A DNA stretch of 64,000 nucleotides from Burkholderiales bacterium (GTDB taxonomy: Bacteria > Pseudomonadota > Gammaproteobacteria > Burkholderiales > Casimicrobiaceae): positions 124,001-188,000 of the forward strand of contig JADYZP010000042.1 of assembly GCA_020853025.1 (NCBI GenBank), given 5' to 3'. The translations under genes and the position numbers were made by a program. Numbering within the stretch: the stretch's first letter is position 1; each line of letters opens with the position of its first letter. Shown here one piece after another: positions 1-64,000 of the stretch. The notes beneath the pieces were generated by a model. The model saw only the letters and a list, made by a program, of their open reading frames with translations, made no database searches and had not been told where the DNA came from.

Positions 1-1002
1 GGCGCGATTCGCGTGTCGCAGGCCTGCGTGCTGCTCTGCGCCTGCGGCATCGCTGCGATGGCGGCACTGCCCGGTACCGCCGCGCCGTTGCTCGTCTTCG
101 CCGCATTCGCGATGGGGCTGGGTTACGGTCCGATCACCGCCGCGTCGTCCGAACTGCTGGCGCGGACCACCCCGCCGGGACGCATGGCGCTGACCTTTTC
201 GATCAAGCAGACGGGCGTACCGGCGGGCGCTGCGTTCGCCGGCGCCGTGCTGCCGGGACTGGCGCTCGTCGGCGGTTGGCGAGCGGCGTTGCTGGCGATC
301 GCGGTGCTCGGTGTCGCGGTCGCGGTCGCCTCCGAACCCACCCGCCGTGCGCTCGACATCCGCCAGAGATCGGCGGCGCGGATGTCGGTCGCGTCCATCC
401 TCGGGCCGCTGCGCATGGTCTGCAGTTCGCCGTCGTTGCTCGAACTGGCGCTGGTCGGCTTCGCGTTCGCGGCCGTCCAGGTGTCGTTGACGAGCTTCCT
501 GGTCGTCTTCCTGACCGCCACGCTGCACTGGCCGCTGGTCGCCGCCGGGTTGGCGCTCACCTGTGCCACCGTCAGCGCGGTTCCAGGACGCATCGGATTC
601 GGCGCCGCCGCGGACGGGAGGTTTCCCGCCCACCGGATACTCGCGCTGATTGGGACGCTGGCCTGCGCCTGCGGTGCCGCCTTCGCGTTCGCCACCCCCC
701 ACTGGCCGGCATGGATCGTTCTGCCGCTGGCCGCCGCCTACGGCGCCACCGCCATCGGCTGGAACGGCGTCCAGTTGTCGGAACTCGCCCGCCGCGCACC
801 TTCGGGGACCGCGGGCGCGGTCACCGGCGCCGCAGGCTTCATCACCTTTGGCGGGGTTTTCTGCGGACCGATGCTGTTTGCCGCGCTGACCGGAGTGACC
901 GGAGGCTACCGCGCCGGATTCCTGCTCAACGCGGCGATCAGCGGCATCGCTGCAATCGCGATGCTGCGCAGGGGCGCAGCATCAGGACGTCGTTCGCTGT
1001 AA
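1..1002 (+). CDS. MFS transporter, C-terminal part (5' end outside window)
   Basis: This is a major facilitator superfamily permease, an inner-membrane secondary transporter whose substrate cannot be read from the sequence. The frame is open from base 1, so the N-terminal part lies outside the window. About 330 residues remain, made of many Ala/Leu/Gly-rich hydrophobic segments split by a short cytoplasmic Arg-rich loop (near residues 110-125), which is the usual centre of a 12-helix MFS protein. A GTG at base 13 could be read as a start, but the upstream codons are in the same hydrophilic-loop style and the missing helices make truncation by the window edge more likely. The gene ends 3 bases before a 15-bp palindrome that probably controls the next genes. 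Confidence 0.8.
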   Translation, partial: GAIRVSQACVLLCACGIAAMAALPGTAAPLLVFAAFAMGLGYGPITAASSELLARTTPPGRMALTFSIKQTGVPAGAAFAGAVLPGLALVGGWRAALLAIAVLGVAVAVASEPTRRALDIRQRSAARMSVASILGPLRMVCSSPSLLELALVGFAFAAVQVSLTSFLVVFLTATLHWPLVAAGLALTCATVSAVPGRIGFGAAADGRFPAHRILALIGTLACACGAAFAFATPHWPAWIVLPLAAAYGATAIGWNGVQLSELARRAPSGTAGAVTGAAGFITFGGVFCGPMLFAALTGVTGGYRAGFLLNAAISGIAAIAMLRRGAASGRRSL

Positions 1003-1004
1003 TG

Positions 1005-1033
1005 TGGAAATCATTTCCATAAATGCCTAGAAT
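1005..1033 (+). promoter_or_regulatory. IclR-type operator palindrome overlapping a sigma-70-like promoter
   Basis: TGGAAATCATTTCCA (1005-1019) is a perfect 15-bp palindrome and matches the published E. coli IclR consensus TGGAAATNATTTCCA at every position. Its left half, TGGAAA (1005-1010), can serve as a -35 box, 17 bp before a -10-like TAGAAT (1028-1033). A repressor bound here would cover the promoter of the 54-codon ORF and aceF. The palindrome and spacing are seen directly; the family of the regulator is inferred from the motif. Confidence 0.65.
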
Positions 1034-1063
1034 CAGACGACTCCAGCCGCTCGGAAGAAACCG

Positions 1064-1228
1064 ATGGATGCGCAAAGAAACGATCCCGATCCGCAGGCAA
1101 CGCGCGCGTGGCGGGAGGCGCTGTCCGGCGTGCTGGCCGACGATGACACGATCGCCGCGACGACGGCGGCCGAGGCGATCGCGAAGTACGGTGTTGATCC
1201 CGACAAACCCGCTCCCTGGACGGTGTGA
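1064..1228 (+). CDS. 54-aa ORF resembling the C-terminal tail of pyruvate dehydrogenase E1 (AceE)
   Basis: An intact 54-codon ORF starts with ATG after a GGAAGA Shine-Dalgarno-like stretch and ends 2 bases before the aceF start. Its last ~37 residues, ending AIAKYGVDPDKPAPW, align by eye with the extreme C-terminus of AceE, which in E. coli ends AIAKFNIDADKVNPRLA. The E1 catalytic parts (thiamine diphosphate-binding, about 850 residues) are absent; upstream is the end of an MFS gene. It is therefore either a relic of an aceE deletion or a short stand-alone peptide keeping only the E1 tail. Because the reading frame and ribosome-binding site are intact it is listed as a CDS. The similarity was judged from memory, not by a search. 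Confidence 0.55.
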   Translation: MDAQRNDPDPQATRAWREALSGVLADDDTIAATTAAEAIAKYGVDPDKPAPWTV

Positions 1229-1230
1229 TC

Positions 1231-2532
1231 ATGGGTACGATCGAAGTCAAAGTGCCGGACATCGGGGACTTCACCGACATCCCGGTCATCGAGGTGTACG
1301 TGAAGCCCGGCGACAGCGTACGTGCCGAGGATTCGCTGATCGCGCTCGAGTCCGACAAGGCAACGATGGACGTGCCGTCGCCGGCCGCGGGCGTCATCGG
1401 CGAGCTGCGTGTGAAGGCCGGCGACAAGGTCAGCGAAGGATCGGTGGTGCTGACGCTGGAAACAACGGGTGGGGAGACGGCGGTGGAGGCGCCGCCAAAG
1501 GACGCACCCTCGGGCCAACCCTCTCCCGCAAGCGGGAGAGCGAGCGCAGGTGCGCAGGCGAGCGCGCCCTCCCCTCTCCCGCCCGCGGTAGTGGAGCCGG
1601 CGATTGAGGCGCCCACTGACAGCGAAGCCGCCAAGGCCGCGCACGCGTCGCCATCGGTGCGGCGCTTCGCACGCGAGCTCGGCGTCGACGTCGCGCGCGT
1701 GACCGGCAGCGGACCGCACGGAAGAATCCTGCAGGACGACGTGCAGCGCTACGTGAAGGAAGCCTTGCGGGAGACCGACCACAGCGCCGGCGGCGGCGCG
1801 CTCGACCTCCTGCCCTGGCCAAAGGTCGACTTCGCCAAATTCGGCACGATCGAAGCGACGCCCTTGTCGCGGATCCGGAAGATCTCCGGCGCCAACCTCG
1901 CGCGCAACTGGGTGATGATCCCTCACGTCACACAGTTCGACGAAGCCGACATCACCGATCTCGAAGCCTTCCGGCTGCAGTTGAACCGCGAGAACGAAAA
2001 GGCGGGGATCAAGGTGACGATGCTCGCCTTCCTGATCAAGGCATCGGTCGCGGCGCTCCGCGAGTTTCCGGACTTCAACGCCTCGCTCGATGGCGACAGC
2101 CTCGTGCGCAAGCGCTACTTCCACATCGGTTTCGCGGCGGACACGCGAAACGGCCTGGTCGTGCCGGTGATCCGCGACGCCGACGGCAAGGGCGTGCTGC
2201 GGATCGGGCGCGAAATGGGCGAGCTCTCGGCGCGCGCCCGCGAGGGCAAGCTCGGGCCCGCCGACATGCAGGGAGGCTGCTTCTCGATTTCGTCGCTGGG
2301 AGGTATCGGCGGCACCGCGCTCACGCCGATCGTCAATGCGCCGGAAGTCGCGATCCTCGGCGTGTCGAAGAACGCGATGAAGCCCGTATGGAACGGGCGC
2401 GAGTTCGCGCCAAGGCTGATGCTCCCGCTATCCTTGTCCTACGATCATCGAGTCATCGACGGTGCGGCTGCGGCGCGTTTCACGGCCTTCCTGGGCGAGC
2501 TGCTCGCCGACATGCGGCGGCTGGTGCTGTGA
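1231..2532 (+). CDS. aceF: Pyruvate dehydrogenase E2, dihydrolipoyllysine-residue acetyltransferase
   Basis: E2 core subunit of the pyruvate dehydrogenase complex; it carries acetyl groups on lipoyl-lysine from E1 to CoA in the cytoplasm. It has one N-terminal lipoyl domain (residues ~1-80, lipoylated Lys43 in ESDKATMDV), a long Ala/Pro/Ser linker (~80-135), a peripheral subunit-binding domain (~138-175, with GSGPHGRI) and a catalytic domain ending with the DHRVIDG motif (His406). 433 residues suit a one-lipoyl E2. ATG 1231 is preferred; an in-frame GTG lies at 1225, overlapping the stop of the preceding ORF. Neither a full aceE nor lpd is nearby, which is unusual. A REP-like palindrome sits inside the linker-coding part. 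The 2-oxoglutarate E2 is less likely because the lipoyl sequence IEVKVPDIGDF is the AceF type. Confidence 0.92.
   Translation: MGTIEVKVPDIGDFTDIPVIEVYVKPGDSVRAEDSLIALESDKATMDVPSPAAGVIGELRVKAGDKVSEGSVVLTLETTGGETAVEAPPKDAPSGQPSPASGRASAGAQASAPSPLPPAVVEPAIEAPTDSEAAKAAHASPSVRRFARELGVDVARVTGSGPHGRILQDDVQRYVKEALRETDHSAGGGALDLLPWPKVDFAKFGTIEATPLSRIRKISGANLARNWVMIPHVTQFDEADITDLEAFRLQLNRENEKAGIKVTMLAFLIKASVAALREFPDFNASLDGDSLVRKRYFHIGFAADTRNGLVVPVIRDADGKGVLRIGREMGELSARAREGKLGPADMQGGCFSISSLGGIGGTALTPIVNAPEVAILGVSKNAMKPVWNGREFAPRLMLPLSLSYDHRVIDGAAAARFTAFLGELLADMRRLVL
1521..1582. repeat. REP-like palindrome inside the aceF linker coding sequence
   Basis: CTCTCCCGC and GCGGGAGAG (1521-1529 and 1532-1540) form a perfect 9-bp inverted repeat around AA. 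The left arm CTCTCCCGC recurs at 1574-1582. This is the form of the short palindromes usually found between genes in beta- and gammaproteobacteria. Here it is translated, giving Ser/Pro/Ala/Gly-rich residues ~97-117 of the flexible E2 linker. Confidence 0.7.
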
Positions 2533-2589
2533 CTTCGGAACCACACCCGTGCAAATCCTGTTCGTGAACACTGGCGCGAGGTCGGACCA

Positions 2590-3255
2590 ATGACGCAAGA
2601 TGAACTGAAGCAGACCGTCGCCCGCGAGGCGATTCGCTACGTCGTCGACGACGCCTGGATCGGCGTGGGCTCCGGCACCACGGCCCATTTTTTCATCGAC
2701 GAGCTGGCCAGGATCAAACACCGGATCCGCGGCGCGGTGTCGAGCTCGGTCAAGTCGAGCGAGCGCCTGAAGTCGCACGGCATCGACGTCGAGGAGTTGA
2801 ACAACGTCGACGATCTGCCCGTCTACATCGACGGTGCCGACGAAGTCACGCAGTGGGGGGCGATGATCAAGGGCGGCGGCGGCGCACTGACGCGCGAGAA
2901 GATCGTCGCGGCGGTCGGCCGCAGGTTCGTCTGCATCGCCGACGCGTCGAAGCTGGTGCCCGTGCTCGGCGCATTCCCGCTGCCGGTGGAGGTGATCCCG
3001 ATGGCGCGCAGCTATGTCGCGCGCGAAATGGTGCGCCTGGGCGGGCAGCCGGTGTGGCGGATGGGCTTTACCACCGACAACGGCAACGTGATCCTCGACG
3101 TCGCCGGCCTCGCCATCGAGGAGCCGGTGGCGATGGAAACGAAGATCAACCAGATCGCAGGCGTGGTGACCGTCGGCCTGTTCGCGCATCGCGGTGCCGA
3201 CGTGATCCTGATCGGCACCGACCGCGGTGTGAAAACGCTGACGCCACCCGGCTGA
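2590..3255 (+). CDS. rpiA: Ribose-5-phosphate isomerase A
   Basis: Interconverts ribose 5-phosphate and ribulose 5-phosphate in the non-oxidative pentose phosphate pathway. The 221-residue length is typical. Family signatures are present in order: VGSGTT (phosphate-binding, near residue 27), DGADEV (near 81, catalytic Asp pair) and [11 protein letters not shown] (near 94, catalytic Glu and Lys). The ATG follows aceF by 57 bp, so the two may be co-transcribed, though no strong ribosome-binding site is visible (GAGGTCGG lies 8-10 bp upstream). The gene runs convergently into the CBS-domain gene. Confidence 0.95.
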
Positions 3256-3286
3256 CTCCTTCCGTCGCGGACGGACGGCGACTGCG

Positions 3287-3667
3287 TCAAGCCTGCATTT
3301 CCACGAACGCGCGTAGCATGTCGGTCTCGGTGATGACGCCGACGACACGCTGCGAACCGTCGACGACGGGCAGGCCACCGATCCGATGCTCGACCATCAG
3401 CGCGGCGGCTTGGGCGATCGGCATGTCGCCGGTGGCGGTCATGACGCCGCGGTGCATCACCTCGCCCACTTCGACGGCCGTCTGCAGATGATGCGCGGCG
3501 GCCAGCAGCAAATCGCGCTCGGCGACGATACCGACCAGCTTGTCGTTCTCGTCGAGCACCGGGACGTGATGCATTTCCTTGTCCTGCATCAGCAAGAGCG
3601 CTGTCTTGTAGTCGGCATCGCTGCGAATGGTGACGGGGTGGCTGCTCATGCGGTCGCGGACTAGCAT
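3287..3667 (-). CDS. Tandem CBS-domain protein
   Basis: A 126-residue cytoplasmic protein consisting of two CBS motifs and little else (residues ~7-60 and ~70-125). Each has the usual hydrophobic strand with a closing D/E-R/T-D helix start (IVAERDLL and VITETDML). Such stand-alone CBS pairs bind adenine nucleotides or S-adenosylmethionine and sense energy or redox state. The ligand and partner cannot be told here. It is divergent from proA, sharing a 161-bp upstream region, and convergent with rpiA. Confidence 0.85.
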   Translation of the reverse strand: MLVRDRMSSHPVTIRSDADYKTALLLMQDKEMHHVPVLDENDKLVGIVAERDLLLAAAHHLQTAVEVGEVMHRGVMTATGDMPIAQAAALMVEHRIGGLPVVDGSQRVVGVITETDMLRAFVEMQA

Positions 3668-3816
3668 CGGATTTGCCTCATTGGCGATGGGGACTCATGC
3701 GAGCATTGTCGCGCCTCCGGCCGCTTCCGGGATTGACGCCGGGCAATAAACGGCTTCATGCCCGGAGACTGCGCGCTGGCGCCTCCCATTCGCCAGCAAC
3801 ACGCTTCCGCTCGCGC

Positions 3817-3822
3817 TAGAAT
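3817..3822 (+). promoter_or_regulatory. -10 box directly in front of proA (possible leaderless transcript)
   Basis: TAGAAT lies 6 bp before the proA ATG. If used, transcription would begin at or within a few bases of the start codon, giving a leaderless or nearly leaderless mRNA. No Shine-Dalgarno sequence is visible between the box and the ATG, which fits. The -35 region is weak. Confidence 0.4.
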
Positions 3823-3828
3823 GACCGG

Positions 3829-5121
3829 ATGAACGAGCGCAGCATCCCGGGTCCTGCCGATGCCTCCGAGGTCGCCGCCTATATGCGCGCCGTCGGTGCT
3901 GCGGCGCGCGCCGCAGCACGTGAGCTCGCGCGGGCCGACACCCGCGCCAGAAACCATGCGCTGCATTCGATGGCGGCAGCCCTCGTCCGCGACAAGGCGA
4001 GCATGCTCGCCGCCAACGCCGACGACGTCGCTGCTGCCCGGGCAGCGGGCCAGGACGAGGCCTTCGTCGACCGGCTGACGCTGTCGTCGAAAGCGGTGCG
4101 GGCGATGGCCGACGGACTGCGCGAGATCGCGGCGTTGCCGGACCCCGTCGGCGAAATCACCGACCTGCGCTATCGGCCGACCGGCATCCAGGTCGGCCGC
4201 ATGCGCGTGCCGCTGGGTGTCGTCGGCATCATCTACGAATCGCGACCGAACGTCACCGCCGACGCCGCGGGCCTGTGCCTCAAGGCCGGCAACGCGACCA
4301 TCCTGCGCGGCGGCTCGGAAGCGCTCGCCAGCAACCAGGCGATCGCCGCCTGCGTGCATCAGGGCCTTGCCGATGCCGGACTCCCCAAACACGCGGTGCA
4401 GGTGATCGCAACGACCGATCGCGCGGCGGTGGGCTGCCTGATCGCCGACGAAGCGCACGTCGACGTCATCGTGCCGCGCGGCGGCAAGGGATTGATCGAG
4501 CGCATCGCGCGCGAGGCGCGTGTGCCGGTGATCAAGCACCTCGATGGTGTCTGCCACGTGTTCATCGACGCGTCGGCGGACGTCGACATGGCGATTCGTA
4601 TCGCCGACAACGCGAAGACGCAGCGCTATTCGCCTTGCAACACGATGGAGACGCTGCTCGTGCACGCCGACGTCGCCGCGCGCGTGCTGCCGCCACTGGC
4701 GGCGATCTACATCGACAAGGGGGTCGAGCTGCGCGGATGCGCGCGCTCGCGCGCGCTGGTTCCCGCGATGCGGCCGGCGACCGAGGAAGACTGGTACGCC
4801 GAGTACCTGGCGCCGATCCTCGCCGTCCGCATCATCGACTCGCTCGACGACGCGATCATGCATATCGCGACCTACGGCTCGCAGCATACCGACGCGATCG
4901 TCACCGGCGACTACGCCAATTCGATGCGCTTCCTGCGCGAGGTCGACTCGAGTTCGGTGATGGTCAACGCGTCGACGCGTTTCGCCGACGGCTTCGAGTT
5001 CGGACTGGGCGCCGAGATCGGGATCTCGACCAACAAGCTGCACGCCCGCGGACCCGTCGGACTCGAGGGGCTGACCAGCCAGAAGTGGGTGGTGCTGGGT
5101 TCCGGGCAGGTCCGCACCTAG
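3829..5121 (+). CDS. proA: Gamma-glutamyl phosphate reductase
   Basis: Second step of proline biosynthesis: NADPH-dependent reduction of gamma-glutamyl phosphate to glutamate semialdehyde, in the cytoplasm. 430 residues, the usual length. Aldehyde-dehydrogenase-like features are clear: [15 protein letters not shown] (~128-142), [14 protein letters not shown] (NADP loop), [10 protein letters not shown], and the catalytic Cys in [12 protein letters not shown] (~residue 269). C-terminal [10 protein letters not shown] and [12 protein letters not shown] are also ProA signatures. proB is not adjacent. The gene is followed by a convergent MFS gene only 17 bp away. Confidence 0.97.
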
Positions 5122-5138
5122 GACCTCTGCGCCCCGGC

Positions 5139-6320
5139 TCAGGCCGGTCGCCGGGTCGTTCCGTGGGCGCGGGCGTACCAGACAACGACCGCACCGACCA
5201 GCGCGAGAATCGGCAACGCGCCCCAGTTCATCGTTTCCCATCCGGCCGCCGACACCAGCGCACCCGACGCGAACGACGAAACCAGCATCACCGAGAATAC
5301 GATGAAATCGTTGGCGCCCTGCGTGCGTGCCTTCTCGGCCGGCGTGTAGGCTCCGGTGAGCAGCGTCGTCCCGCCGGTGTACATGAAGTTCCAGCCGACG
5401 CCCACCAGCACCAGTGCGGTAAGGAAATGCGTGAGGTCGTTGCCGGAGAGCGCGACGACGGCGCCGCCGGCCATCACCGCGACACCGGCCAGGATTACGC
5501 TCAGGACGCCAAAGCGATCGATCAGCGAGCCGGTCACGAAGCCGGGCGCGTACATGCCGACGACGTGCCAGGAGATGACGAACGCCGCCTGCGCGTAGGG
5601 AAGGCTGCAGAAGTCCATCGCCAGCGGAGTCGCCGTCATCAGGAGGTTCATGAGTCCGTAGCCCAGTCCGGCCGCCAGCACGGCGACGAAGAACACCGGC
5701 TGGCGCATGATCTCGGTCAGCGGCCGGCCGCCGCCGGCGCTCTCGGCAGCCGTGGGTTTCGGCACGTGGACCTGCGACTGCACGGCGAGCGCGACCAGCG
5801 CGACCGCCGCGAGCAGTGCGAACGATCCGAGGAAAGGTGCGGCGAACAGGTCGTGGCCCCAGCGCGTGATCGCCGGACCCAGGAAGCCGCCGCCGATGCC
5901 GCCGGCCAGCACCAGCGATATCGCGCGGGCACGGTCGGCGGGGGCTGCGACCTCCGCCGCGGCGAAGCGGTATTGCAGGCCCACGGCGTTGTAGATGCCG
6001 ATGATGGCGGTGGCAAGGCAGTAAAGTGGAAAACTGGCGAGCCACAGCGCGACGACGGCAAGTCCGCAGCCGCCGACGTTGATCAGCGCGCCGGCCATGA
6101 ACCCGCGCCGGCGCCCGACCCTCGCCATCCACAGCGACATCGGCATCGTAGCCAGCGCCGATCCCAGCACGTAGGTGGTGGCGCCGAGCGTGGCGAGCGT
6201 CTTGGTGTCGACCAGCGAATAGCCGACCAGGCCGTTCATCGAGATGAGGCCCGACGCGTTGGTCAGCAGCAGCGCCTGGCAGCAGGCCAGCAGAAAAAGG
6301 TTGCGGTAGGAAGTCGTCAT
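5139..6320 (-). CDS. MFS transporter
   Basis: A complete 393-residue major facilitator permease with about 12 hydrophobic segments and the basic intracellular loop RVGRRRGF between helices 2 and 3 (~residues 66-73), the MFS signature loop. A central hydrophilic stretch (~185-205) separates the two six-helix halves. The substrate is not predictable. The C-terminus ends in a short basic tail. It is divergent from the DUF924 gene, with only 57 bp between starts, so regulation may be shared. Confidence 0.85.
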   Translation of the reverse strand: MTTSYRNLFLLACCQALLLTNASGLISMNGLVGYSLVDTKTLATLGATTYVLGSALATMPMSLWMARVGRRRGFMAGALINVGGCGLAVVALWLASFPLYCLATAIIGIYNAVGLQYRFAAAEVAAPADRARAISLVLAGGIGGGFLGPAITRWGHDLFAAPFLGSFALLAAVALVALAVQSQVHVPKPTAAESAGGGRPLTEIMRQPVFFVAVLAAGLGYGLMNLLMTATPLAMDFCSLPYAQAAFVISWHVVGMYAPGFVTGSLIDRFGVLSVILAGVAVMAGGAVVALSGNDLTHFLTALVLVGVGWNFMYTGGTTLLTGAYTPAEKARTQGANDFIVFSVMLVSSFASGALVSAAGWETMNWGALPILALVGAVVVWYARAHGTTRRPA

Positions 6321-6377
6321 CGTGCGAGCGCTTTGCGCGACAAGACCGCCTGCCTCGCCAGCCCGGTATCATAAGCC

Positions 6378-6956
6378 ATGGACGCATCGACGACGGCGAT
6401 CCTCGATTTCTGGTTCGGCGCTCCGGGCGCTCCGGAACACGGCAGCGCGCGCGAGGTCTGGTTTCGCAAGGACCCGGCTTTCGATGCCGAGATCCGGCAA
6501 CGCTTCGGCGACGCGGTCGGCGTGGCGCTGGCCGGTGGTTTCGGGCAATGGTGCGTAACGGCGCAGGGCGCACTGGCACGCGTGCTGCTGCTCGACCAGT
6601 TCACCCGCAACATCTTTCGCGATACACCGCGTGCGTTCGCCGGCGACGCGCGCGCGCTGGCTACCGCCGAAGACGCGGTGACGCGAGGCCTCGATCGCGA
6701 ACTCGATCGCCACGGCCGTGCCTTCCTCTACCTGCCCTTCGAGCACGCCGAAGACACCGCCATCCAACATCGAAGTCTCGCGCTTTTCGGCGCACTGGCG
6801 GCGGAAACGGGTGACGATGCGGCGCTGCAATGGGCGCGCAAGCACGCCGACGTGATCTTCCGCTTCGGCCGCTATCCGCACCGCAACGAGATTCTCGGCC
6901 GCACGTCGACTCCCGAGGAACTCGCGTTTCTATCCGAACCGGGATCGCGCTTCTGA
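6378..6956 (+). CDS. DUF924 family protein
   Basis: A 192-residue protein with the hallmarks of DUF924: an N-terminal ILDFWFG, LLLDQFTRNIFRDTPRAF (~residues 71-88), LPFEHAED (~115) and a C-terminal HRNEILGR. The family is all-helical, TPR-like and found across proteobacteria. Its biochemical function is not established. The stop codon is 17 bp before the nadD start, so it probably leads the nadD-rsfS-rlmH transcript. Confidence 0.88.
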   Translation: MDASTTAILDFWFGAPGAPEHGSAREVWFRKDPAFDAEIRQRFGDAVGVALAGGFGQWCVTAQGALARVLLLDQFTRNIFRDTPRAFAGDARALATAEDAVTRGLDRELDRHGRAFLYLPFEHAEDTAIQHRSLALFGALAAETGDDAALQWARKHADVIFRFGRYPHRNEILGRTSTPEELAFLSEPGSRF

Positions 6957-6973
6957 ATCCGCGCACGGAACCG

Positions 6974-7633
6974 GTGGCGCTGCTCGGCGGTACCTTCGAC
7001 CCCGTCCACTACGGGCACCTGCGCTTCGCCGATGAGGTGAGACGATCGCTGGGGTTGTCCGAGTTGCGTCTGGTGCCAGCGCGTCTTCCACCGCATCGTG
7101 CGGGTCCGGCAGCTGCGGCCGCCGATCGCCTCGCGATGCTGCACCTCGCCGTGAGCGAATTTCCGGGGCTCGTCGTCGACGAGCGCGAGCTCCGGCGTGG
7201 CGGCAAGAGCTACACGGTCACAACGCTCGAGGAGTTGCGCGGAGAAGACGCGCTGCGGCCGCTGTTGCTGCTGGTCGGCGCCGATGCCTTTCGGGGACTC
7301 CCGTCCTGGCACCGCTGGCAAGAGCTGTTCGCACTGGCACACTTGGTCGTTGTCGCCAGACCCGGCGTTGCACTGGACGAGGCGCTGCCCGCGCCACTCG
7401 CCGTCGAGCGGAAGGCACGGCTGACGCGCGATCCCGCCATCTTGCTTTCGACGCCCGCCGGCGCCATCTACGAACAAGCGATATCGCCGCAGCCGATTTC
7501 GGCGTCGATGATCCGCGCGCAACTCGAACGACGCAACGACGGGCATGCCGCCGTCTCCGCGTTGCTCCCGCCCGCCGTTTTGGCCTATATTGACCGGCAC
7601 CACCTTTACTCGACCCCACCGGATGCGACTTAA
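6974..7633 (+). CDS. nadD: Nicotinate-nucleotide adenylyltransferase
   Basis: Transfers AMP from ATP to nicotinate mononucleotide in NAD biosynthesis. The Rossmann nucleotidyltransferase signature GGTFDPVHYGHL sits at the N-terminus and SASMIRAQL (the ISSTxIR equivalent) near the C-terminus. The GTG at 6974 is chosen because it places the nucleotide-binding loop at residue 5 as in the family and gives 219 residues. The frame is open upstream, but that segment is the shadow of the DUF924 gene. The 3' end overlaps rsfS by 11 bp, pointing to translational coupling. Confidence 0.93.
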   Translation: MALLGGTFDPVHYGHLRFADEVRRSLGLSELRLVPARLPPHRAGPAAAAADRLAMLHLAVSEFPGLVVDERELRRGGKSYTVTTLEELRGEDALRPLLLLVGADAFRGLPSWHRWQELFALAHLVVVARPGVALDEALPAPLAVERKARLTRDPAILLSTPAGAIYEQAISPQPISASMIRAQLERRNDGHAAVSALLPPAVLAYIDRHHLYSTPPDAT

Positions 7634-7976
7634 CAAGCTGCAACGAACCGCCGTCACCGCCCTCGAGGACATCAAGGCCCGCGACATCCGGGTTCTGGAC
7701 GTCCGCAAGATCACCAGCTTCTACGATTCGCTGATCATCGCCACCGCCGAGTCCAATCGGCAGGTCAGGGCGTTGGCGCATCACGTGCGCGAGCGGTTGC
7801 AAGAAGCCGGCGCCACGATCGTCGGTGTCGAAGGAGAGGAAGCAGGCGAATGGGTGCTGGTCGATGGTGGTGACATCGTCGTCCACGTGATGCAGCCCGC
7901 CGTACGCGCCCACTACAACCTCGAAGAACTGTGGGATACGACGGCAATTCGCGCGCGCGCCAAGGCCGCCGCCTGA
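7623..7976 (+). CDS. rsfS: Ribosomal silencing factor
   Basis: Binds ribosomal protein uL14 on the 50S subunit and blocks subunit joining when nutrients run low. 117 residues with the family pattern: ALEDIKARDIRVLDV at the N-terminus, the YDSLIIATAES core and GEWVLVDGGDIVVHVM near residue 80. The ATG at 7623 lies inside the last codons of nadD; an upstream in-frame ATG would run through nadD and is not used. The nadD-rsfS pair is the standard arrangement. A TATATT-like box (about 7586) could give a separate promoter. Confidence 0.95.
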   Translation: MRLNKLQRTAVTALEDIKARDIRVLDVRKITSFYDSLIIATAESNRQVRALAHHVRERLQEAGATIVGVEGEEAGEWVLVDGGDIVVHVMQPAVRAHYNLEELWDTTAIRARAKAAA

Positions 7977-8082
7977 CCAGGCGACCATGGCCATCCCGGT
8001 CGACGCCTTGATGCGGAGCATCGCGCAGCGTTGGCGTCGTACCCCGATCGCTACGCAGTCTTGATCCCGATTTCCGCCTTCG

Positions 8083-8550
8083 ATGAAGCTGCGCATCGTC
8101 GCGCTGGGACACCGGATGCCGGCATGGGTCAGCGCGGGTTACGACGACTATGCGAGACGGATGCCGCGCGAATTCGCGATCGAACTGGTCGAATTGAAAC
8201 CCGCGGCGCGCAGCGGCGGCAAGACCATGGCGCAGGCTCTCGCGGCGGAGGCCGTGCGCATCCGGTCGGCGTGTTCCGGATGCCGTATGCTGGCGCTCGA
8301 TGAGCGCGGCGCAGCATGGACCACGCGTGCGCTTGCGAAACGGATCGGGCAATGGCACGCAGAAGGCGCCGACATCGCCTTTGTCATCGGTAGTGCGGAT
8401 GGGCTCGATCCGTCGATCAAGCGCGAAGCACTCGCGACGATCGCGCTGTCGGCGATGACACTTCCACACGGACTCGCGCGCGTGCTGCTGGCGGAACAGC
8501 TCTATCGCGCCGTGACCGTCAACTCCGGGCATCCTTACCATCGTGACTGA
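8083..8550 (+). CDS. rlmH: 23S rRNA pseudouridine-1915 N3-methyltransferase
   Basis: SPOUT-class methyltransferase that uses S-adenosylmethionine to methylate pseudouridine 1915 in helix 69 of 23S rRNA in assembled ribosomes. 155 residues, the family length. Signatures: ML-ALDERG (~residue 70), FVIGSADGL (~104, cofactor-binding knot) and a C-terminal RVLLAEQLYRA...HPYHRD. It follows rsfS by 106 bp, as in most proteobacteria. No clear Shine-Dalgarno sequence precedes the ATG. Confidence 0.95.
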   Translation: MKLRIVALGHRMPAWVSAGYDDYARRMPREFAIELVELKPAARSGGKTMAQALAAEAVRIRSACSGCRMLALDERGAAWTTRALAKRIGQWHAEGADIAFVIGSADGLDPSIKREALATIALSAMTLPHGLARVLLAEQLYRAVTVNSGHPYHRD

Positions 8551-8593
8551 AGCCTTAGAACCGCGCGGTGGAAGCAGGCCTTGAGTAACTGAC

Positions 8594-9199
8594 ATGGCCA
8601 TCTATCTCGCCTCGCGCAGTCCGCGCCGACAGGAACTCCTGCGCCAGATCGGCGTCGACTTCGACCTCCTGCTGCTACGCAGCGCAGCCGGGCGGCATCG
8701 CGACGTCGTCGAGGAAGCGCGCGATGGCGAACCGCCACTGCACTACGTCGAGCGCATCGCCCGGACCAAGGCGAGCGTCGGCTGGCGCCGGATGCAGGAG
8801 CGTGGCCTGTCGCCAAGGCCGGTTCTGGGTGCCGACACCGAAGTGGTGCTCGACGGTGCGATCTTCGGCAAGCCCGCCGACGTCGACGCGGCACGGAAAA
8901 TGATCGCGCGGCTCGCCGGACGGCGCCACGAGGTGATCACCGCGGTCGCCGTGCGCATGGACGACGACGTCGAGGTCGCCGTGTCGGTCTCGCAGGTCAC
9001 GATGCGCCGATTGAGCGCCGGCCAGATCGAACGCTACGTCGCGTCCGGCGAAGCCCACGACAAAGCGGGCGCCTACGCGGTGCAGGGGCGGGCCGCAGCG
9101 TTCATCACCCGCCTGGAAGGCAGCTATTCGGGCGTGATGGGCCTGCCGCTCGCTGAAACCGCCGCGCTCCTCGCCCGCTTCGGCCGCGCCGTGCTATAA
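8594..9199 (+). CDS. maf: Maf-type nucleoside triphosphate pyrophosphatase
   Basis: Hydrolyses non-canonical or pyrimidine nucleoside triphosphates to monophosphates. 201 residues. The N-terminal phosphate-binding ASRSPRRQELL and the central GADTEVVLDG (~residue 79, catalytic Asp) are diagnostic, as are the later EAHDKAGAYAVQG (~153) and the SYSGVMGLPL stretch. Which Maf subclass (dTTP/UTP or 7-methyl-GTP) is not certain from the motifs. It lies between rlmH and rng, a conserved betaproteobacterial order. Confidence 0.95.
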   Translation: MAIYLASRSPRRQELLRQIGVDFDLLLLRSAAGRHRDVVEEARDGEPPLHYVERIARTKASVGWRRMQERGLSPRPVLGADTEVVLDGAIFGKPADVDAARKMIARLAGRRHEVITAVAVRMDDDVEVAVSVSQVTMRRLSAGQIERYVASGEAHDKAGAYAVQGRAAAFITRLEGSYSGVMGLPLAETAALLARFGRAVL

Positions 9200-9265
9200 C
9201 GAATCCATCCGTATTGCCGCCTGCGCGAATACCCATGCGCAGGTCGACGCGTCCGCCGGCGATCC

Positions 9266-10726
9266 ATGGCTCATGAAATTCTCATCAATGTAACGCCGCA
9301 GGAAACGCGCGTCGCCATGCTCGAACAGGGCGTCGTGCAGGAACTGCACATCGAACGCTCGAGCGCGCGCGGGCTCGTCGGCAACATCTACCTGGGGCGG
9401 GTCGCACGGGTGCTGCCCGGCATGCAGAGCGCGTTCATCGAAATCGGTCTCGAGCGCGCGGCGTTCCTGCACATCGCCGACATCTGGGAGCATCGCCAGA
9501 ACGGCCACGGCGGCGGCGACCGGCCGATCGAGAAAATCCTGCACGAAGGCCAGTCGCTGCTGGTGCAGGTGATCAAGGATCCGATCGGCACCAAGGGCGC
9601 CCGGCTGTCCACCCAGGTGAGCCTCGCCGGGCGCCTGCTCGTCTATCTGCCGCAGGATTCGCATATCGGCATCTCGCAGCGTATCGGTGACGAGGCCGAG
9701 CGCGAGACGCTGCGCGAGCGGCTGCAGCATCTGCTGCCCGAAGGTTTGACCGGTGGCTTCATCATCAGAACGATGGCCGAGACCGCGTCCGAACGCGAGA
9801 TGCAGGCCGACATCGAATACCTGACCAAGCTGTGGAGCGACCTGACGTTGCGCTCGCACGAGGCGCCGCCGGCGTCGCTGCTCTACCAGGATCTCGATCT
9901 CGCACAGCGCGTGCTGCGCGACATGTCGACCGACGAGACGCAGCGCATCCTGGTCGATTCGCGCGAAACCTTTGTCAGAATGGAGGACTTCGCGCGACAG
10001 TACACGCCGGCGCTGACCGAACGCATCAATCACTATCTTGGCGACCGGCCGTTGTACGACCTGCACGGCGTCGAGGACGAGATCGAGCGTGCGCTGTCGC
10101 GGCGCGTCGACTTGAAGTCCGGCGGCTACCTGATCTTCGACCAGACCGAGGCGATGACGACCATCGACGTCAACACCGGCGGCTTCGTCGGCGGCCGCAG
10201 CTTCGACGATACGATTTTCAAGACCAACCTCGAGGCTGCGCAGGTGATCGCCCGCCAGCTGCGGATGCGCAACCTCGGCGGCATCATCATCATCGACTTC
10301 ATCGACATGGACAACGGCGAGCACCGCAACTCGGTGCTGAATGAATTGAACCGTGCGCTCGAAAAGGACCGCACGCGGCTGACCGTGAACGGCTTCACGC
10401 AGCTGGGCTTGGTCGAGATGACCAGGAAGCGCACGCGTGAATCGCTGGCGCATGTGGTATGTGAGCCCTGCCCGACCTGTCAGGGCCGCGGCGAATACAA
10501 GACCGCGCAGACGATCTGCTACGAGATCCTGCGCGAGATCGTCCGCGAGTCGAAGCAGTTCAACGCCCGCGAGTTCCGCATCCTCGCCTCGCAGTCGGTG
10601 ATCGACATGTTCCTGGACGAGGAGTCGCAGAGCCTGGCGCAGCTTGGCGATTTCATCGCCAAACCGATCTCTCTGCAGGTCGAGACGCTGTACACGCAGG
10701 AGCAGTACGACATCATCCTGATCTGA
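9266..10726 (+). CDS. rng: Ribonuclease G
   Basis: Endoribonuclease of the RNase E/G family that matures the 5' end of 16S rRNA and cuts AU-rich single-stranded mRNA. 486 residues without the long C-terminal scaffold of RNase E. An S1 domain (~37-125, starting IYLGRVARVLPG) is followed by the catalytic region: TTIDVNTGGF and IIIDFIDMD supply the metal-binding Asp residues, and CEPCPTCQGRG (~403) is the Zn-link that joins subunits. A TATAAC -10-like box lies at the end of maf (about 9195), so rng may have its own promoter. Confidence 0.96.
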   Translation: MAHEILINVTPQETRVAMLEQGVVQELHIERSSARGLVGNIYLGRVARVLPGMQSAFIEIGLERAAFLHIADIWEHRQNGHGGGDRPIEKILHEGQSLLVQVIKDPIGTKGARLSTQVSLAGRLLVYLPQDSHIGISQRIGDEAERETLRERLQHLLPEGLTGGFIIRTMAETASEREMQADIEYLTKLWSDLTLRSHEAPPASLLYQDLDLAQRVLRDMSTDETQRILVDSRETFVRMEDFARQYTPALTERINHYLGDRPLYDLHGVEDEIERALSRRVDLKSGGYLIFDQTEAMTTIDVNTGGFVGGRSFDDTIFKTNLEAAQVIARQLRMRNLGGIIIIDFIDMDNGEHRNSVLNELNRALEKDRTRLTVNGFTQLGLVEMTRKRTRESLAHVVCEPCPTCQGRGEYKTAQTICYEILREIVRESKQFNAREFRILASQSVIDMFLDEESQSLAQLGDFIAKPISLQVETLYTQEQYDIILI

Positions 10727-10872
10727 GCGCGCGAGAATCGGGATCGGACTCGACTTTTCCCGAGCGCTGCGCTACAACGATGCACACGCGCCCGACGCCA
10801 CCGCTCGGGTGGACGCGTCGTTCTTCACCGATGCCTTATGCTGAGAACCCAACCGAGGACAAAGGAGCGAAC

Positions 10873-10935
10873 ATGGCCGCCTGCGGCAGCAACCATTGCA
10901 CGCTCCTGAACGACGACGCGCATCCGGATGTCTAG
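10873..10935 (+). CDS. 20-aa Cys-containing ORF, possible leader peptide
   Basis: A 20-codon ORF with a good Shine-Dalgarno sequence (AAAGGAG, GGAG 5 bp before ATG). The peptide begins MAACGSNHCTLL and contains two Cys and one His in a CGSNHC cluster, then an acidic tail. Its stop codon overlaps the ATG of the downstream glyoxalase-like gene (ATGTCTAG), so the two would be translationally coupled. I do not recognise the peptide. The cluster could bind a metal or be a regulatory leader. Chance occurrence remains possible given the length. Confidence 0.45.
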   Translation: MAACGSNHCTLLNDDAHPDV

Positions 10936-11626
10936 CCGTGGGGGCCCGGGTGCATCGACGGCGCGATTCGCCGGCATGCGAAGCCTGAATCCGCCGTCGG
11001 TCGAAGCCGATCACCTGGTGGTCGCGGCGCTTTGCCTCGAGCAGGGCTGTGACTGGGTCGAGGAACGCCTCGGCTTCCGGCCGCAGCAGGGAGGCAAGCA
11101 TGTCGCGATGGGCACGCACAATGCGCTGTTGTCGCTCGGTCCGCGCTTCTACCTCGAAGTCATCGCGGTCGACCCGCTGGGGACTCCACCGTCACGCCGG
11201 CGCTGGTTCGACCTGGACGAGCCACGGATGAAGGCCGAACTCGCCGAGGGCCCGCGATTGATTCACTGGGTGGCGCGCACGACGGACATCGCCACCAACA
11301 CCGCGCGGACACCGGAATTGGGCGCGATCCTGCCGATGTCGCGCGGCGAGTTCTCGTGGCGCATCACCGTTCCCGGCGACGGCCATCGCCCCGGCCGCGG
11401 TCTGGTTCCGACGCTCATCGAGTGGCCCGATGCGCGACACCCGGCCGCCAATCTCGCCAACACCGGGCTGCGCGTCGAAATCATCGCCGGCGAACATCCG
11501 GAACCCGCAGCGGTGCGCACGGATCTCGCCAAACTCGGACTTTCAGACACGCTCAAGGTCAGCTACGCTCGTTCGCCCAGACTGGCGGCGATGATCCGCA
11601 CGCCGCGCGGAATGGCCGCCCTATAG
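10928..11626 (+). CDS. Glyoxalase-like (VOC superfamily) protein
   Basis: About 232 residues with the glyoxalase-like fold: VEADHLVVAA near the N-terminus supplies a first metal-ligand His, and LSLGPRFYLEVIAVDP a Glu. A second half (~residues 110-200) repeats the beta-alpha pattern. Members of this branch (Glyoxalase_3/PF13468-like) are mostly uncharacterised. ATG 10928 is coupled to the 20-codon ORF; a second in-frame ATG at 10976 begins closer to the conserved domain but has no ribosome-binding site. The TAG stop forms the first unit of a 15-bp tandem repeat. Confidence 0.75.
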   Translation: MSSRGGPGASTARFAGMRSLNPPSVEADHLVVAALCLEQGCDWVEERLGFRPQQGGKHVAMGTHNALLSLGPRFYLEVIAVDPLGTPPSRRRWFDLDEPRMKAELAEGPRLIHWVARTTDIATNTARTPELGAILPMSRGEFSWRITVPGDGHRPGRGLVPTLIEWPDARHPAANLANTGLRVEIIAGEHPEPAAVRTDLAKLGLSDTLKVSYARSPRLAAMIRTPRGMAAL

Positions 11627-11704
11627 ACGCCTCCCCCGTAGACGCCTCCCCCGTAGACGCCCGCGGCGCCCTCCCCCCAAGGGGGCGCCCCGCCTTGGGG
11701 CGCC
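11624..11704. repeat. 15-bp tandem repeat with in-frame stops, followed by GC hairpins
   Basis: TAGACGCCTCCCCCG occurs at 11624 and 11639, and a partial third copy starts at 11654. The period of 15 keeps frame, so the VOC gene is followed by three in-frame TAG codons. Next comes a C-run/G-run hairpin (about 11666-11688) and a perfect one, GGCGCCCC-GCCTT-GGGGCGCC (11684-11704). There is no T-run. It lies between convergent genes and may work as a bidirectional transcription barrier, or it may simply be a REP-type intergenic element. Confidence 0.6.
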
Positions 11705-11746
11705 GCCGCGGCAGGCCAGCGTCCGGTCGCGGCCCGCACCCGCAGG

Positions 11747-12865
11747 CTAGCCGACGGCGCCTCGCGCCGCTACCGGCCACACGCACTCGACCCGCTCGCC
11801 GCGCATGCCGACGATCCAGTCGTAGAGGTTGACCGTCGGGTCGCAGTGTCCGGGTATCAGCCAGATGCGATCGCCAAGCGCGGGTGCGCCCCGTGCGGGA
11901 TCCACCTGCAGCACGCCGTGCTCGTCGGAGGCCTTCACGTAGTCGAGCCCGCGCACCGCGTGGACCTGCGGCAGCCCGGAATCGAAGGCCGACGCCTTCA
12001 GTCCCGCATCGACGATCGCGCGTTCGGGCGTGGGCGTGCTCATCACCGTCGCCAGCACGTACAGGCTGTGCTCGAAGGCATGCTCGTCCGGCGCCAGGGC
12101 GTTGCGTCCGTAGTCGGCATCCATGAACGCGTAGGAACCCGGCTGCAGCTCGGTGTAGACGTGGCTGTCGCGTTCGAGCTGCCACGTCCCGGTGCCGGCT
12201 CCGGTGACCACCGGACATGGAACGCCGGCCGCCTCGATGAGTGCCTTGGTCTGCGCTGCCATCGCGCTGGCCGCCTCGATCGCGGCAAGACGCTGCGAAG
12301 GCTGGCGCAGGTGCTGCGCGGCGCCGTGGTAGGCGTGCAGGCCACGAAAGCGAAGTCCAGGCGCAGCGGCTATCGCCTGCGCCAGTGGCACGGCCGCAGC
12401 GCCCGGCGCGACTCCGCAACGGTGCGCGCCGACGTCGATTTCGACACAGACATCGAGCGTGCCGCCGGCTTGCACTGCCGCGGCAGACAGGTCGGCGATC
12501 GGTTGCGCGTCGTCGACCAGCACGCCAATGGTCGCCGACCGCGCGAGCGCGGCGAGGCGGGCGATCTTCGCCGGCGCCACGATCTCGTTGGTGAGCAGGA
12601 TGTCGTCGATGCCGGCGGCGACGAATGCGGCCGCCTCGTCGACCTTCTGGCAGCAGATGCCGACGGCGCCGCGCGCAATCTGTGCCTTTGCGATGTCGGG
12701 GCACTTGTGCGCCTTCCCGTGCGGCCGCAGCGCCAGACCCGAGCCGCGGACCGCATTGGCCATCAGGTCGAGGTTATGCTCGAAGGCGTCGAGGTCGACG
12801 ACCAGCGCGGGTGTTTCAACGGCGGCGAGCGCTTCGCCGATACGGGCGGGCGGGCGTTGCATCAA
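11747..12865 (-). CDS. DSD1-family PLP enzyme (D-serine dehydratase / D-threonine aldolase-like)
   Basis: 372 residues of the fold-type III (alanine racemase-like) class. The N-terminal TPALVVDLDAFEHNL leads into RPHGKAHKCP (~residue 47), where the Lys forms the Schiff base with pyridoxal phosphate. The C-terminal domain carries LIPGHCDPTVNLYD (~338), whose His and Cys bind the metal in D-serine dehydratase and D-threonine aldolase. The exact substrate (D-Ser, D-Thr, 3-hydroxy-D-Asp) cannot be read. Transcribed alone, convergent with the VOC gene. Confidence 0.85.
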   Translation of the reverse strand: MMQRPPARIGEALAAVETPALVVDLDAFEHNLDLMANAVRGSGLALRPHGKAHKCPDIAKAQIARGAVGICCQKVDEAAAFVAAGIDDILLTNEIVAPAKIARLAALARSATIGVLVDDAQPIADLSAAAVQAGGTLDVCVEIDVGAHRCGVAPGAAAVPLAQAIAAAPGLRFRGLHAYHGAAQHLRQPSQRLAAIEAASAMAAQTKALIEAAGVPCPVVTGAGTGTWQLERDSHVYTELQPGSYAFMDADYGRNALAPDEHAFEHSLYVLATVMSTPTPERAIVDAGLKASAFDSGLPQVHAVRGLDYVKASDEHGVLQVDPARGAPALGDRIWLIPGHCDPTVNLYDWIVGMRGERVECVWPVAARGAVG

Positions 12866-12962
12866 GCGGCTCCCTGAAGCGGAGCCGGCATTGTCGCATT
12901 CCCCGGCTGCTTCGGCGCCATCGCCGGCGGCCGTGCGCGCTGGCCGCAGACGACGCGGCCGG

Positions 12963-14450
12963 TCACCTGATCAGGAACAGCGTGCCGAGACCCAGGAAGA
13001 TGAAGAAACCGCCGGAGTCGGTGACCGCCGTGATCAGCACCGACGCGCCGAGCGCGGGATCACGGCCGAGCTTCAACATGGTCATCGGAATGAGCACGCC
13101 CATCGACGCCGCGAGCATGAGGTTCAGCGTCATCGCCAGCACCATGATCAGGCCGAGCGCCACGTCCTTGTAGAGCAGCGTCGCGAACAGGCCCATCACG
13201 CCGCCCCACACCAGTCCATTGATCAGCGCGACGATGATCTCCTTGCGGATGAGGCCGCGCGCGTGCCCGCGACTGACCTGCCCGAGCGCAACCGCGCGCA
13301 CGATCATGGTGATCGTCTGGTTGCCCGAATTGCCGCCGATTCCGGCGACGATCGGCATCAGCGCCGCCAGCGCGACCAGCTTTTCGATCGATCCCTCGAA
13401 CACGCCGATCACGCGCGACGCGATGAACGCGGTGACCAGGTTGACCGCGAGCCACGCCCAGCGGTTCTGGAACGATTTCCACACCGACGCGAAGACGTCC
13501 TCCTCCTCGCGCAGGCCGGCCTGCGCGAGCATGCTCTCCTCGCCGCGCTCGCGCACGAAGTCGAGGACCTCGTCGACGGTCACCCGGCCGACCAGCCGGT
13601 CGTTGGTGTCGACGACCGGCGCCGACACGAGGTCGTAGCGCTCGAACGCGGAGGCCGCGTCGTCAGCCTTCTCATGCTGCCGCAGCGTGATCACCGGTGG
13701 CCGCATCACGTCGGCGACCAGCGTCTCCGGATCGGAGACGATCAGCGTGTTCATCGGCAACACGCCGAGCAGCGTCTCCTTGCGGTCGACGACGAAGATT
13801 TGGTCGGTCTGCGACGGCAACTCCTCGAAGCGGCGCAGGTAGCGCAGCACGACTTCGAGGGTCACGTCCGGACGCACCTGCAGGTCCTCGAAGTCCATCA
13901 GCGCGCCAACCATGTCGTCATCGAAGGACATCGCGGCGCGCAACTCCTCGCGCTCCTCCATCGGAAGGCTCGAGAAGACGTCGTCCATCACCTCCTGCGG
14001 AAGGTCGGGTGCCAGCTCGGCAATTTCCTCGGCGTCGAGCGACTCCGCGGCGGCGACCAGCTCGTCGGTATCCATCGACGAGATGAGCGACTCGCGCACC
14101 GGCTCGGAAACCTCGAGCAGGATTTCGCCGTCGCGATCCGCCTTGACGAGTTCCCAGATGTACAGCCGCTCGTCGAGCGGCAGGGCTTCCAGGATGTAGG
14201 CGATGTCGGCCGGATGCAGTCGGTCGAGCTTGCGCTGCAGTTCGGCCTTGTTCTGCCGGGTGACGAGGCTCTCGACAACCGCGCCGCGTTCGTCGTGGTC
14301 GTCTAGCGGTACGTGTTTGAGCTGTTCGTGGACGAGACCTTCGACCAGACGGTGGCGACGCAGCAACGCCGTGATCTCGGCGAGCGCGTCCTGTACGCGC
14401 TCGCGCGGCTCGGGGCGCTCGCTCGCCGGCGATTGGACGGTCTCGGACAT
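12963..14450 (-). CDS. mgtE: Magnesium transporter MgtE
   Basis: Mg2+-gated Mg2+ channel of the inner membrane. 495 residues in the family order: N-terminal superhelical domain (~40-170, HPADIAYILEALP), paired CBS domains (~175-300, with VDRKETLLGVLPM and VDTNDRLVGRVTVDEV), then five membrane helices (~325-495). The pore region includes MPIVAGIGGNSGNQTITMIVR, including the pore-lining Asn. It may also carry Co2+. The upstream 120 bp holds a REP-like hairpin rather than an obvious Mg2+ riboswitch. Confidence 0.96.
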   Translation of the reverse strand: MSETVQSPASERPEPRERVQDALAEITALLRRHRLVEGLVHEQLKHVPLDDHDERGAVVESLVTRQNKAELQRKLDRLHPADIAYILEALPLDERLYIWELVKADRDGEILLEVSEPVRESLISSMDTDELVAAAESLDAEEIAELAPDLPQEVMDDVFSSLPMEEREELRAAMSFDDDMVGALMDFEDLQVRPDVTLEVVLRYLRRFEELPSQTDQIFVVDRKETLLGVLPMNTLIVSDPETLVADVMRPPVITLRQHEKADDAASAFERYDLVSAPVVDTNDRLVGRVTVDEVLDFVRERGEESMLAQAGLREEEDVFASVWKSFQNRWAWLAVNLVTAFIASRVIGVFEGSIEKLVALAALMPIVAGIGGNSGNQTITMIVRAVALGQVSRGHARGLIRKEIIVALINGLVWGGVMGLFATLLYKDVALGLIMVLAMTLNLMLAASMGVLIPMTMLKLGRDPALGASVLITAVTDSGGFFIFLGLGTLFLIR

Positions 14451-14514
14451 GGTGGGTCGATGGTCAAGGGAAATGCAAAAAAACGTGGCGCCGCGCGCAT
14501 TCTATCGTCAATGT

Positions 14515-14545
14515 GGCCGTCTCCCCGCGACGCTAGGAGACGGCC
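14515..14545. repeat. REP-like hairpin between mtgA and mgtE
   Basis: GGCCGTCTCC (14515-14524) pairs perfectly with GGAGACGGCC (14536-14545) around an 11-nt loop, followed by GGGGTGAGGGG. There is no T-run on either side, so it is not a typical rho-independent terminator. It looks like the dispersed palindromic elements common in betaproteobacterial intergenic DNA, and resembles the one inside aceF (CTCCC/GGGAG core). Confidence 0.6.
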
Positions 14546-14570
14546 GGGGTGAGGGGCCGCGTGGGCCGCG

Positions 14571-15284
14571 CTACGGCAATTCCGCTGAAGGTATCCGCGA
14601 CAGGATGATTCCGATCTTGCGGTTGAGACCCGGTGCTCCCTGGTTGCGCTCGTAGAAGCGAGGGTTGGGCGCCATCGCCGCCAGTCGCGCAGCCTGCTCG
14701 GCCGACAGTTGCCGGGCGCCGACGCCGAAATAGCGTCGTGCGGCAGCTTCGGCACCGAATACGCCGCTGCCCCATTCGATCACGTTGAGATAGATCTCCA
14801 GAATACGCCGCTTCGGCAGCATGGCTTCGAGCATCACGGTGATAACGGCTTCCTCGGCCTTGCGCAGGTAACTGCGCGACGGGGTGAGGAACAGATTCTT
14901 TGCCAGCTGCTGGGTGATCGTCGAGCCACCGGCAACGACACGGCCCTTTTTCTGGTTCTTCTCGAGCGCCTGCTGGATACCCTCCCAGTCGAAGCCTTCG
15001 TGATCGACGAACTTGGCGTCCTCGGCAGCGACCATCGCACGCTTCAGGTTGCTGGAGATCCGATCATAGGGCACCCACTGATATTGCAGCTTCGCGTTCG
15101 GCCGCTTTGCGCGCAGCTCGTCCATCCGATAGGCCATGAACGACGTCTCGCCGACCGGATGCGCGCGCCACCACAAGATATGCGCGGCGTACCACAGGTG
15201 GACCGCCAGCAGCGCGGCGGCAAGCGCCCCCAGCGTCCACGCAATCCAGCGCATCCATGCGAAGCCGCGCCGGGCGCCGGTCAT
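14571..15284 (-). CDS. mtgA: Monofunctional biosynthetic peptidoglycan transglycosylase
   Basis: Family GT51 glycosyltransferase that polymerises lipid II glycan strands without a transpeptidase domain. 237 residues: one N-terminal membrane helix (~12-35) then the periplasmic GT51 domain with AAEDAKFVDHEGFD (~87, catalytic Glu), GGSTITQQLAKN (~120), KAEEAVITVMLE and RILEIYLNVIEWG (~158). The ATG overlaps the aroE stop by one base (TGATG), the reason for choosing 15284. It is last in the RNB-tonB-aroE-mtgA gene run. Confidence 0.96.
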   Translation of the reverse strand: MTGARRGFAWMRWIAWTLGALAAALLAVHLWYAAHILWWRAHPVGETSFMAYRMDELRAKRPNAKLQYQWVPYDRISSNLKRAMVAAEDAKFVDHEGFDWEGIQQALEKNQKKGRVVAGGSTITQQLAKNLFLTPSRSYLRKAEEAVITVMLEAMLPKRRILEIYLNVIEWGSGVFGAEAAARRYFGVGARQLSAEQAARLAAMAPNPRFYERNQGAPGLNRKIGIILSRIPSAELP

Positions 15285-16102
15285 CAGCGCGCCGGGCGCA
15301 ACATCGGAAAGATATGCGCAGTCTCGGGGCGCACGCCGCGCCAGAGAAAAAAGCTCTCGGCGGCCTGCTCGATCAGCATGCCCAGCCCGTCGGAAGACCT
15401 CGGCGCCCCGTGCGCGCGCGCCCAGCGCAGGAACGCCGTCGGCGCGTCGGCGTAGACCATGTCGTACGCGAAGCTCCCCGGCCTGAACAGTCCCGCCGGC
15501 CAGGGAAGCGCCACGTCTCCCGCCAGTCCGGCGCTGGTCGCATTGATCACGACGTCGAAACTCCGTCCCGCCAGCGCCCCGGAGGTCAGCGCGACGATGG
15601 GGCCGCGCGCCGCGAAGTGCAGCGCCAGCGCTTGTGCCTTTTCCGCCGTGCGATTGCACAGCGTAACCGAGCACGGCCGCTCGGCGAAAACGGGCACCAG
15701 GATGCCGCGTGCGGCTCCCCCGGCGCCCAGCACCAGGACGTCACGGCCGGCGAGCGGCACGTCGAGGTTCACCGTGAGGTCACGAACGATTCCGGCGCCG
15801 TCGGTGTTGTCGGCGTACCAGCCGTCGGCGTCGCGACGCAAGGTGTTGCAGGCACCCGCAGCCTGCGCCCGGTCGCTCGCCGTGTGCGCGACTGCAAAGG
15901 CATCGAGCTTGAACGGAACCGTGACGTTGAGGCCGCGTCCGCCATCGCGGGCGAAAGTCTCGACCGCATCGGCGAAGCCGCCGATGGGCGCCCACAAACG
16001 CACATAGCTCATGTGCTGGCCGGTCGCGTGCGCGAAGGCCTCATGGATCTGCGGCGACTTCGAGTGGGCGACTGGGTTGCCGATGACCGCGTATTTATCC
16101 AT
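15284..16102 (-). CDS. aroE: Shikimate dehydrogenase
   Basis: NADPH-dependent reduction of 3-dehydroshikimate to shikimate in aromatic amino-acid synthesis. 272 residues from the ATG that gives MDKYAVIGNPVAHSKSP, the family N-terminus; the frame is open further upstream but without homology. Shikimate-binding NVTVPFK (~63, catalytic Lys) and the NADP loop LGAGGAARGI (~128) with CNRT are present, as is DNTDGAG. Overlaps mtgA by one base. Confidence 0.96.
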   Translation of the reverse strand: MDKYAVIGNPVAHSKSPQIHEAFAHATGQHMSYVRLWAPIGGFADAVETFARDGGRGLNVTVPFKLDAFAVAHTASDRAQAAGACNTLRRDADGWYADNTDGAGIVRDLTVNLDVPLAGRDVLVLGAGGAARGILVPVFAERPCSVTLCNRTAEKAQALALHFAARGPIVALTSGALAGRSFDVVINATSAGLAGDVALPWPAGLFRPGSFAYDMVYADAPTAFLRWARAHGAPRSSDGLGMLIEQAAESFFLWRGVRPETAHIFPMLRPAR

Positions 16103-16207
16103 GCGCCGCGTGAATTGAGATGGAAAGGACCGAATGCCCGCACCTTCGAGTCGCGTGATCGGCACCGGCAGAGCGCGCAAACCGCGCCCATCGGGTCCGC
16201 CGGCGAC

Positions 16208-17398
16208 TCATCGGGACTCGAGCGAATCCGCCTTGGTGAACATCCACGTGCGCGTGATATGCAGCACGTCGGTGTCTCGCTTGATGTCCGGCGGAAACGG
16301 CATGTACGGCGCCGACATTTCGACAATCCGTACCGCCGCCGCATCGAGAATACGACTGCCGGAGGTCCGGTTGATCTCGACATTCTCTAGCGACCCGTCG
16401 CTGCGAATCGACGCCGTCAGCAACAAGCTGCCGTAGAGCTTTTGCGCGCGCGCGGCTTCCGGATAGTTGAGGTTGCCGACGCGCTCGATCTTCAGCCGCC
16501 AGTCCTCGACGTAGCGCGCGAAACGGTACTCCTGCGCGCGCGCGCCGACGAAGCGGCGCTTCGGCCGCTTCTGGTAGGCCTCCATGTCCTTGGCGATCTG
16601 CGCTTCCAGCCGCATCGCCTCCAGCATCCGCTGCATCAGTTCGTTGGCGGTGGGCAGGTCGGTCTTCTCGGCCGCGTCGGCCGGAAGCTGTGTCGACGGC
16701 GTCACCGGCGCCGAGCGCAGCTGCGTCAGTAGCTCGCGCGCTTCCCGTTCCAGCGTAACGACTCGCTGCGTGGCGACCGCGACCTGCTGTTCGGGGTTGT
16801 TCTTCGGCAGCACCGGCAGCGGCGTCTTCGCGCGACGATCGGCGTCGGTGTTGCCGCCGCCGTCCAGATTCGCCTGCGCGAGGATGTCCGCCTTCGTCGG
16901 CTTGGCGACGGTCCGCGCGTTGACCAGCGCGACTTCGAGCGGTGGCCCGTGATCATTCAGGCTCTTCAACACGAAGGGGGTGAAGTGAATCATAAGCACG
17001 ATCAGGTGAATCAGCACCGATCCGCCGACCGCGATCGCCAGCAACTTTTGGTTGCGAACGGAGCGCAGCGCTTCGGGCGGGATGCGTGCCGGCGGCAAAG
17101 CCCCCGCCGGCACGATGCGCGCACTGCGCCGGACCGGACCCTGGCGCGCGGGTGCCACCACCGCAGGCACTTCGGGATCGACGATCAGCGGTTTGGCGGC
17201 ACGCGGCGTCGCGGACTTCTTCCGCGGCGCAGCCGGTGCGGCGCTCTTCGTCGCAGACAACGGCGCGGTCGCGTTCGTCCGCTTCGCCGCAGGTACCGGC
17301 GCGCTACGTTTAGCCGCGGGAACCGGCGCGACCTTGGGCGGCGCCGGCGCCGCGGAGGAATCGATAGTTGTCTTCGGTGGCGTCGCGCGGCGCGGCAC
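16208..17398 (-). CDS. TonB-family energy transducer
   Basis: 396 residues. An unusually long Ala/Pro/Lys-rich N-terminal arm (~1-105) precedes one membrane helix (~120-140, LAIAVGGSVLIHLIVLMIHF). The periplasmic part has a coiled-coil-like segment (~205-275) and a C-terminal TonB domain (~305-390) with NYPEAARAQKLYGSLLLTASI and NRTSGSRILDAAAVRIV. TonB proteins couple the proton-motive force via ExbBD to outer-membrane uptake, but exbBD and receptors are not nearby. In this betaproteobacterial setting (between RNB ribonuclease and aroE) it may be a constitutive transducer. The cytoplasmic arm, rather than the usual periplasmic Pro/Lys spacer, is the odd feature. Confidence 0.85.
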   Translation of the reverse strand: MPRRATPPKTTIDSSAAPAPPKVAPVPAAKRSAPVPAAKRTNATAPLSATKSAAPAAPRKKSATPRAAKPLIVDPEVPAVVAPARQGPVRRSARIVPAGALPPARIPPEALRSVRNQKLLAIAVGGSVLIHLIVLMIHFTPFVLKSLNDHGPPLEVALVNARTVAKPTKADILAQANLDGGGNTDADRRAKTPLPVLPKNNPEQQVAVATQRVVTLEREARELLTQLRSAPVTPSTQLPADAAEKTDLPTANELMQRMLEAMRLEAQIAKDMEAYQKRPKRRFVGARAQEYRFARYVEDWRLKIERVGNLNYPEAARAQKLYGSLLLTASIRSDGSLENVEINRTSGSRILDAAAVRIVEMSAPYMPFPPDIKRDTDVLHITRTWMFTKADSLESR

Positions 17399-17476
17399 GG
17401 CTGATCGTCTTGCGGAATGGCGAACTGAGATGGACGCTATTGTATGCGTCCGTCATGCCGGCGTCATGGGAAGGCG

Positions 17477-19336
17477 CTATCCCGTTGCCGCGGCGTCGGA
17501 CACGAGGCCGGCGAAGCGGCATTCGAGGCTCGCTGCCAGCAGGTCGACGCGGATGATGGCCACGCGCAGCCGCGTGTCGGGCGGCTGTGCAGGCATGTCC
17601 GGCAACCGCAGGACCAGCGGCAGGCCTTCGCAACGGACCAGGTCGTCGCGGATCGACCGCGCGCCGATTTCCGCAATCTCTTCCTGCAGCAGCCAGCGCA
17701 GGCACCAGTAGTGCTCCATGCGGCCCTGGAACTCCGCGTACTGGCTATACGTCGCCTCGAAATCGGCCAGTGCCGCGAACAGCTCCGCATCGTTGGCGGC
17801 GTAGGGCGGTGTAACGCCGGCCAGCACGGCGAGCAGCTGCCTCTGGTTGACAAGATCGCTATACCGGCGCAACGGGGAGCTTGACCACAGGTAATGCGTG
17901 AGACCGAGCCCCTGGTGCTCACCCGGACGCGTGCTGATCTTGACCTTGCCCGCCGCCTGCACACGATACAGCCCCGCAGCGCCGCGCTCGGCCAGCAACC
18001 GGCCCCAGGTGTTGTTGGTATGGATCATCAACTCGGAAACCAGCTTGTCGAGTGGACTGCCACGCTCGCGCGCCACGATGGCCACACGCCCGTCGGCGCC
18101 TGCGCCCCAGTCGACGTGAAAACTGTAGTCGATGCGGTCGACGTCGTGTTTGCCGCGCTGCGCCGACAGGTGCTGCGTCAGCTTCCACAACACGCGCAAC
18201 TCCTGCGTCCACGGTGGGTCCGCGGGCGACGGCAGCGCATTGGTGAAATCGTCGCCGACCATGTCCAGGCGCAGATTGGCGGCGACGGGGACGCGCTGAA
18301 CGCGCGTCTCGTGCCGCAGCGGCACACCGTCGGAGGTCACTTCGACCAGCAGCGACAGCGCGGGCGGCGCTGTCGCCTCTTTCAGCGTGAACGCGGCGAT
18401 CGCCTCCTCCGGCAGCATCGTCAGCTTGCGGCCCGGCATGTACACGGTCGACAGCCGCGTGCGCGCGATGCGGTCGAGCGCGTCGCCGCGCGGCATCGCC
18501 AACGCCGGGCATGCAATATGCACACCGACTTCGTAATGGCCGCCGGGAAGCTCGCGCACCGAGAAGGCATCGTCGATCTCGGTGGTCGTCGCGTCGTCGA
18601 TGGAAAAGGCGCGCACGTCCGCGAGCGGCAGTTCGGGGAGCTCCGGCAGCACGCCCCACGCGGGAAAGGCGACGCCCTGTGGAAAGGCTTCGCAGAGAAA
18701 GCGGTTGTAGTGATAGTCGTGCGTCGAGGCAATCGCGCCGCAGGCGGACAATAGTTCGAGCGGATGGGTCTTGCGCATCTCGCAGGCCGCGGCCAGCGCC
18801 TTCCATTCGAGCGTGTTCTTGTCGGGCTTGTACAAAAGCATGTCGAGCCTGGCGCGAAGGGCCTCGGGGAGCACGTTGGCAGCCAGTTCGTCCGCCCAGG
18901 CGGCGATTTGCCTGGCTTCGCGCGCACGGCGCTCGACCGAGACCAGTGCGGCGCGCAGCGAATCGGGCGGCGCCTTGCGGTAGCGACCGCGGCCCTTCTT
19001 GTAGAAGTGCATCGGCGACGCGTGCAGCGTAAGCGCTACGGCAGTTGCCTGTGCCGGCGTCGGCGTGCCGCCGTAGTATTCACCGGCGAGCTCGGCAAAG
19101 CCGAACTCGGCGTCGCCGCAGACCTCCCACAGGAATCCGGGATCGAGTTCGACTGCCAGACGTTGACCCTCGCCAAGGGTGTCGGCTGGACCAGGGGTGG
19201 CGAAGCGCAGCAGCACGTGCGCCGCCTTCACCTTCTGACGCTTGCCGGAAACCGCTTCTACCTGCAACGACGCTTCGTTGTCGGCGAGCACGGTGCCTGC
19301 CTTCAACTGACCGTCGTCCTCGAACAGGACATTCAT
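17477..19336 (-). CDS. RNB-domain 3'-5' exoribonuclease (RNase II family)
   Basis: 619 residues. The catalytic RNB domain (~240-520) starts at AFSIDDATTTEIDDAFSV, which supplies the Asp cluster for two metal ions, and continues with HIACPALAM, RLSTVYMPGRKLTMLP and a helical TNNTWGRLLAERG. The N-terminal part lacks an obvious pair of cold-shock domains and starts NVLFEDDGQLKAGTVLADN, like the RNB protein found next to tonB/aroE in betaproteobacteria. It probably degrades mRNA or rRNA fragments. It leads the operon; a TATAAT box lies 78 bp upstream. Confidence 0.88.
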   Translation of the reverse strand: MNVLFEDDGQLKAGTVLADNEASLQVEAVSGKRQKVKAAHVLLRFATPGPADTLGEGQRLAVELDPGFLWEVCGDAEFGFAELAGEYYGGTPTPAQATAVALTLHASPMHFYKKGRGRYRKAPPDSLRAALVSVERRAREARQIAAWADELAANVLPEALRARLDMLLYKPDKNTLEWKALAAACEMRKTHPLELLSACGAIASTHDYHYNRFLCEAFPQGVAFPAWGVLPELPELPLADVRAFSIDDATTTEIDDAFSVRELPGGHYEVGVHIACPALAMPRGDALDRIARTRLSTVYMPGRKLTMLPEEAIAAFTLKEATAPPALSLLVEVTSDGVPLRHETRVQRVPVAANLRLDMVGDDFTNALPSPADPPWTQELRVLWKLTQHLSAQRGKHDVDRIDYSFHVDWGAGADGRVAIVARERGSPLDKLVSELMIHTNNTWGRLLAERGAAGLYRVQAAGKVKISTRPGEHQGLGLTHYLWSSSPLRRYSDLVNQRQLLAVLAGVTPPYAANDAELFAALADFEATYSQYAEFQGRMEHYWCLRWLLQEEIAEIGARSIRDDLVRCEGLPLVLRLPDMPAQPPDTRLRVAIIRVDLLAASLECRFAGLVSDAAATG

Positions 19337-19413
19337 GGAAACCGCCAGCTTGAGGCGAGGTCGGGGAAGGCGCTAGGCCGCGATGCTTCGGGCAGGACGC
19401 TCGGGAAGGCGCG

Positions 19414-19419
19414 ATTATA
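19414..19419 (-). promoter_or_regulatory. -10 box for the RNB-tonB-aroE-mtgA genes
   Basis: Read on the minus strand this is a perfect TATAAT (plus-strand ATTATA), about 78 bp before the RNB gene start at 19336. The -35 area is weak. It is the only consensus -10 hexamer in this divergent region. Confidence 0.5.
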
Positions 19420-19497
19420 CGGGGACAGCGCGTCGATTTGCGCGAAGGCCATCGATCCTGCATAGTCATTGGCTCGACACGCAACGGAGTTCGCGCC

Positions 19498-20502
19498 ATG
19501 GAATACCTACGGATGGGCAGCAGCGGGCTCATGGTCTCGCCGATCTGCCTCGGGACGATGATGTTCGGCGACCGCACCGACGCCGATACGGCACACCGGA
19601 TCATCAACGCGGCGCGCGAAGCCGGGGTCAACTTCATCGACACCGCCGACGCCTACGCGATGGGAGCGTCGGAACGCATCATCGGCCCGGCGATCAAGGC
19701 CGACCGCCGCGACTGGATCCTCGCGACCAAGGTCGGCAACGTGATGACCGTCAAGCCTCGCGACGGCGGACTGTCGCGGCGCTGGGTGCTCGCCGCCTGC
19801 GACGACAGCCTCGCGCGCCTGGGGCTCGATTACATCGACATTTATTACCTGCACAGAGACGACGCCGGGACTCCGCTTTCGGAAACCGTCGATGCGCTGG
19901 GCACGCTGATCCGTGCCGGCAAGATCCGCTATTTCGGCGTTTCAAATTACCGCGGCTGGCGGATCGCCGAAGTCGTCGCCGAATGCGAGGCGCAGGGCGT
20001 GCCGCCGCCCGTGGTCTGCCAGCCGTACTACAACCTGCTGAACCGGGTGCCGGAGGTGGAAATCCTTCCGGCCTGCGATCACTACGGCATCGGCGTGGCC
20101 GCCTACTCGCCGATCGCTCGCGGCGTGCTGACCGGCAAGTACATTCCCGACGCGCCGCTGCCCGAAGGCTCGCGCGCGGCGCGCGGCGACAAGCGTATGC
20201 TGGAGACGGAGTTGCGCCCGGAGTCCTACGTTATCGCGCAGAAGCTGCGTGAGCACGCGGGCAACACCGGGCGTACGCTGACGCAGTTCGCGCTGGCCTG
20301 GCTGTGGGCGAACGACATCGTGACGTCGGTGATCGCCGGTCCGCGCACGCTCGAGCAATGGCAGGAATACGTTGCGGCGATCGGCACCGCGTGGAGCGAC
20401 GAGGACGAGGCGCTGGTCGACTCGCTGGTGGCGCCCGGGCATCCGTCGACGCCGGGTTTCAACGATCCGCAGTACCCATTTTTCGGTCGGGTGCGCGCCT
20501 GA
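19498..20502 (+). CDS. Aldo/keto reductase
   Basis: NADPH-dependent oxidoreductase with a TIM-barrel fold. 334 residues from the ATG giving MEYLRMGSSGL, the usual N-terminus. The catalytic tetrad is readable: Asp in FIDTADAYAMG with Tyr, Lys in ILATKVGN and His in YYLHRDD. C-terminal nucleotide-binding VIAGPRTLEQWQE is also seen. It is of the YajO/Tas-like class that acts on small aldehydes or ketones; the natural substrate is unknown. A frame extension to 19438 exists but adds no conserved sequence. Confidence 0.9.
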   Translation: MEYLRMGSSGLMVSPICLGTMMFGDRTDADTAHRIINAAREAGVNFIDTADAYAMGASERIIGPAIKADRRDWILATKVGNVMTVKPRDGGLSRRWVLAACDDSLARLGLDYIDIYYLHRDDAGTPLSETVDALGTLIRAGKIRYFGVSNYRGWRIAEVVAECEAQGVPPPVVCQPYYNLLNRVPEVEILPACDHYGIGVAAYSPIARGVLTGKYIPDAPLPEGSRAARGDKRMLETELRPESYVIAQKLREHAGNTGRTLTQFALAWLWANDIVTSVIAGPRTLEQWQEYVAAIGTAWSDEDEALVDSLVAPGHPSTPGFNDPQYPFFGRVRA

Positions 20503-20602
20503 ACCCGCGCGCGGCACGACGGTCGAAGCCGATGCCCATATCGCCGACCCGGCGTCGCCGGCATCGGCGACGCGGCACGCCGACCCCAGCCCGCGAGTCG
20601 CC

Positions 20603-21052
20603 ATGATGCGCCCACTTCATTCCCGCCCGAGTCTGCCGCTGTTCGCGCTGCTGGGGTTGCTCCTCACCTGTGCGCCCGCATGCGCCGCCGAGATCGCCGT
20701 CGACCACCCGTTTATCGGCACGTGGCGTCTGACCATCGCGCAACTCGACTGCACCGAGTCCTACGCGTTCCTGCGCGACGGGACGTCGCACGTGACCAGC
20801 GCCGACGAGGTCTCGGAGTCGCAATTCGAGATCTCCGCCAAGCCCTCCGCGAAGGGCTTCTACCGGTGGACCGACAAGATCGTCCGCAACAACGGCAAAC
20901 AGGACTGCTCGGGGAGGGTGACCGCGCCCGGCGGGTCGGTCACGCAGTACGTGCTGTTCCACCGTTCGGGCAACATCTTCTTCGTCTGCCGGCAGGAGCG
21001 GCGCGATACCTGCTTCGGTCCGTTCATCCGGCAGCGGGGGATGAGCGTCTGA
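20603..21052 (+). CDS. Small secreted protein of unknown function
   Basis: 149 residues. It begins with a clear signal peptide (MMRPLHSR, hydrophobic LFALLGLLL, cleavage after ACA near residue 29). The mature part, about 120 residues, has the beginning of a lipocalin-like or beta-rich domain: FIGTWRLTIAQLDCTESYAF, then FYRWTDKI, and four Cys that could form disulfides. No family is recognised with confidence. It follows the aldo/keto reductase by 100 bp and is convergent with the 5'-nucleotidase gene. Confidence 0.7.
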   Translation: MMRPLHSRPSLPLFALLGLLLTCAPACAAEIAVDHPFIGTWRLTIAQLDCTESYAFLRDGTSHVTSADEVSESQFEISAKPSAKGFYRWTDKIVRNNGKQDCSGRVTAPGGSVTQYVLFHRSGNIFFVCRQERRDTCFGPFIRQRGMSV

Positions 21053-21085
21053 CGAACTTCGGCTGCCGCAATTTCCGCGCGCCGG

Positions 21086-21991
21086 CTACTCGTTCGACAC
21101 GCCGTGCGGAACGTGGCCCGAGGGCACGTGCGCCGCGGCCGACTCGACGTGCCGTGTCTGATCATCGAAGAAAAAGTCCGGCTCGAAGACGCGCAGGAAC
21201 TCCCCCTTGGACAGGCCGCCCAGGAACATCGCCTCGTCGACGTCGATGTTCCAGTCCATCAGCGTGCGAATCGCGCGCTCGTGCGCCGGACTCGAGCGCG
21301 CCGTCACCAGCGCCGTGCGCAGCTGCATCGGCACGTTGCCGTCGCTGGCCGCGCGCTGCAGCCGGTGCAGCGCCTCGAGCAGCGGCTTGAAGGGACCCGG
21401 CGGCAGCGGCCGCGCCGCATGGTCGGCCTCGTGCTTCTGGAACGCATCGATGCCCTCGTTGCGATAGACGCGCTCGGCCTCGTCGGCGAACAGCACCGCA
21501 TCGCCGTCGAAGGCGATGCGCACTTCGTCCGGATGCGCGTCGTCGCGCGTCGATTGCGTGTAGACGAGCGCTGCGGGAAAACCCGCGTTCAGCGCGGCAC
21601 GCACGTCATCACCGTTGGCCGACAGGAAGAGATTGGCCTTCAGCGGCCCCAGGTATTCGAAAGGCGGGCGGCCGCGCGTGAATACGCCGCGCTCGATCGC
21701 GAGGCCCGCGCCGCGCACCGAACGAAACACCCGCAAGCCGGACACCGGATCGTTGCGCGACAGGATGACGACGTCGACGCGCTTGACGTCATCACTATTG
21801 AAGGCCTCGAGCTTGCGCGCCAGCCGGTAGGCGACGCCAGGCTTGGCCGGCTGTTCGAGGCGTTCGAGCTGCAGCTGCATGTACGCGCGGTCGTCGGACG
21901 TTTCGAAGACCTGGTTCTCTTCCTCGAAATCGAACAGCGCGCGCGAGCTGATCGCGACGACCAGCTGTTCGATCGCGACCGGTGGCTCCAT
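21086..21991 (-). CDS. 5'-nucleotidase, cytosolic NT5C1 type
   Basis: 301 residues of the NT5C1/PF06189 family, which hydrolyses nucleoside 5'-monophosphates (AMP-like). Visible signatures: AISSRALFDFEEENQVFE (N-terminal, catalytic nucleophile region), VILSRNDPVSGLRVF (~75), FLSANGDDV (~122), IAFDGDAVLFADEAERV (~160, metal-binding Asp) and FLGGLSKGEFL (~259). The ATG start gives the family N-terminus. Followed 21 bp upstream by the esterase-mpl pair reading in the same direction, so an mpl-esterase-nucleotidase transcript is likely. Confidence 0.88.
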   Translation of the reverse strand: MEPPVAIEQLVVAISSRALFDFEEENQVFETSDDRAYMQLQLERLEQPAKPGVAYRLARKLEAFNSDDVKRVDVVILSRNDPVSGLRVFRSVRGAGLAIERGVFTRGRPPFEYLGPLKANLFLSANGDDVRAALNAGFPAALVYTQSTRDDAHPDEVRIAFDGDAVLFADEAERVYRNEGIDAFQKHEADHAARPLPPGPFKPLLEALHRLQRAASDGNVPMQLRTALVTARSSPAHERAIRTLMDWNIDVDEAMFLGGLSKGEFLRVFEPDFFFDDQTRHVESAAAHVPSGHVPHGVSNE

Positions 21992-22012
21992 CGCAAAAGT
22001 ATACGCCGCGCG

Positions 22013-22609
22013 CTAACGCGCGCCGGCCACGCCGGCGAAGCGGAGGATGGCCGGCAGCTGCGCGCAGAAATCGGCAAAGGCGTGGTCGCCGCCGCCGCGA
22101 ACGTACTGATGGGCGCCGGCATAGTGCGCGATCGCCAGGCGGTAATCGAGCACTTCGTCGCCGGTTTCGACCAAAAGGAAATAGCGCTCCGGTCGCGTGA
22201 TTTGCGGCACCGCCAGCGAGCGCAACTCGTCCATGTGCCTCTGCGTCACGACGAAGGCCTCGCCCGTATGCAGGTTGGTCTGCATGCCCAGCCACGGCTC
22301 GAGGTCGGCGTAGGGGTGGACCGTCGGGTTGATCAGCACGGCGCGCGCGGCAAAGCGTTCGGCGAAGTGCGTGGCGTAGTAGCCGCCGAGCGAGCTGCCG
22401 ATGAAGGTGAGCACGGACACTCCGGCTTGGCGTTCGACCCATTGCGCAACCGCCTGGGCGGCGGCGGCGGGCCGATGCGAAAGCGCAGGCACGTGCAGGC
22501 GCGGTCGCGAATTTTCCGGCAGCGATTCGATATGTGCGCGCAACCGGGCCGCCTTGATGCTCGCCGGCGACGAACGAAAGCCGTGCAGATAGACGATCGT
22601 CGCAGTCAT
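22013..22609 (-). CDS. YqiA-like esterase (alpha/beta hydrolase)
   Basis: 198 residues with the start IVYLHGFRSSPAS (oxyanion HG), nucleophile elbow FIGSSLGGYYA (Ser near residue 73), an acidic residue in VETGDEVLDY and the catalytic His in GGGDHAF (~176). This is the YqiA/UPF0227 esterase type, acting on short acyl esters. The ATG overlaps the mpl stop (ATGA, 22606-22609), showing translational coupling with mpl. Confidence 0.88.
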   Translation of the reverse strand: MTATIVYLHGFRSSPASIKAARLRAHIESLPENSRPRLHVPALSHRPAAAAQAVAQWVERQAGVSVLTFIGSSLGGYYATHFAERFAARAVLINPTVHPYADLEPWLGMQTNLHTGEAFVVTQRHMDELRSLAVPQITRPERYFLLVETGDEVLDYRLAIAHYAGAHQYVRGGGDHAFADFCAQLPAILRFAGVAGAR

Positions 22610-23964
22610 GGCGCGAGGCGCTCGAGCAGCATTTCGTGGATACCGCCGAAGCTGCCGTTGCTCATCACCAGCACGTGGTCGCCGGGACGCGCCTCGGCAA
22701 CGATCGCGTCGACCAGGCGCGGCAGGTCGTCGAACACGCGGGCGACATCGCGCAGCGGTGCCAGCGCACCGGCGACGTCCCATCCCAGGTTTGCCGAATA
22801 GCAGAACACGCGATCGGCCCGGGCGAGACTGCCGGCAAGCGCGTCCTTCATCGCTCCGAGCTTCATCGTGTTCGAGCGCGGCTCGAGCACCGCGAGGATG
22901 CGCGCGGCGCCGACCTTGCGCCGAAGGCCCTCGAGCGTGGTCGCGATCGCCGTCGGATGATGCGCAAAGTCATCGTAGACGGTGATGCCGCGCACGACGC
23001 CGCGGGTCTCGAGCCGGCGCTTGACGCCGCGAAAGCGCGCCAGCGCGGCCAGCCCCTCGGCCACCGGCACGCCGGCGTGGCGCGCGGCGGCGAGCGCGGC
23101 CAGCGCATTGCCCTGGTTATGCCGCCCGGCCTGTGTGAAGTCGAGCGCCCCCTGCGGCGCGCCTGCGAGCCGGATCGTGCCGTCGACGGCGATCGTCCAG
23201 TCGGGGCCGGTGCCGGGAACCTCGGCCAATCCGAAACGCTCGACCTCGCTCCAGCAGCCGCGCGCCAGTACGCGTGCGAGCGACGCCTCGCCGCCGTTGA
23301 CGATGATGCGGCCGCGGCCCGGCACCATGCGGACCAGGTGGTGGAACTGCGTCTCGATCGCCGCGAGGTCGGGAAAGATGTCGGCGTGGTCGTATTCGAG
23401 ATTGTTGAGGATCGCGGTGCGCGGCCGGTAGTGGACGAACTTCGAGCGCTTGTCGAAGAACGCAGTGTCGTACTCGTCGGCCTCGATCACGAAGAACTCA
23501 CTGTCGGTCAGCCTCGCCGAAACCGGGAAATCGATCGGCGCACCGCCGATCAGGAATCCCGGTGCAAGGCCCGCCTGCTCGAGGATCCATGCCAGCATCG
23601 CCGCCGTCGTCGTCTTGCCGTGGGTGCCGGCGACCGCGAGCACCCAGCGTGTCGCCAGCACCTGCTCGTACAGCCACTGCGGTCCCGACACGTACGCTCG
23701 GCCCGAGTCGAGGATCGCCTCCATCAGCGGGTTGCCGCGCGATACCACGTTGCCGATGACGAAGACGTCGGCGTCGCGCGCCGCGCCGTCGAGCTGCGCG
23801 GCGTCCCAGCCGGGGGTGAGGTCGATGCCGAGGGCGGCGAGTTGCGTCGACATCGGCGGATAGACGTTGGCGTCGCAGCCGCTGACTTCGTGTCCGGCCG
23901 TCTTGGCGATCGCCGCGATACCGCCCATGAATGTGCCGCAGATGCCCAGGATGTGAACGTGCAT
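22606..23964 (-). CDS. mpl: UDP-N-acetylmuramate:tripeptide ligase (murein recycling)
   Basis: Attaches the recycled tripeptide L-Ala-gamma-D-Glu-meso-DAP to UDP-MurNAc in the cytoplasm. 452 residues, Mur-ligase fold: N-terminal MHVHILGICGTFMGG nucleotide-binding loop, P-loop AGTHGKTTTAAML (~108-120), EADEYDTAFFD (~173) and the C-terminal DDFAHHPTAI (~313). Mpl differs from MurC by the FMGGIA start and the EADEYDTAFFDKRSKF segment, both seen here. A perfect 15-bp palindrome lies 100 bp upstream. Confidence 0.95.
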   Translation of the reverse strand: MHVHILGICGTFMGGIAAIAKTAGHEVSGCDANVYPPMSTQLAALGIDLTPGWDAAQLDGAARDADVFVIGNVVSRGNPLMEAILDSGRAYVSGPQWLYEQVLATRWVLAVAGTHGKTTTAAMLAWILEQAGLAPGFLIGGAPIDFPVSARLTDSEFFVIEADEYDTAFFDKRSKFVHYRPRTAILNNLEYDHADIFPDLAAIETQFHHLVRMVPGRGRIIVNGGEASLARVLARGCWSEVERFGLAEVPGTGPDWTIAVDGTIRLAGAPQGALDFTQAGRHNQGNALAALAAARHAGVPVAEGLAALARFRGVKRRLETRGVVRGITVYDDFAHHPTAIATTLEGLRRKVGAARILAVLEPRSNTMKLGAMKDALAGSLARADRVFCYSANLGWDVAGALAPLRDVARVFDDLPRLVDAIVAEARPGDHVLVMSNGSFGGIHEMLLERLAP

Positions 23965-24063
23965 GGGTCAGGCCACCAACGTTGATGATGAGTGGATAAG
24001 GCAGCGCTTCCAGCCGCGAACGAGCCATGCGCAGGCGACGACGCCGGTTGAGCACATGGATCG

Positions 24064-24078
24064 CGGCGATTATCGCCG
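24064..24078. promoter_or_regulatory. 15-bp palindrome upstream of mpl
   Basis: CGGCGATTATCGCCG is a perfect inverted repeat around a central T. On the minus strand it contains GATAAT, a possible -10 box for mpl (start at 23964). It lies between mpl and the 3' end of the histidine kinase gene. It could be an operator over the mpl promoter or a small hairpin at the end of the kinase transcript. Confidence 0.4.
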
Positions 24079-24118
24079 AACCGCGATCGACGGCTGCCCG
24101 GATGCCGCGCGGGACGCC

Positions 24119-25729
24119 TCAGGAGTTCGCCAGTGGCAGTGCGACGGTCACCACGACGCCGGTGCCGTCGGCTTTGTTCTGCGCACGCACCGACCCGTGA
24201 TGAAACTGCGTGATCACGCGCACGATGTAGAGTCCAAGACCCAGGTGCGGCGTGCCGGATCCGCCGGCGGGCCGCACCGACACCAGCGAGTCGAAGAGCC
24301 GAAGCGCCGTGCCGTCGGGCAGCGGCGGCCCGTCGTTGGCTACCGAGAGCTGTGCTTGCGACCCGGCGCTGTCGAGCCTGATCTCGATCGCGCCGCCGGC
24401 GGCGAACTCGACGGCGTTGGCGACCAGCTTGTCCATCAATTGCGCGATCAGGTCGGGGGCGCCGTCGACGACGATGGCCGCGGTCGGCGCCGCGTACGCG
24501 ATACGCGCATCCGGATAGACGAGACGAAAGCCTTCGATACAGCCGCTGACGACCGGCACCAGGTCGAAGCCGATGCGCTCGGCATCGGACAGGCTTTGCT
24601 CGAGCCGGGCGGCCTCGGTCATCCGCGTCAGCATCTGCGTCAGTCGCGTCAGGCCTTCCTGTGCGCGCGCCATGTATACGCGGGCGTCGTCGGAAAGCTG
24701 CGACTCCTTCAGATTGTCAAGCGAACTGCGGACGACGGCGATCGGCGTGCGCAGCTCGTGCGACAGCCGGCTCGCCATCTTTTCCTGGTAGCCCGCATAA
24801 TCGGCGAGCCGCGCCAGCACGCTGCCGAAGCTGCGCGACAGGTCGCCGATCTCGTCGACCGCGCCGGAAGACGCGAACTGTGCGCGCACGCGCCCGTGTT
24901 CGTCGATCGCGCGCTCGGCGTCGTCGCGCAGGCGGCGGATGCGTGACGACAGCCAGCTCGCGTATGCGGTCAGCGCCAGCGAACCTACGAGCAGCACGGC
25001 GAGCACGATGTTGAACAGCCGCTCGAAGGCCCGGTTGCGCTCGGCCAGCACCCGATTGCCGGTCTCCTCGGCCACGACCACGCCGCGCACCCGGTCGCCC
25101 ACCCAGATCGGATGCGCGGCCGAGACGATTACCGCGCGGCCGTCGGACGTCGTTCGCCGATTGGTGGAGAGGATGCCCGCCAACGCGCCTTCGACATCGC
25201 GGCCGCGCGGCGCGCCCAGGGTCGCCGCATCGTCGCGGAATTCGTTGGTCGGCTGTTCGAGCACGAGCTGATAGAGCCGGCCGATGGTCGCGCGCGCCGC
25301 ACGCTGCAACAATGTTTCGGCCGGAGCCGGCGCTTCGGCAGCCTTCAGCGTCCCGGCGCGCGCCAGCACCGTGCCGTCGCGGTCGATCACCCAGATCCGC
25401 GCCGAGGTGCGCGACAGGCCCTCGATGATTTGTGCGATCTCCGGCGAGGCGGAAGGCGGCAGCGAGGCGCCTGACAACAGGCGGTCGTCGATGTGTTCGC
25501 GGGCGAAGAACGCAATGGGATCGGGCGGCGTCGCGAACAGGCGTGGACGGTCATGCAACGCTGTGGCCACCGCCTGCGCAGTGCCCGCCAGCGTGCGCTC
25601 CTGCGCGTCGCGCAGTACGCGTTCGAGCTCGCGCACGTACTCGACGCCCAGCCACGGCAGCGCCAGGAACACGGTGAGCACGAGCAAAAGCTGCGCGCGG
25701 ATCGACAGCGCGATGCGTGGACGCTTCAT
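24119..25729 (-). CDS. pdsS: Histidine kinase of the proteobacterial dedicated sortase system
   Basis: Membrane sensor kinase of 536 residues. Two membrane helices (~11-30 and ~240-262) enclose a ~210-residue extracytoplasmic sensor region; HAMP-like linker (~262-310), then the H-box SRLSHELRTPIAV (phospho-acceptor His324), N-box LVANAVEFA, and glycine-rich G-boxes near the C-terminus (GLGLYIVRVI). The start MKRPRIALS is chosen because it overlaps the response-regulator stop (ATGA, 25726-25729). Its pairing with the regulator, target and sortase identifies it as the PdsS type; the signal it senses is unknown. Confidence 0.88.
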   Translation of the reverse strand: MKRPRIALSIRAQLLLVLTVFLALPWLGVEYVRELERVLRDAQERTLAGTAQAVATALHDRPRLFATPPDPIAFFAREHIDDRLLSGASLPPSASPEIAQIIEGLSRTSARIWVIDRDGTVLARAGTLKAAEAPAPAETLLQRAARATIGRLYQLVLEQPTNEFRDDAATLGAPRGRDVEGALAGILSTNRRTTSDGRAVIVSAAHPIWVGDRVRGVVVAEETGNRVLAERNRAFERLFNIVLAVLLVGSLALTAYASWLSSRIRRLRDDAERAIDEHGRVRAQFASSGAVDEIGDLSRSFGSVLARLADYAGYQEKMASRLSHELRTPIAVVRSSLDNLKESQLSDDARVYMARAQEGLTRLTQMLTRMTEAARLEQSLSDAERIGFDLVPVVSGCIEGFRLVYPDARIAYAAPTAAIVVDGAPDLIAQLMDKLVANAVEFAAGGAIEIRLDSAGSQAQLSVANDGPPLPDGTALRLFDSLVSVRPAGGSGTPHLGLGLYIVRVITQFHHGSVRAQNKADGTGVVVTVALPLANS

Positions 25730-26412
25730 TCGCCCCAGCGATAGCCCATGCCGTACACGGTCGCGATGCGGTCGAAGCCGGGATCGAGTGCCAGGAACTT
25801 CCGTCGTATGCGCTTGACGTGCGACGTGATCGTGCCCTCGTCGACGACGATGCTGGCGTCGCGCATCAGCGCGTCGCGGTCTTTGACGTGCCCGGGATGG
25901 CGCGCGAGCGCGTGCACCATCCAGAACTCGGTCAGCGTGAGGTCGACCCTTTGCCCGCGCCATTGCGCAGTCAGGCGCTTGAGGTCGAGCGACAGCGGCC
26001 CACGCTCGACGATATCCTCGGTGGCCGGCGGCGCGGAGGCGAGTTCGCTGCGCCGGAACAGCGCTGAAATACGGGCCGCCAGATGCGGCAGGCTCGCGTC
26101 CTTGGTCAGGTAGTCGTCGGCGCCGAGGCGCAGCCCGGACACGATGTCGAGATCGGAGTCGCGTGCCGACAGGAAGATGATCGGCACCGTCGCCGACAGC
26201 GCGCGCAACTCGCGCGTCAATGCGAAGCCGCCGTCGACGTCGTCACCCAGTCCGATGTCGACCAGCGCCAGGTCGGGCAGCCGCGTGCCAAACGCCGCCA
26301 ATGCCTCCGCCCTGTTCGAATACGTCGTCACCTCGTAGCCGTACCGACGCAGCGCTTCCGCGTAGTTGGCGCGGATGGCGGGCTCGTCTTCGACGATGGC
26401 GATGCGGCGCAT
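25726..26412 (-). CDS. pdsR: Response regulator of the proteobacterial dedicated sortase system
   Basis: OmpR-family regulator, 228 residues. The receiver domain (~1-115) has the acidic pair ED at 8-9, phospho-acceptor Asp52 (LALVDIGLG) and Lys104 (DDYLTKDAS). The C-terminal winged helix (~135-228) ends RIATVYGMGYRWGE, the usual DNA-binding wing. It precedes and overlaps the kinase gene and is divergent from the sortase target. The most probable target site is the 11-bp-phased TTGCCAC repeat in the shared 319-bp region. Confidence 0.9.
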   Translation of the reverse strand: MRRIAIVEDEPAIRANYAEALRRYGYEVTTYSNRAEALAAFGTRLPDLALVDIGLGDDVDGGFALTRELRALSATVPIIFLSARDSDLDIVSGLRLGADDYLTKDASLPHLAARISALFRRSELASAPPATEDIVERGPLSLDLKRLTAQWRGQRVDLTLTEFWMVHALARHPGHVKDRDALMRDASIVVDEGTITSHVKRIRRKFLALDPGFDRIATVYGMGYRWGE

Positions 26413-26469
26413 TCAGTAGTCGGATATCGGAATCGAAGGGCCGGACCGGAGACCGGCAAGCGGCAACTC

Positions 26470-26475
26470 AATATA
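26470..26475 (-). promoter_or_regulatory. -10 box for pdsR-pdsS
   Basis: Minus-strand TATATT (plus AATATA) lies about 58 bp before the regulator start codon at 26412. It is an AT-rich hexamer in an otherwise GC-rich region, so a promoter here is reasonable; the -35 is weak, as expected for a regulated promoter. Confidence 0.4.
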
Positions 26476-26561
26476 CCGCAGGCATCCGAAAAGCGTCCGG
26501 CCGAAGGGCGGACCCGCGTGGTGAACGAAGCCGCGACGACCCACGCGGCTTTCGACCCCAA

Positions 26562-26627
26562 TTGCCACCGGTTTGCCACATTTGCTCGCCGGACCGCCGC
26601 ATTGCGCACAGCGCAGCGCCGCAATGC
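26562..26627. promoter_or_regulatory. Phased direct repeat and inverted repeat in the pdsR/target divergent region
   Basis: The 319-bp region between pdsR (26412) and the sortase target (26732) has no gene. TTGCCAC occurs at 26562-26568 and 26573-26579, exactly 11 bp apart, the spacing used by dimers of OmpR/PhoB-type regulators. Downstream, GCATTGCG (26599-26606) and CGCAATGC (26620-26627) form a perfect 8-bp inverted repeat with a 13-bp spacer. The direct repeat is the best candidate PdsR site. The inverted repeat could be a second operator or a leader hairpin of the target mRNA. Confidence 0.5.
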
Positions 26628-26731
26628 GCGTGCGTAATCGTGGCCATCGGTGGCGTGTTGCCGGCGGGCGCCAGCGGTGGGTACAGCACGAACCGCCGGC
26701 TTCCAACGCAAGCCATCGGAGGACCGTGTCA

Positions 26732-28864
26732 ATGGCCAACGTCGATCGGTTGCACGCACCACGCGTCGCGCGGCACGAGTGGCGCGCGCTGGCGCGGCTG
26801 GTGATGGACAGCATCGTCGCAGGTGTGGTCGTGAGCATCGTGCTCGCGCTCGCCGTCTTCATCGTCACCACACCCGCGCAGGCGGCACCGACGGACGATG
26901 TACGGCCTGCGCTGTACCTGAAGGCGGCCAACGACGCCAGGGTCGGCTCCCCGCTGCTCTTCACCGACGTGCAGATGAACGTGAGCGGAATGGTCGCGCG
27001 GGTGCGCGTCGAGCAGCGCTTCGTCAACCCGACCGCCGAATGGCGCGAAGGCGTCTACGTGTTCCCGCTGCCCGAAAACGCCGCGGTCGATCACCTGCGC
27101 ATGCGCATCGGCGAACGCGTGATCGAAGGCAGGATCCGGGAACGCGCCGAAGCGCGCCGGAGCTACGAAAGCGCGAAATCCGACGGACGCAAAGCCTCTC
27201 TGGTCGAGGAGCAGCGGCCCAACATGTTCACGACGCAGGTCGCCAACATCGGGCCCGGCGAGGAAGTCACCGTCGCCATCGAGTACCAGCAGACGCTGCG
27301 CTACGACGAAGGCTCGTTCAGGCTGCGCTTTCCGCTGGCGATCACGCCGCGCTACACACCTGGCGCGTCGGTCGAACCCACCGATCGGGAAACGCTCCGG
27401 TCGCGGGCTACGCAGCAGGCGATCGACGCCGACCGCATCACGCCACCCGTTGCCGACCGCCGCGATGGCGACGTCAATCCGGTCCGGATCACCGTCAACC
27501 TCGACGCCGGCTTTCCGCTGACAAGACTTGCGAGCACCTATCACCCGATGCGCATCGACGAGCGGCCGGGCCACCGCTACGTGCTCACGCTCGCCGACGG
27601 ACCGCTTCCGGCCGCGCGCGACTTCGAACTGGTCTGGACGCCCGACCCCGGCGCAGCACCGGGCGCGGCACTGTTCACCGAGACGCTTGGCGGCAAGACC
27701 TACGCGCTGCTGATGGCGCTGCCGCCGACGGCCGCGCGCGAGACGCAGTCGCGCGCGCCGCGCGAGATCACCTACGTCGTCGACACCTCCGGCTCGATGG
27801 AAGGCGTGTCGATCGTGCAGGCGCGCGAAGCGCTGCTGCTGGCGCTCGACCGCCTGCAGCCCGGCGACAGCTTCAACGTCATCGAATTCAACTCCGCGTC
27901 CATTGCGCTGTTTCCGGCACCGATGCCTGTCGACCACGACACGTTTCGCTCCGCCAAGCGATTCGTCTCCGGTCTGCGCGCGCGCGGCGGTACCGAAATG
28001 CTGCCGGCGCTGAAAATCGCACTGGCCGGCGCCCGCGATTCGCCGATGCTGCGGCAGGTGGTGTTCCTGACCGACGGCGCCGTCGGCAACGAGGACGCCA
28101 TCCTGCGCCTGATCGGCGAGCAACTGGGCGACCGCCGGCTGTTCACCGTCGGCATCGGTCCCGCACCGAACACCTTCTTCATGACGCGCGCCGCGCAATT
28201 CGGACGTGGCAGCTTCACCTTCATCGGCGATGTGCGCGAGGTGAAAGAGAAGATGACGGCGCTGTTCGCGAAGCTCGAGCATCCGGTATTGACCGACATC
28301 AGGGTCGACTGGCCCACCGGAGCCGACGTCTGGCCACGGGTCGCACCCGACCTCTATGCCGGCGAGCCGGTATTCGTCAGCGCGCAGTTCAATGTCGATG
28401 CCGGCGACGGCAACGTCGCGGTGTCTGGCCGGCAGGATGGCGCGTCGTGGGGTGTATTGCTGCCGGTCGGCGTGAACGCCCGGCAACCGGGGGTGGGCGT
28501 GCTCTGGGCGCGGGCGAAGATCGCCGCGTTGATGGACGCGGGGCGCCGGGGCGCAGCGGCAGAGGAGATTCGCGCCGCCGTCGTCGACGTTGCGCTGACG
28601 CACCATCTGGTCAGCAGCTACACGAGCCTAGTCGCCGTCGACGTGACGCCGACGCGTCCGCTCGGCAGCACCGACACCCGTACTGCGATGCCCGGCAACA
28701 TCCCCGAAGGATTGACCGGCTTCGACCACCTGCCACGCACGGCCACGCCTGCGTCGATGCTGCTGCTCTTCGGCGCCGCGGCGCTGCTGCTCGCCGCCTC
28801 GCTGGCGTGGCGCGTGCGCGAAGGCAGTGGTCTGCGTGCGCGCAGCGCATCGGTCGCCGCATGA
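26732..28864 (+). CDS. Sortase target: VIT/VWA-domain surface protein with LPRTAT signal
   Basis: Predicted surface-anchored protein of 710 residues, matching the marine proteobacterial sortase target type. A signal/anchor helix (~25-50) leads to a VIT domain (~60-190, inter-alpha-trypsin inhibitor type) and a VWA domain (~345-500) with a metal-binding DTSGS motif at residue 351. The C-terminus carries the sorting signal LPRTAT (667-672), a hydrophobic helix (~675-693) and a basic tail. ATG 26732 is chosen because GGAGGA lies 8 bp upstream. The stop overlaps the sortase ATG (ATGA). Such proteins probably bind host, matrix or other surface ligands, but no ligand is known. Confidence 0.92.
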   Translation: MANVDRLHAPRVARHEWRALARLVMDSIVAGVVVSIVLALAVFIVTTPAQAAPTDDVRPALYLKAANDARVGSPLLFTDVQMNVSGMVARVRVEQRFVNPTAEWREGVYVFPLPENAAVDHLRMRIGERVIEGRIRERAEARRSYESAKSDGRKASLVEEQRPNMFTTQVANIGPGEEVTVAIEYQQTLRYDEGSFRLRFPLAITPRYTPGASVEPTDRETLRSRATQQAIDADRITPPVADRRDGDVNPVRITVNLDAGFPLTRLASTYHPMRIDERPGHRYVLTLADGPLPAARDFELVWTPDPGAAPGAALFTETLGGKTYALLMALPPTAARETQSRAPREITYVVDTSGSMEGVSIVQAREALLLALDRLQPGDSFNVIEFNSASIALFPAPMPVDHDTFRSAKRFVSGLRARGGTEMLPALKIALAGARDSPMLRQVVFLTDGAVGNEDAILRLIGEQLGDRRLFTVGIGPAPNTFFMTRAAQFGRGSFTFIGDVREVKEKMTALFAKLEHPVLTDIRVDWPTGADVWPRVAPDLYAGEPVFVSAQFNVDAGDGNVAVSGRQDGASWGVLLPVGVNARQPGVGVLWARAKIAALMDAGRRGAAAEEIRAAVVDVALTHHLVSSYTSLVAVDVTPTRPLGSTDTRTAMPGNIPEGLTGFDHLPRTATPASMLLLFGAAALLLAASLAWRVREGSGLRARSASVAA

Positions 28865-29490
28865 TCAACGACACCGCCGATCGGGGAGGATCTTTCGATC
28901 GCGTGGCGCATCCGATGCGCTTTCGCAAGGCTTTGGCAATCTGGTGCATCACGATGCTGGCCGTCGGCGGCACGGCGAGCTTCGGGCATGGGCTGTACAT
29001 CCACGCCAAGGCGCAACTCGCGCAGCTTCTGTTGCTCGCCGCGTGGGACCGGGCGCGGAGCAGCGGCGCCGTGATCAGGCCATGGCCGTGGGCGGACACG
29101 CATCCGGTCGCGCGCCTCACCGCACCCGCGCATGGCGTCGACGTTCTGGTGCTCGCCGGTGCCTCCGGCCGCACGCTCGCCTTCGGACCGGGCCACCTGG
29201 ACGGCTCGGCGCAACCCGGGGACCCTGGCAATGCGGTGATCACCGCGCATCGCGATACGCACTTCCGCTTCCTGAAGGACACGGCGAAAGGCGACGAACT
29301 GCAGGTCGAGCGCGCGGACGGCAGCTTGCGCCAATTTCGGATCCGCGAGAGTTTCGTCGCCGACTATCGGGAGCTTCGGCTGCCGCGCGATACCGCAGTG
29401 CCGACGCTCACGCTTGTCACCTGCTATCCATTCGACGCGCTCGGTCCGGGAGGGTCGCTGCGTTATGTCGTCGTCGCCGAGGCCGAGTGA
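28861..29490 (+). CDS. Class GN sortase
   Basis: Membrane-bound transpeptidase that cleaves LPxTxT signals and anchors the protein. 209 residues: a cytoplasmic start, one membrane helix (~24-44), then the sortase beta-barrel. The catalytic triad is complete: His130 (VITAHRDTHF), Cys188 (TLVTCYPF) and Arg201 (SLRYVVV). The ATG overlaps the target stop codon, so enzyme and substrate are co-translated. This is the Gram-negative class that serves one dedicated substrate. An OmpA-like pdsO gene, often seen in such loci, is not present nearby. Confidence 0.93.
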   Translation: MINDTADRGGSFDRVAHPMRFRKALAIWCITMLAVGGTASFGHGLYIHAKAQLAQLLLLAAWDRARSSGAVIRPWPWADTHPVARLTAPAHGVDVLVLAGASGRTLAFGPGHLDGSAQPGDPGNAVITAHRDTHFRFLKDTAKGDELQVERADGSLRQFRIRESFVADYRELRLPRDTAVPTLTLVTCYPFDALGPGGSLRYVVVAEAE

Positions 29491-29571
29491 CGCCGACGTC
29501 CGCAAAGTGCGTCGGTACCGGAGCAGCTTTCGCGATTCGTTCGCCGCATCGACGGCGCCATCGGCCGGACG

Positions 29572-32058
29572 CTACCCGGAGAGGTCGTCGATCGAATTCA
29601 CCGCAGCCATGAGATCCTGCATTGCCCCGCGACTGCGCGAATGGCCGATGGCGGCGGTCATCGTGCAGCCGCCGCCCGCCGCACATCGTCGCGCATCTTC
29701 GTCAACAGCGCGTTGCCCGGATTGGACTTGACCAGTTCGTCGGCCAGCGGCAGCGCCCGGTCGGGCCGGCCCTACTTCGCGTAGAGCAGCGCCAACGCAA
29801 AGGTCGCATCCGTGTCGCCCAGTGCGCACGCGCTGCAGCGCAGCTTCCGCCGCCGGCAGCGCATCCTGCTGCTGCCGCAGCAGTCCCAGGTTGTAATGAA
29901 TGCGAGCACGATCGGGCTGCAGTTTCGCCGCACGCTCCATTTCGGCAATCGCCTCGGTGTTGCGCCTCTCCTCACCCAGCAGGAGCGCCAGCGAGTAGTG
30001 CAGGTCGGCATTGTCCGGTGCGCGCGTCAAGCCTTCGCGCAACACCGCCTCGGCTTGCGCGTTGTTGCCTTGCGCCGACAGCGCACTCGCCAGCGACGCG
30101 TAGGCAGGCGCAAGGTACGGATCCATCGCCAACGCGCGCCGGTACCCGGCGACGGCGGTGTTGATGTCGCCACGCCGCCATTCGAGGTTGGCCATGTTGA
30201 TCTGCGTGGACGGCATGTCGGACAGCGAACGCTCCGACTCGATCAACTCCGCCCAGGCGCGGTCGAAGGCCTTGCGTTCGAGCTCGGGAAGGCGCTCTTG
30301 CGGCACGTCGGCCAGCGCCCGTGCGGCTTCGATGCGCACCAGCCGCACCGGATCGCGCAGCAGCGGAACCGTCATCGTCACGCGCTCGTCCATCGGAAGC
30401 GCGACCAGCACGGCGGCGGCCGCGGCACGCACCAGCGCATCGGCGTCGTTCTTGGCGTGGAGCCCCAGGCGCCCGCCTGCCGCGCCGTAACCGCTCGCGA
30501 GTTCGAGCGCGCTCGCGCGCACGATCGCCGGCTGCGTGCGCTCGGCGACCAGCGCGTCGAGACCCGCCAGCGCATCGGGCGCGCCCGCGCGCGCCCTGGC
30601 GAACACCGGGGCAAAGGTCGCTTCCTGGCGACGGCCGGGGCCATACCATTTCGCGACGGCGTCGGCCGCCCATTGCGCCGGTTGCTTGGCGTGGCAGCCG
30701 TTGCACGCGTTGGGCGTGCCTATCGTGACCGACAGGTCGGGGCGCGGAATGCGGAAGCTGTGATCGGACCGCGCGTCGATTACCATGTAGTTCGTCGCCG
30801 GCATGTGGCAGCGCACGCATTGTGCGCCGGCGCTGCCCGCCGGATGATGATGATGCGTCGGCGTGTCGTAGTCCTTCCTGATCAGCGTCGGAAAGCGCGC
30901 ATTTCCGGCAGCCTGGTGGCATTGCGTGCACAGCGCGTTGCCCGTGGCCTTGAGCGTCAGGCGGTGCGCGTCGTGGCAGTCGGTGCAGCGCACACCCTGC
31001 GCATACATTCGCGTCTGCAGGAACGAGCCCCAGACGTAGACCTCGCCCTGCTGCTGACCATCGGCGAAGTACAGCCCTTCGCGCAGCAGCGCCGGATGGT
31101 AGTTGTCGAGGAAGGGTCGTCCGGGCATTTCGCCATCAGTCAATCGCTGCCGACGCGAATGGCATGGCGCGCAGGCTTCGACCTGGAAGCGCGAATCGTT
31201 GCCGCGAAAATCGACGAGCAGTCCCATCGTCCGCGCATCCGTGCCCTTGGCAGCGCCGCCGGCCCCATCCGCCGCTGCCCACGCGACGTGGGCGCTGCCG
31301 GGGCCGTGGCATGCCTGGCAGCCGACGTTGACTTCGGCCCAGCGTGTGTCGTAGCTGTCGGTCGCCGCATCGTAGTTGCGGCGCACGTCGGTCGAATGGC
31401 ACTCCGAGCACATCAGGTTCCAGTTCTGGTAGCGGCCCATCGAGTGCAAGGGGTCGTCGGGCCGGTGGCGATCGTTCGGATACAGCGCGAACCAGCGCCT
31501 GTTCACCGTGTCCCAGGCCACCGTCGGCGCCTGCAGCCGGCCGCCGGCAATGGCGACCAGGTACTGCTGCAGCGGCGCGACGCCGAACTTGTACTTGACC
31601 TCGTATTCGGCGGGCTTGCCATCGGGTCCCTCGGTGGTGATGAAGTAGCGGCCGTCGCGTTGCGCGAAGGTGGTGGTCGCTCCGCGATGCGTGAACCGGG
31701 CGTCCGCGAAATCTCCGAGCACGGTGTTCGCATTCGCCGGTTCCATCGCGCGCTGGTGATGCGATCCGCGCCATGCTTCGACCGCCTTGGCGTGGCAATC
31801 GCCGCAACGCGCGTCAGCAACGTAGCTCGCCTCGACGGCGGCCGACGTGACGGCCTTCGGCGCGGCGCTTCCGCGCGTTTCCGGCGCTGCGTCGATCCAC
31901 AGCCAGCCCACGGCAATGGCCGCCGTGGCGACCACGATACCGACCGACGCGACCCAATTCCAACGCCAGCGGCCGGCGGCGCTCGACGGAGGCAACGATG
32001 GCGGCGACGGCGGCCTGGCCGCGGCCTTCGCGGCAGAGCGTGATTTCTTGCGGCTCAT
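29572..32058 (-). CDS. Octaheme c-type cytochrome with HEAT and TPR repeats, 3' end frameshifted
   Basis: Membrane-anchored periplasmic electron-transfer protein, 828 residues as read. A single helix (~36-54) anchors it, followed by eight CxxCH haem sites (first CGDCH at 85-89; then CSECH, CQACH, CAPCH, CTDCH, CTQCH, CVRCH, CNGCH). The C-terminal half has HEAT-like and TPR repeats (~480-740). After residue ~741 the sequence stops looking like TPR. In another frame the TPR continues (CALGDTDATFALALLYAK) to 29772, hits TAG, then resumes (GRPDRALPLADELVKS) to a stop at 29658. A 2-bp loss in a CGCGCG run near 29826-29832 plus a CAG-to-TAG change explains this. Redox partner unknown. Confidence 0.8.
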   Translation of the reverse strand: MSRKKSRSAAKAAARPPSPPSLPPSSAAGRWRWNWVASVGIVVATAAIAVGWLWIDAAPETRGSAAPKAVTSAAVEASYVADARCGDCHAKAVEAWRGSHHQRAMEPANANTVLGDFADARFTHRGATTTFAQRDGRYFITTEGPDGKPAEYEVKYKFGVAPLQQYLVAIAGGRLQAPTVAWDTVNRRWFALYPNDRHRPDDPLHSMGRYQNWNLMCSECHSTDVRRNYDAATDSYDTRWAEVNVGCQACHGPGSAHVAWAAADGAGGAAKGTDARTMGLLVDFRGNDSRFQVEACAPCHSRRQRLTDGEMPGRPFLDNYHPALLREGLYFADGQQQGEVYVWGSFLQTRMYAQGVRCTDCHDAHRLTLKATGNALCTQCHQAAGNARFPTLIRKDYDTPTHHHHPAGSAGAQCVRCHMPATNYMVIDARSDHSFRIPRPDLSVTIGTPNACNGCHAKQPAQWAADAVAKWYGPGRRQEATFAPVFARARAGAPDALAGLDALVAERTQPAIVRASALELASGYGAAGGRLGLHAKNDADALVRAAAAAVLVALPMDERVTMTVPLLRDPVRLVRIEAARALADVPQERLPELERKAFDRAWAELIESERSLSDMPSTQINMANLEWRRGDINTAVAGYRRALAMDPYLAPAYASLASALSAQGNNAQAEAVLREGLTRAPDNADLHYSLALLLGEERRNTEAIAEMERAAKLQPDRARIHYNLGLLRQQQDALPAAEAALQRVRTGRHGCDLCVGAALREVGPARPGAAAGRRTGQVQSGQRAVDEDARRCAAGGGCTMTAAIGHSRSRGAMQDLMAAVNSIDDLSG

Positions 32059-32144
32059 GGAATCCGTGGCTCATCGACGCCGGTTGGTGAACTCCGTGTT
32101 CCAAGCGGCGCTATCATGGTCCGCAACGCGCGGAGGACGTCATT

Positions 32145-32636
32145 ATGAAGCTGGAAGGCAGCTGTCACTGCGGCGCCGTGCGATTCCGCGTCGAATCGCA
32201 CACGCCCTATCCGTTCATGCGCTGCTATTGCTCGATCTGCCGCAAGACGCAGGGCGGCGGCGGTTATGCGATCAACATCATGGCCGAAGCGGCGACGCTG
32301 AAGGTCCGGGGCGCTTCCAGGTTGACCGTGTATCGAGCTCGTCTCGTCACGCCCGGGGCGAAGCGCGCCCGTCTGTCGCCGGCGCGGCGCAATTTCTGCA
32401 GCCGCTGCGGCAGCGCGATGTGGGTCGAGGATCCGCGCTGGCCGGATTGGGTCTACCCATTCGCATCGGCGATCGACACGCCGTTGCCCAGGCCGCCGGA
32501 CGACGTCGAACTGATGCTCGACTACGCCTGCACCTGGGCCGATATCCCGTCCGGCCCCGGACATCGCCACTTTCGCGAGTACCCGCGCGAGAGCATCGCC
32601 GGCTGGCACGCGCGACGCGGATTGACCGTGCCCTGA
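32145..32636 (+). CDS. GFA-family protein (glutathione-dependent formaldehyde-activating fold)
   Basis: 163 residues with the zinc pattern of the GFA/CENP-V family: SCHCGAVRF near the N-terminus, CYCSICRKTQG (~29-39) and FCSRCGSAMW (~84-93). These Cys bind two zinc ions. The best known relative is S-hydroxymethylglutathione synthase, but most members lack proven activity. The ATG follows GGAGG by about 9 bp. Divergent from the cytochrome gene. Confidence 0.9.
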   Translation: MKLEGSCHCGAVRFRVESHTPYPFMRCYCSICRKTQGGGGYAINIMAEAATLKVRGASRLTVYRARLVTPGAKRARLSPARRNFCSRCGSAMWVEDPRWPDWVYPFASAIDTPLPRPPDDVELMLDYACTWADIPSGPGHRHFREYPRESIAGWHARRGLTVP

Positions 32637-32657
32637 TCGATTGCGGCGCCGCGACCG

Positions 32658-32840
32658 TTAGTGAATCGGGATGTTGCTTCCCGTCCGGAAGGTCTTTTCG
32701 CGTGGTGCGCCGGTGGACGCATCCGAGGTCGCGGACGAAGCCGCCGGGGACGCCGCCGACGATGCCGGCGAGGTGGTGTCGAGGGTCGATGCGCAAGCGC
32801 CAAGGGCAAGCGCAAGCGTGGCGATGACGAGGGTCTTCAT
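32658..32840 (-). CDS. Small lipoprotein
   Basis: A 60-residue protein with a classic lipoprotein signal: MKTLVIATLALALGAC, with the lipobox LGAC and lipidated Cys16. The rest is Ser/Thr/Ala-rich (~20-45) and ends REKTFRTGSNIPIH; the TGSxIP tail recurs in small betaproteobacterial lipoproteins. Function unknown. It ends 21 bp from the GFA gene, convergently. A TAGAAT -10-like box lies on the minus strand about 55 bp upstream. Confidence 0.75.
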   Translation of the reverse strand: MKTLVIATLALALGACASTLDTTSPASSAASPAASSATSDASTGAPREKTFRTGSNIPIH

Positions 32841-32939
32841 TGTCGGAAAGCCTTGCGTGGGCCGGCCACCGCGAAGCGGCCGCCGGAAAAAAGCCGCTAT
32901 TCTACAAAATGTCGCGCGGCTGCGTTCCGCATTTCGACG

Positions 32940-33758
32940 TCAAGCCAGCGTGACGCGAAGACCGGAGATCCCCAGGTCGCCATAGTCGGACGACCAGGAC
33001 TGTCCGGCCGTGACCGGCCAGGCGTCGGTCAGCGTGCCGGTGGTCACGAGTTCCCCCGCCTCCAGCGGTGCCGCGTCGGGGTCATCTTCGAGAACGCGCG
33101 CAAGAAACGCGAGTGCTGCCGCCGGACTGTCCAGCACGTTGGCGCCGATACCGCTTTCGACGCTTCGCTCGCCCGAGCGCAGGGTGAGCTCGAAGCGAGG
33201 CAGCAACGCCGCCAGCGTGCTGCGGTTGGCCTCGTTCACCGGCGTGCGAGGTCCGACGACCAGCGCCGCATGCAGGCCGAACGCGGCCGTGCAGTCGGGC
33301 ACCTTGAACCGCCACTGCGGAAAGTGCGACTGCACGATCTCGAACCCCGGTGCGATCCAGTCGACGGCGTCCATCACCCGCTGCGCGTCGCCGCTGACCG
33401 GCACCGGGCCCCGCAATCCGAACACGACTTCCGGTTCGATTCGCGGCAGGACCATGCCGGCGAGCGACAGCGTCGCCTGACCATCTGCAGCGTGGGACAC
33501 GGTCTCGCGCCAGACGTGCGCCCACATCGGCCGATCGACGCCATAGCGTGGCCACAACGTGCGATTGGTAAAGCCGATCTTGCGTCCCACCGGCCGCCAG
33601 TCCTGCGCGACGCGGCGGCGTTCGATCTCGTGCAGCACGCGATACGCGGCAGCGACGTCGAAATCCGGCATCGAGTCGGTGATCGGCGCGAGCGAAGCGG
33701 CGCCGGCATGCGCTGCGAGCAGGGCATCGGCGATTGCCTCGATGGTCGCGTCGTTCAT
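32940..33758 (-). CDS. 2-keto-4-pentenoate hydratase-like enzyme
   Basis: 272 residues of the MhpD/FAH-related family, which hydrates 2-hydroxypentadienoate-type acids or decarboxylates oxalocrotonate in aromatic ring-cleavage pathways. Features: VGRKIGFTNRT (~58), RIEPEVVFGL (~104, metal-binding Glu pair), WIAPGFEIVQSHF (~134), and GELVTTGTLTDAWPV near the C-terminus. No other ring-cleavage gene is adjacent, so the pathway is uncertain. The ATG overlaps the stop of the upstream small membrane-protein gene (ATGA). Confidence 0.85.
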   Translation of the reverse strand: MNDATIEAIADALLAAHAGAASLAPITDSMPDFDVAAAYRVLHEIERRRVAQDWRPVGRKIGFTNRTLWPRYGVDRPMWAHVWRETVSHAADGQATLSLAGMVLPRIEPEVVFGLRGPVPVSGDAQRVMDAVDWIAPGFEIVQSHFPQWRFKVPDCTAAFGLHAALVVGPRTPVNEANRSTLAALLPRFELTLRSGERSVESGIGANVLDSPAAALAFLARVLEDDPDAAPLEAGELVTTGTLTDAWPVTAGQSWSSDYGDLGISGLRVTLA

Positions 33759-33967
33759 CGCAGCATTCCAACCTTGCGCAAAGTGAGGGTGATCGCGACC
33801 CAAACGAACGTCGCCACGACCATGCCGATGCCCGCGGCCACGACCGCGCCGGCGACGCCGCTCCACCCGAGCGTGGTCACGACCGACCAGCCGGCAACAC
33901 CACCGGCGGTACCACTGATCACGATGCCGATGACGCTGAACAGGATCGAGCGCGCCACATTCGCCAT
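33755..33967 (-). CDS. Small two-helix membrane protein
   Basis: 70 residues, two hydrophobic segments (~8-30 and ~36-60, Gly/Val/Ala-rich) and a short basic C-terminus (TLRKVGMLR). No family is recognised. The stop overlaps the hydratase start by 4 bp, and the ATG is 17 bp after the ArsC-like gene, so the three genes form one unit reading leftwards. Confidence 0.65.
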   Translation of the reverse strand: MANVARSILFSVIGIVISGTAGGVAGWSVVTTLGWSGVAGAVVAAGIGMVVATFVWVAITLTLRKVGMLR

Positions 33968-33984
33968 CGACGGTGCTCCCGCGC

Positions 33985-34332
33985 TCAGCCGGGAAACACC
34001 TGGTCCCATTCGCCCGCGTCGAAGCCGACGAGGATGCCCTCGTCGGACTCGACCACCGGTCGCCGGATCGACGCCGGGTTCGCGACCATCACGGCGATGG
34101 CGGAAGCCGCATCGACGACGCGCGCCTGCGCCTCGGGCTCGAGCTTTTTCCAGGTCGTCCCGCGACGATTGAGCAGCGTCTGCCATCCGGCCGCGGCGCA
34201 CCACGCCGCCAGCTGTTCGCGCGTCGGCGGTACTTTCTTGAAATCGACGAAGCGGTGCGATACGCCGCGCTGCGCGAGCCATGCCCGTGCCTGCTTCACC
34301 GTATCGCAATTGCTAATTCCATAGACGTTCAT
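33985..34332 (-). CDS. ArsC/Spx-family protein (YffB type)
   Basis: 115 residues with the thioredoxin-like ArsC fold: MNVYGISNCDTVKQARAWL holds a single N-terminal Cys (CDTV, Cys9), then FVDFKKVPPT and a C-terminal RRPVVE with the conserved Arg and GF motif. YffB-type proteins are glutathione-dependent reductases or Spx-like regulators; arsenate reduction is less likely. ATG 34332 fits the family start; another in-frame ATG lies six codons upstream at 34350. Confidence 0.85.
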   Translation of the reverse strand: MNVYGISNCDTVKQARAWLAQRGVSHRFVDFKKVPPTREQLAAWCAAAGWQTLLNRRGTTWKKLEPEAQARVVDAASAIAVMVANPASIRRPVVESDEGILVGFDAGEWDQVFPG

Positions 34333-34584
34333 CGTGCTTCCCGATGTCATAGGCGTAAATGCGGCCAGTCGGCCAGTGTACGCGCATTGGTCATCGCACC
34401 GACCGCAACGGCGCGCAACCTGCCCTCTTGCCGCGCGAGGAAAGCGTGCAATCGCGTGCGCGAAGGGACGCGGGTCGTGCGCGCGGATTGCGTCGCCGGA
34501 CCACGGCGCATTATAACGTCCGCACGCTGCCCGACAGCCGCGCGGCACCGAGTGCGAAGGCGCGCGACAACGTGTGCGCGCTGC

Positions 34585-34590
34585 TACAAT
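34585..34590 (+). promoter_or_regulatory. -10-like box TACAAT upstream of the mlrC-type gene
   Basis: TACAAT preceded by a GC-rich spacer and a weak GCGACA -35-like hexamer. It lies 166 bp before the M81 peptidase start and 12 bp before a 42-codon ORF. The 250 bp upstream of it (34333-34584) hold no convincing gene. Confidence 0.4.
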
Positions 34591-34601
34591 GCCCCGTGTG
34601 A

Positions 34602-34730
34602 ATGCCTTCTCCGATATCCCCATCCACACCGCGCGACGCACGCATCGAGCGCTTGCGCATCGAACTGCAGTTCCGGACGACCAATCCGCGCGCACTGACG
34701 CGCATCGCGCCCGTACCTGCATCCGGCTGA
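34602..34730 (+). CDS. 42-aa ORF of doubtful status
   Basis: A 42-codon ORF between a TACAAT box and the M81 peptidase gene. Its middle is basic and amphipathic (RDARIERLRIELQFR). There is no clear ribosome-binding site, but it would start about 5 nt after the expected transcription start, so leaderless translation is conceivable. Not recognised, and it may be only a leader region. Confidence 0.3.
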   Translation: MPSPISPSTPRDARIERLRIELQFRTTNPRALTRIAPVPASG

Positions 34731-34755
34731 CCGGATAGGCACCGATGAGTCTGCG

Positions 34756-36258
34756 ATGGCCGTCATAGCCGTCGGCGGTTTCCAGCACGAGACCAACACC
34801 TTTGCGCCGTCGAAGGCGGACTACCGCGCCTTCGAGCAGGGCGGCGGCTGGCCGGCGCTGTGCTTCGGCGACGCGATCGCACCCAGACTTGCCGGCGCCA
34901 ACATTCCGGCAACCGGCGCGCTCGACGCGCTGCACGCCGCGGCGCATCGCACGCCCGGACTCGCCTGGGGCGCGGCTTCTCCTTCCGCGCACGTCACGCG
35001 CGACGCCTTCGAGCGCATCGTCGGCGAGATGACGATGCGGCTCTCGCAGGCGGGCACCGTCGACGGCGTCTATCTCGACCTGCACGGTGCGATGGTGACC
35101 GAGCACCTGGACGATGGCGAAGGCGAGATCCTCGCCCGCGTGCGCCGAGTGGTAGGCCCGCGGGTGCCGGTGGTCGCGAGCCTCGACCTGCACGCCAACG
35201 TCACGCGCGCGATGATGGAATACGCCGACGGGCTGGTCGCTTACCGCACCTATCCGCACATCGACATGGCGGCGGCCGGTTCGCGCGCGGCGATGCTCCT
35301 GCAGCGCACGCTGGCGATGGGGCGTCCGCTCGCCAAGGCGATGCGCCCACTCGATTTCCTGACAGGCTTGTCGTCGCAATCGACGTTCATCGAGCCGGGA
35401 CGCCGTCTCTACGAGCTTCTGGAGAAGATCGAGGCCGAGCACGACACGGTGCTCTCCTTCACTCCCGGTTTCCCGATGGCCGATTTTCCCGAATGCCAGA
35501 TGGCGGTCATTGGCTACGGCGCCGATCCGGCGCGCGTGCAGCGCGCCGTCGACGCGCTTGCGCACGCGGTCGACGATGCCGAGCCCGAGTTCGCGCTGGA
35601 ACTCCACACTCCCGACGAGGCGGTGGCGCGCGCCATGCAGCGCGGCGAGGTCGGCGCACCCGTCGTCCTCGCCGACACGCAGGACAACCCCGGTGCCGGC
35701 GGCAACGGCGACACCACCGGACTGCTCGCCGCCTTGCTGAAGCGCGATCCGCGCGATGCCGTGTTGGGACTGCTGATCGACCGTGCGTCGGCGCAGCAGG
35801 CGCATGAAATGGGACTCGGCCGCAGCGGGCGGTTCACGCTCGGCGAAACCTCCGGCGTGCCCGGCCACGTGCCGCTCGCCGGCGAATTCGAGGTCGTCAG
35901 GCTGGCCGACGGCACGTTCACCTGCACCGGCCCGATGTTCAAGGGTTTCAGGATGAACATCGGGCCGATGGCCGTCCTGCGACGCGGCAACGTGCGCGTC
36001 GTGCTGGCGTCGAAGAAGGTGCAGGCGGCCGACCAGCAGATGTTCCGCCACGTCGGCATCGAGCCCGTCCGGCAGCGGATCCTGGCGTTGAAAAGCTCGG
36101 TGCACTTTCGTGCGGATTTCCAGCCGATCGCCAGGGAAGTGCTGGTCGTCGTCGCGCCGGGGCCGGCGAAGGCGGATCCGACGATGTTTGCATGGACGCG
36201 GCTGCGCCGCGGGTTGCGCCTGAAGCCGCTGGGACCTGCGTTCGATCCCGTCGGCTGA
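34756..36258 (+). CDS. M81-family metallopeptidase (MlrC/microcystinase C-like)
   Basis: 500 residues. The N-terminal part has the conserved GGFQHETNTFAP, DGVYLDLHGAM (~95-105) and SLDLHANVT (~138), which supply zinc ligands Asp and His; TDQDNPGAGGNGDTT-like ADTQDNPGAGGNGDTTGLL (~311) is another family mark. The C-terminal domain (~380-490) is the MlrC_C type. MlrC opens linearised microcystin in sphingomonads; in most bacteria the physiological peptide substrate is unknown. Its next gene, coaX, follows at 63 bp. Confidence 0.88.
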   Translation: MAVIAVGGFQHETNTFAPSKADYRAFEQGGGWPALCFGDAIAPRLAGANIPATGALDALHAAAHRTPGLAWGAASPSAHVTRDAFERIVGEMTMRLSQAGTVDGVYLDLHGAMVTEHLDDGEGEILARVRRVVGPRVPVVASLDLHANVTRAMMEYADGLVAYRTYPHIDMAAAGSRAAMLLQRTLAMGRPLAKAMRPLDFLTGLSSQSTFIEPGRRLYELLEKIEAEHDTVLSFTPGFPMADFPECQMAVIGYGADPARVQRAVDALAHAVDDAEPEFALELHTPDEAVARAMQRGEVGAPVVLADTQDNPGAGGNGDTTGLLAALLKRDPRDAVLGLLIDRASAQQAHEMGLGRSGRFTLGETSGVPGHVPLAGEFEVVRLADGTFTCTGPMFKGFRMNIGPMAVLRRGNVRVVLASKKVQAADQQMFRHVGIEPVRQRILALKSSVHFRADFQPIAREVLVVVAPGPAKADPTMFAWTRLRRGLRLKPLGPAFDPVG

Positions 36259-36321
36259 CGACCGGGGTCCACGAAGTTTTCGCTGTAAGCTTCGGCCGTT
36301 TGTCCCCACGCGACCTCCGCC

Positions 36322-37092
36322 ATGTCCTCCGCGCGCGCCTGCAACCTCCTGATCGATGTCGGCAACACCTTCCTCAAGTGGGGCCTGTTCCGAACGAGCG
36401 TCGACGGCGCCGCGCACGAGAACCGCATCGAGTCCGGCCACGCGCTGCTCGAGGAGATCACCGCGCTGCCGGCGCAGTTCGCCAAGCTGCCCACACCGGC
36501 AAGCATCGTCATTTCCAACGTCGCCGGCACGCGCGTGCGCGCGACGACCATCCGAATGCTCGAAGTATGGCCGGACGCACCGGCGCCGTACTGGCTGGTG
36601 CCGCAGCACGTCCAGTGCGGCGTCACCAACAGCTACCGCAATCCCGCGCAACTGGGCAGCGACCGCTGGGCGGCGCTGATAGGAGCGCGGCAGCTGCTCG
36701 GGCCCCGCGCGGCGATGGTCGTCGTCTGCGGTACCGCGACGACGATCGACTTCCTCGCGGCCGACGGCCAGTTCAAGGGCGGCATGATCATGCCGGGGTT
36801 GGGACTGATGCTGCGCTCGCTGCACGAAGGCACCGCCGCGTTGCCGGACCAGGACGGCGAATTCTTCGCCTATCCGACGCAGACCGTCGACGCCATCACC
36901 AGCGGTTGCCAGCATGCGCAGGCCGGCGCCATCGAGCGTCTCTACGCAATGGAGCGGCGGGGCACACCCGACGTCGTCTGCGTGCTCTCCGGGGGTGCTG
37001 CGGGCGCGGTCGCGCCGCGGCTGTCGATTCCCTTCGAGCCGCACGACAATCTCGTGCTCGAAGGGCTGTACCGGATCAGCCAGTCGCTTTGA
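36322..37092 (+). CDS. coaX: Type III pantothenate kinase
   Basis: Phosphorylates pantothenate in the first step of coenzyme A synthesis. 256 residues of the ASKHA fold: LLIDVGNTFLKWG (ATP phosphate 1), GSDRWAALIGA (~110), CGTATTIDFLA (~133) with catalytic Asp, and FKGGMIMPGLGLM (~149). In many betaproteobacteria coaX sits directly beside birA and a SPOR protein. Here those two are at 60.3-62.1 kb and coaX is separate. Confidence 0.95.
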   Translation: MSSARACNLLIDVGNTFLKWGLFRTSVDGAAHENRIESGHALLEEITALPAQFAKLPTPASIVISNVAGTRVRATTIRMLEVWPDAPAPYWLVPQHVQCGVTNSYRNPAQLGSDRWAALIGARQLLGPRAAMVVVCGTATTIDFLAADGQFKGGMIMPGLGLMLRSLHEGTAALPDQDGEFFAYPTQTVDAITSGCQHAQAGAIERLYAMERRGTPDVVCVLSGGAAGAVAPRLSIPFEPHDNLVLEGLYRISQSL

Positions 37093-37140
37093 TCGGAACC
37101 CGTCCGGCGACGCCGCATGCGCCCGGCGCAACCTGCGGAA

Positions 37141-37154
37141 TTGATCGAAATCAA
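37141..37154 (+). promoter_or_regulatory. FNR/ANR box upstream of nrdD
   Basis: TTGATCGAAATCAA matches the FNR/ANR consensus TTGAT-N4-ATCAA exactly. It lies 129 bp before the nrdD ATG, in the 190-bp coaX-nrdD gap. Since nrdD works only without oxygen, anaerobic activation by FNR is what one would expect. Confidence 0.8.
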
Positions 37155-37220
37155 GAAAAACGGGTATCCGTGCCCGACCCCGTTGCCTACCCCATCCCTT
37201 GCGGTTAGCCTCCCCTGACA

Positions 37221-37236
37221 CCACAAGATATGGTGT
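37221..37236 (+). promoter_or_regulatory. NrdR box upstream of nrdD
   Basis: CCACAAGATATGGTGT fits the NrdR consensus (ACAC-W-ATATAT-W-GTGT) at most positions. The wider sequence ACACCA...TGGTGT is a 6-bp inverted repeat with a 7-bp centre. NrdR represses ribonucleotide reductase genes when dATP is abundant. No clear second copy one to three helical turns away was found. Confidence 0.65.
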
Positions 37237-37282
37237 TCTGCGGCGAGTCCGTCGCCGCCAAACGCCGGGGAGGGGCACCAAG

Positions 37283-39343
37283 ATGTCAGCGCAGCATACG
37301 ACGCTGGCGCGCCAGGCGCCGGTACGGGAATCCGAAGCACCGGCGCTGCCCGCACAGGTTATCAAGCGCGGCGGCGAGCGCGTAGCCTTCGAACTCGGAA
37401 AAATCGTCTCAGCCATCACGCGCGCAGGTGCGGCGACCGGCGAGTTCGACGACGCTGAAGCGAAGGCGCTGGCCGCGGCCGTGGGCCGCGTGCTCGCGCA
37501 CCGGCACACCGGCGGCACTCCGGACATCGAGACGATCCAGGACTGCGTCGAGCACACGCTGGCCGGCGCTGGCTGGTTTCACACGGCGCGCGCGTACATC
37601 GTCTACCGCGACCGTCACGAGCGGCTGCGCGCCGACCGCAAGACGCTGGTCGACGTCGCCGCGTCGGTCGACGAATACCTGGAGCAGCGCGATTGGCGCG
37701 TCAACGCCAACGCCAACCAGGGCTATTCGCTCGGCGGCCTGATCCTCAACGTCTCCGGCAAGGTCGTCGCCAACTACTGGCTGTCGCACGTCTACGCGCC
37801 CGAGATCGGCCGCGCGCACCGCGAGGGCGACGTCCACATCCACGACCTCGACATGCTCGCCGGCTACTGCGCCGGCTGGTCGCTGCGGCAGCTGCTGCAC
37901 GAAGGCTTAAACGGCGTGCCGGGCAAGGTCGAGGCCGGGCCGCCGAAACACATGAGCAGCGCCGTCGGGCAGATCGTCAACTTCCTGGGTACGCTGCAGA
38001 ACGAGTGGGCCGGCGCACAGGCGTTCTCGTCGTTCGACACGTACATGGCGCCGTTCGTCCGCCGCGACGCGATGAGCTACGACGCCGTCAGGCAGTGCAT
38101 CCAGGAACTCATCTACAACCTGAACGTGCCATCGCGCTGGGGCACGCAGACGCCGTTTACCAACCTCACCTTCGACTGGGTGTGCCCGGAGGACCTGCGC
38201 GAGCAGATCCCCGTGATCGCCGGCGTCGAGATGCCGTTCAGCTACGGCGATCTGCAGTCGGAGATGGACGTCATCAACCGCGCCTACATCGAGGTGATGA
38301 CGACCGGCGACGCCAAAGGCCGCGTGTTCACGTTTCCGATTCCGACCTACAACATCACGCCGGACTTCGACTGGGAGCATCCGAACTGCGAAGCGCTGTT
38401 CGCGATGACGGCCAAGTACGGCCTGCCGTACTTCCAGAATTTCCTCAACTCCGAATTGAAGCCCAACATGATCCGGTCGATGTGCTGCCGGCTGCAGCTC
38501 GACCTGCGCGAGCTCTTAAAGCGCGGCAACGGGCTCTTCGGCTCGGCCGAGCAAACCGGCTCGGTCGGCGTCGTCACGCTGAACTGCGCCCGCATCGGCT
38601 ACCTGCACGCCGGCGACGAGATCGGTCTCTTTGAGCGCGTCGACGAGCTGATGGACTACGCGCGCGACAGCCTCGAGGTCAAGCGCAAGGTCATCCAGCG
38701 CCTGATCGACCAGGGGCTCTTCCCCTACACCAAGCGCTATCTGGGCACGCTGCGCAATCACTTCTCGACGATCGGCGTCAACGGCATCAACGAGATGGTG
38801 CGCAACTTCACGTGCGGCCATGACGACATCACGACCGAGTACGGTCACGCCTTCGCCGTGCGGCTGCTCGATCACGTGCGCGCGCGCATCGTCGGCTTCC
38901 AGGAAGAAACGGGCCACATGTACAACCTGGAAGCCACGCCGGCCGAAGGTACGACCTACCGCTTCGCGAAGGAAGACCGCAAGCGCTGGCCCGACATCCT
39001 GCAGGCCGGCACCACGGAGCGTCCGTACTACACGAACAGCTCGCAGCTGCCGGCGGGCTTCACCGACGACCCCTTCGAGGCGCTCACCCGCCAGGAGGAG
39101 CTGCAGAAAAAGTACACGGGCGGCACCGTGCTGCATCTGTACATGAGCGAGCGCCTGAGTTCCGCCTCGGCGTGCAAGGCGCTGGTGCGCCGGTCGCTCG
39201 AGCGCTTCCGGCTGCCGTACATCACGATCACGCCGACGTTCTCGATCTGCCCGCAGCACGGGTATCTCGCCGGTGAGCACGAGTTCTGCCCGCGCTGCGA
39301 CGAAGAGGCGCTGGCGAAGAAGCGGCGGAAACAGGCCGCGTAG
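37283..39343 (+). CDS. nrdD: Anaerobic (class III) ribonucleoside-triphosphate reductase, large part without glycyl-radical loop
   Basis: Reduces NTPs to dNTPs under anoxia. 686 residues from an ATG preceded by GGGGAGGGG. An ATP-cone (~25-120, IKRGGERVAFELGKIVSAI) is followed by the ten-stranded barrel; MCCRL (Cys401-402) holds the thiyl Cys and GSVGVVTLN the next strand. The C-terminus ends in a zinc-type ICPQHGYLAGEHEFCPRC and a basic tail. The glycyl-radical segment (R-V-x-G-Y), normally at the extreme C-terminus of NrdD, is missing and is encoded by the next gene. A split enzyme is therefore proposed. Confidence 0.92.
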   Translation: MSAQHTTLARQAPVRESEAPALPAQVIKRGGERVAFELGKIVSAITRAGAATGEFDDAEAKALAAAVGRVLAHRHTGGTPDIETIQDCVEHTLAGAGWFHTARAYIVYRDRHERLRADRKTLVDVAASVDEYLEQRDWRVNANANQGYSLGGLILNVSGKVVANYWLSHVYAPEIGRAHREGDVHIHDLDMLAGYCAGWSLRQLLHEGLNGVPGKVEAGPPKHMSSAVGQIVNFLGTLQNEWAGAQAFSSFDTYMAPFVRRDAMSYDAVRQCIQELIYNLNVPSRWGTQTPFTNLTFDWVCPEDLREQIPVIAGVEMPFSYGDLQSEMDVINRAYIEVMTTGDAKGRVFTFPIPTYNITPDFDWEHPNCEALFAMTAKYGLPYFQNFLNSELKPNMIRSMCCRLQLDLRELLKRGNGLFGSAEQTGSVGVVTLNCARIGYLHAGDEIGLFERVDELMDYARDSLEVKRKVIQRLIDQGLFPYTKRYLGTLRNHFSTIGVNGINEMVRNFTCGHDDITTEYGHAFAVRLLDHVRARIVGFQEETGHMYNLEATPAEGTTYRFAKEDRKRWPDILQAGTTERPYYTNSSQLPAGFTDDPFEALTRQEELQKKYTGGTVLHLYMSERLSSASACKALVRRSLERFRLPYITITPTFSICPQHGYLAGEHEFCPRCDEEALAKKRRKQAA

Positions 39344-39380
39344 GTCGCGCTGAATATTGAAGACTACTCCGGAGACGACG

Positions 39381-39566
39381 ATGAACTCGATGACCGACAT
39401 GCAACACCTGGTCGACCCCGTGACGCTGACCGATGATGAGCGCCAGCGCTGCGAAGTGTGGACACGCGTGATGGGCTATCACCGGCCTGTCGCTTCGTTC
39501 AACATCGGCAAGAAGGGCGAGCACGGCGAACGGCAATTCTTCCGCGAGGAACGCGCGCGGTCCTAG
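39381..39566 (+). CDS. Separate glycyl-radical peptide of class III ribonucleotide reductase
   Basis: 61 residues with its own ATG and GGAGA ribosome-binding site, 37 bp after nrdD and in a different frame. The core TRVMGYHRPVASFNIGKKGE is the C-terminal glycyl-radical motif of NrdD (Gly32 in VMGY), followed by the usual FNxGKK...FFREE tail. An extra 25-residue N-terminal segment (Asp/Glu-rich) precedes it. It should dock on the large NrdD and carry the radical installed by NrdG, acting as a small subunit in trans. Its stop codon overlaps an in-frame GTG of nrdG. Confidence 0.85.
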   Translation: MNSMTDMQHLVDPVTLTDDERQRCEVWTRVMGYHRPVASFNIGKKGEHGERQFFREERARS

Positions 39567-39601
39567 TGGTGCCGCCCTACGCTTTCCTCGATGGTTCCGA
39601 T

Positions 39602-40345
39602 ATGCCCGATGGCACCGACTCGTCGGTGGCGGTGACCGTTGCGCCGCCGTTGCCGTTGCGCGTCGGCGGCTTCGTGCCGTTCACGACGACCGATTATCCT
39701 GACGCGCTGGCGGCCGTGGTTTTTTGCCAGGGCTGTCCGTGGCGGTGCGCGTATTGCCACAACCCGCACCTGCAGCCTCCGCGCGGCGATGCCGAGGACG
39801 ATTTCGCACGCATCCTCGACTGGCTCTCCACGCGCCGCAGACTGCTCGATGCCGTCGTTTTTTCCGGCGGCGAGCCGACCGCGCAGGCGGCGCTGGGCCG
39901 GGCGATCGACGACGTGCGGGCACAGGGCCTGCTGGTCGGTCTGCACACCGGCGGCGCGTATCCGCGACGGCTCGCCAGCGTACTGCCCCGGGTCGACTGG
40001 GTGGGCTTCGACGTCAAGGCGCCCGGCGACGCCTATTCATCGGTCACCAGCGTGGATGGCAGCGGGCGGGCCGCGCTGGCCAGCCTCGACCTGGTCCTCG
40101 CTGCCGGGGTCGCCTACGAGGTGCGCACGACCGTCCATCCGCAGCTGACACCCGCCGCGGCACTCATGCGCCTTGCCGGCGAACTCGCCTCCCGCGGCGT
40201 GATCCGCTGGGCGCTGCAGCCGTTCCGCCCGACCGGCTGCGCCGACGAGGCGCTGGTCGCGGCGGCGCCACGCGGCGCGACCCTCGACGACGCACTGCTC
40301 ACGCGGCTGTCGGCGCGCGTGCCGATCATCGACGTGCGCGGATAG
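39602..40345 (+). CDS. nrdG: Anaerobic ribonucleotide reductase-activating radical SAM enzyme
   Basis: Generates the glycyl radical using S-adenosylmethionine and a [4Fe-4S] cluster. 247 residues from ATG 39602; a GTG at 39566 overlaps the upstream stop and may be used instead. The cluster motif is C45-x3-C49-x2-C52 (CPWRCAYCHNP), followed by FSGGEPT and VGFDVKAPGD, which are radical-SAM strands. It is of the long type with LRVGGFVPFTTTDYP, close to pyruvate-formate-lyase activase. Confidence 0.93.
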   Translation: MPDGTDSSVAVTVAPPLPLRVGGFVPFTTTDYPDALAAVVFCQGCPWRCAYCHNPHLQPPRGDAEDDFARILDWLSTRRRLLDAVVFSGGEPTAQAALGRAIDDVRAQGLLVGLHTGGAYPRRLASVLPRVDWVGFDVKAPGDAYSSVTSVDGSGRAALASLDLVLAAGVAYEVRTTVHPQLTPAAALMRLAGELASRGVIRWALQPFRPTGCADEALVAAAPRGATLDDALLTRLSARVPIIDVRG

Positions 40346-40464
40346 CGCGTCCTGCGACGGCGAGGCGGCCGCGCAGGTGTCGCCGCCATCCCCGCGGGCC
40401 CCGGCAACCGGGACCGTCGATGGGCAAAGCATTGATTCCCCGGGTGTTCCGACCTCCGTAACCG

Positions 40465-40512
40465 TTGACCGCTGTCAAGGACGGGCATGCCGGCCGGCCC
40501 TAGGCTTACAAT
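40465..40512 (+). promoter_or_regulatory. FNR/DNR-like palindrome and -10 box upstream of the nitronate monooxygenase gene
   Basis: TTGACCGCTGTCAA (40465-40478) is a perfect TTGAC-N4-GTCAA palindrome of the FNR/DNR superfamily. TACAAT at 40507-40512 is a good -10. The palindrome is centred about 47 bp before the predicted start point, slightly off the usual -41.5. It could regulate the gene at 40551. A clear -35 is missing, as in activated promoters. Confidence 0.5.
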
Positions 40513-40550
40513 CCCTCTTTTCCCTTGGTCCGGCATGCTGCCGGCCGCCT

Positions 40551-41756
40551 ATGACTCCTTCCGCATCCGCGCCATCCGCCGCGCCATCCGCGCTGGCGAC
40601 GGACCTGCCACTGCTCACTCTCCGCGGACGCAGCACGCTGCCCGTCGTGCAGGGTGGGATGGGCGTGGGCATCTCGGCGCATCGGCTGGCGGGCGCGGTG
40701 GCGCAGGCAGGTGCGGTCGGCACGATTTCGAGCGTCGACCTGCGCCGCCACCATCCCGACCTGATGGCCGCGAGCGTACGCGGCGACAAGGCGACGATCG
40801 ACGGCGTCAACCTGACGGCGCTCGATCGCGAGATACGCGCCGCCAAAGCGCTCGCCGCAGGCATGGGCATGGTCGCCGTCAACGTGATGCGCGCGGTGTC
40901 CGAGTACGCCGCCTACGTGCGGCAGGCATGCGCGAGCGGTGCCGATGCCGTCGTCGTCGGCGCCGGCCTGCCGCTCGACCTCCCGGAACTCACCGCACCT
41001 TATCCCGACGTCGCGCTGGTTCCCATCCTTTCCGACACGCGCGGCATTTCGCTGGTCGTGCGCAAGTGGGCGCGCCGCGGCCGACTACCCGATGCGATCG
41101 TGATCGAGCACCCGCGCTACGCCGGCGGGCATCTGGGCGCCGCGAAAATCGAGGACCTGGCCGACCCGCGCTTCGACTTCGAGCGCGTGCTGCCCGAGAC
41201 GCAGGCGTTTTTCAAGGCCGAGGGCATCGCGGACGGCGTGATCCCGCTGATCCCTGCCGGCGGCATCAACTCGCACCAGCGCGTCCGCGACCTGTTCGCG
41301 ATGGGAGCCTCGGCCGTGCAGCTCGGCACCGCCTTCGCGGTCACCGTCGAAGGCGATGCGGACATCGGCTTCAAGCGCGTCTTGGCCGACGCCCGTCCGC
41401 AGGACATCGTCGAGTTCATGAGCGTCGCCGGGCTGCCCGCGCGCGCGGTGCGCACGCCCTGGCTCGAAAATTACCTCAAGTACCTGCCGAAGCTCCAGGC
41501 AGTGGCGCACAAGAAGCCGCGGTGCACGCTCAAGTTCGACTGCCTCTTCCAGTGCGGATTGCGCGACGGCGTGGCGAAGATCGGACAGTTCTGCATCGAC
41601 ATGCAGCTGGCCGCCGCGTTGCGCGGTGACGTGGCCAAGGGATTGTTCTTCCGCGGCGCATCGTCGCTGCCCTTCGGCAACGAGATCCGCACCGTGCGCG
41701 AGTTGATCAGCTACCTGCTGACCGGCGACCGGCCCGCGGCAGCCGTCACTGCCTGA
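40551..41756 (+). CDS. Nitronate monooxygenase-family flavoprotein
   Basis: 401 residues of the 2-nitropropane dioxygenase/enoyl-ACP-reductase-like TIM barrel. Visible FMN-binding marks are PVVQGGMGVGISAHRLAGAVAQAG near the N-terminus, VVVGAGLPLDLPEL, IEHPRYAGGHLGA (~190) and IPAGGINSHQRVRDLFAMGASAVQLGTAF (~237). The C-terminal Cys-rich part (CTLKFDCLFQCG) is typical of a clade with extra residues whose substrate is unproven. The ATG is the first after a TACAAT box. Its last 11 bp overlap the convergent TerB-like gene. Confidence 0.85.
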   Translation: MTPSASAPSAAPSALATDLPLLTLRGRSTLPVVQGGMGVGISAHRLAGAVAQAGAVGTISSVDLRRHHPDLMAASVRGDKATIDGVNLTALDREIRAAKALAAGMGMVAVNVMRAVSEYAAYVRQACASGADAVVVGAGLPLDLPELTAPYPDVALVPILSDTRGISLVVRKWARRGRLPDAIVIEHPRYAGGHLGAAKIEDLADPRFDFERVLPETQAFFKAEGIADGVIPLIPAGGINSHQRVRDLFAMGASAVQLGTAFAVTVEGDADIGFKRVLADARPQDIVEFMSVAGLPARAVRTPWLENYLKYLPKLQAVAHKKPRCTLKFDCLFQCGLRDGVAKIGQFCIDMQLAAALRGDVAKGLFFRGASSLPFGNEIRTVRELISYLLTGDRPAAAVTA

Positions 41757-42684
41757 TCTCGGACAGCAGGCGTCCGACGTCGAGCGTGCGCGCCTGTTCG
41801 GCCATCTGGCCGGTGTACCGACCCTGCAGCTGCTTCGCCTCACCTAGCATCTCGGCAAACGCCTGCTGCAGGCCGGCCGCGTCGATGCGCCGGCCGCCGG
41901 CATAATAGCGCTTTGCGACCTGTCCCAGCGCGTACGTCGTCGCAAACGAAAACGCGGCGCCGGTAGACGCGCGACCGAGACCGCCGAGCAGTCCGCCGCC
42001 GATGCCGCCGAGAAGGCCGCCGAGCAGCTTGCGGCCGAACTGCTCGACGTACTGCGATGTGATGCCCACGCCCATCGTGGCCAGCAGGTCCTTGACGTGG
42101 CCGCGGTCGAGTTCGAAGCCGTGCGCCTTGCCGATCGCGTAGACCATTTTCATCTGCAACGGAATGATCGCCATCGTCGCCAGCGACTGCGGCAGCAGTT
42201 CCAGCGCGCCATTCAATATAGCGTAGTGAAGGATCATCTTGTCCAGCTCGGCGGCGTTGTCCGGGACCGCAGCCACGACCGCACCGACCGTCGAGGTGCC
42301 GGTCAGCGGCGCGCCGGCGAGCGCGTCGGCGGTCCGCACGAACTCGCGCGCGGGCGCGGCAGGTATGCGCAGCACCTGCGCGAGTTCGGCCAGGAAGCCC
42401 TGTTCCTGCGGCGACGATACGCCGTCGGCGTCGCAGATGGCGACCGCCATTTCGTAGGCGAATTGCTGCTGCTCGGGCGCGGTCAGCGCCGCCGCAACGG
42501 TGGCCAAGGGCGGCCTCGCCAGCAACACCTCGTGATAGATGGCCGCGACGTCGAGCGTCGCATCGGTGCCGAGCGCATCGGCGACGCGCTTCAACTCCGC
42601 GCGTTCGCGTTCGTCGTTGCCGCCGTCGGCGAAGGCTGCCATCAGGCAGATCGTGAGCACGGCCTGTTGTTGGGAAGCATCCAT
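41746..42684 (-). CDS. TerB-like and DUF697-like membrane-associated protein
   Basis: 312 residues. The N-terminal ~110 residues are all-helical and have the acidic TerB pattern (FADGGNDERERAEL and ICDADGVSSPQEQGFL), a metal-sensing helical fold. The second half (~150-290) has Gly/Leu-rich segments (LLGGIGGGLLGGLG) and ATTYALGQVAKRYYAGG, like the DUF697/YcjF family. Function is unknown; TerB proteins are linked to tellurite resistance and phage/stress responses. The start at 42684 gives MDASQQQAVLT. Confidence 0.75.
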   Translation of the reverse strand: MDASQQQAVLTICLMAAFADGGNDERERAELKRVADALGTDATLDVAAIYHEVLLARPPLATVAAALTAPEQQQFAYEMAVAICDADGVSSPQEQGFLAELAQVLRIPAAPAREFVRTADALAGAPLTGTSTVGAVVAAVPDNAAELDKMILHYAILNGALELLPQSLATMAIIPLQMKMVYAIGKAHGFELDRGHVKDLLATMGVGITSQYVEQFGRKLLGGLLGGIGGGLLGGLGRASTGAAFSFATTYALGQVAKRYYAGGRRIDAAGLQQAFAEMLGEAKQLQGRYTGQMAEQARTLDVGRLLSEIRQ

Positions 42685-42741
42685 GGCGAGAGGTCCGGAC
42701 GAAAGTGTATGAACGCGAACGGGCAAGCCCGAGGTCGTGAA

Positions 42742-42867
42742 TCACGACCCCGGAAGCGGATGAACGTTGTCGACCCGATGCACGGCTTCGGGATTCGGCT
42801 CGCCGTTGGGATGTTCGAGGCTGACGACGCGCACGCCGTGCAGCCGCCACTTCGTTTCACCCCCCAT
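42742..42867 (-). CDS. 41-aa ORF with strong ribosome-binding site
   Basis: A 41-codon ORF between the acid phosphatase and the TerB-like gene, same direction as both. AAGGAGG lies about 6 bp before the ATG, better than most in the window. The peptide MGGETKWRLHGVRVVSLEHP... has a Val/Arg core and an Asn/Pro/Glu-rich tail. No family recognised. It may be translated with the phosphatase. Confidence 0.55.
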   Translation of the reverse strand: MGGETKWRLHGVRVVSLEHPNGEPNPEAVHRVDNVHPLPGS

Positions 42868-42894
42868 CGGCACCCTCCTTCGACCTGCACCCGG

Positions 42895-44289
42895 TCACTC
42901 GACGCACTCCCGATCGATCACGTTGCGCAGCGCGACTGCGAACTCCTCCAGCGTACACGGAAACCCCTGCGCGGCCGAGCTGCAGCCCGGCATTCGCAAT
43001 GGCGTGCGTTGCGGCTGCGCGTCGCCGGTCAGCGGCGTCGCGTTGCGCATCTGCTCCATCGAGGGCGCGACGTACGAAGTGTAGACGACGAACTTCCTGT
43101 CCTTGCGCTCGCGAACCTCGAACATCAGCGCGCCGGCCGGCGGCGTCTGGTTGCGCTGCCAGCCGGGCTGCGACCACGACACATCCATCATCGCCGCGAG
43201 GTTCCAGATGTTGGTGTCGTGCCCGACGATCAGCACGAATTTCGCGTCGCGCACCGCCGGGTCCACCACGCCGAAGCCGAGCATCCGCGCGCTGGTGACG
43301 GCGTTGGCGACGCGCGACAGCAGCGCAGACCCCTTCCGGCGCGCGAGGTACGGCGTGCGCTGCATGAGGTCGAATTGCTCGGTGTGCAGCCGAAGGAGAT
43401 CGCGGATCTGCGCCGGCGTCACGCGCCCCCAGCCGACGTCGGTCATCGGCAGGCCGTCCAGGTATTCCAGCAGGAAGAGTTCGGAGGTTGTCGCCGCGAT
43501 GGGCAGCGCGCCGATCAATGACAGCCCGGCGCCGTCCGGAAGCGTCGTGATCGCGCTTGGCAGGTCGGCGAGCGTGCAGCGCTCTGCGCGCCCGAACGCG
43601 AGACACAGTGCCGGCTTGCAGCAGTCGAGCACCGACTGCAACGCGTCGAACTGCACCTTCAGGTCGCGGGTCGCGCGATTGACGTCGCCGCCGACGCGCT
43701 CGAGCACGCGCGTCTGCGCGACCAGCGGATCGACGCTGCAGGCGCCCGCTTCGAGCGGATGGAACGTCGGGTCGATTCTTGCGCCCTCGCGCGTGCGCAC
43801 CCGGAATCCGCAGTCGGGCGCGAAGCCATCGACCAGCGCCTGCGCCGTCGCCTTCGTGCGCTCGAGCACGTCCGCATAGACGAATAGCGCGCCCGGGTTC
43901 GGGCACCCCGCCGCCGGAATCATGCCTTGCGCGCCCGCGTACTCGCGGTACCATCGTCCCATCACCTTCGCGAGCACCGCACCGCGCGGTGTCAGCGCGG
44001 CCCGTGGCGGGTTCCAGACGGGCCAGGGCTGCGCTGCCCAGTCCGCGAGTTCGGCCGCCGACGCCGTCGGCGTGCGCACGCCGTGGCGGCTGACGACGAC
44101 GACCTTCTGCAGCGCCTCGTCTTCCGGTCCCGAGCCGAAGGAGAAGGTCGGCAGCGTGAATCCCTGCGCAACCGCAAGCGCCGGCGCGCACAGTGCGAGG
44201 AGCCACACCGAAAGGGCGCGCGGCGCGCGGAGCCGGATACGTGGCGAAGCGAGGGCGAGACCGATCGCAGTGTCGGTGAGCGTGTGCAT
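42895..44289 (-). CDS. Secreted histidine acid phosphatase (phytase-like)
   Basis: 464 residues. The N-terminal signal (~25-45, ALSVWLLALCAPALAVAQ) predicts periplasmic export. The catalytic SRHGVRTPT (~69, phosphohistidine) and the C-terminal GHDTNIW (proton donor Asp) define branch 2 of the histidine phosphatases (AppA, glucose-1-phosphatase, phytase). Several Cys suggest disulfide bonds. Substrate among phytate, glucose-1-phosphate and others is not determinable. ATG 44289 places the signal peptide correctly; an earlier in-frame ATG adds ten basic residues. Confidence 0.88.
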   Translation of the reverse strand: MHTLTDTAIGLALASPRIRLRAPRALSVWLLALCAPALAVAQGFTLPTFSFGSGPEDEALQKVVVVSRHGVRTPTASAAELADWAAQPWPVWNPPRAALTPRGAVLAKVMGRWYREYAGAQGMIPAAGCPNPGALFVYADVLERTKATAQALVDGFAPDCGFRVRTREGARIDPTFHPLEAGACSVDPLVAQTRVLERVGGDVNRATRDLKVQFDALQSVLDCCKPALCLAFGRAERCTLADLPSAITTLPDGAGLSLIGALPIAATTSELFLLEYLDGLPMTDVGWGRVTPAQIRDLLRLHTEQFDLMQRTPYLARRKGSALLSRVANAVTSARMLGFGVVDPAVRDAKFVLIVGHDTNIWNLAAMMDVSWSQPGWQRNQTPPAGALMFEVRERKDRKFVVYTSYVAPSMEQMRNATPLTGDAQPQRTPLRMPGCSSAAQGFPCTLEEFAVALRNVIDRECVE

Positions 44290-44437
44290 GCTGCGAGGGT
44301 AGCAGCGCCGGCGGCGCACCGCTACGGTCGCGTAGCCCGTGCGCTGTTTGGCCCGCGCCTCGGCCAGTTGTTGACCCTAGGCAAGCGGGCGCTGCTGCGG
44401 CGCAGTATCATTACAGTTTCACCGTAGGAGGCACCCC

Positions 44438-45625
44438 ATGAGCAACCGTGAAGTCGTCATCCTCTCCGGCGTTCGCACCGCCATCGGCGATTATGGCGGC
44501 GGCCTGAAGGACATCCCGCCCAGCGACCTGGGTGCGCGCGTCGTGCGCGAGGCCGTCGCCCGCGCGAAGATCGACCCGAAGGACGTCGGTCAGTGCGTGA
44601 TCGGCAACGTCATCCACACCGAGGCGCGCGACATGTACATCTCGCGGTTGTGCGCGGTGAACGGCGGCCTGCCGCTCGACACCGGCGCGTTCACGGTGAA
44701 CCGGCTGTGCGGCAGCGGCATGCAGGCGATCGTGTCGGCGGCGCAATATATTCTGCTGGGTGAGACCGACACCGCGGTCGCCGGCGGCACGGAAAGCATG
44801 AGCCGCGCCACCTACGCGTCGCTGACGCAGCGCTGGGGCGCGCGAATGGGTGACGCGAAGATGATCGACATGATGGTCGGCGCGCTCACCGACCCCTTCG
44901 ACACCGTGCACATGGGCGTGACCGCCGAGAACGTCGCCGCCAAGTGCGGCATCAGCCGCGAAGAGCAGGATGCCTTCGCCGTCGAGAGCCACAAGCGCGC
45001 CATCGCCGCCATCGCGGCCGGCCACTTCAAGAGCCAGATACTGCCGATCGAGTTGAAGAGCAAGAAGGGCACGACCCAGTTCGACACCGACGAGCACCCG
45101 CGCGCCGATGCGTCACCCGAAGGCATGGCCAAGCTGAAGGCGGTGTTCCAGAAGGAAAACGGCACCGTCACCGCCGGCAACGCGTCGGGCATCAACGACG
45201 CCGCCGCGGCCGTCGTGCTGATGGAGAAGTCGGCGGCGGCGGCCAAGGGCCTGAAGCCGGTCGCGCGACTGGTCGCCTACGGCCATGCCGGCATCGACCC
45301 CAAGATCATGGGCCTCGGCCCCGTGTCGGCGGTGCAACGCGCGCTGGCCAAGGCGAACCTCAAGGTCGGCGACCTCGACGTCATCGAATCCAACGAGGCC
45401 TTCGCTGCGCAGGCGCTCGGCGTGACCAAGGAACTTGGTTTCGATCCGAAAAAGGTCAATCCGAACGGCGGCGCCGTGGCGCTCGGCCATCCGATCGGCG
45501 CGACCGGCTCGCTCCTCACCGTCAAGGCGATCTACGAACTGCAGCGCACCGGTGGCCGCTACGCACTCGTCACCATGTGCATCGGCGGCGGACAGGGCAT
45601 CGCGGCGGTATTCGAGCGGATGTGA
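44438..45625 (+). CDS. Acetyl-CoA acetyltransferase / beta-ketothiolase
   Basis: Condenses two acyl-CoA or cleaves 3-ketoacyl-CoA. 395 residues, the family length. The nucleophilic Cys is in NRLCGSGMQAI (~89), the second catalytic Cys in MCIGGGQGIA near the C-terminus, with GHPIGATGS and the NEAFAAQ segment. The sequence is close to the BktB/PhaA type used in polyhydroxyalkanoate or fatty-acid metabolism. TAGGAGG precedes the ATG. The gene stands alone and ends in a strong terminator. Confidence 0.93.
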   Translation: MSNREVVILSGVRTAIGDYGGGLKDIPPSDLGARVVREAVARAKIDPKDVGQCVIGNVIHTEARDMYISRLCAVNGGLPLDTGAFTVNRLCGSGMQAIVSAAQYILLGETDTAVAGGTESMSRATYASLTQRWGARMGDAKMIDMMVGALTDPFDTVHMGVTAENVAAKCGISREEQDAFAVESHKRAIAAIAAGHFKSQILPIELKSKKGTTQFDTDEHPRADASPEGMAKLKAVFQKENGTVTAGNASGINDAAAAVVLMEKSAAAAKGLKPVARLVAYGHAGIDPKIMGLGPVSAVQRALAKANLKVGDLDVIESNEAFAAQALGVTKELGFDPKKVNPNGGAVALGHPIGATGSLLTVKAIYELQRTGGRYALVTMCIGGGQGIAAVFERM

Positions 45626-45648
45626 TCCTTGCGGAGTGCCTGATCAGG

Positions 45649-45680
45649 AAATGGCCCCGCGTTTGCGGGGCCATTTTTTT
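45649..45680 (+). terminator. Rho-independent terminator after the thiolase
   Basis: A perfect 12-bp stem, AAATGGCCCCGC / GCGGGGCCATTT, around a GTTT loop, ends in a run of seven T (45674-45680). It is the clearest terminator in the window. Confidence 0.95.
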
Positions 45681-45764
45681 CGATCCGGCGCAATCGATCG
45701 CCGATCGCAGCGACCGCGGTATCATGTCCGCGCCCCGCTTGGTCCCATCCGCACCGGAGACGTC

Positions 45765-47462
45765 GTGTCGACCCGCATCGCCGCAGCCAGAGCGCTTCGC
45801 GAGCTCGAGGACCTCAAGGCACACTTCGGCGACCGCACGGCCGCGCGCAAGCTCCTCCTGCTGCGCGTCGTTATCGACGCGGCGCTCGCTTCGGCGAAGC
45901 AGGTACTGCGCCTGCACGAGGTGCTGTGCTTCCTGCGCGCGCATCCGGATGACGAGGGAGTGCTGGCGGAAGTCGAACGCGCGCTCGCACACTTCGCCCA
46001 GCGTCGCGATCTCATACGCTTCCGGCGCGCACTCGCCGATTCCGGCATCGCCGGCACCGACATCCACTACACGTTCTATGCACCCACCGCACGCTGGCTG
46101 GCCGAGCGCTGGGGTGAAGCGCTGAGCGTCGACTGGCGCTCGTTCACCGGCCAGCGCCGTCTCGAAAATTTGCTGCCGCTGCTCGTGTCGTATGCGGAGA
46201 CGCCGGGGCTCGACGAAGTGGTCATGTCGGTGCGTCAGTGGGTAAACCGGCTGAAGGGGCCGCAGGAGACCGATGCGCGCTTCCTCGTGCGCCGGTTGAC
46301 GCGCATCGGTGCCGACGAATTCGCGCAGGAGGCGCTGTACGACGAGTTGGACTTGACGCTGACGCTCGCCGCCGGCGCCACCACGCCTTCGCGCACGCAT
46401 GCGAAGCTGCCGCGACCGTGGATCCACTACCAGGCGCAGGCGCTGCGCCGCGCGCGGCCTGACATCCGTCACGAACTCTCGTTGCCGCCGGTCGCCGTGC
46501 GGAATCTCGACGTGCGCGAGGGCGCGCGCGTGGTTGCGCTGGCGCGCGAGTCGATGGTGACGCGCTCGCGCGACTTGGACGCCTTCAGCTACGGCGACGC
46601 GCGCGACGTGCGCATCGTCGACTGCGGCAGCGGACTCGAGTTCGCGTGCATCGGCGTCATTCCGCAGCGCCGGCTGCTGCTCGAATCGGTCTACGCATTC
46701 CTGACGCTGATGAACGGCGTGCCCATCGGTTACGTGCTCGCAAGCGCGCTGCATCGCTCGTCGGAAATCGCCTACAACGTCTTCGACACCTGGCGCGGCG
46801 GCGAGGCCGCGCACGTCTACGGACGCGTGCTGGCGACGATGCACCACCTGTTCGGCTCGGACTCGTTCACGGTCTTTCCGTACCAGTTGGGCGGTAGCGG
46901 CAACACCGAGGGCCTCAAATCGGGTGCGTGGTGGTTCTACCAGAAGCTGGGCTTTCGCGCGCGCGACCCGGACGTGCTCGCGCTGATGCAGCGTGAGCTC
47001 ACCGCGATGCGAAGGAACCCGCGGCACCGCTCGTCGGCGGCGACGCTGAAGCTGCTCTCCCAGGAAAACGTCTATTGGCACAAGGGCGCGCGGCGCGACG
47101 ACGTGATCGGCATTTTCCCGGCCGCGGAGGTCGGCTTGGCAATCAGCGATTTTCTCGCCCGGCGCTTCGGCTCCGAACGCGAGCAAGGCGAGCGCGTCTG
47201 CGCCGATGAAGCCGGCGCGCTGCTCGGACTCGCCGACTGGCGCCGGCTCGTTCCTGGCGAACGCGTCGCGTGGATCCGCTGGAGCCCGCTGGTGCTGTGC
47301 CTGCCCAGGGTCGACCGCTGGAGCGAGGCGGACAAGCGCGCGCTGGTCGACGTGATCCGCAAAAAGGGCGGCCGGCGCGAGTCCGACTTCGTCCATGCCT
47401 TCGACGCGCACCGCCTGTTGCGCAGCGCGCTGCGCCGCCTGGCCGCGCGCGGTTTGCGCTAA
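45765..47462 (+). CDS. Conserved protein of unknown function (565 aa)
   Basis: 565 residues from GTG 45765, preceded by GGAGA; the frame is open to 45435 but that part overlaps the thiolase and terminator. No signal peptide or membrane helix. The N-terminal half is helical and charged (~1-180). The central region (~285-410) has RRLLLESVYAFLTLMNGVPIGYV and FSYGDAR, with a possible GNAT-like or acyl-CoA-binding look, including YQLGGSGNTEGLKSGAWWFYQKLGFR. The C-terminal ~60 residues are basic. I do not recognise the family. Its product may be cytoplasmic; the gene stands between two strand changes. Confidence 0.65.
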   Translation: MSTRIAAARALRELEDLKAHFGDRTAARKLLLLRVVIDAALASAKQVLRLHEVLCFLRAHPDDEGVLAEVERALAHFAQRRDLIRFRRALADSGIAGTDIHYTFYAPTARWLAERWGEALSVDWRSFTGQRRLENLLPLLVSYAETPGLDEVVMSVRQWVNRLKGPQETDARFLVRRLTRIGADEFAQEALYDELDLTLTLAAGATTPSRTHAKLPRPWIHYQAQALRRARPDIRHELSLPPVAVRNLDVREGARVVALARESMVTRSRDLDAFSYGDARDVRIVDCGSGLEFACIGVIPQRRLLLESVYAFLTLMNGVPIGYVLASALHRSSEIAYNVFDTWRGGEAAHVYGRVLATMHHLFGSDSFTVFPYQLGGSGNTEGLKSGAWWFYQKLGFRARDPDVLALMQRELTAMRRNPRHRSSAATLKLLSQENVYWHKGARRDDVIGIFPAAEVGLAISDFLARRFGSEREQGERVCADEAGALLGLADWRRLVPGERVAWIRWSPLVLCLPRVDRWSEADKRALVDVIRKKGGRRESDFVHAFDAHRLLRSALRRLAARGLR

Positions 47463-47488
47463 AAGGACGCCGCAACCGCCATCCGGCC

Positions 47489-49477
47489 TCAGCGCATACT
47501 GGCGGACGCGGCCTTCGATGTCGCAAAGTCGGTGTCGATCGCAGCCTTGATGAAGTCGACGCACTCGCGGGCGTGCGTCAGGGCGATCAGGTGCTCGCCG
47601 TCGAGCAGCAGATCGGCGGCGTCGGGAATACGCACCATTCCGTCCTGCCTGCCGTGGATGCGCAACACGCGTGTGTTGCCTTCCGGTAATCCGTCCCATC
47701 GGGACAGCGCGTCGAACATGTCGCGGTAGAACGACAGCTGGCATACGCCGAACATGTCCAATGAATCGAATGCCGCGCATTTGTACGGCGTCATCGGCTC
47801 GCCCCAGCGCTTGCGGCGCAGGCCCTCGCGTTCGCGCAGCTGTCTCTGCAGCCAGGACAGCGGCAGGATCCTGGTCAGCACGCGCATCCTTCGCACGGCG
47901 ACGAAATCCGCCGGCACGGTGCTGCTGGCGATGAGCACTACGGCACGCAATGCGCGGAACTTCGCGATTTCGCAGGCGATCGCGCCTCCGAAGGAGGTGG
48001 CGACGAGAACGGCACCATCGGGAATGTGCCACGCGTCGGCGACAAACCGGGCCACCGCGGCAATCGACGCCTCGCCGTGATATTCGGGCCATTCGGGACA
48101 CACCGAGCCGGCAATCTCGTCCCACGGTCCGCGAAAGCTGCGGCTGTCGGCGCCGAGGCCGGGAACGAGGTAGACCGGCGGCGGCGACGCGCCGCCAGCG
48201 ACCGGGGACCCTGGCGGACGGCAACGGCCCGGCACGCGCCGCGACTCGATCCATCCGATCAGCGCATCGGTGTCGGCGCGTGCGCGCATGCGCTGCGCGC
48301 AGGCTTCCGCGTTGCTGCGGATCGTCCCGTCGTCCAGACATCGCCGTAGCAGCGGCAGCGCGCGTTGCGCGGTGAATTCGTCGAGGCGTGTTGCGAGACC
48401 GGCACCCAGGCGCTCGATGCGCTCCGCATTGTCCGGCTGATCGAGCGCCATCGCGACGACGAGCTGCGGTATGCCCGCGGCCAGGCACTGCGACAGCGTG
48501 CCGACGCCGCCGTGATGGACAAGCATGCGCACCTGCGGCAGCAGCTCGCCGAACGGGGCGTAGGACGTGGCGAAGATCGTGTCGGGCAAATTCCGCGGCA
48601 GCTGCTCCGGCTTGCGCGTGATGAAAATCGCGCGGCAGCCGCATTGCCGCGCGAGCTCAGCCGCAGTTTCGAAGAACGCCGCGGCATGCAACTGCCCGGT
48701 GCCCGCAGTGAACGCGACCGGCGCGTCACCTGCATCCAGGAAGTCCCGCAGCAGGGGTGCGAGAGGCTGCTCCGCAGCCATGTCCTCCAGCGGAAAGTCC
48801 CACTGCAATCGAGGCTGCGGCCAGTCCGGCTGCTCTTCGGCAAACCACGGCGGGAACAGCGCCAGCACGCCGTCCGGCGAGTGCCACCACTGACCCCATA
48901 GGCTGAACGGCGCGCGTATTCCGTGCGCCGCGCAGCTACTGCGCACCGCCGGCAGCGCGTGGCGATCCAGCGGATTGCGAAACTTGAGAATCACCCGCCG
49001 CCGCCACAGCGGCATCGCGCGCAACCGGAGCGCCAGCGGCCCGAACAGCGGAATCGCGTGCGCACTGACGAACATCATCGGGTACAGATGCACGCTGACC
49101 AGCGGCACGCGCCATTTCTCACGCACGATGCGGGCGCCGAAGTTGAAAGTCGGCGCCAGCATCAGGTCCGGCAATCCGTCGCCTTCGATCATTTCCCCTA
49201 CGGCATTCACGATTCCTTCGGCAGCTCGCGCCGCGTGCACGTAGGGTGTCCGTCCGCCGTCCCCGGCGCTCCAGAGTTCCGGGTCGGCGAGCATTTGTTC
49301 GGGCTCGTCGCTTCGCGTGCTCCGGAATTCGAGGCCGGCATTCAACGCGGTCTGTTCGTAGAGGTCCGCGGTCACCAAGGTCACGCGATGGCCGCGCCGC
49401 CGCAACAGTCTACCCAACCAGATGAACGGATAGACGGCCCCGCCCGTTCCGAACGGCAGCAGCAGAATATGGCTCAT
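47489..49477 (-). CDS. Glycosyltransferase (UGT/MGT type) fused to an alpha/beta hydrolase
   Basis: 662 residues with two domains. Residues ~1-415 are a GT-B glycosyltransferase of the UGT/macrolide family: ILLLPFGTGGAVYPFIWLGRLL at the start, and APFGELLPQVRMLVHHGGVGTLSQCLAAGIPQLV (~318-352) is the sugar-nucleotide-binding signature with HHGGxGT. Residues ~430-655 are an alpha/beta hydrolase: VYLVPGLGADSRSF and nucleophile ATSFGGAIA, with His in ALTHARECVD. A Pro/Gly/Ser-rich linker joins them. The first ATG in the unbroken hydrophobic start (49477) is chosen. Product likely a glycosylated lipid or small molecule. Confidence 0.82.
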   Translation of the reverse strand: MSHILLLPFGTGGAVYPFIWLGRLLRRRGHRVTLVTADLYEQTALNAGLEFRSTRSDEPEQMLADPELWSAGDGGRTPYVHAARAAEGIVNAVGEMIEGDGLPDLMLAPTFNFGARIVREKWRVPLVSVHLYPMMFVSAHAIPLFGPLALRLRAMPLWRRRVILKFRNPLDRHALPAVRSSCAAHGIRAPFSLWGQWWHSPDGVLALFPPWFAEEQPDWPQPRLQWDFPLEDMAAEQPLAPLLRDFLDAGDAPVAFTAGTGQLHAAAFFETAAELARQCGCRAIFITRKPEQLPRNLPDTIFATSYAPFGELLPQVRMLVHHGGVGTLSQCLAAGIPQLVVAMALDQPDNAERIERLGAGLATRLDEFTAQRALPLLRRCLDDGTIRSNAEACAQRMRARADTDALIGWIESRRVPGRCRPPGSPVAGGASPPPVYLVPGLGADSRSFRGPWDEIAGSVCPEWPEYHGEASIAAVARFVADAWHIPDGAVLVATSFGGAIACEIAKFRALRAVVLIASSTVPADFVAVRRMRVLTRILPLSWLQRQLREREGLRRKRWGEPMTPYKCAAFDSLDMFGVCQLSFYRDMFDALSRWDGLPEGNTRVLRIHGRQDGMVRIPDAADLLLDGEHLIALTHARECVDFIKAAIDTDFATSKAASASMR

Positions 49478-49604
49478 TCGACGGCTGCTAACGCTTGCGC
49501 CGCGGATCCGATGCGATCGTCGACGACCTCGCATCGACCGCGCCTACGGATACCGCGTACGTCAGCCGTCACCTTGCGCTGCATCACACGCCGCGCTCCA
49601 TCGC

Positions 49605-50771
49605 TCAATGCGCCTGCTTCAGCCGTGCCAGTTTCGCGGCATAGAGGTCGTGCTCGCGGCGCGTCGTGCTGTTTTCGAGCGCGATCGCCATGTGCGCACG
49701 CGCCGGCTCGACCTCCCCGAGACCCGAGTACGCGATCGCGAGCCAGTAATGGAATTCGTGAGAGTCGGGCGCGCGCGCGACCTCCTTCGCGAAGTTCCCC
49801 TTCGCGGCCGCGAGATCGCCGACGCGCAGCGCGGCCATGCCGCGTTTGAAATAGAGAAACGGTGGCTCGGGATCGATGCGGTCGAGCGTAGCCGCGAGGT
49901 GCTGCGCCTCGTCGTCGCGGCCGAGTGCGTGCAACACCGATACCAGATTCGACATCGCCTGCGTGTTCGCGGGCTCCTGCGCCAAGACGTGGCGCAGCAC
50001 CGGCTCCGCCTCTCGCGGGTTGCCGTGCCGCTGGTAGAGCGCGCCCAGCGTGTTGTACGGGACCAGGAACCCAGGCGCCTGGACGATGGCTTCGCGCGCC
50101 CACCAGTAGGCGTCGTCGAGTTCGTCGCGGGCCAGCGCCTCGACCGCTCGGTTGTTGAGGTACATGCCGACGATGACGTCCTCGCCGATGGGGCGCGTGC
50201 GCATCGCGCGCATGTCGTCGGGCGGCAGGAAATCGACGGTCACGCCCTCGCTTTCGTGCGGCCTGGCCCCGACGCGAACGCCGGTACCTCCGTCATCGGT
50301 CCTGCGCCTGCCAAGCGTAAGGTTGACGTGTCCGATCGCCATGTAGACGTCTCCGCTGCGCGCCCAGACGTCGTCGACGGTCACCTTCTGGAATTCGACG
50401 ACGAGACCCAGTTCCCTGGCGAACGCGGCGGTCATGATGACCAGCGACAGGCAGTTCCCCGAACGGGCGGCAAAGGCCTGCGCCGCATTGCGCGTGCTCT
50501 CGGAATCGTATTCGAGCTTCAACTCGCCCGACGTGTACAGCGCGTCGACGAGCGCGAGTTGCCGGCCGCGAACCCGCGCCCGAGGCACGATCTTCTGCTC
50601 CGCGTAGCGCACCATTTCCGGGCTGGGCGCAAATACGTCGGCGGCGGCGATGCGCGTCGACGCCGGGCGGAACAGAGAATCGTGGAAGAAACCGGCGTCG
50701 TGCTGCGCAACCGGCGCGGCCGCGCAGGCCGCGAGCAGCGGGGAAAGCAGCGCCATCACCCAGGGTCTCAT
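49605..50771 (-). CDS. Lipoprotein with transglutaminase-like and TPR domains
   Basis: 388 residues. MRPWVMALLSPLLAACAAAP is a lipoprotein signal (lipobox LAAC, Cys16). Residues ~40-190 resemble a transglutaminase/cysteine-protease fold: ARSGNCLSLVIMTAAFAREL (Cys ~106) and IGHVNLTL (His), with DFLPPDD as a possible third residue. Residues ~205-385 are TPR repeats (LGALYQRHGNPREAEPVLRHVL and others). The ATG follows GGGAGAAG. Probably a periplasmic-facing outer-membrane protein; partner unknown. Confidence 0.8.
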   Translation of the reverse strand: MRPWVMALLSPLLAACAAAPVAQHDAGFFHDSLFRPASTRIAAADVFAPSPEMVRYAEQKIVPRARVRGRQLALVDALYTSGELKLEYDSESTRNAAQAFAARSGNCLSLVIMTAAFARELGLVVEFQKVTVDDVWARSGDVYMAIGHVNLTLGRRRTDDGGTGVRVGARPHESEGVTVDFLPPDDMRAMRTRPIGEDVIVGMYLNNRAVEALARDELDDAYWWAREAIVQAPGFLVPYNTLGALYQRHGNPREAEPVLRHVLAQEPANTQAMSNLVSVLHALGRDDEAQHLAATLDRIDPEPPFLYFKRGMAALRVGDLAAAKGNFAKEVARAPDSHEFHYWLAIAYSGLGEVEPARAHMAIALENSTTRREHDLYAAKLARLKQAH

Positions 50772-50901
50772 CGAGCTTCTCCCGTTGCCGGTAACCATGT
50801 GCGCCCATTCTAGACCGGCGACTCCGGCATGAAAACGGGCGCCGCGAGACGGGCGTGAATCTCCGGTCGAACATGGCCACCGGCGCGCCACGGGGTTTCG
50901 C

Positions 50902-50907
50902 TACAAT
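50902..50907 (+). promoter_or_regulatory. -10 box TACAAT for the EEP lipoprotein gene
   Basis: TACAAT within CGCTACAATCCC, 61 bp before the ATG at 50968. It lies on the far side of the divergent TPR lipoprotein gene (start 50771). Confidence 0.4.
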
Positions 50908-50967
50908 CCCGTCTCCTCGTTCTGACCGCGGCGCAGGTCGCGAGCCCGCCCGCCGCGTCGCGTTGGC

Positions 50968-51942
50968 ATGCCGCACAATCTACCCGACGAAGTGCCCGCG
51001 ATCGATTTAATGCAGCCGATGCCGACACATCTGCCGCTGTCGATGTTCCGGTGCCGGCGGCGCCTGCAGTGGGCGCTTTTGCTGGCGCTGATGAACTTGC
51101 TCGCCGCCTGCGTGACGCTGACCGAGTCGCCGCGGGCGCTGATTTCCGGAGCCGACCGCATCGCCGCCAGGACGCTGCCCTGCCCGACCGCGGCGCAGGA
51201 CGCGCGGACCGCGAACGTCGATCGCAACGGCGAAGTCGCGATCGATGCTGCGGCGATCCGCGTCGTCACCTGGAACATCCACAAGGCCGAGGATGCCGGC
51301 TGGCGGCCCGACCTCGAGCGCTTTGCGGCAAACAGCGACATACTTCTGCTGCAGGAGGTGACGCTGCACGACTCGGTGCAGCAAGTCCTGCAAGCGGCTT
51401 CGATGCGCTGGGTCATGGCGAGTTCGTTCATTTATGATGACCTCGACATCGGCGTGCTGACCGCAACGCGGGTGATGCCGGTTGCCAGCTGCACGCAGCG
51501 CTTCGTCGAACCGCTGCTGCGGCTGCCCAAGTCGGCGGTGATCACCTGGCTGCCATTGACGGGAACTCGCGAAACGCTCGCCGTCGCCAACGTGCACTCG
51601 ATCAACTTCTCGCTGTCGCTGGAGACCTACCAGATGCAACTTGCAACACTGGGCGACGCGCTGGTCGAACACGAGGGCCCCGTCATCGTGGGCGGCGACC
51701 TCAACACCTGGACCCGCGAACGGCAGAACGCGGTGCACGTGTTCGCGCAGCGCCTGCGCCTGGCCGAGATTCCGCTTGCCGACGACCGGCGCACACTCTT
51801 CCTCGGCAACCAGGTCGATCACCTGCTGGTGCGCGGGCTCGACGTCGTGTCGGCGCAGGTGACGACGGTGACCTCGTCCGACCACAATCCGGTCGCGGCG
51901 GTACTGCGAGTTCCACCCCGCCGCCTTGCCTCGCCGCCTTGA
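50968..51942 (+). CDS. Endonuclease/exonuclease/phosphatase-family lipoprotein
   Basis: 324 residues from ATG 50968, but the lipoprotein signal (WALLLALMNLLAAC, lipobox LAAC) starts later, so ATG 51010, 51019 or 51043 may be used. None has a clear ribosome-binding site. The EEP domain shows VVTWNIHKAED (metal-binding Asn), LLLQEVTLHD (Glu), VIVGGDLNTW (Asp-x-Asn) and a C-terminal SSDHNPVAAVL (catalytic Asp-His). Related proteins cut phosphodiesters such as lipids or nucleic acids. It is divergent from the TPR lipoprotein. Confidence 0.82.
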   Translation: MPHNLPDEVPAIDLMQPMPTHLPLSMFRCRRRLQWALLLALMNLLAACVTLTESPRALISGADRIAARTLPCPTAAQDARTANVDRNGEVAIDAAAIRVVTWNIHKAEDAGWRPDLERFAANSDILLLQEVTLHDSVQQVLQAASMRWVMASSFIYDDLDIGVLTATRVMPVASCTQRFVEPLLRLPKSAVITWLPLTGTRETLAVANVHSINFSLSLETYQMQLATLGDALVEHEGPVIVGGDLNTWTRERQNAVHVFAQRLRLAEIPLADDRRTLFLGNQVDHLLVRGLDVVSAQVTTVTSSDHNPVAAVLRVPPRRLASPP

Positions 51943-52090
51943 CCGACATCAACGCGCGCGGTGCGAGCGCGCCGCATCATCCTTGGTTCATCGGGCGGGC
52001 GCTTCCGCCCGCGAAGGCCGCGATCGGTTGTCGCCGCATCGTGAAGCGCAAGCATCGATCGAGCGTTTCCAGCATCACTCGGCCAACAAC

Positions 52091-53005
52091 ATGCTGACCT
52101 TTCTGCCTCCGTTCGCACGCGGGATCATCGCTTCCTTTCTGCTCGGCCTCAATACGCTGTTCTGGTGCGCGACTCTCTTCCTGTTCGCGCTGATCAAATT
52201 GGCGATCCCCGCGAGGCCGGTGCGCGCGGCAGTCGACCGCGTGCTGAACACGATCGCCACCCTCTGGGTCGCCTGCAACAGCGGCTGGATGCGGCTCACG
52301 CAGCGTACGCAATGGGACGTCGAAGGTCTCGACGGCCTCGCCTACCGCGGCTGGTACATGGTCAACTGCAACCACCAGTCGTGGGTCGACATCGTCGTCC
52401 TGCAGCACCTCTTCAACCGCCGCATCCCGATGCTCAAGTTCTTCCTGAAGCAGCAGCTGATCTACGTGCCGGTCATCGGACTCGCCTGGTGGGCACTCGA
52501 TTTCCCGTTCATGCGGCGCCATTCGGATGCGTACCTGCGCAAGCATCCGGAGAAGCGCTTCGAGGACATCGATGCGTCGCGGCGCGCCTGCGAGAAATTC
52601 GCGATCGTCCCGACCAGCGTGATGAATTTCGCCGAAGGCACGCGCTTCACACCGGCCAAACACCAGGCGCAGCGCTCGCCTTACCGGTATCTGCTGAAGC
52701 CCAAGGCGGGTGCGCTGGCGCTGGCGCTGAGCGTACTTGGCGAGAAGTTCGACTCGCTGCTCGATGTCACGATCGTCTATCCGGAGGGCGCACCCACGTT
52801 CTGGCAGTTCCTCTGCGGCAACGTGCGAACGATCGCCGTGCGCGCGCAGTGCCTGCCGGTACCGCCGGAGTTCCTACACGGCGACTACGCGCGCGATCCG
52901 AGGTACCGGAAGACCTTCCAGCGCTGGCTGCAGGACCTGTGGCGGCGAAAGGACGAACAAATCGAGGCTACAATGCACGCCCCATCCCGAGGAGTTTCGC
53001 CATGA
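52091..53005 (+). CDS. Lysophospholipid acyltransferase (YihG-like)
   Basis: 304 residues of the PlsC/LPLAT family. Two hydrophobic segments (~8-45) anchor it in the membrane. The acyltransferase HX4D motif is NHQSWVD (~95) and the substrate motif NFAEGTRF (~182). The C-terminus is basic. YihG-type enzymes transfer polyunsaturated acyl chains to lysophosphatidic acid or act on other lysophospholipids. The last bases overlap the DUF1993 start (ATGA). Confidence 0.88.
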   Translation: MLTFLPPFARGIIASFLLGLNTLFWCATLFLFALIKLAIPARPVRAAVDRVLNTIATLWVACNSGWMRLTQRTQWDVEGLDGLAYRGWYMVNCNHQSWVDIVVLQHLFNRRIPMLKFFLKQQLIYVPVIGLAWWALDFPFMRRHSDAYLRKHPEKRFEDIDASRRACEKFAIVPTSVMNFAEGTRFTPAKHQAQRSPYRYLLKPKAGALALALSVLGEKFDSLLDVTIVYPEGAPTFWQFLCGNVRTIAVRAQCLPVPPEFLHGDYARDPRYRKTFQRWLQDLWRRKDEQIEATMHAPSRGVSP

Positions 53006-53511
53006 CGATTTCCATGTTCCAGGCGTCGGTCCCCGTGTTCGCGCGCGGACTCGCCGGCTTGAAGACCATCCTGACCAAGGGCGCCGCGCACGCCGCCGCG
53101 AAGAAGATCGACGAGAGCGTGTTCATCGGCGCGCGCCTGTTCCCCGACATGCTACCGCTCGCGCGCCAGGTGCACATCGCCACCGATTTCGCACGCGGCA
53201 CCATCGCGCGCCTCGCCGGCGTCGAGCCGCCGAAGTGGGACGACAACGAATCGACCTTCGCCGAGCTGATCGCGCGTGTCGAGCGCACCATCGACGCGGT
53301 GAACGCGTTCACGCCCGCGCAGGTCGACGGCTCGGAAGCACGCGAGATCACGCGGCCGGTCCGCGGCGAGCCGAAGACCTTCACCGGAATCAACTATCTG
53401 CTGCAGTACGCGATGCCCAACTTCTATTTCCACAAGACCACCGTCTACGCGATTCTGCGCAGCAACGGCATCGAGCTCGGCAAGGCTGATTACATCGGCG
53501 CGCTGGACTAG
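53002..53511 (+). CDS. DUF1993 family protein
   Basis: 169 residues, DUF1993: MFQASVPVFARGLAGL at the start and a C-terminal INYLLQYAMPNFYFHKTTVYAILR, which carries His-based metal-binding positions like the DinB fold. The ATG overlaps the upstream stop and GAGGAG precedes it. Function not known; members occur in many proteobacteria and fungi. Confidence 0.85.
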   Translation: MTISMFQASVPVFARGLAGLKTILTKGAAHAAAKKIDESVFIGARLFPDMLPLARQVHIATDFARGTIARLAGVEPPKWDDNESTFAELIARVERTIDAVNAFTPAQVDGSEAREITRPVRGEPKTFTGINYLLQYAMPNFYFHKTTVYAILRSNGIELGKADYIGALD

Positions 53512-53572
53512 GATGAAACGGATCCCATTGCACGCATTAGGGGGTGGGTCCGGCTTTCGCCGGACGCGACGG

Positions 53573-56251
<2,679 letters not shown>

Positions 56252-56253
56252 GG

Positions 56254-57303
56254 TCAGCGTGCGGGCCGATCCGCCAGTTCCGCTGCTTCCGCAAGCGGCA
56301 GCGCGCGCGGAGGCAGCGCCCGCACCGCCTCGGCGATCGCCGCGATGTGTGCGGGTGTGGTGCCGCAACAGCCACCGACGATGTTGACAAAACCGCTGCG
56401 CGCGAAGTCGGAAAGCTGCCGCGCGGTTTCCGCCGGAGTCTCGTCGTAGCCGGTCTCCGCCATCGGATTGGGCAGCCCCGCGTTCGGGTAACACGACACG
56501 AAGGTGTCGGCCACGCGCGCGATCTCCTCGATGTACGGACGCATCAGCGCCGCGCCCAGCGCGCAGTTGAGCCCGACGGCGAGCGGCCGCACGTGCCGCA
56601 CCGAGTTCCAGAACGCTTCGGGCGTCTGCCCCGACAGCGTGCGGCCCGAGGCGTCGGTGATGGTGCCGGAAACCACGACCGGCAGTCGCTGGCCGACACT
56701 TTCGAAGAATGACAGTATCGCGAACAACGCCGCCTTGGCGTTCAGCGTGTCGAAGATCGTCTCGACGACGATGAGATCGGCCCCGCCTTCGGCCAGTCCG
56801 GCGACCGCGTCACCATAGGCGGCGACCAGCTCGTCGTAGTCGACGTTGCGCGCGCCGGGATCGTTGACGTCGGGGGATATCGACGCCGTGCGGTTGGTCG
56901 GCCCCACCGCGCCGGCGACGAAGCGCGGCTTTTCCGGCGTCTGCGCCGTCCACACATCGCAGCATTCGCGCGCGATGCGTGCCGCAGCGACGTTCATCTC
57001 GTGAACCTGGGTCTGCATGCCGTAGTCCGCCTGCGCGATGCACGTGGCACTGAAGGTATTCGTCTCGACGATGTCTGCACCCGCGGCGAGGTACTCGTCG
57101 TGAATGCGCGCGACCACTTCGGGCCGCGTCAGGACCAGCAGATCGTTGTCGCCTTTGAGGTCGTGTGTGTGGTCGTGGAAGCGACCGCGGAAATCCGCCT
57201 CGGAAAGATGGCACTGCTGGATCATCGTCCCCATCGCGCCGTCCATGACCAGAATTCGTTCACGCAGCAAACGCGTCAGGAGGGCGGTATGGTCGGGCTG
57301 CAT
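56254..57303 (-). CDS. metH: Methionine synthase, homocysteine-binding part
   Basis: 349 residues of the homocysteine methyltransferase barrel. DGAMGTMIQ near the N-terminus, [11 protein letters not shown] (~132), and zinc ligands in GLNCALG (~244) and [10 protein letters not shown] (~315) are all present. It donates the activated homocysteine for the methyl-transfer reaction catalysed by the following gene product. The promoter probably lies at 57361-57366, with an inverted repeat between it and the start. Confidence 0.95.
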
Positions 57304-57339
57304 TGGTCAAGGTTCAGGATCGGAGCGAATATTCGGCAA

Positions 57340-57366
57340 TGCACGTAATCAATGCGTGCAATTTTA
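57340..57366 (-). promoter_or_regulatory. metH promoter with adjoining inverted repeat
   Basis: Minus-strand TAAAAT (plus ATTTTA, 57361-57366) is a -10 candidate. Directly downstream lies the perfect inverted repeat TGCACG / CGTGCA (57340-57345 and 57355-57360, 9-bp centre), over the expected transcription start. It could be an operator or a short 5'-UTR hairpin. I could not see a recognisable S-adenosylhomocysteine or cobalamin riboswitch in the 37-160 bp upstream. Confidence 0.45.
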
Positions 57367-57463
57367 GCATCCTGCTCCGCTCGCCCTCGACCTGCCGATT
57401 GCCGCGACGATTGCGCCGGCCTCGGTTGCGCGCACGCTGCGACGTGCTAAGCTTCTCGGCGCC

Positions 57464-57850
57464 ATGAAACATCTGAAGCCAACGGAGGCGCAGGAACTCC
57501 TCGCCGCGAATCCGCAGGCCGTATTCATCGACTGCCGCAGCGAGATGGAGTATTTTTTCGTCGGCCATCCGGTCGGCGCGCAGCATGTCGCGTGGAACGA
57601 CGGTCCGGATTGGGAGATCAATCCGCACTTCGTCGGCCAGGTAAAGAAGGTCGCCAGCATGAACCGGCCGATCGTGCTCATTTGCCGCAGCGGCCATCGC
57701 TCGGTCGACGCCGGGCTCGCGCTGGAAAAGGCCGGCTTCGCCGAGGTCTACAACGTGCTCGAAGGATTCGAGGGGCCGCTCGACGAAGCGCACCATCGCG
57801 GCACGAAGTCCGGCTGGCGCATGGAAGGGCTGCCGTGGGAGCAGTTATAG
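57464..57850 (+). CDS. Rhodanese-domain protein
   Basis: 128 residues, a single rhodanese domain: FIDCRSEMEY (~24, CH2A-like), VLICRSGHRSVDAG (active-site Cys74-x-Ser-Gly-His-Arg) and YNVLEGFEGPLD. Such proteins transfer sulfane sulfur. Reading away from metH and 6 bp before the methyltransferase, so those two are likely co-transcribed. Confidence 0.9.
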   Translation: MKHLKPTEAQELLAANPQAVFIDCRSEMEYFFVGHPVGAQHVAWNDGPDWEINPHFVGQVKKVASMNRPIVLICRSGHRSVDAGLALEKAGFAEVYNVLEGFEGPLDEAHHRGTKSGWRMEGLPWEQL

Positions 57851-57856
57851 GTTGAC

Positions 57857-58597
57857 GTGTCCGCCTTCGGTCCGCTGAGCGCACTCTTTCGCGAAGCCGA
57901 TCGCCTGCGCGCCGACGACGACGAAGTCGCGTGGTACGCGGCGCGGATTCCCGCCGACACTCTCGCACTCGACGTGATGTGCGGCTGGGGCCGGGTCCTG
58001 GTGCCACTGTCCGAACGCGGATGCAACGTGCACGGCGTCGATGCCTCGGCAGCCATGCTCGCGCGCTGCGACGGGCGCGCAGCGACCGCCAATGCGCGCG
58101 CACCAACCTTTCGCCAGGAAGTCACGCAGTTGAATCTGCCGCTGCGCTACGGCCACGCATTCATCGCCGACGGCGCCTTCCAGCTGCTGACCGACCCGAT
58201 GGCCGCCGCCGCGGCGCTCGAGCGCATTCGCGCGCACCTGGTCGACCCCGGAGCGCTCTACATCGATTGCCGAGTGCCTCCGGTGGCGGTCCAGCGTCTC
58301 GGTGCGCCGCTGGTCGAGGTGCGCACGGTCAAGCTCGGCGACGGAACACAGATCACGCTGCGGTCGGAGTCGACGTGGACAGCGGAAGCGCAGATGGCGA
58401 ATGCGGAGAACCGCTACGCGCATCGGCGCGGTGCGCAGCCGCTGGCCGAGGAGCACGAGCGGATTGCATCGGCGTGGTACGAGCCCGAGGCGATCGTCGA
58501 ACTCGTGCGTGCCGCAGGCTTTCGCGATGTGTCGACGGTCGCTGCCGCGGTCACGCCGGTCGAAGGCGATGCTTTCGTGGTGATCGCGCAGGCGTAG
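57857..58597 (+). CDS. Class I SAM-dependent methyltransferase
   Basis: 246 residues starting at GTG 57857. The SAM-binding region reads LDVMCGWGRVLVPLSERG (~38, motif I) and VHGVDASAAML (~58, motif II). No further specificity mark is seen. The C-terminal half (~150-240) is beta-rich. The substrate is unknown. Confidence 0.8.
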   Translation: MSAFGPLSALFREADRLRADDDEVAWYAARIPADTLALDVMCGWGRVLVPLSERGCNVHGVDASAAMLARCDGRAATANARAPTFRQEVTQLNLPLRYGHAFIADGAFQLLTDPMAAAAALERIRAHLVDPGALYIDCRVPPVAVQRLGAPLVEVRTVKLGDGTQITLRSESTWTAEAQMANAENRYAHRRGAQPLAEEHERIASAWYEPEAIVELVRAAGFRDVSTVAAAVTPVEGDAFVVIAQA

Positions 58598-58605
58598 CGG
58601 CAGGA

Positions 58606-59580
58606 CTACCAGCTCCCCGAACTGCCGCCGCCTCCCGAGCTGCCGCCGCCACCGGAGAACCCGCCGCCCGAGGACCCGCCCGAGGACCTGCCCGAAGACC
58701 AGCTCGACCCACCGCCCGACGACATCGTAAAGCCGCCGATGCTCGCGCGTCCCTTGGACTTCAGGTCCTTTTGCGCCTTCTCGTACCAGCTCGTGCGGCT
58801 GACGATGAGCTTGGTGACCGGATAGCCGACAATGTAGACGGCGAGCAGCGCCAGCGCACCGTGCACGCCGAAGATGACGATCGGGAACATCGCCCAGAAC
58901 GGGATCAGGAACACATACAGGAACCAGCCGGTGCCGGGCGTCATGATGCCAATGAATGTGAACAGGCCGATGATGCCGACGATGAAGAAGCCGAGCAGGA
59001 TGCGCATCGGCCACGGCGGCAGTTCGGGGCCCTCTATCCCCGCGAAGCTCTTCCGGTTGCCGTCGCCGCTCGCGCTGTCCGGTGCATCCGCTGTCGGCTC
59101 GGCGCCTCCTTCCAGCCGTGCGACGATCGCGCCGACGCCCGCTTCGATGCCGCCGTCGAAGTCGTTGGACTTGAACCTCGGTGTCATCTCGTTGCGGATG
59201 ATCCGGCCCGCCTGCGCGTCGGTCAGCGTGCCTTCGAGGCCGTAGCCGACCTCGATGCGCATCTTGCGCTGCTTCGGCGCGACGACGACCAGCACGCCGT
59301 TGTCCTCGCCCTTCTGGCCGAGCCCCCATGCGCGGAACACGTTGACAGCGTAGTCTTCGATGCTGTCGTCGCCAATCGTCGGTACCGTCAGCACCACCAC
59401 CTGGTTGGTCGTCTTCTCTTCGTGCGCCTTGAGCGTGGTCGTCAGCCGCTCGCGCGCCGCCGGCGACAGAATTTCGGCGTTGTCGACCACGCGGCCCGAC
59501 AGATAGGGCACTTCCGTCGCGGCCACCTGGCCGGTGCCGAGTATCGCGGCGCACGACAACGCGACAGCCAGCGCCTTCAT
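58606..59580 (-). CDS. TPM-domain membrane protein (YgcG-like) with Gly/Ser-rich tail
   Basis: 324 residues. A signal peptide (~1-23, ending VAATEVP) precedes a periplasmic TPM domain (~25-160, LSGRVVDNAEILSP start; VVVLTVPTIGDDSIEDYAVNVF core). Two membrane helices follow (~207-228, 235-270) and the C-terminal ~45 residues are SerGly repeats, as is common in this family. The gene overlaps the preceding TPM gene by 4 bp. Confidence 0.85.
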   Translation of the reverse strand: MKALAVALSCAAILGTGQVAATEVPYLSGRVVDNAEILSPAARERLTTTLKAHEEKTTNQVVVLTVPTIGDDSIEDYAVNVFRAWGLGQKGEDNGVLVVVAPKQRKMRIEVGYGLEGTLTDAQAGRIIRNEMTPRFKSNDFDGGIEAGVGAIVARLEGGAEPTADAPDSASGDGNRKSFAGIEGPELPPWPMRILLGFFIVGIIGLFTFIGIMTPGTGWFLYVFLIPFWAMFPIVIFGVHGALALLAVYIVGYPVTKLIVSRTSWYEKAQKDLKSKGRASIGGFTMSSGGGSSWSSGRSSGGSSGGGFSGGGGSSGGGGSSGSW

Positions 59581-60221
59581 GCGCCGGACTCCTCGACGGG
59601 GCGATCGGCGAAGAGACCGCCCGCGCCGCGCGGAAATTTCTTGCGCGCGAGCAATGCGTCGATGGCGCCAAGCCCTGCCTGCAGCGCGGCACCGACGTCG
59701 CCCGAGCGCAGTGGCAAGGCCATCGGCTCGATCACCGCGTCCCATTCGCGGTCGCCGACACTCTGCCGCAGTCCGCTATCGGCAAGGATGACGACGCGGC
59801 GCTCGAGCAGGCTCACCAGCAGCAGGATCGACGTGCGCGCGGGCGTCGCGAACAGCTGCCGCTCGAGGAACTGCACGCGCGCGTGCTGGTCGACCTCCTG
59901 CGTCGCACGCGATCCACGCAGGAACAACCGCGTAGCCGCCGGCACGTAGACGCAAACCAGCGCGCACAACGCGCCGACGCCCAGGATCGCCAACGTCGAC
60001 GGCAGCGCGGAGCCATCGGCGAACCCGTCGGGATGCAGCCAATCCGCCGCCGTGACCGCAAGCGCCGTCAACGCGGCACCGAACGCGAAGGCCGTCCACA
60101 CCGTTTCCGGATAGTCGTCGGATCGGGTGGTGACCAGCGTCACCACCTCGACGCCTCGCGCTTTTTCGAGCGCCGCGACGCGGTCTTCGATCGCCTGGGC
60201 TTCGCTGGGGGTCAGTAACAT
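59577..60221 (-). CDS. TPM-domain protein, second copy
   Basis: 214 residues with a short N-terminal TPM-like part (MLLTPSEAQAIEDRVAALEKA), two hydrophobic segments (~43-60 and ~78-100) and LLLVSLLERRVVILADSGL, with a soluble C-terminal domain. TPM genes are frequently paired and linked to lemA; no lemA is seen here. Overlaps the following TPM gene (ATGA). Function not known; perhaps membrane stress or photosystem-like assembly roles. Confidence 0.78.
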   Translation of the reverse strand: MLLTPSEAQAIEDRVAALEKARGVEVVTLVTTRSDDYPETVWTAFAFGAALTALAVTAADWLHPDGFADGSALPSTLAILGVGALCALVCVYVPAATRLFLRGSRATQEVDQHARVQFLERQLFATPARTSILLLVSLLERRVVILADSGLRQSVGDREWDAVIEPMALPLRSGDVGAALQAGLGAIDALLARKKFPRGAGGLFADRPVEESGA

Positions 60222-60305
60222 GCAGTGGCGGCTTTCCTGCGCTACACGCTCCGTGTCATGTCGACAGCGCCGGGCAGCGGGTTGTGATAAGAATCGGCGT
60301 TCGCG

Positions 60306-60953
60306 TCAACTCGGTCGCTCGCAGGCCGTGACCTTGATCTCGGTGCCTGGAAACTGCGCCTGAAGCTCCTTCAGCCGCGCGACCACCGACTGCTGCGGGT
60401 CGCGCACGATGAGCAGCGTCTGCGTGATCGGCTGTTGGTGGAACTGCACCTTGGCGAGCAGGATGCCCAGGGCCGCCAACGCCTCCGCGTGCGCGACCGC
60501 GGCAGCCTCGGTTCGAAACACGCCGAAGGAAATGGCGAACTGGCCCTTGCCGGCGTCGGCCAGCGCGAGTTCCTTCGCCCCCTGCCGCCGCAATTCGCCA
60601 ATCCGCGTCTCGGCCGCCGCGCGCGTGGAGAAGGGACTCATGCTGACCCAATAGCCACCATCGAACTCGACACGCTTTTGCGCCAGCAGCCGGCCAAGTG
60701 CCAGCGGCTCCAGCTCGGCGAGCGCACGCGTGCGGTCGCCGTCGGCGAACATCCCCCACTCGACGCAGACGTCGGCGAGTGCGGCGACTTTGGCGGGGCC
60801 GAGTGCGGCGACCTGCTGCGGCGTCAGCAGCTTGATCTTGTCCGGCTGCACCTGGTCCTGCAGCAGCATCGCGTCACCACTGCCGCTGTCCAGCCGCGTA
60901 TAGGCGTACAGCGTCAGGTTCGCGAGCACGAGGAGAATGATGACGATGCGCAT
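60306..60953 (-). CDS. SPOR-domain protein
   Basis: 215 residues. A single N-terminal membrane helix (~2-18), then a periplasmic part with a C-terminal SPOR-like repeat (~105-200: GGYWVSMSPFSTRAAAETRIGELRRQG, FAISFGVFRTEAAAVAHAEAL). SPOR domains bind denuded peptidoglycan at the septum. In Burkholderiales it normally sits with birA and coaX; here birA is next upstream and coaX is missing. Confidence 0.8.
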   Translation of the reverse strand: MRIVIILLVLANLTLYAYTRLDSGSGDAMLLQDQVQPDKIKLLTPQQVAALGPAKVAALADVCVEWGMFADGDRTRALAELEPLALGRLLAQKRVEFDGGYWVSMSPFSTRAAAETRIGELRRQGAKELALADAGKGQFAISFGVFRTEAAAVAHAEALAALGILLAKVQFHQQPITQTLLIVRDPQQSVVARLKELQAQFPGTEIKVTACERPS

Positions 60954-61128
60954 AATAGGAAAGTGCAGATAGGCCGACCGTCCGCGATGAGTGCCAGTTC
61001 CGGTCGCGCACCCGATTATCCCTAAGCTGCAGCCATCCGTTAAGCCGTCCGGCGATCCGGAGGTAGATGCGCGGCTGGGGTGTAGCGTTCGCCGGGCTGC
61101 GCTTCGGCGCCCGCGGCCCGGCCGTGAA

Positions 61129-62133
61129 CTACGTTCGGCGTAGCGAAATTTCGCCCGACAGGAAGCGGGCGCGCCGCGGCCCGTCGGCGAGTACCAGTGC
61201 GCCGGTGCTGTCGACGCCGGCCACCGTGCCCTTGACGCTGGCGCCATCCGGAAGCAGCAGCTTTACCGGCTTGCCCTGGTAGGCATGACGCCGCTGCCAT
61301 TCCGCTGCGAAGGCCGGGAAGCCGGCGCGCGAATACGCGTCGAGGGTGGACGCCAGTTCGGACGCCAGACGAGCAAGCAGATGATTGCGATCGATGGGCG
61401 GTGCGCCGCGGCCCGCGACGGTGGTCAGGTCGCTCACGGGCTCGCCGATGCTTCGGCGGATCCCGGCGGGCAGGCGCACGTTGACGCCCACGCCGACCAC
61501 GACCGTCGACGGACCCAGCGCGTCGCCGTTCAGTTCGACCAGAATGCCGCCGACCTTCAAGTGGCGATGGACAAGGTCGTTCGGCCACTTCAATTCGACG
61601 CCGGGCAGGCCCTGCGCCTCCAGTGCACGCACCACGGCCACGCCCACGGCCAGCGACAAGCCGGCCAGGAAGCCCGCGCCCTGCTCATAGCGCCAGCCGA
61701 GCGAGAAAGTGAGGCTGCCACCCGCGACCGCGGTCCAGGCCTTGCCGCGACGACCGCGCCCCGCGCTTTGCCATTCGGCGGCGAGCACCGCGCCGTGGAT
61801 GTCGCGACGCTGCGAACGGCGCAGGAGTTCGGTCGAGGTCGACCCGATCTGGTCGACGATTTCGACGTCGAGCAGCGGGAAAACCTCACCCTTGGCCGCC
61901 AGCTCCCGTAGCGCACGGCGGACTTCGTCGGCGTTCAGGAAATCCGGCGCGGTGGTCAGTCGGTAGCCCAGTCCGCGTACCCGCTCGAGCGAAAGGCCGG
62001 CGGTCTCCGCCTGCTTCAATAGCTGCGACACGCGCGCGCGCGTCAACCCCACCGTCGCGGCCAAGTCTTCGCCGGAGTGGAAAGCGCCGTCGGAAAGCTG
62101 GCGCAAAAGCGAGAATCCAAGAGGAGTGAGCAC
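61129..62133 (-). CDS. birA: Biotin protein ligase and repressor
   Basis: Attaches biotin to the carboxyl carrier of acetyl-CoA carboxylase and can repress biotin genes. 334 residues starting at GTG 62133 (GGAG about 4 bp upstream). N-terminal winged helix (~1-65, TVGLTRARVSQLLKQAE) followed by the catalytic domain with AGRGRRGKAW (~126), ELKWPNDL (~180) and VGGILVEL; the C-terminal SH3-like domain ends LSGEISLR. Both parts are intact, so it may be bifunctional. Confidence 0.95.
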   Translation of the reverse strand: MLTPLGFSLLRQLSDGAFHSGEDLAATVGLTRARVSQLLKQAETAGLSLERVRGLGYRLTTAPDFLNADEVRRALRELAAKGEVFPLLDVEIVDQIGSTSTELLRRSQRRDIHGAVLAAEWQSAGRGRRGKAWTAVAGGSLTFSLGWRYEQGAGFLAGLSLAVGVAVVRALEAQGLPGVELKWPNDLVHRHLKVGGILVELNGDALGPSTVVVGVGVNVRLPAGIRRSIGEPVSDLTTVAGRGAPPIDRNHLLARLASELASTLDAYSRAGFPAFAAEWQRRHAYQGKPVKLLLPDGASVKGTVAGVDSTGALVLADGPRRARFLSGEISLRRT

Positions 62134-62341
62134 TTACATTCGCCTGTCATGTTGCACCGCCAAATGTAACACGGCGCAGCGTTTAGTGCACCCATTTCGA
62201 GCGGTACATCGAGGATGTGCGTCCAGCGGGCGGCGATTGCAAGCTCGTAGGACACTGCGGCGCAAAAAAGTTGGCCAGGGGCTGATTCCTCATGCCTGTA
62301 CAGGTCCGGGTAGCCGCAGCGCCCCCAGGCGAGCCGATCGC

Positions 62342-63139
62342 TCAGCGCTTGAGCCGCCGAAGCAACTGCTGGTGCAACGCTGGGTCGCCACAGGCGAGAA
62401 CCGGGCCCCCCTGGTCGCAACGACCGCCTGACCAGTTGCTGATGACGCCGCCGGCGGCGGTGACGATCGGGATCAGCGCCTGCACGTCGTAGGGCTGCAG
62501 GCCGCATTCGATCACGACGTCGATGAAACCCATCGCCAGCTGCGTATAGCAATAGCAATCGCCACCGTAGCGCAACAGGCGAGCGTCGTGCGTCACGGCG
62601 TGCAGCGCCGCCTGCTCGGCGGCGGAGGCAAACTGCCGCGGGTCGGTGGTGGCGACGATCGCGTCTTCGATGCGCGCGCAGGCTCGTGTGCGCAGGTTCC
62701 GCCGCTCGTCGCCGCGCCGCCACTGCGCGACGCCGCTTTGCGTGCCGAGAAAGGTCTCGCCGATGAAGGGCTGATGCGCAACACCCACGACCGGCGCGTC
62801 GCCGTCGTGCAGCGAGAGCAGCGTCGCCCAATGCAACTGGCCGAGAATGAAGCTCTTGGTGCCGTCGATGGGATCGATCACCCAGGTCAGCGGCGACCCA
62901 CCTGCCTCGCGACCGTGCTCCTCGCCGTGGATGCCGTGATCCGGAAACCTGCGCTTGATCGCCGCGCGTATCGCGTCCTCCGCGGCGTGGTCGGCGACGG
63001 TGACCGGGTCGTAGCCCATGTAGTTGCGCTTGTCCTGCACACTGATGATCTCGCGAAAATGCGGCAGGATTGCAGCGCCGGCGGCGACCACCGTCTGCAG
63101 TGCAAATTCGAGAAAACGCTGCTGGTCGTCGGGGGTCAT
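62342..63139 (-). CDS. hisN: Histidinol-phosphatase (inositol monophosphatase family)
   Basis: 265 residues. IMPase-fold Mg2+ phosphatase: GEEHG (~73), the DPIDGTKSF motif (~88-96) and C-terminal GLQPYDVQALIPI (~216). The YDPVTVADHAAE (~43) and the fold are closest to histidinol-phosphatase HisN, although inositol-1-phosphatase activity cannot be excluded. The ATG overlaps the upstream epimerase stop (ATGA). Confidence 0.85.
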   Translation of the reverse strand: MTPDDQQRFLEFALQTVVAAGAAILPHFREIISVQDKRNYMGYDPVTVADHAAEDAIRAAIKRRFPDHGIHGEEHGREAGGSPLTWVIDPIDGTKSFILGQLHWATLLSLHDGDAPVVGVAHQPFIGETFLGTQSGVAQWRRGDERRNLRTRACARIEDAIVATTDPRQFASAAEQAALHAVTHDARLLRYGGDCYCYTQLAMGFIDVVIECGLQPYDVQALIPIVTAAGGVISNWSGGRCDQGGPVLACGDPALHQQLLRRLKR

Positions 63140-64000
63140 CGTGCACGCTCGCTGGATTTTGGCCGCTGTTGCGGTGGCCGCTCCGGCGCTGCCGCAAGGA
63201 TCGCGAACTCGGTCTCGGACGTCAGGACATCGTTCCAGGTGTTCGCATTGGCGCGCTGCGCGAGCCAGGCCGCCGTGTCGGCGATGGTCGCCGCCAACAC
63301 CCGCGTGCGCAATCCGTCGCGTTGCGCCTTCGTGCAGTCGATCTCCATGAAGCCGGCCGCTTCGGCGAATGACGAAGGAATCCACAGCGGCAATCCGGCC
63401 CACGGCGTGACCTTGTGTTCGACCAGCGTCGCCTCGTCGACCCATGCCAGTCGCGGCGCGTTCGTGCCGCCGGCGGCGACGAGCGCGGCGACCAGGTCGG
63501 CGAAGCTCCACTGCCGAGCGGAACTGGTAGCGTTGTACGTGCCGCTGGCGCCGCTGGCGATGAGGTCGAGCATGAACGTCGCCAGATCGCGCGCATCGAT
63601 CAACTGGATCGGCCGCGACGGTGGGGCAGGAACCACCGCGGTGCCGCCACGAGCGCCCAGCAGATGCGGATGGACGAAACGTGCGACCCAGTAGCCGAAG
63701 CGATCGGTTGGATCGTGCGGCCCGACGATCAGTCCGGGCCTGATGTTCAGCGCCCGCGTGCCGTAGATCTCCGATACCGCCACCTCGCAAGCAGCCTTCA
63801 GCGGACCGTAGTGCTTGCCGACTTCCTCGCTCGCAGGATCCGCGAGCGCGCCGACCGGCGCCGATTCGTCGAGTCCGGGGCAGCTTGCATCGGTAAACAC
63901 CGAGATGGACGAGACGAAGAGATAACGGCCGACGCGTGGTTCCAAAAGCCGCGCCGACGCGCGAACAACGCGCGGCACGTAGCCGCAGGTGTCGATCACC
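63136..64000 (-). CDS. NAD-dependent epimerase/dehydratase, start outside window
   Basis: The frame is open to the right edge, so the N-terminus (with the Rossmann GxxGxxG) is missing. About 288 residues remain. YLFVSSISVF, the catalytic YGPLKAACE (Tyr-x3-Lys) and LNIRPGLIVGPHD are extended-SDR marks. The C-terminal half (~150-260) has no clear substrate. Overlaps hisN by 4 bp, so the two are co-expressed. Confidence 0.85.
   Translation of the reverse strand, partial: VIDTCGYVPRVVRASARLLEPRVGRYLFVSSISVFTDASCPGLDESAPVGALADPASEEVGKHYGPLKAACEVAVSEIYGTRALNIRPGLIVGPHDPTDRFGYWVARFVHPHLLGARGGTAVVPAPPSRPIQLIDARDLATFMLDLIASGASGTYNATSSARQWSFADLVAALVAAGGTNAPRLAWVDEATLVEHKVTPWAGLPLWIPSSFAEAAGFMEIDCTKAQRDGLRTRVLAATIADTAAWLAQRANANTWNDVLTSETEFAILAAAPERPPQQRPKSSERAR

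Follow-up and report, generated by a model that had tools for sequence, protein, structure and literature searches.

The anaerobic class III ribonucleotide reductase encoded in a 64,000-nucleotide stretch of a Burkholderiales genome (hereafter the window) is very likely a three-piece enzyme, in which a 61-residue protein serves as a trans-acting radical subunit for an NrdD body made without a glycyl-radical loop. That the radical loop is carried by a separate, conserved gene under selection is shown by comparative data; the docking of the small protein and the formation of a radical on it are inferred, and no direct biochemistry is available. We favor the trans-acting reading because the arrangement is not a sequencing error, because the small gene shows an excess of synonymous differences, and because the NrdD phylogeny requires five switches between split and fused forms, with fused proteins lying inside the split clade.

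The window genome (G000, with the window on contig C42) comprises 3.65 Mb in 71 contigs and is 94% complete. On the + strand, where all of the features described here lie, nrdD (37283-39343) is followed by the gene for the small protein (39381-39566) and then by nrdG2, which extends to 40345. A search of the whole genome, at the completeness given above, returned a single NrdD and a single small gene. The 686-aa NrdD body, identified through Pfam and NCBIfam as a class III ribonucleotide reductase without the radical loop, carries an ATP-cone domain at residues 25-113 (37355-37621; PF03477, 71.6 bits), a finger-loop MCCR motif containing Cys401 and Cys402 (38480-38491), and a zinc-type motif, CPQH...CPRC (39248-39298), near its end. 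The split falls after this zinc-type motif, and the body terminates 14 residues past it. The finger-loop motif resembles the SCCR motif of T. maritima NrdD (PMC4493059); SMCCR was invariant in 39 aligned NrdD rows, and we made no formal NrdDh subclass assignment for the window protein. After a gap of 37 bp and in a different frame, the small gene, recognized by its Pfam and NCBIfam matches and its relatives, is preceded by a GGAGA ribosome-binding site (39371-39375) located 5 nt before the ATG. Sequence and conservation place the radical glycine, Gly32, at 39474-39476 within TRVMGYHRP. The adjoining radical SAM activase, nrdG2 (39566-40345), matched TIGR02495 with 189.5 bits (cut-off 131) as well as PF04055; its frame opens with a GTG at 39566 that overlaps the stop of the small gene, and an alternative ATG is present at 39602.

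The NrdD body and the small protein divide one Pfam family between them. The body matched NRDD (PF13597) at positions 2-530 of 562 with 573 bits, and the small protein matched positions 531-562 alone with 28.7 bits (cut-off 26.2), indicating that the small protein is the segment missing from the body. Against NF006126, the body covered profile positions 3-654 of 684 (1125 bits, cut-off 548) and the small protein positions 649-682. No other Pfam family matched the small protein at E <= 1, and in Pfam and NCBIfam it matched only NrdD families, with no match to the pyruvate formate-lyase-type radical domain. The locus therefore meets the class III criteria of an NRDD body with an ATP-cone and of an adjacent NrdG activase, and fails the criterion of a glycyl-radical loop at the C-terminus of the NrdD chain itself, as this loop sits on the other gene. 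A first-pass annotation, made from sequence alone, had claimed that NrdD ends after the zinc-type motif without its loop, that the loop is encoded by a distinct 61-aa gene 37 bp downstream with its own frame and ribosome-binding site, and that nrdG comes directly next; all three claims held. Its proposal of a radical-bearing subunit in a three-part system is supported by comparative data, with docking and receipt of the radical from NrdG still inferred. The breadth of the split and the stand-alone viral and plasmid copies described below were absent from it.

Upstream of nrdD, a pattern scan identified a perfect copy of TTGATCGAAATCAA (37141-37154, + strand), which we take to be an FNR/ANR-type box. 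This was the sole perfect match within the window; with up to one mismatch allowed, 2 boxes were observed against 0.40 expected. Boxes of this type (at most one mismatch) were found near 38 of 148 NrdD ORF starts, as compared to 134 of 3500 random 400-nt stretches.

To describe the arrangement across relatives, we counted the 175 loci that scored 500 bits or more against the window NrdD, leaving out 14 loci with distant NrdD types (L152-L156, L166-L172, L189, L206) and loci with no NrdD match. A separate small gene was present downstream on the same strand in 159; 12 loci were fused, and 4 had no small gene within the locus. Some loci share a genome or record (L105 and L109, for example), so the counts are not all independent. 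Among the 159 linked split loci, the frame of the small gene relative to nrdD was offset by 2 in 58, by 1 in 56 and by 0 in 45, and the gap between the nrdD stop and the first modelled residue of the small protein was 47 nt at the median, with extremes of -17 and 2325 nt. A single stop codon is all that separates the genes in 23 of the 45 same-frame loci. Of 236 small ORFs with an ATG 9-40 aa ahead of the motif, 223 carry a Shine-Dalgarno-like word before such an ATG, whereas over all codon positions of these stretches the figure was 1049 of 6110; several ATGs per ORF could score in this count. In one genome (G100), a gene for a B12-binding radical SAM protein separates nrdD from the small gene. 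G044 has the two genes on one contig but about 9.5 kb apart, and in G092 and G557 it lies on a different long contig, the G557 genome being just 0.7 Mb; at such distances, a protein acting in trans is needed. G181 was considered as another detached case and rejected as an assembly break, with nrdD near one contig end and the small gene plus nrdG opening another contig.

The small gene is strongly conserved around the radical glycine. We collected 256 small ORFs with at least 40 bits to the profile (176 cellular or plasmid, 80 viral), of which 252 have TRVxGY and four have SRVMGY or SRSMGF; none has lost the glycine. Because these ORFs were found through the profile and through patterns that contain the loop, the frequency of loop decay cannot be read from them. 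The loop around the glycine was the best conserved part of the protein, with 18 invariant columns in 43 rows. In the same rows, a cysteine lying eight residues N-terminal to the glycine also looked invariant, a status rejected by the larger set: counting distinct cores only, it is present in 123 of 125 from cells and in 58 of 63 from viruses, and of the five viral cores without it, one is an offset artefact from a contig-edge copy. Over 40 codons and 149 comparisons of the window gene with cellular and plasmid genes, we counted 1979 synonymous and 1181 non-synonymous codon differences. This count is crude and uncorrected for relatedness, and one of the comparisons is with the window's own copy.

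The split form is widespread, recurring in alpha-, beta- and gammaproteobacterial loci and extending to small genomes of 0.7 to 1.6 Mb. Among 61 near genomes, 21 (the window's own included) had a small-protein match at E <= 0.01, that in G034 being weak at 20 bits. In a survey of 150 genomes from the window's order, 45 matched NRDD and 44 had an NrdD body, of which 38 were split. A fused close relative was found in two genomes (G154, G116) and only distant fused types in four (G162, G040, G089, G167); G178, a fragmented genome of 580 contigs, has a small gene without an NrdD body. The split and fused classes in this survey were assigned by hand from two search tables. A phylum-wide sample of 299 genomes contained 46 with NrdD, of which 12 had a separate small gene by the small-protein profile (A1) and two had a fused match, the remainder being mostly distant fused types. 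In the class of Rhodovulum (L094), 23 of 192 genomes matched NRDD and 20 matched A1, 15 of these with a separate small frame and five within a long fused frame. In GTDB species genomes, at least 571 of the 594 stretches that fitted the search patterns were confirmed to encode a relative; 80 of these loci were fetched, and the patterns included MGYHRPVA, which biases the set toward conserved copies. Cupriavidus necator H16 carries the same split operon on pHG1, with H16_RS32675 as the small gene, and Paracoccus denitrificans is also among the organisms with the two-chain version.

Phylogenetic analysis of NrdD placed fused proteins within the split group. The tree was built from 98 of 151 eligible rows after near-copies were removed, with columns less than 60% filled dropped. 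It contained a group of 90 made up of 82 linked-split, four unlinked-split and four nested fused rows, the last being L105 (Actinomyces oris), L106 (Acidiphilium cryptum) and L150 with L151, and it required five switches between split and fused forms. A second tree, made under a mixture model from 46 hand-chosen rows of the 98, again required five changes, and placement of its 11 fused rows in one clade was rejected (p-AU 5e-107). The nested fused proteins keep the cysteine before TRVMGY as split proteins do (QPCEIW in L150), whereas older fused rows have threonine at this site (TEVYSR in L159 and L161; TKVW, TQVW or TLVW types in L186-L192). Single positions in the trees are unsure, since long branches were flagged in both, many forks were weak, and L105 and L106 shifted between them. 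Sulfuricurvum kujiense (L108) is split yet clusters with fused rows, and a split of this kind also occurs in G411 (L166), whose NrdD is of a distant type scoring 72 bits to the window NrdD. These two cases indicate that splitting probably arose more than once.

In the mechanism we propose, the NrdD body would supply the ATP-cone, the barrel, the finger-loop cysteines and the zinc site, and the TRVMGYH loop of the small protein would insert into the barrel at the site that an ordinary NrdD fills with its C-terminal loop. NrdG would then abstract a hydrogen from Gly32, and the resulting glycyl radical would generate the finger-loop thiyl radical. Docking and radical transfer from NrdG are inferred from homology, the operon and the re-fusions. 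In P. copri NrdD, the radical domain has a zinc site and, after it, a buried loop that holds the radical glycine (PMC11226230); the window cut falls between the two, so that the body retains the zinc motif and the small chain has the loop and tail. Both class III enzymes and pyruvate formate-lyase are cut by oxygen at the radical, and YfiD takes the place of the end that pyruvate formate-lyase loses (PMC3019208, PMC8683613). The likely benefit of the split, again an inference, is that oxygen would destroy only a cheap subunit that could be replaced without remaking the large body.

Structure prediction did not settle whether the small protein reaches the active site, a question the first-pass annotation had left to a structure model. 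We used AlphaFold on a natural same-frame locus (L040) in which the single TGA was read as W to give one chain, with 39 alignment rows at 72-84% identity. The mean pLDDT was 72.9, with values below 50 at residues 702-740, where the radical glycine lies, and at 380-387 and 392-405, which include part of the finger loop. Modelled by itself, the small protein also gave a poor prediction (mean pLDDT 58). Given the low pLDDT in these regions of the L040 model, docking is neither supported nor refuted.

Published work on Cupriavidus bears on the function of the operon. The CH34 genome paper, citing Siedow et al., states that H16 cannot denitrify completely without NrdDG, and it names the CH34 pair as Rmet_5137 and Rmet_5139, omitting the number between them (PMC2864759). 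Siedow et al. 1999 (PMC93980) reportedly gave a mass of 76.2 kDa for NrdD and, again reportedly, 30.9 kDa for NrdG. The computed mass of the H16 NrdD body without the loop is 76,191 Da; H16 NrdG as annotated has 239 aa and 25.4 kDa, which does not fit the reported 30.9 kDa. In the open-access literature searched, we came across no mutant lacking just the small gene.

Several other explanations of the locus can be put forward. One is that the small protein is only a spare part, with NrdD drawing on some other radical source and the small protein acting as a back-up in the manner of YfiD. The extra copies of the small gene in G112, G138, G529, G545 and G469 and the precedent of YfiD and Y06I (PMC8683613) speak for it, but the bodies of split NrdDs lack a radical loop. 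With a loop-less NrdD, and with one NrdD and one small gene in the window genome, the part looks needed rather than optional, and we consider a purely back-up role very improbable. It remains possible that extra copies additionally serve as spare parts. A second explanation is that the small protein is a regulator or a partner of NrdG that no longer carries the radical. The small gene does overlap nrdG in seven annotated plasmid loci and abut it in an eighth, but the glycine loop is the best conserved part of the protein, and the fused relatives nested in the split clade have ordinary architecture; we hold this explanation to be highly unlikely as well.

A sequencing error, a programmed frameshift or stop read-through could instead yield one long NrdD in the cell, and the same-frame loci divided by a single stop codon would fit read-through. 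Against this stand the similar numbers of loci at each of the three offsets, the wide range of spacing, the start codons with ribosome-site words in nearly all small ORFs examined, and the small genes far from nrdD in G044, G092 and G557. A frameshift error joining the two genes was the test set by the first-pass annotation; the varied frame and spacing and the genes lying kilobases or contigs apart exclude it for the family as a whole, and we regard this explanation in its wider form as all but eliminated. Finally, the idea of a decaying locus, in which nrdD has been truncated and the operon has become a pseudogene since other ribonucleotide reductases meet the need, can point to two PF02867 matches (other ribonucleotide reductase genes) in the window genome, but is practically ruled out by the recurrence of the split across alpha-, beta- and gammaproteobacteria with a synonymous excess and the glycine kept, and by its presence in the small genomes noted above.

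Returning to the radical-subunit reading, stand-alone copies of the small gene also occur in viruses, plasmids and other mobile DNA. In IMG/VR, the small-protein profile found 131 of 138 pattern matches, and in all 80 loci fetched the loop was on its own frame with no NrdD match in the locus. These 80 loci represent 63 distinct cores, several of them near-copies, with flanks of at most 8 kb, and some of the records may be other mobile DNA. We searched 46 of the 80 records whole, chosen mainly for length, and none of the 46 contained an NrdD body: matches fell only at profile positions of about 530-562 (41 above the Pfam cut-off), together with an extra 15-bit match at NRDD 503-529 in G705. None of the records had a 90% completeness rating, so these viruses could still encode an NrdD in another part of their genomes. 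Of the 46 records, 16 matched the terminase large subunit family phrog_2, four of these with in-frame stops. A major head protein, a head protease and a tape measure protein lie beside the small gene in L238, and tail and virion proteins in L256. Among 110 ORFs from 16 viral loci, 203 PHROG families were matched, the commonest being DNA helicase, integrase and tail fiber, each in three ORFs. The smallest viral frames not cut by a contig end encode 44 aa (L250, L256). PHROG 4132, whose function is unknown, was hit by the window protein and by seven of the eight viral proteins tried. In the archaeal virus ANMV-1, the stand-alone radical domain is 144 aa long and has CxxC pairs of its own. Among GenBank phages, the window small protein had no match at 1e-5 and viral queries gave one and two weak matches, so the small gene is nearly absent among named phages.

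Plasmids and other cellular mobile DNA carry the gene as well. On pALVIN01 of Allochromatium vinosum, the small gene is present with no NrdD body on the whole plasmid; on pAt1 of A. tepidum, it is present with no NrdD body in the 10.6 kb examined. Extra or orphan cellular copies adjoin a DUF3363 gene (L193), a recombinase gene (L195) and an AcaB gene (L202), and no mobile neighbor was recognized beside the small gene in L194, L196 or L201. As a mark of orphan copies, the FNR box was checked in 13 loci, which took in L200 (the G181 break) and L125 (nrdD 2.3 kb away); a one-mismatch box was present in one (L199) and none in the other 12. A bolder reading, toward which we lean with reserve and in which action in trans is inferred, is that NrdD radical loops are a trans-acting, exchangeable part shared by cells and mobile DNA: phages, plasmids and integrative elements would carry only a tiny subunit, as short as 44 residues, with which to activate the host's anaerobic ribonucleotide reductase or to restore it after oxygen damage, and PHROG 4132 would be such a part. 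If this is true, a virus would gain a dNTP supply at the cost of one very small gene.

The split enzyme can be set against several known systems. It shares with class III NrdD (PF13597, NF006126; T. maritima NrdDh, P. copri, T4) the barrel, the finger-loop cysteines (MCCR versus SCCR), the zinc motif, NrdG and the radical-loop sequence, as well as an ATP-cone, which is found in known class III enzymes though not in all of them. It differs in that the radical loop and C-terminal tail form a separate protein, cut off between the zinc site and the loop. YfiD/GrcA and T4 Y06I are likewise small stand-alone glycyl-radical domains, also phage-borne, and they work in trans (PMC8683613); however, their partner is pyruvate formate-lyase rather than a ribonucleotide reductase, and YfiD repairs an enzyme that was synthesized complete with its loop and then cleaved by oxygen, whereas the window NrdD is made without one. 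The split class II enzyme NrdJa/NrdJb is also a ribonucleotide reductase with its C-terminal part on a second gene (PMC9669993), but NrdJb has zinc-finger and IscU-like domains and no radical, and the cofactor is B12. Phage nrdD genes can likewise be in pieces (PMC3653736); those are mostly interrupted by introns, inteins or endonuclease genes, unlike the old, recurrent and separately translated split described here. Papers on ribonucleotide reductases place the radical domain at the NrdD C-terminus (e.g., PMC11226230, PMC9669993), and we found no description of a split class III enzyme of cells in the literature searched, which left out most subscription papers. Further papers drawn on were PMC2795772, PMC11528403, PMC9531940 and PMC4372165.

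The simplest reading of the split is that it is a constitutive version of the YfiD principle, in which the breakable end has become a separate, cheap subunit, the benefit being an inference. The split accounts for the protein of about 60 residues annotated as "anaerobic ribonucleoside-triphosphate reductase". A whole alpha-, beta- and gammaproteobacterial clade, including the much-studied C. necator H16 and Paracoccus denitrificans, has a two-chain version of the class III ribonucleotide reductase, and in these organisms a fragile, oxygen-sensitive enzyme may run on a cheap, replaceable part.

The small protein carries a cysteine, Cys24 (window 39450-39452), eight residues N-terminal to the radical glycine. 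A cysteine at this spacing was present in 123 of 125 distinct cellular cores and in 58 of 63 viral cores, whereas older fused NrdDs, in which body and radical loop share one chain, have threonine where the small proteins have Cys24. The loop itself was altered in two genomes of about 0.9 Mb each (loci L165 and L178): SRSMGFIRP replaces TRVMGYHRP, with the glycine retained.

A distant NrdD type was split separately in genome G411 (locus L166). Its body stops after its own zinc motif and is accompanied by a 60-aa frame (L166:3569-3751) that starts MGKCNM and bears the radical-loop sequence RRITGYLV; an nrdG-like frame comes after it.

The number and setting of genes for the putative small radical subunit also varied. 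The 2.1-Mb genome G469 held three differing copies (L205:4251-4491, L201, and L202) but a single NrdD body. Extra or orphan small genes distant from nrdD were seen at L193, L195, and L202 and on the Allochromatium plasmids L209 and L213, and these were either near mobile-element genes or plasmid-borne. On the Azospira plasmid pAZI09 (L207:3188-10040), the class III set of nrdD, the small gene, and nrdG was nested within a class I pair, with the alpha subunit before and the beta subunit after, and the cluster adjoined an integrase and a Tn3 transposase.

Viral contigs from IMG/VR (L214-L293) displayed the NrdD radical loop on its own, with no NrdD body within the locus (for example, L238:7929-8216 and L256:8001-8132). 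The shortest such protein had 44 residues, and seven of the eight tried matched PHROG 4132, a phage family of unknown function. In the ANMV-1 virus (KP703175.1), one gene (L294:2186-2620) bears the annotation anaerobic ribonucleoside triphosphate reductase, and the ANMV-1 paper inferred an oxygen-sensitive reductase from it, although it encodes a 144-aa stand-alone radical domain bearing CxxC pairs rather than the entire enzyme.
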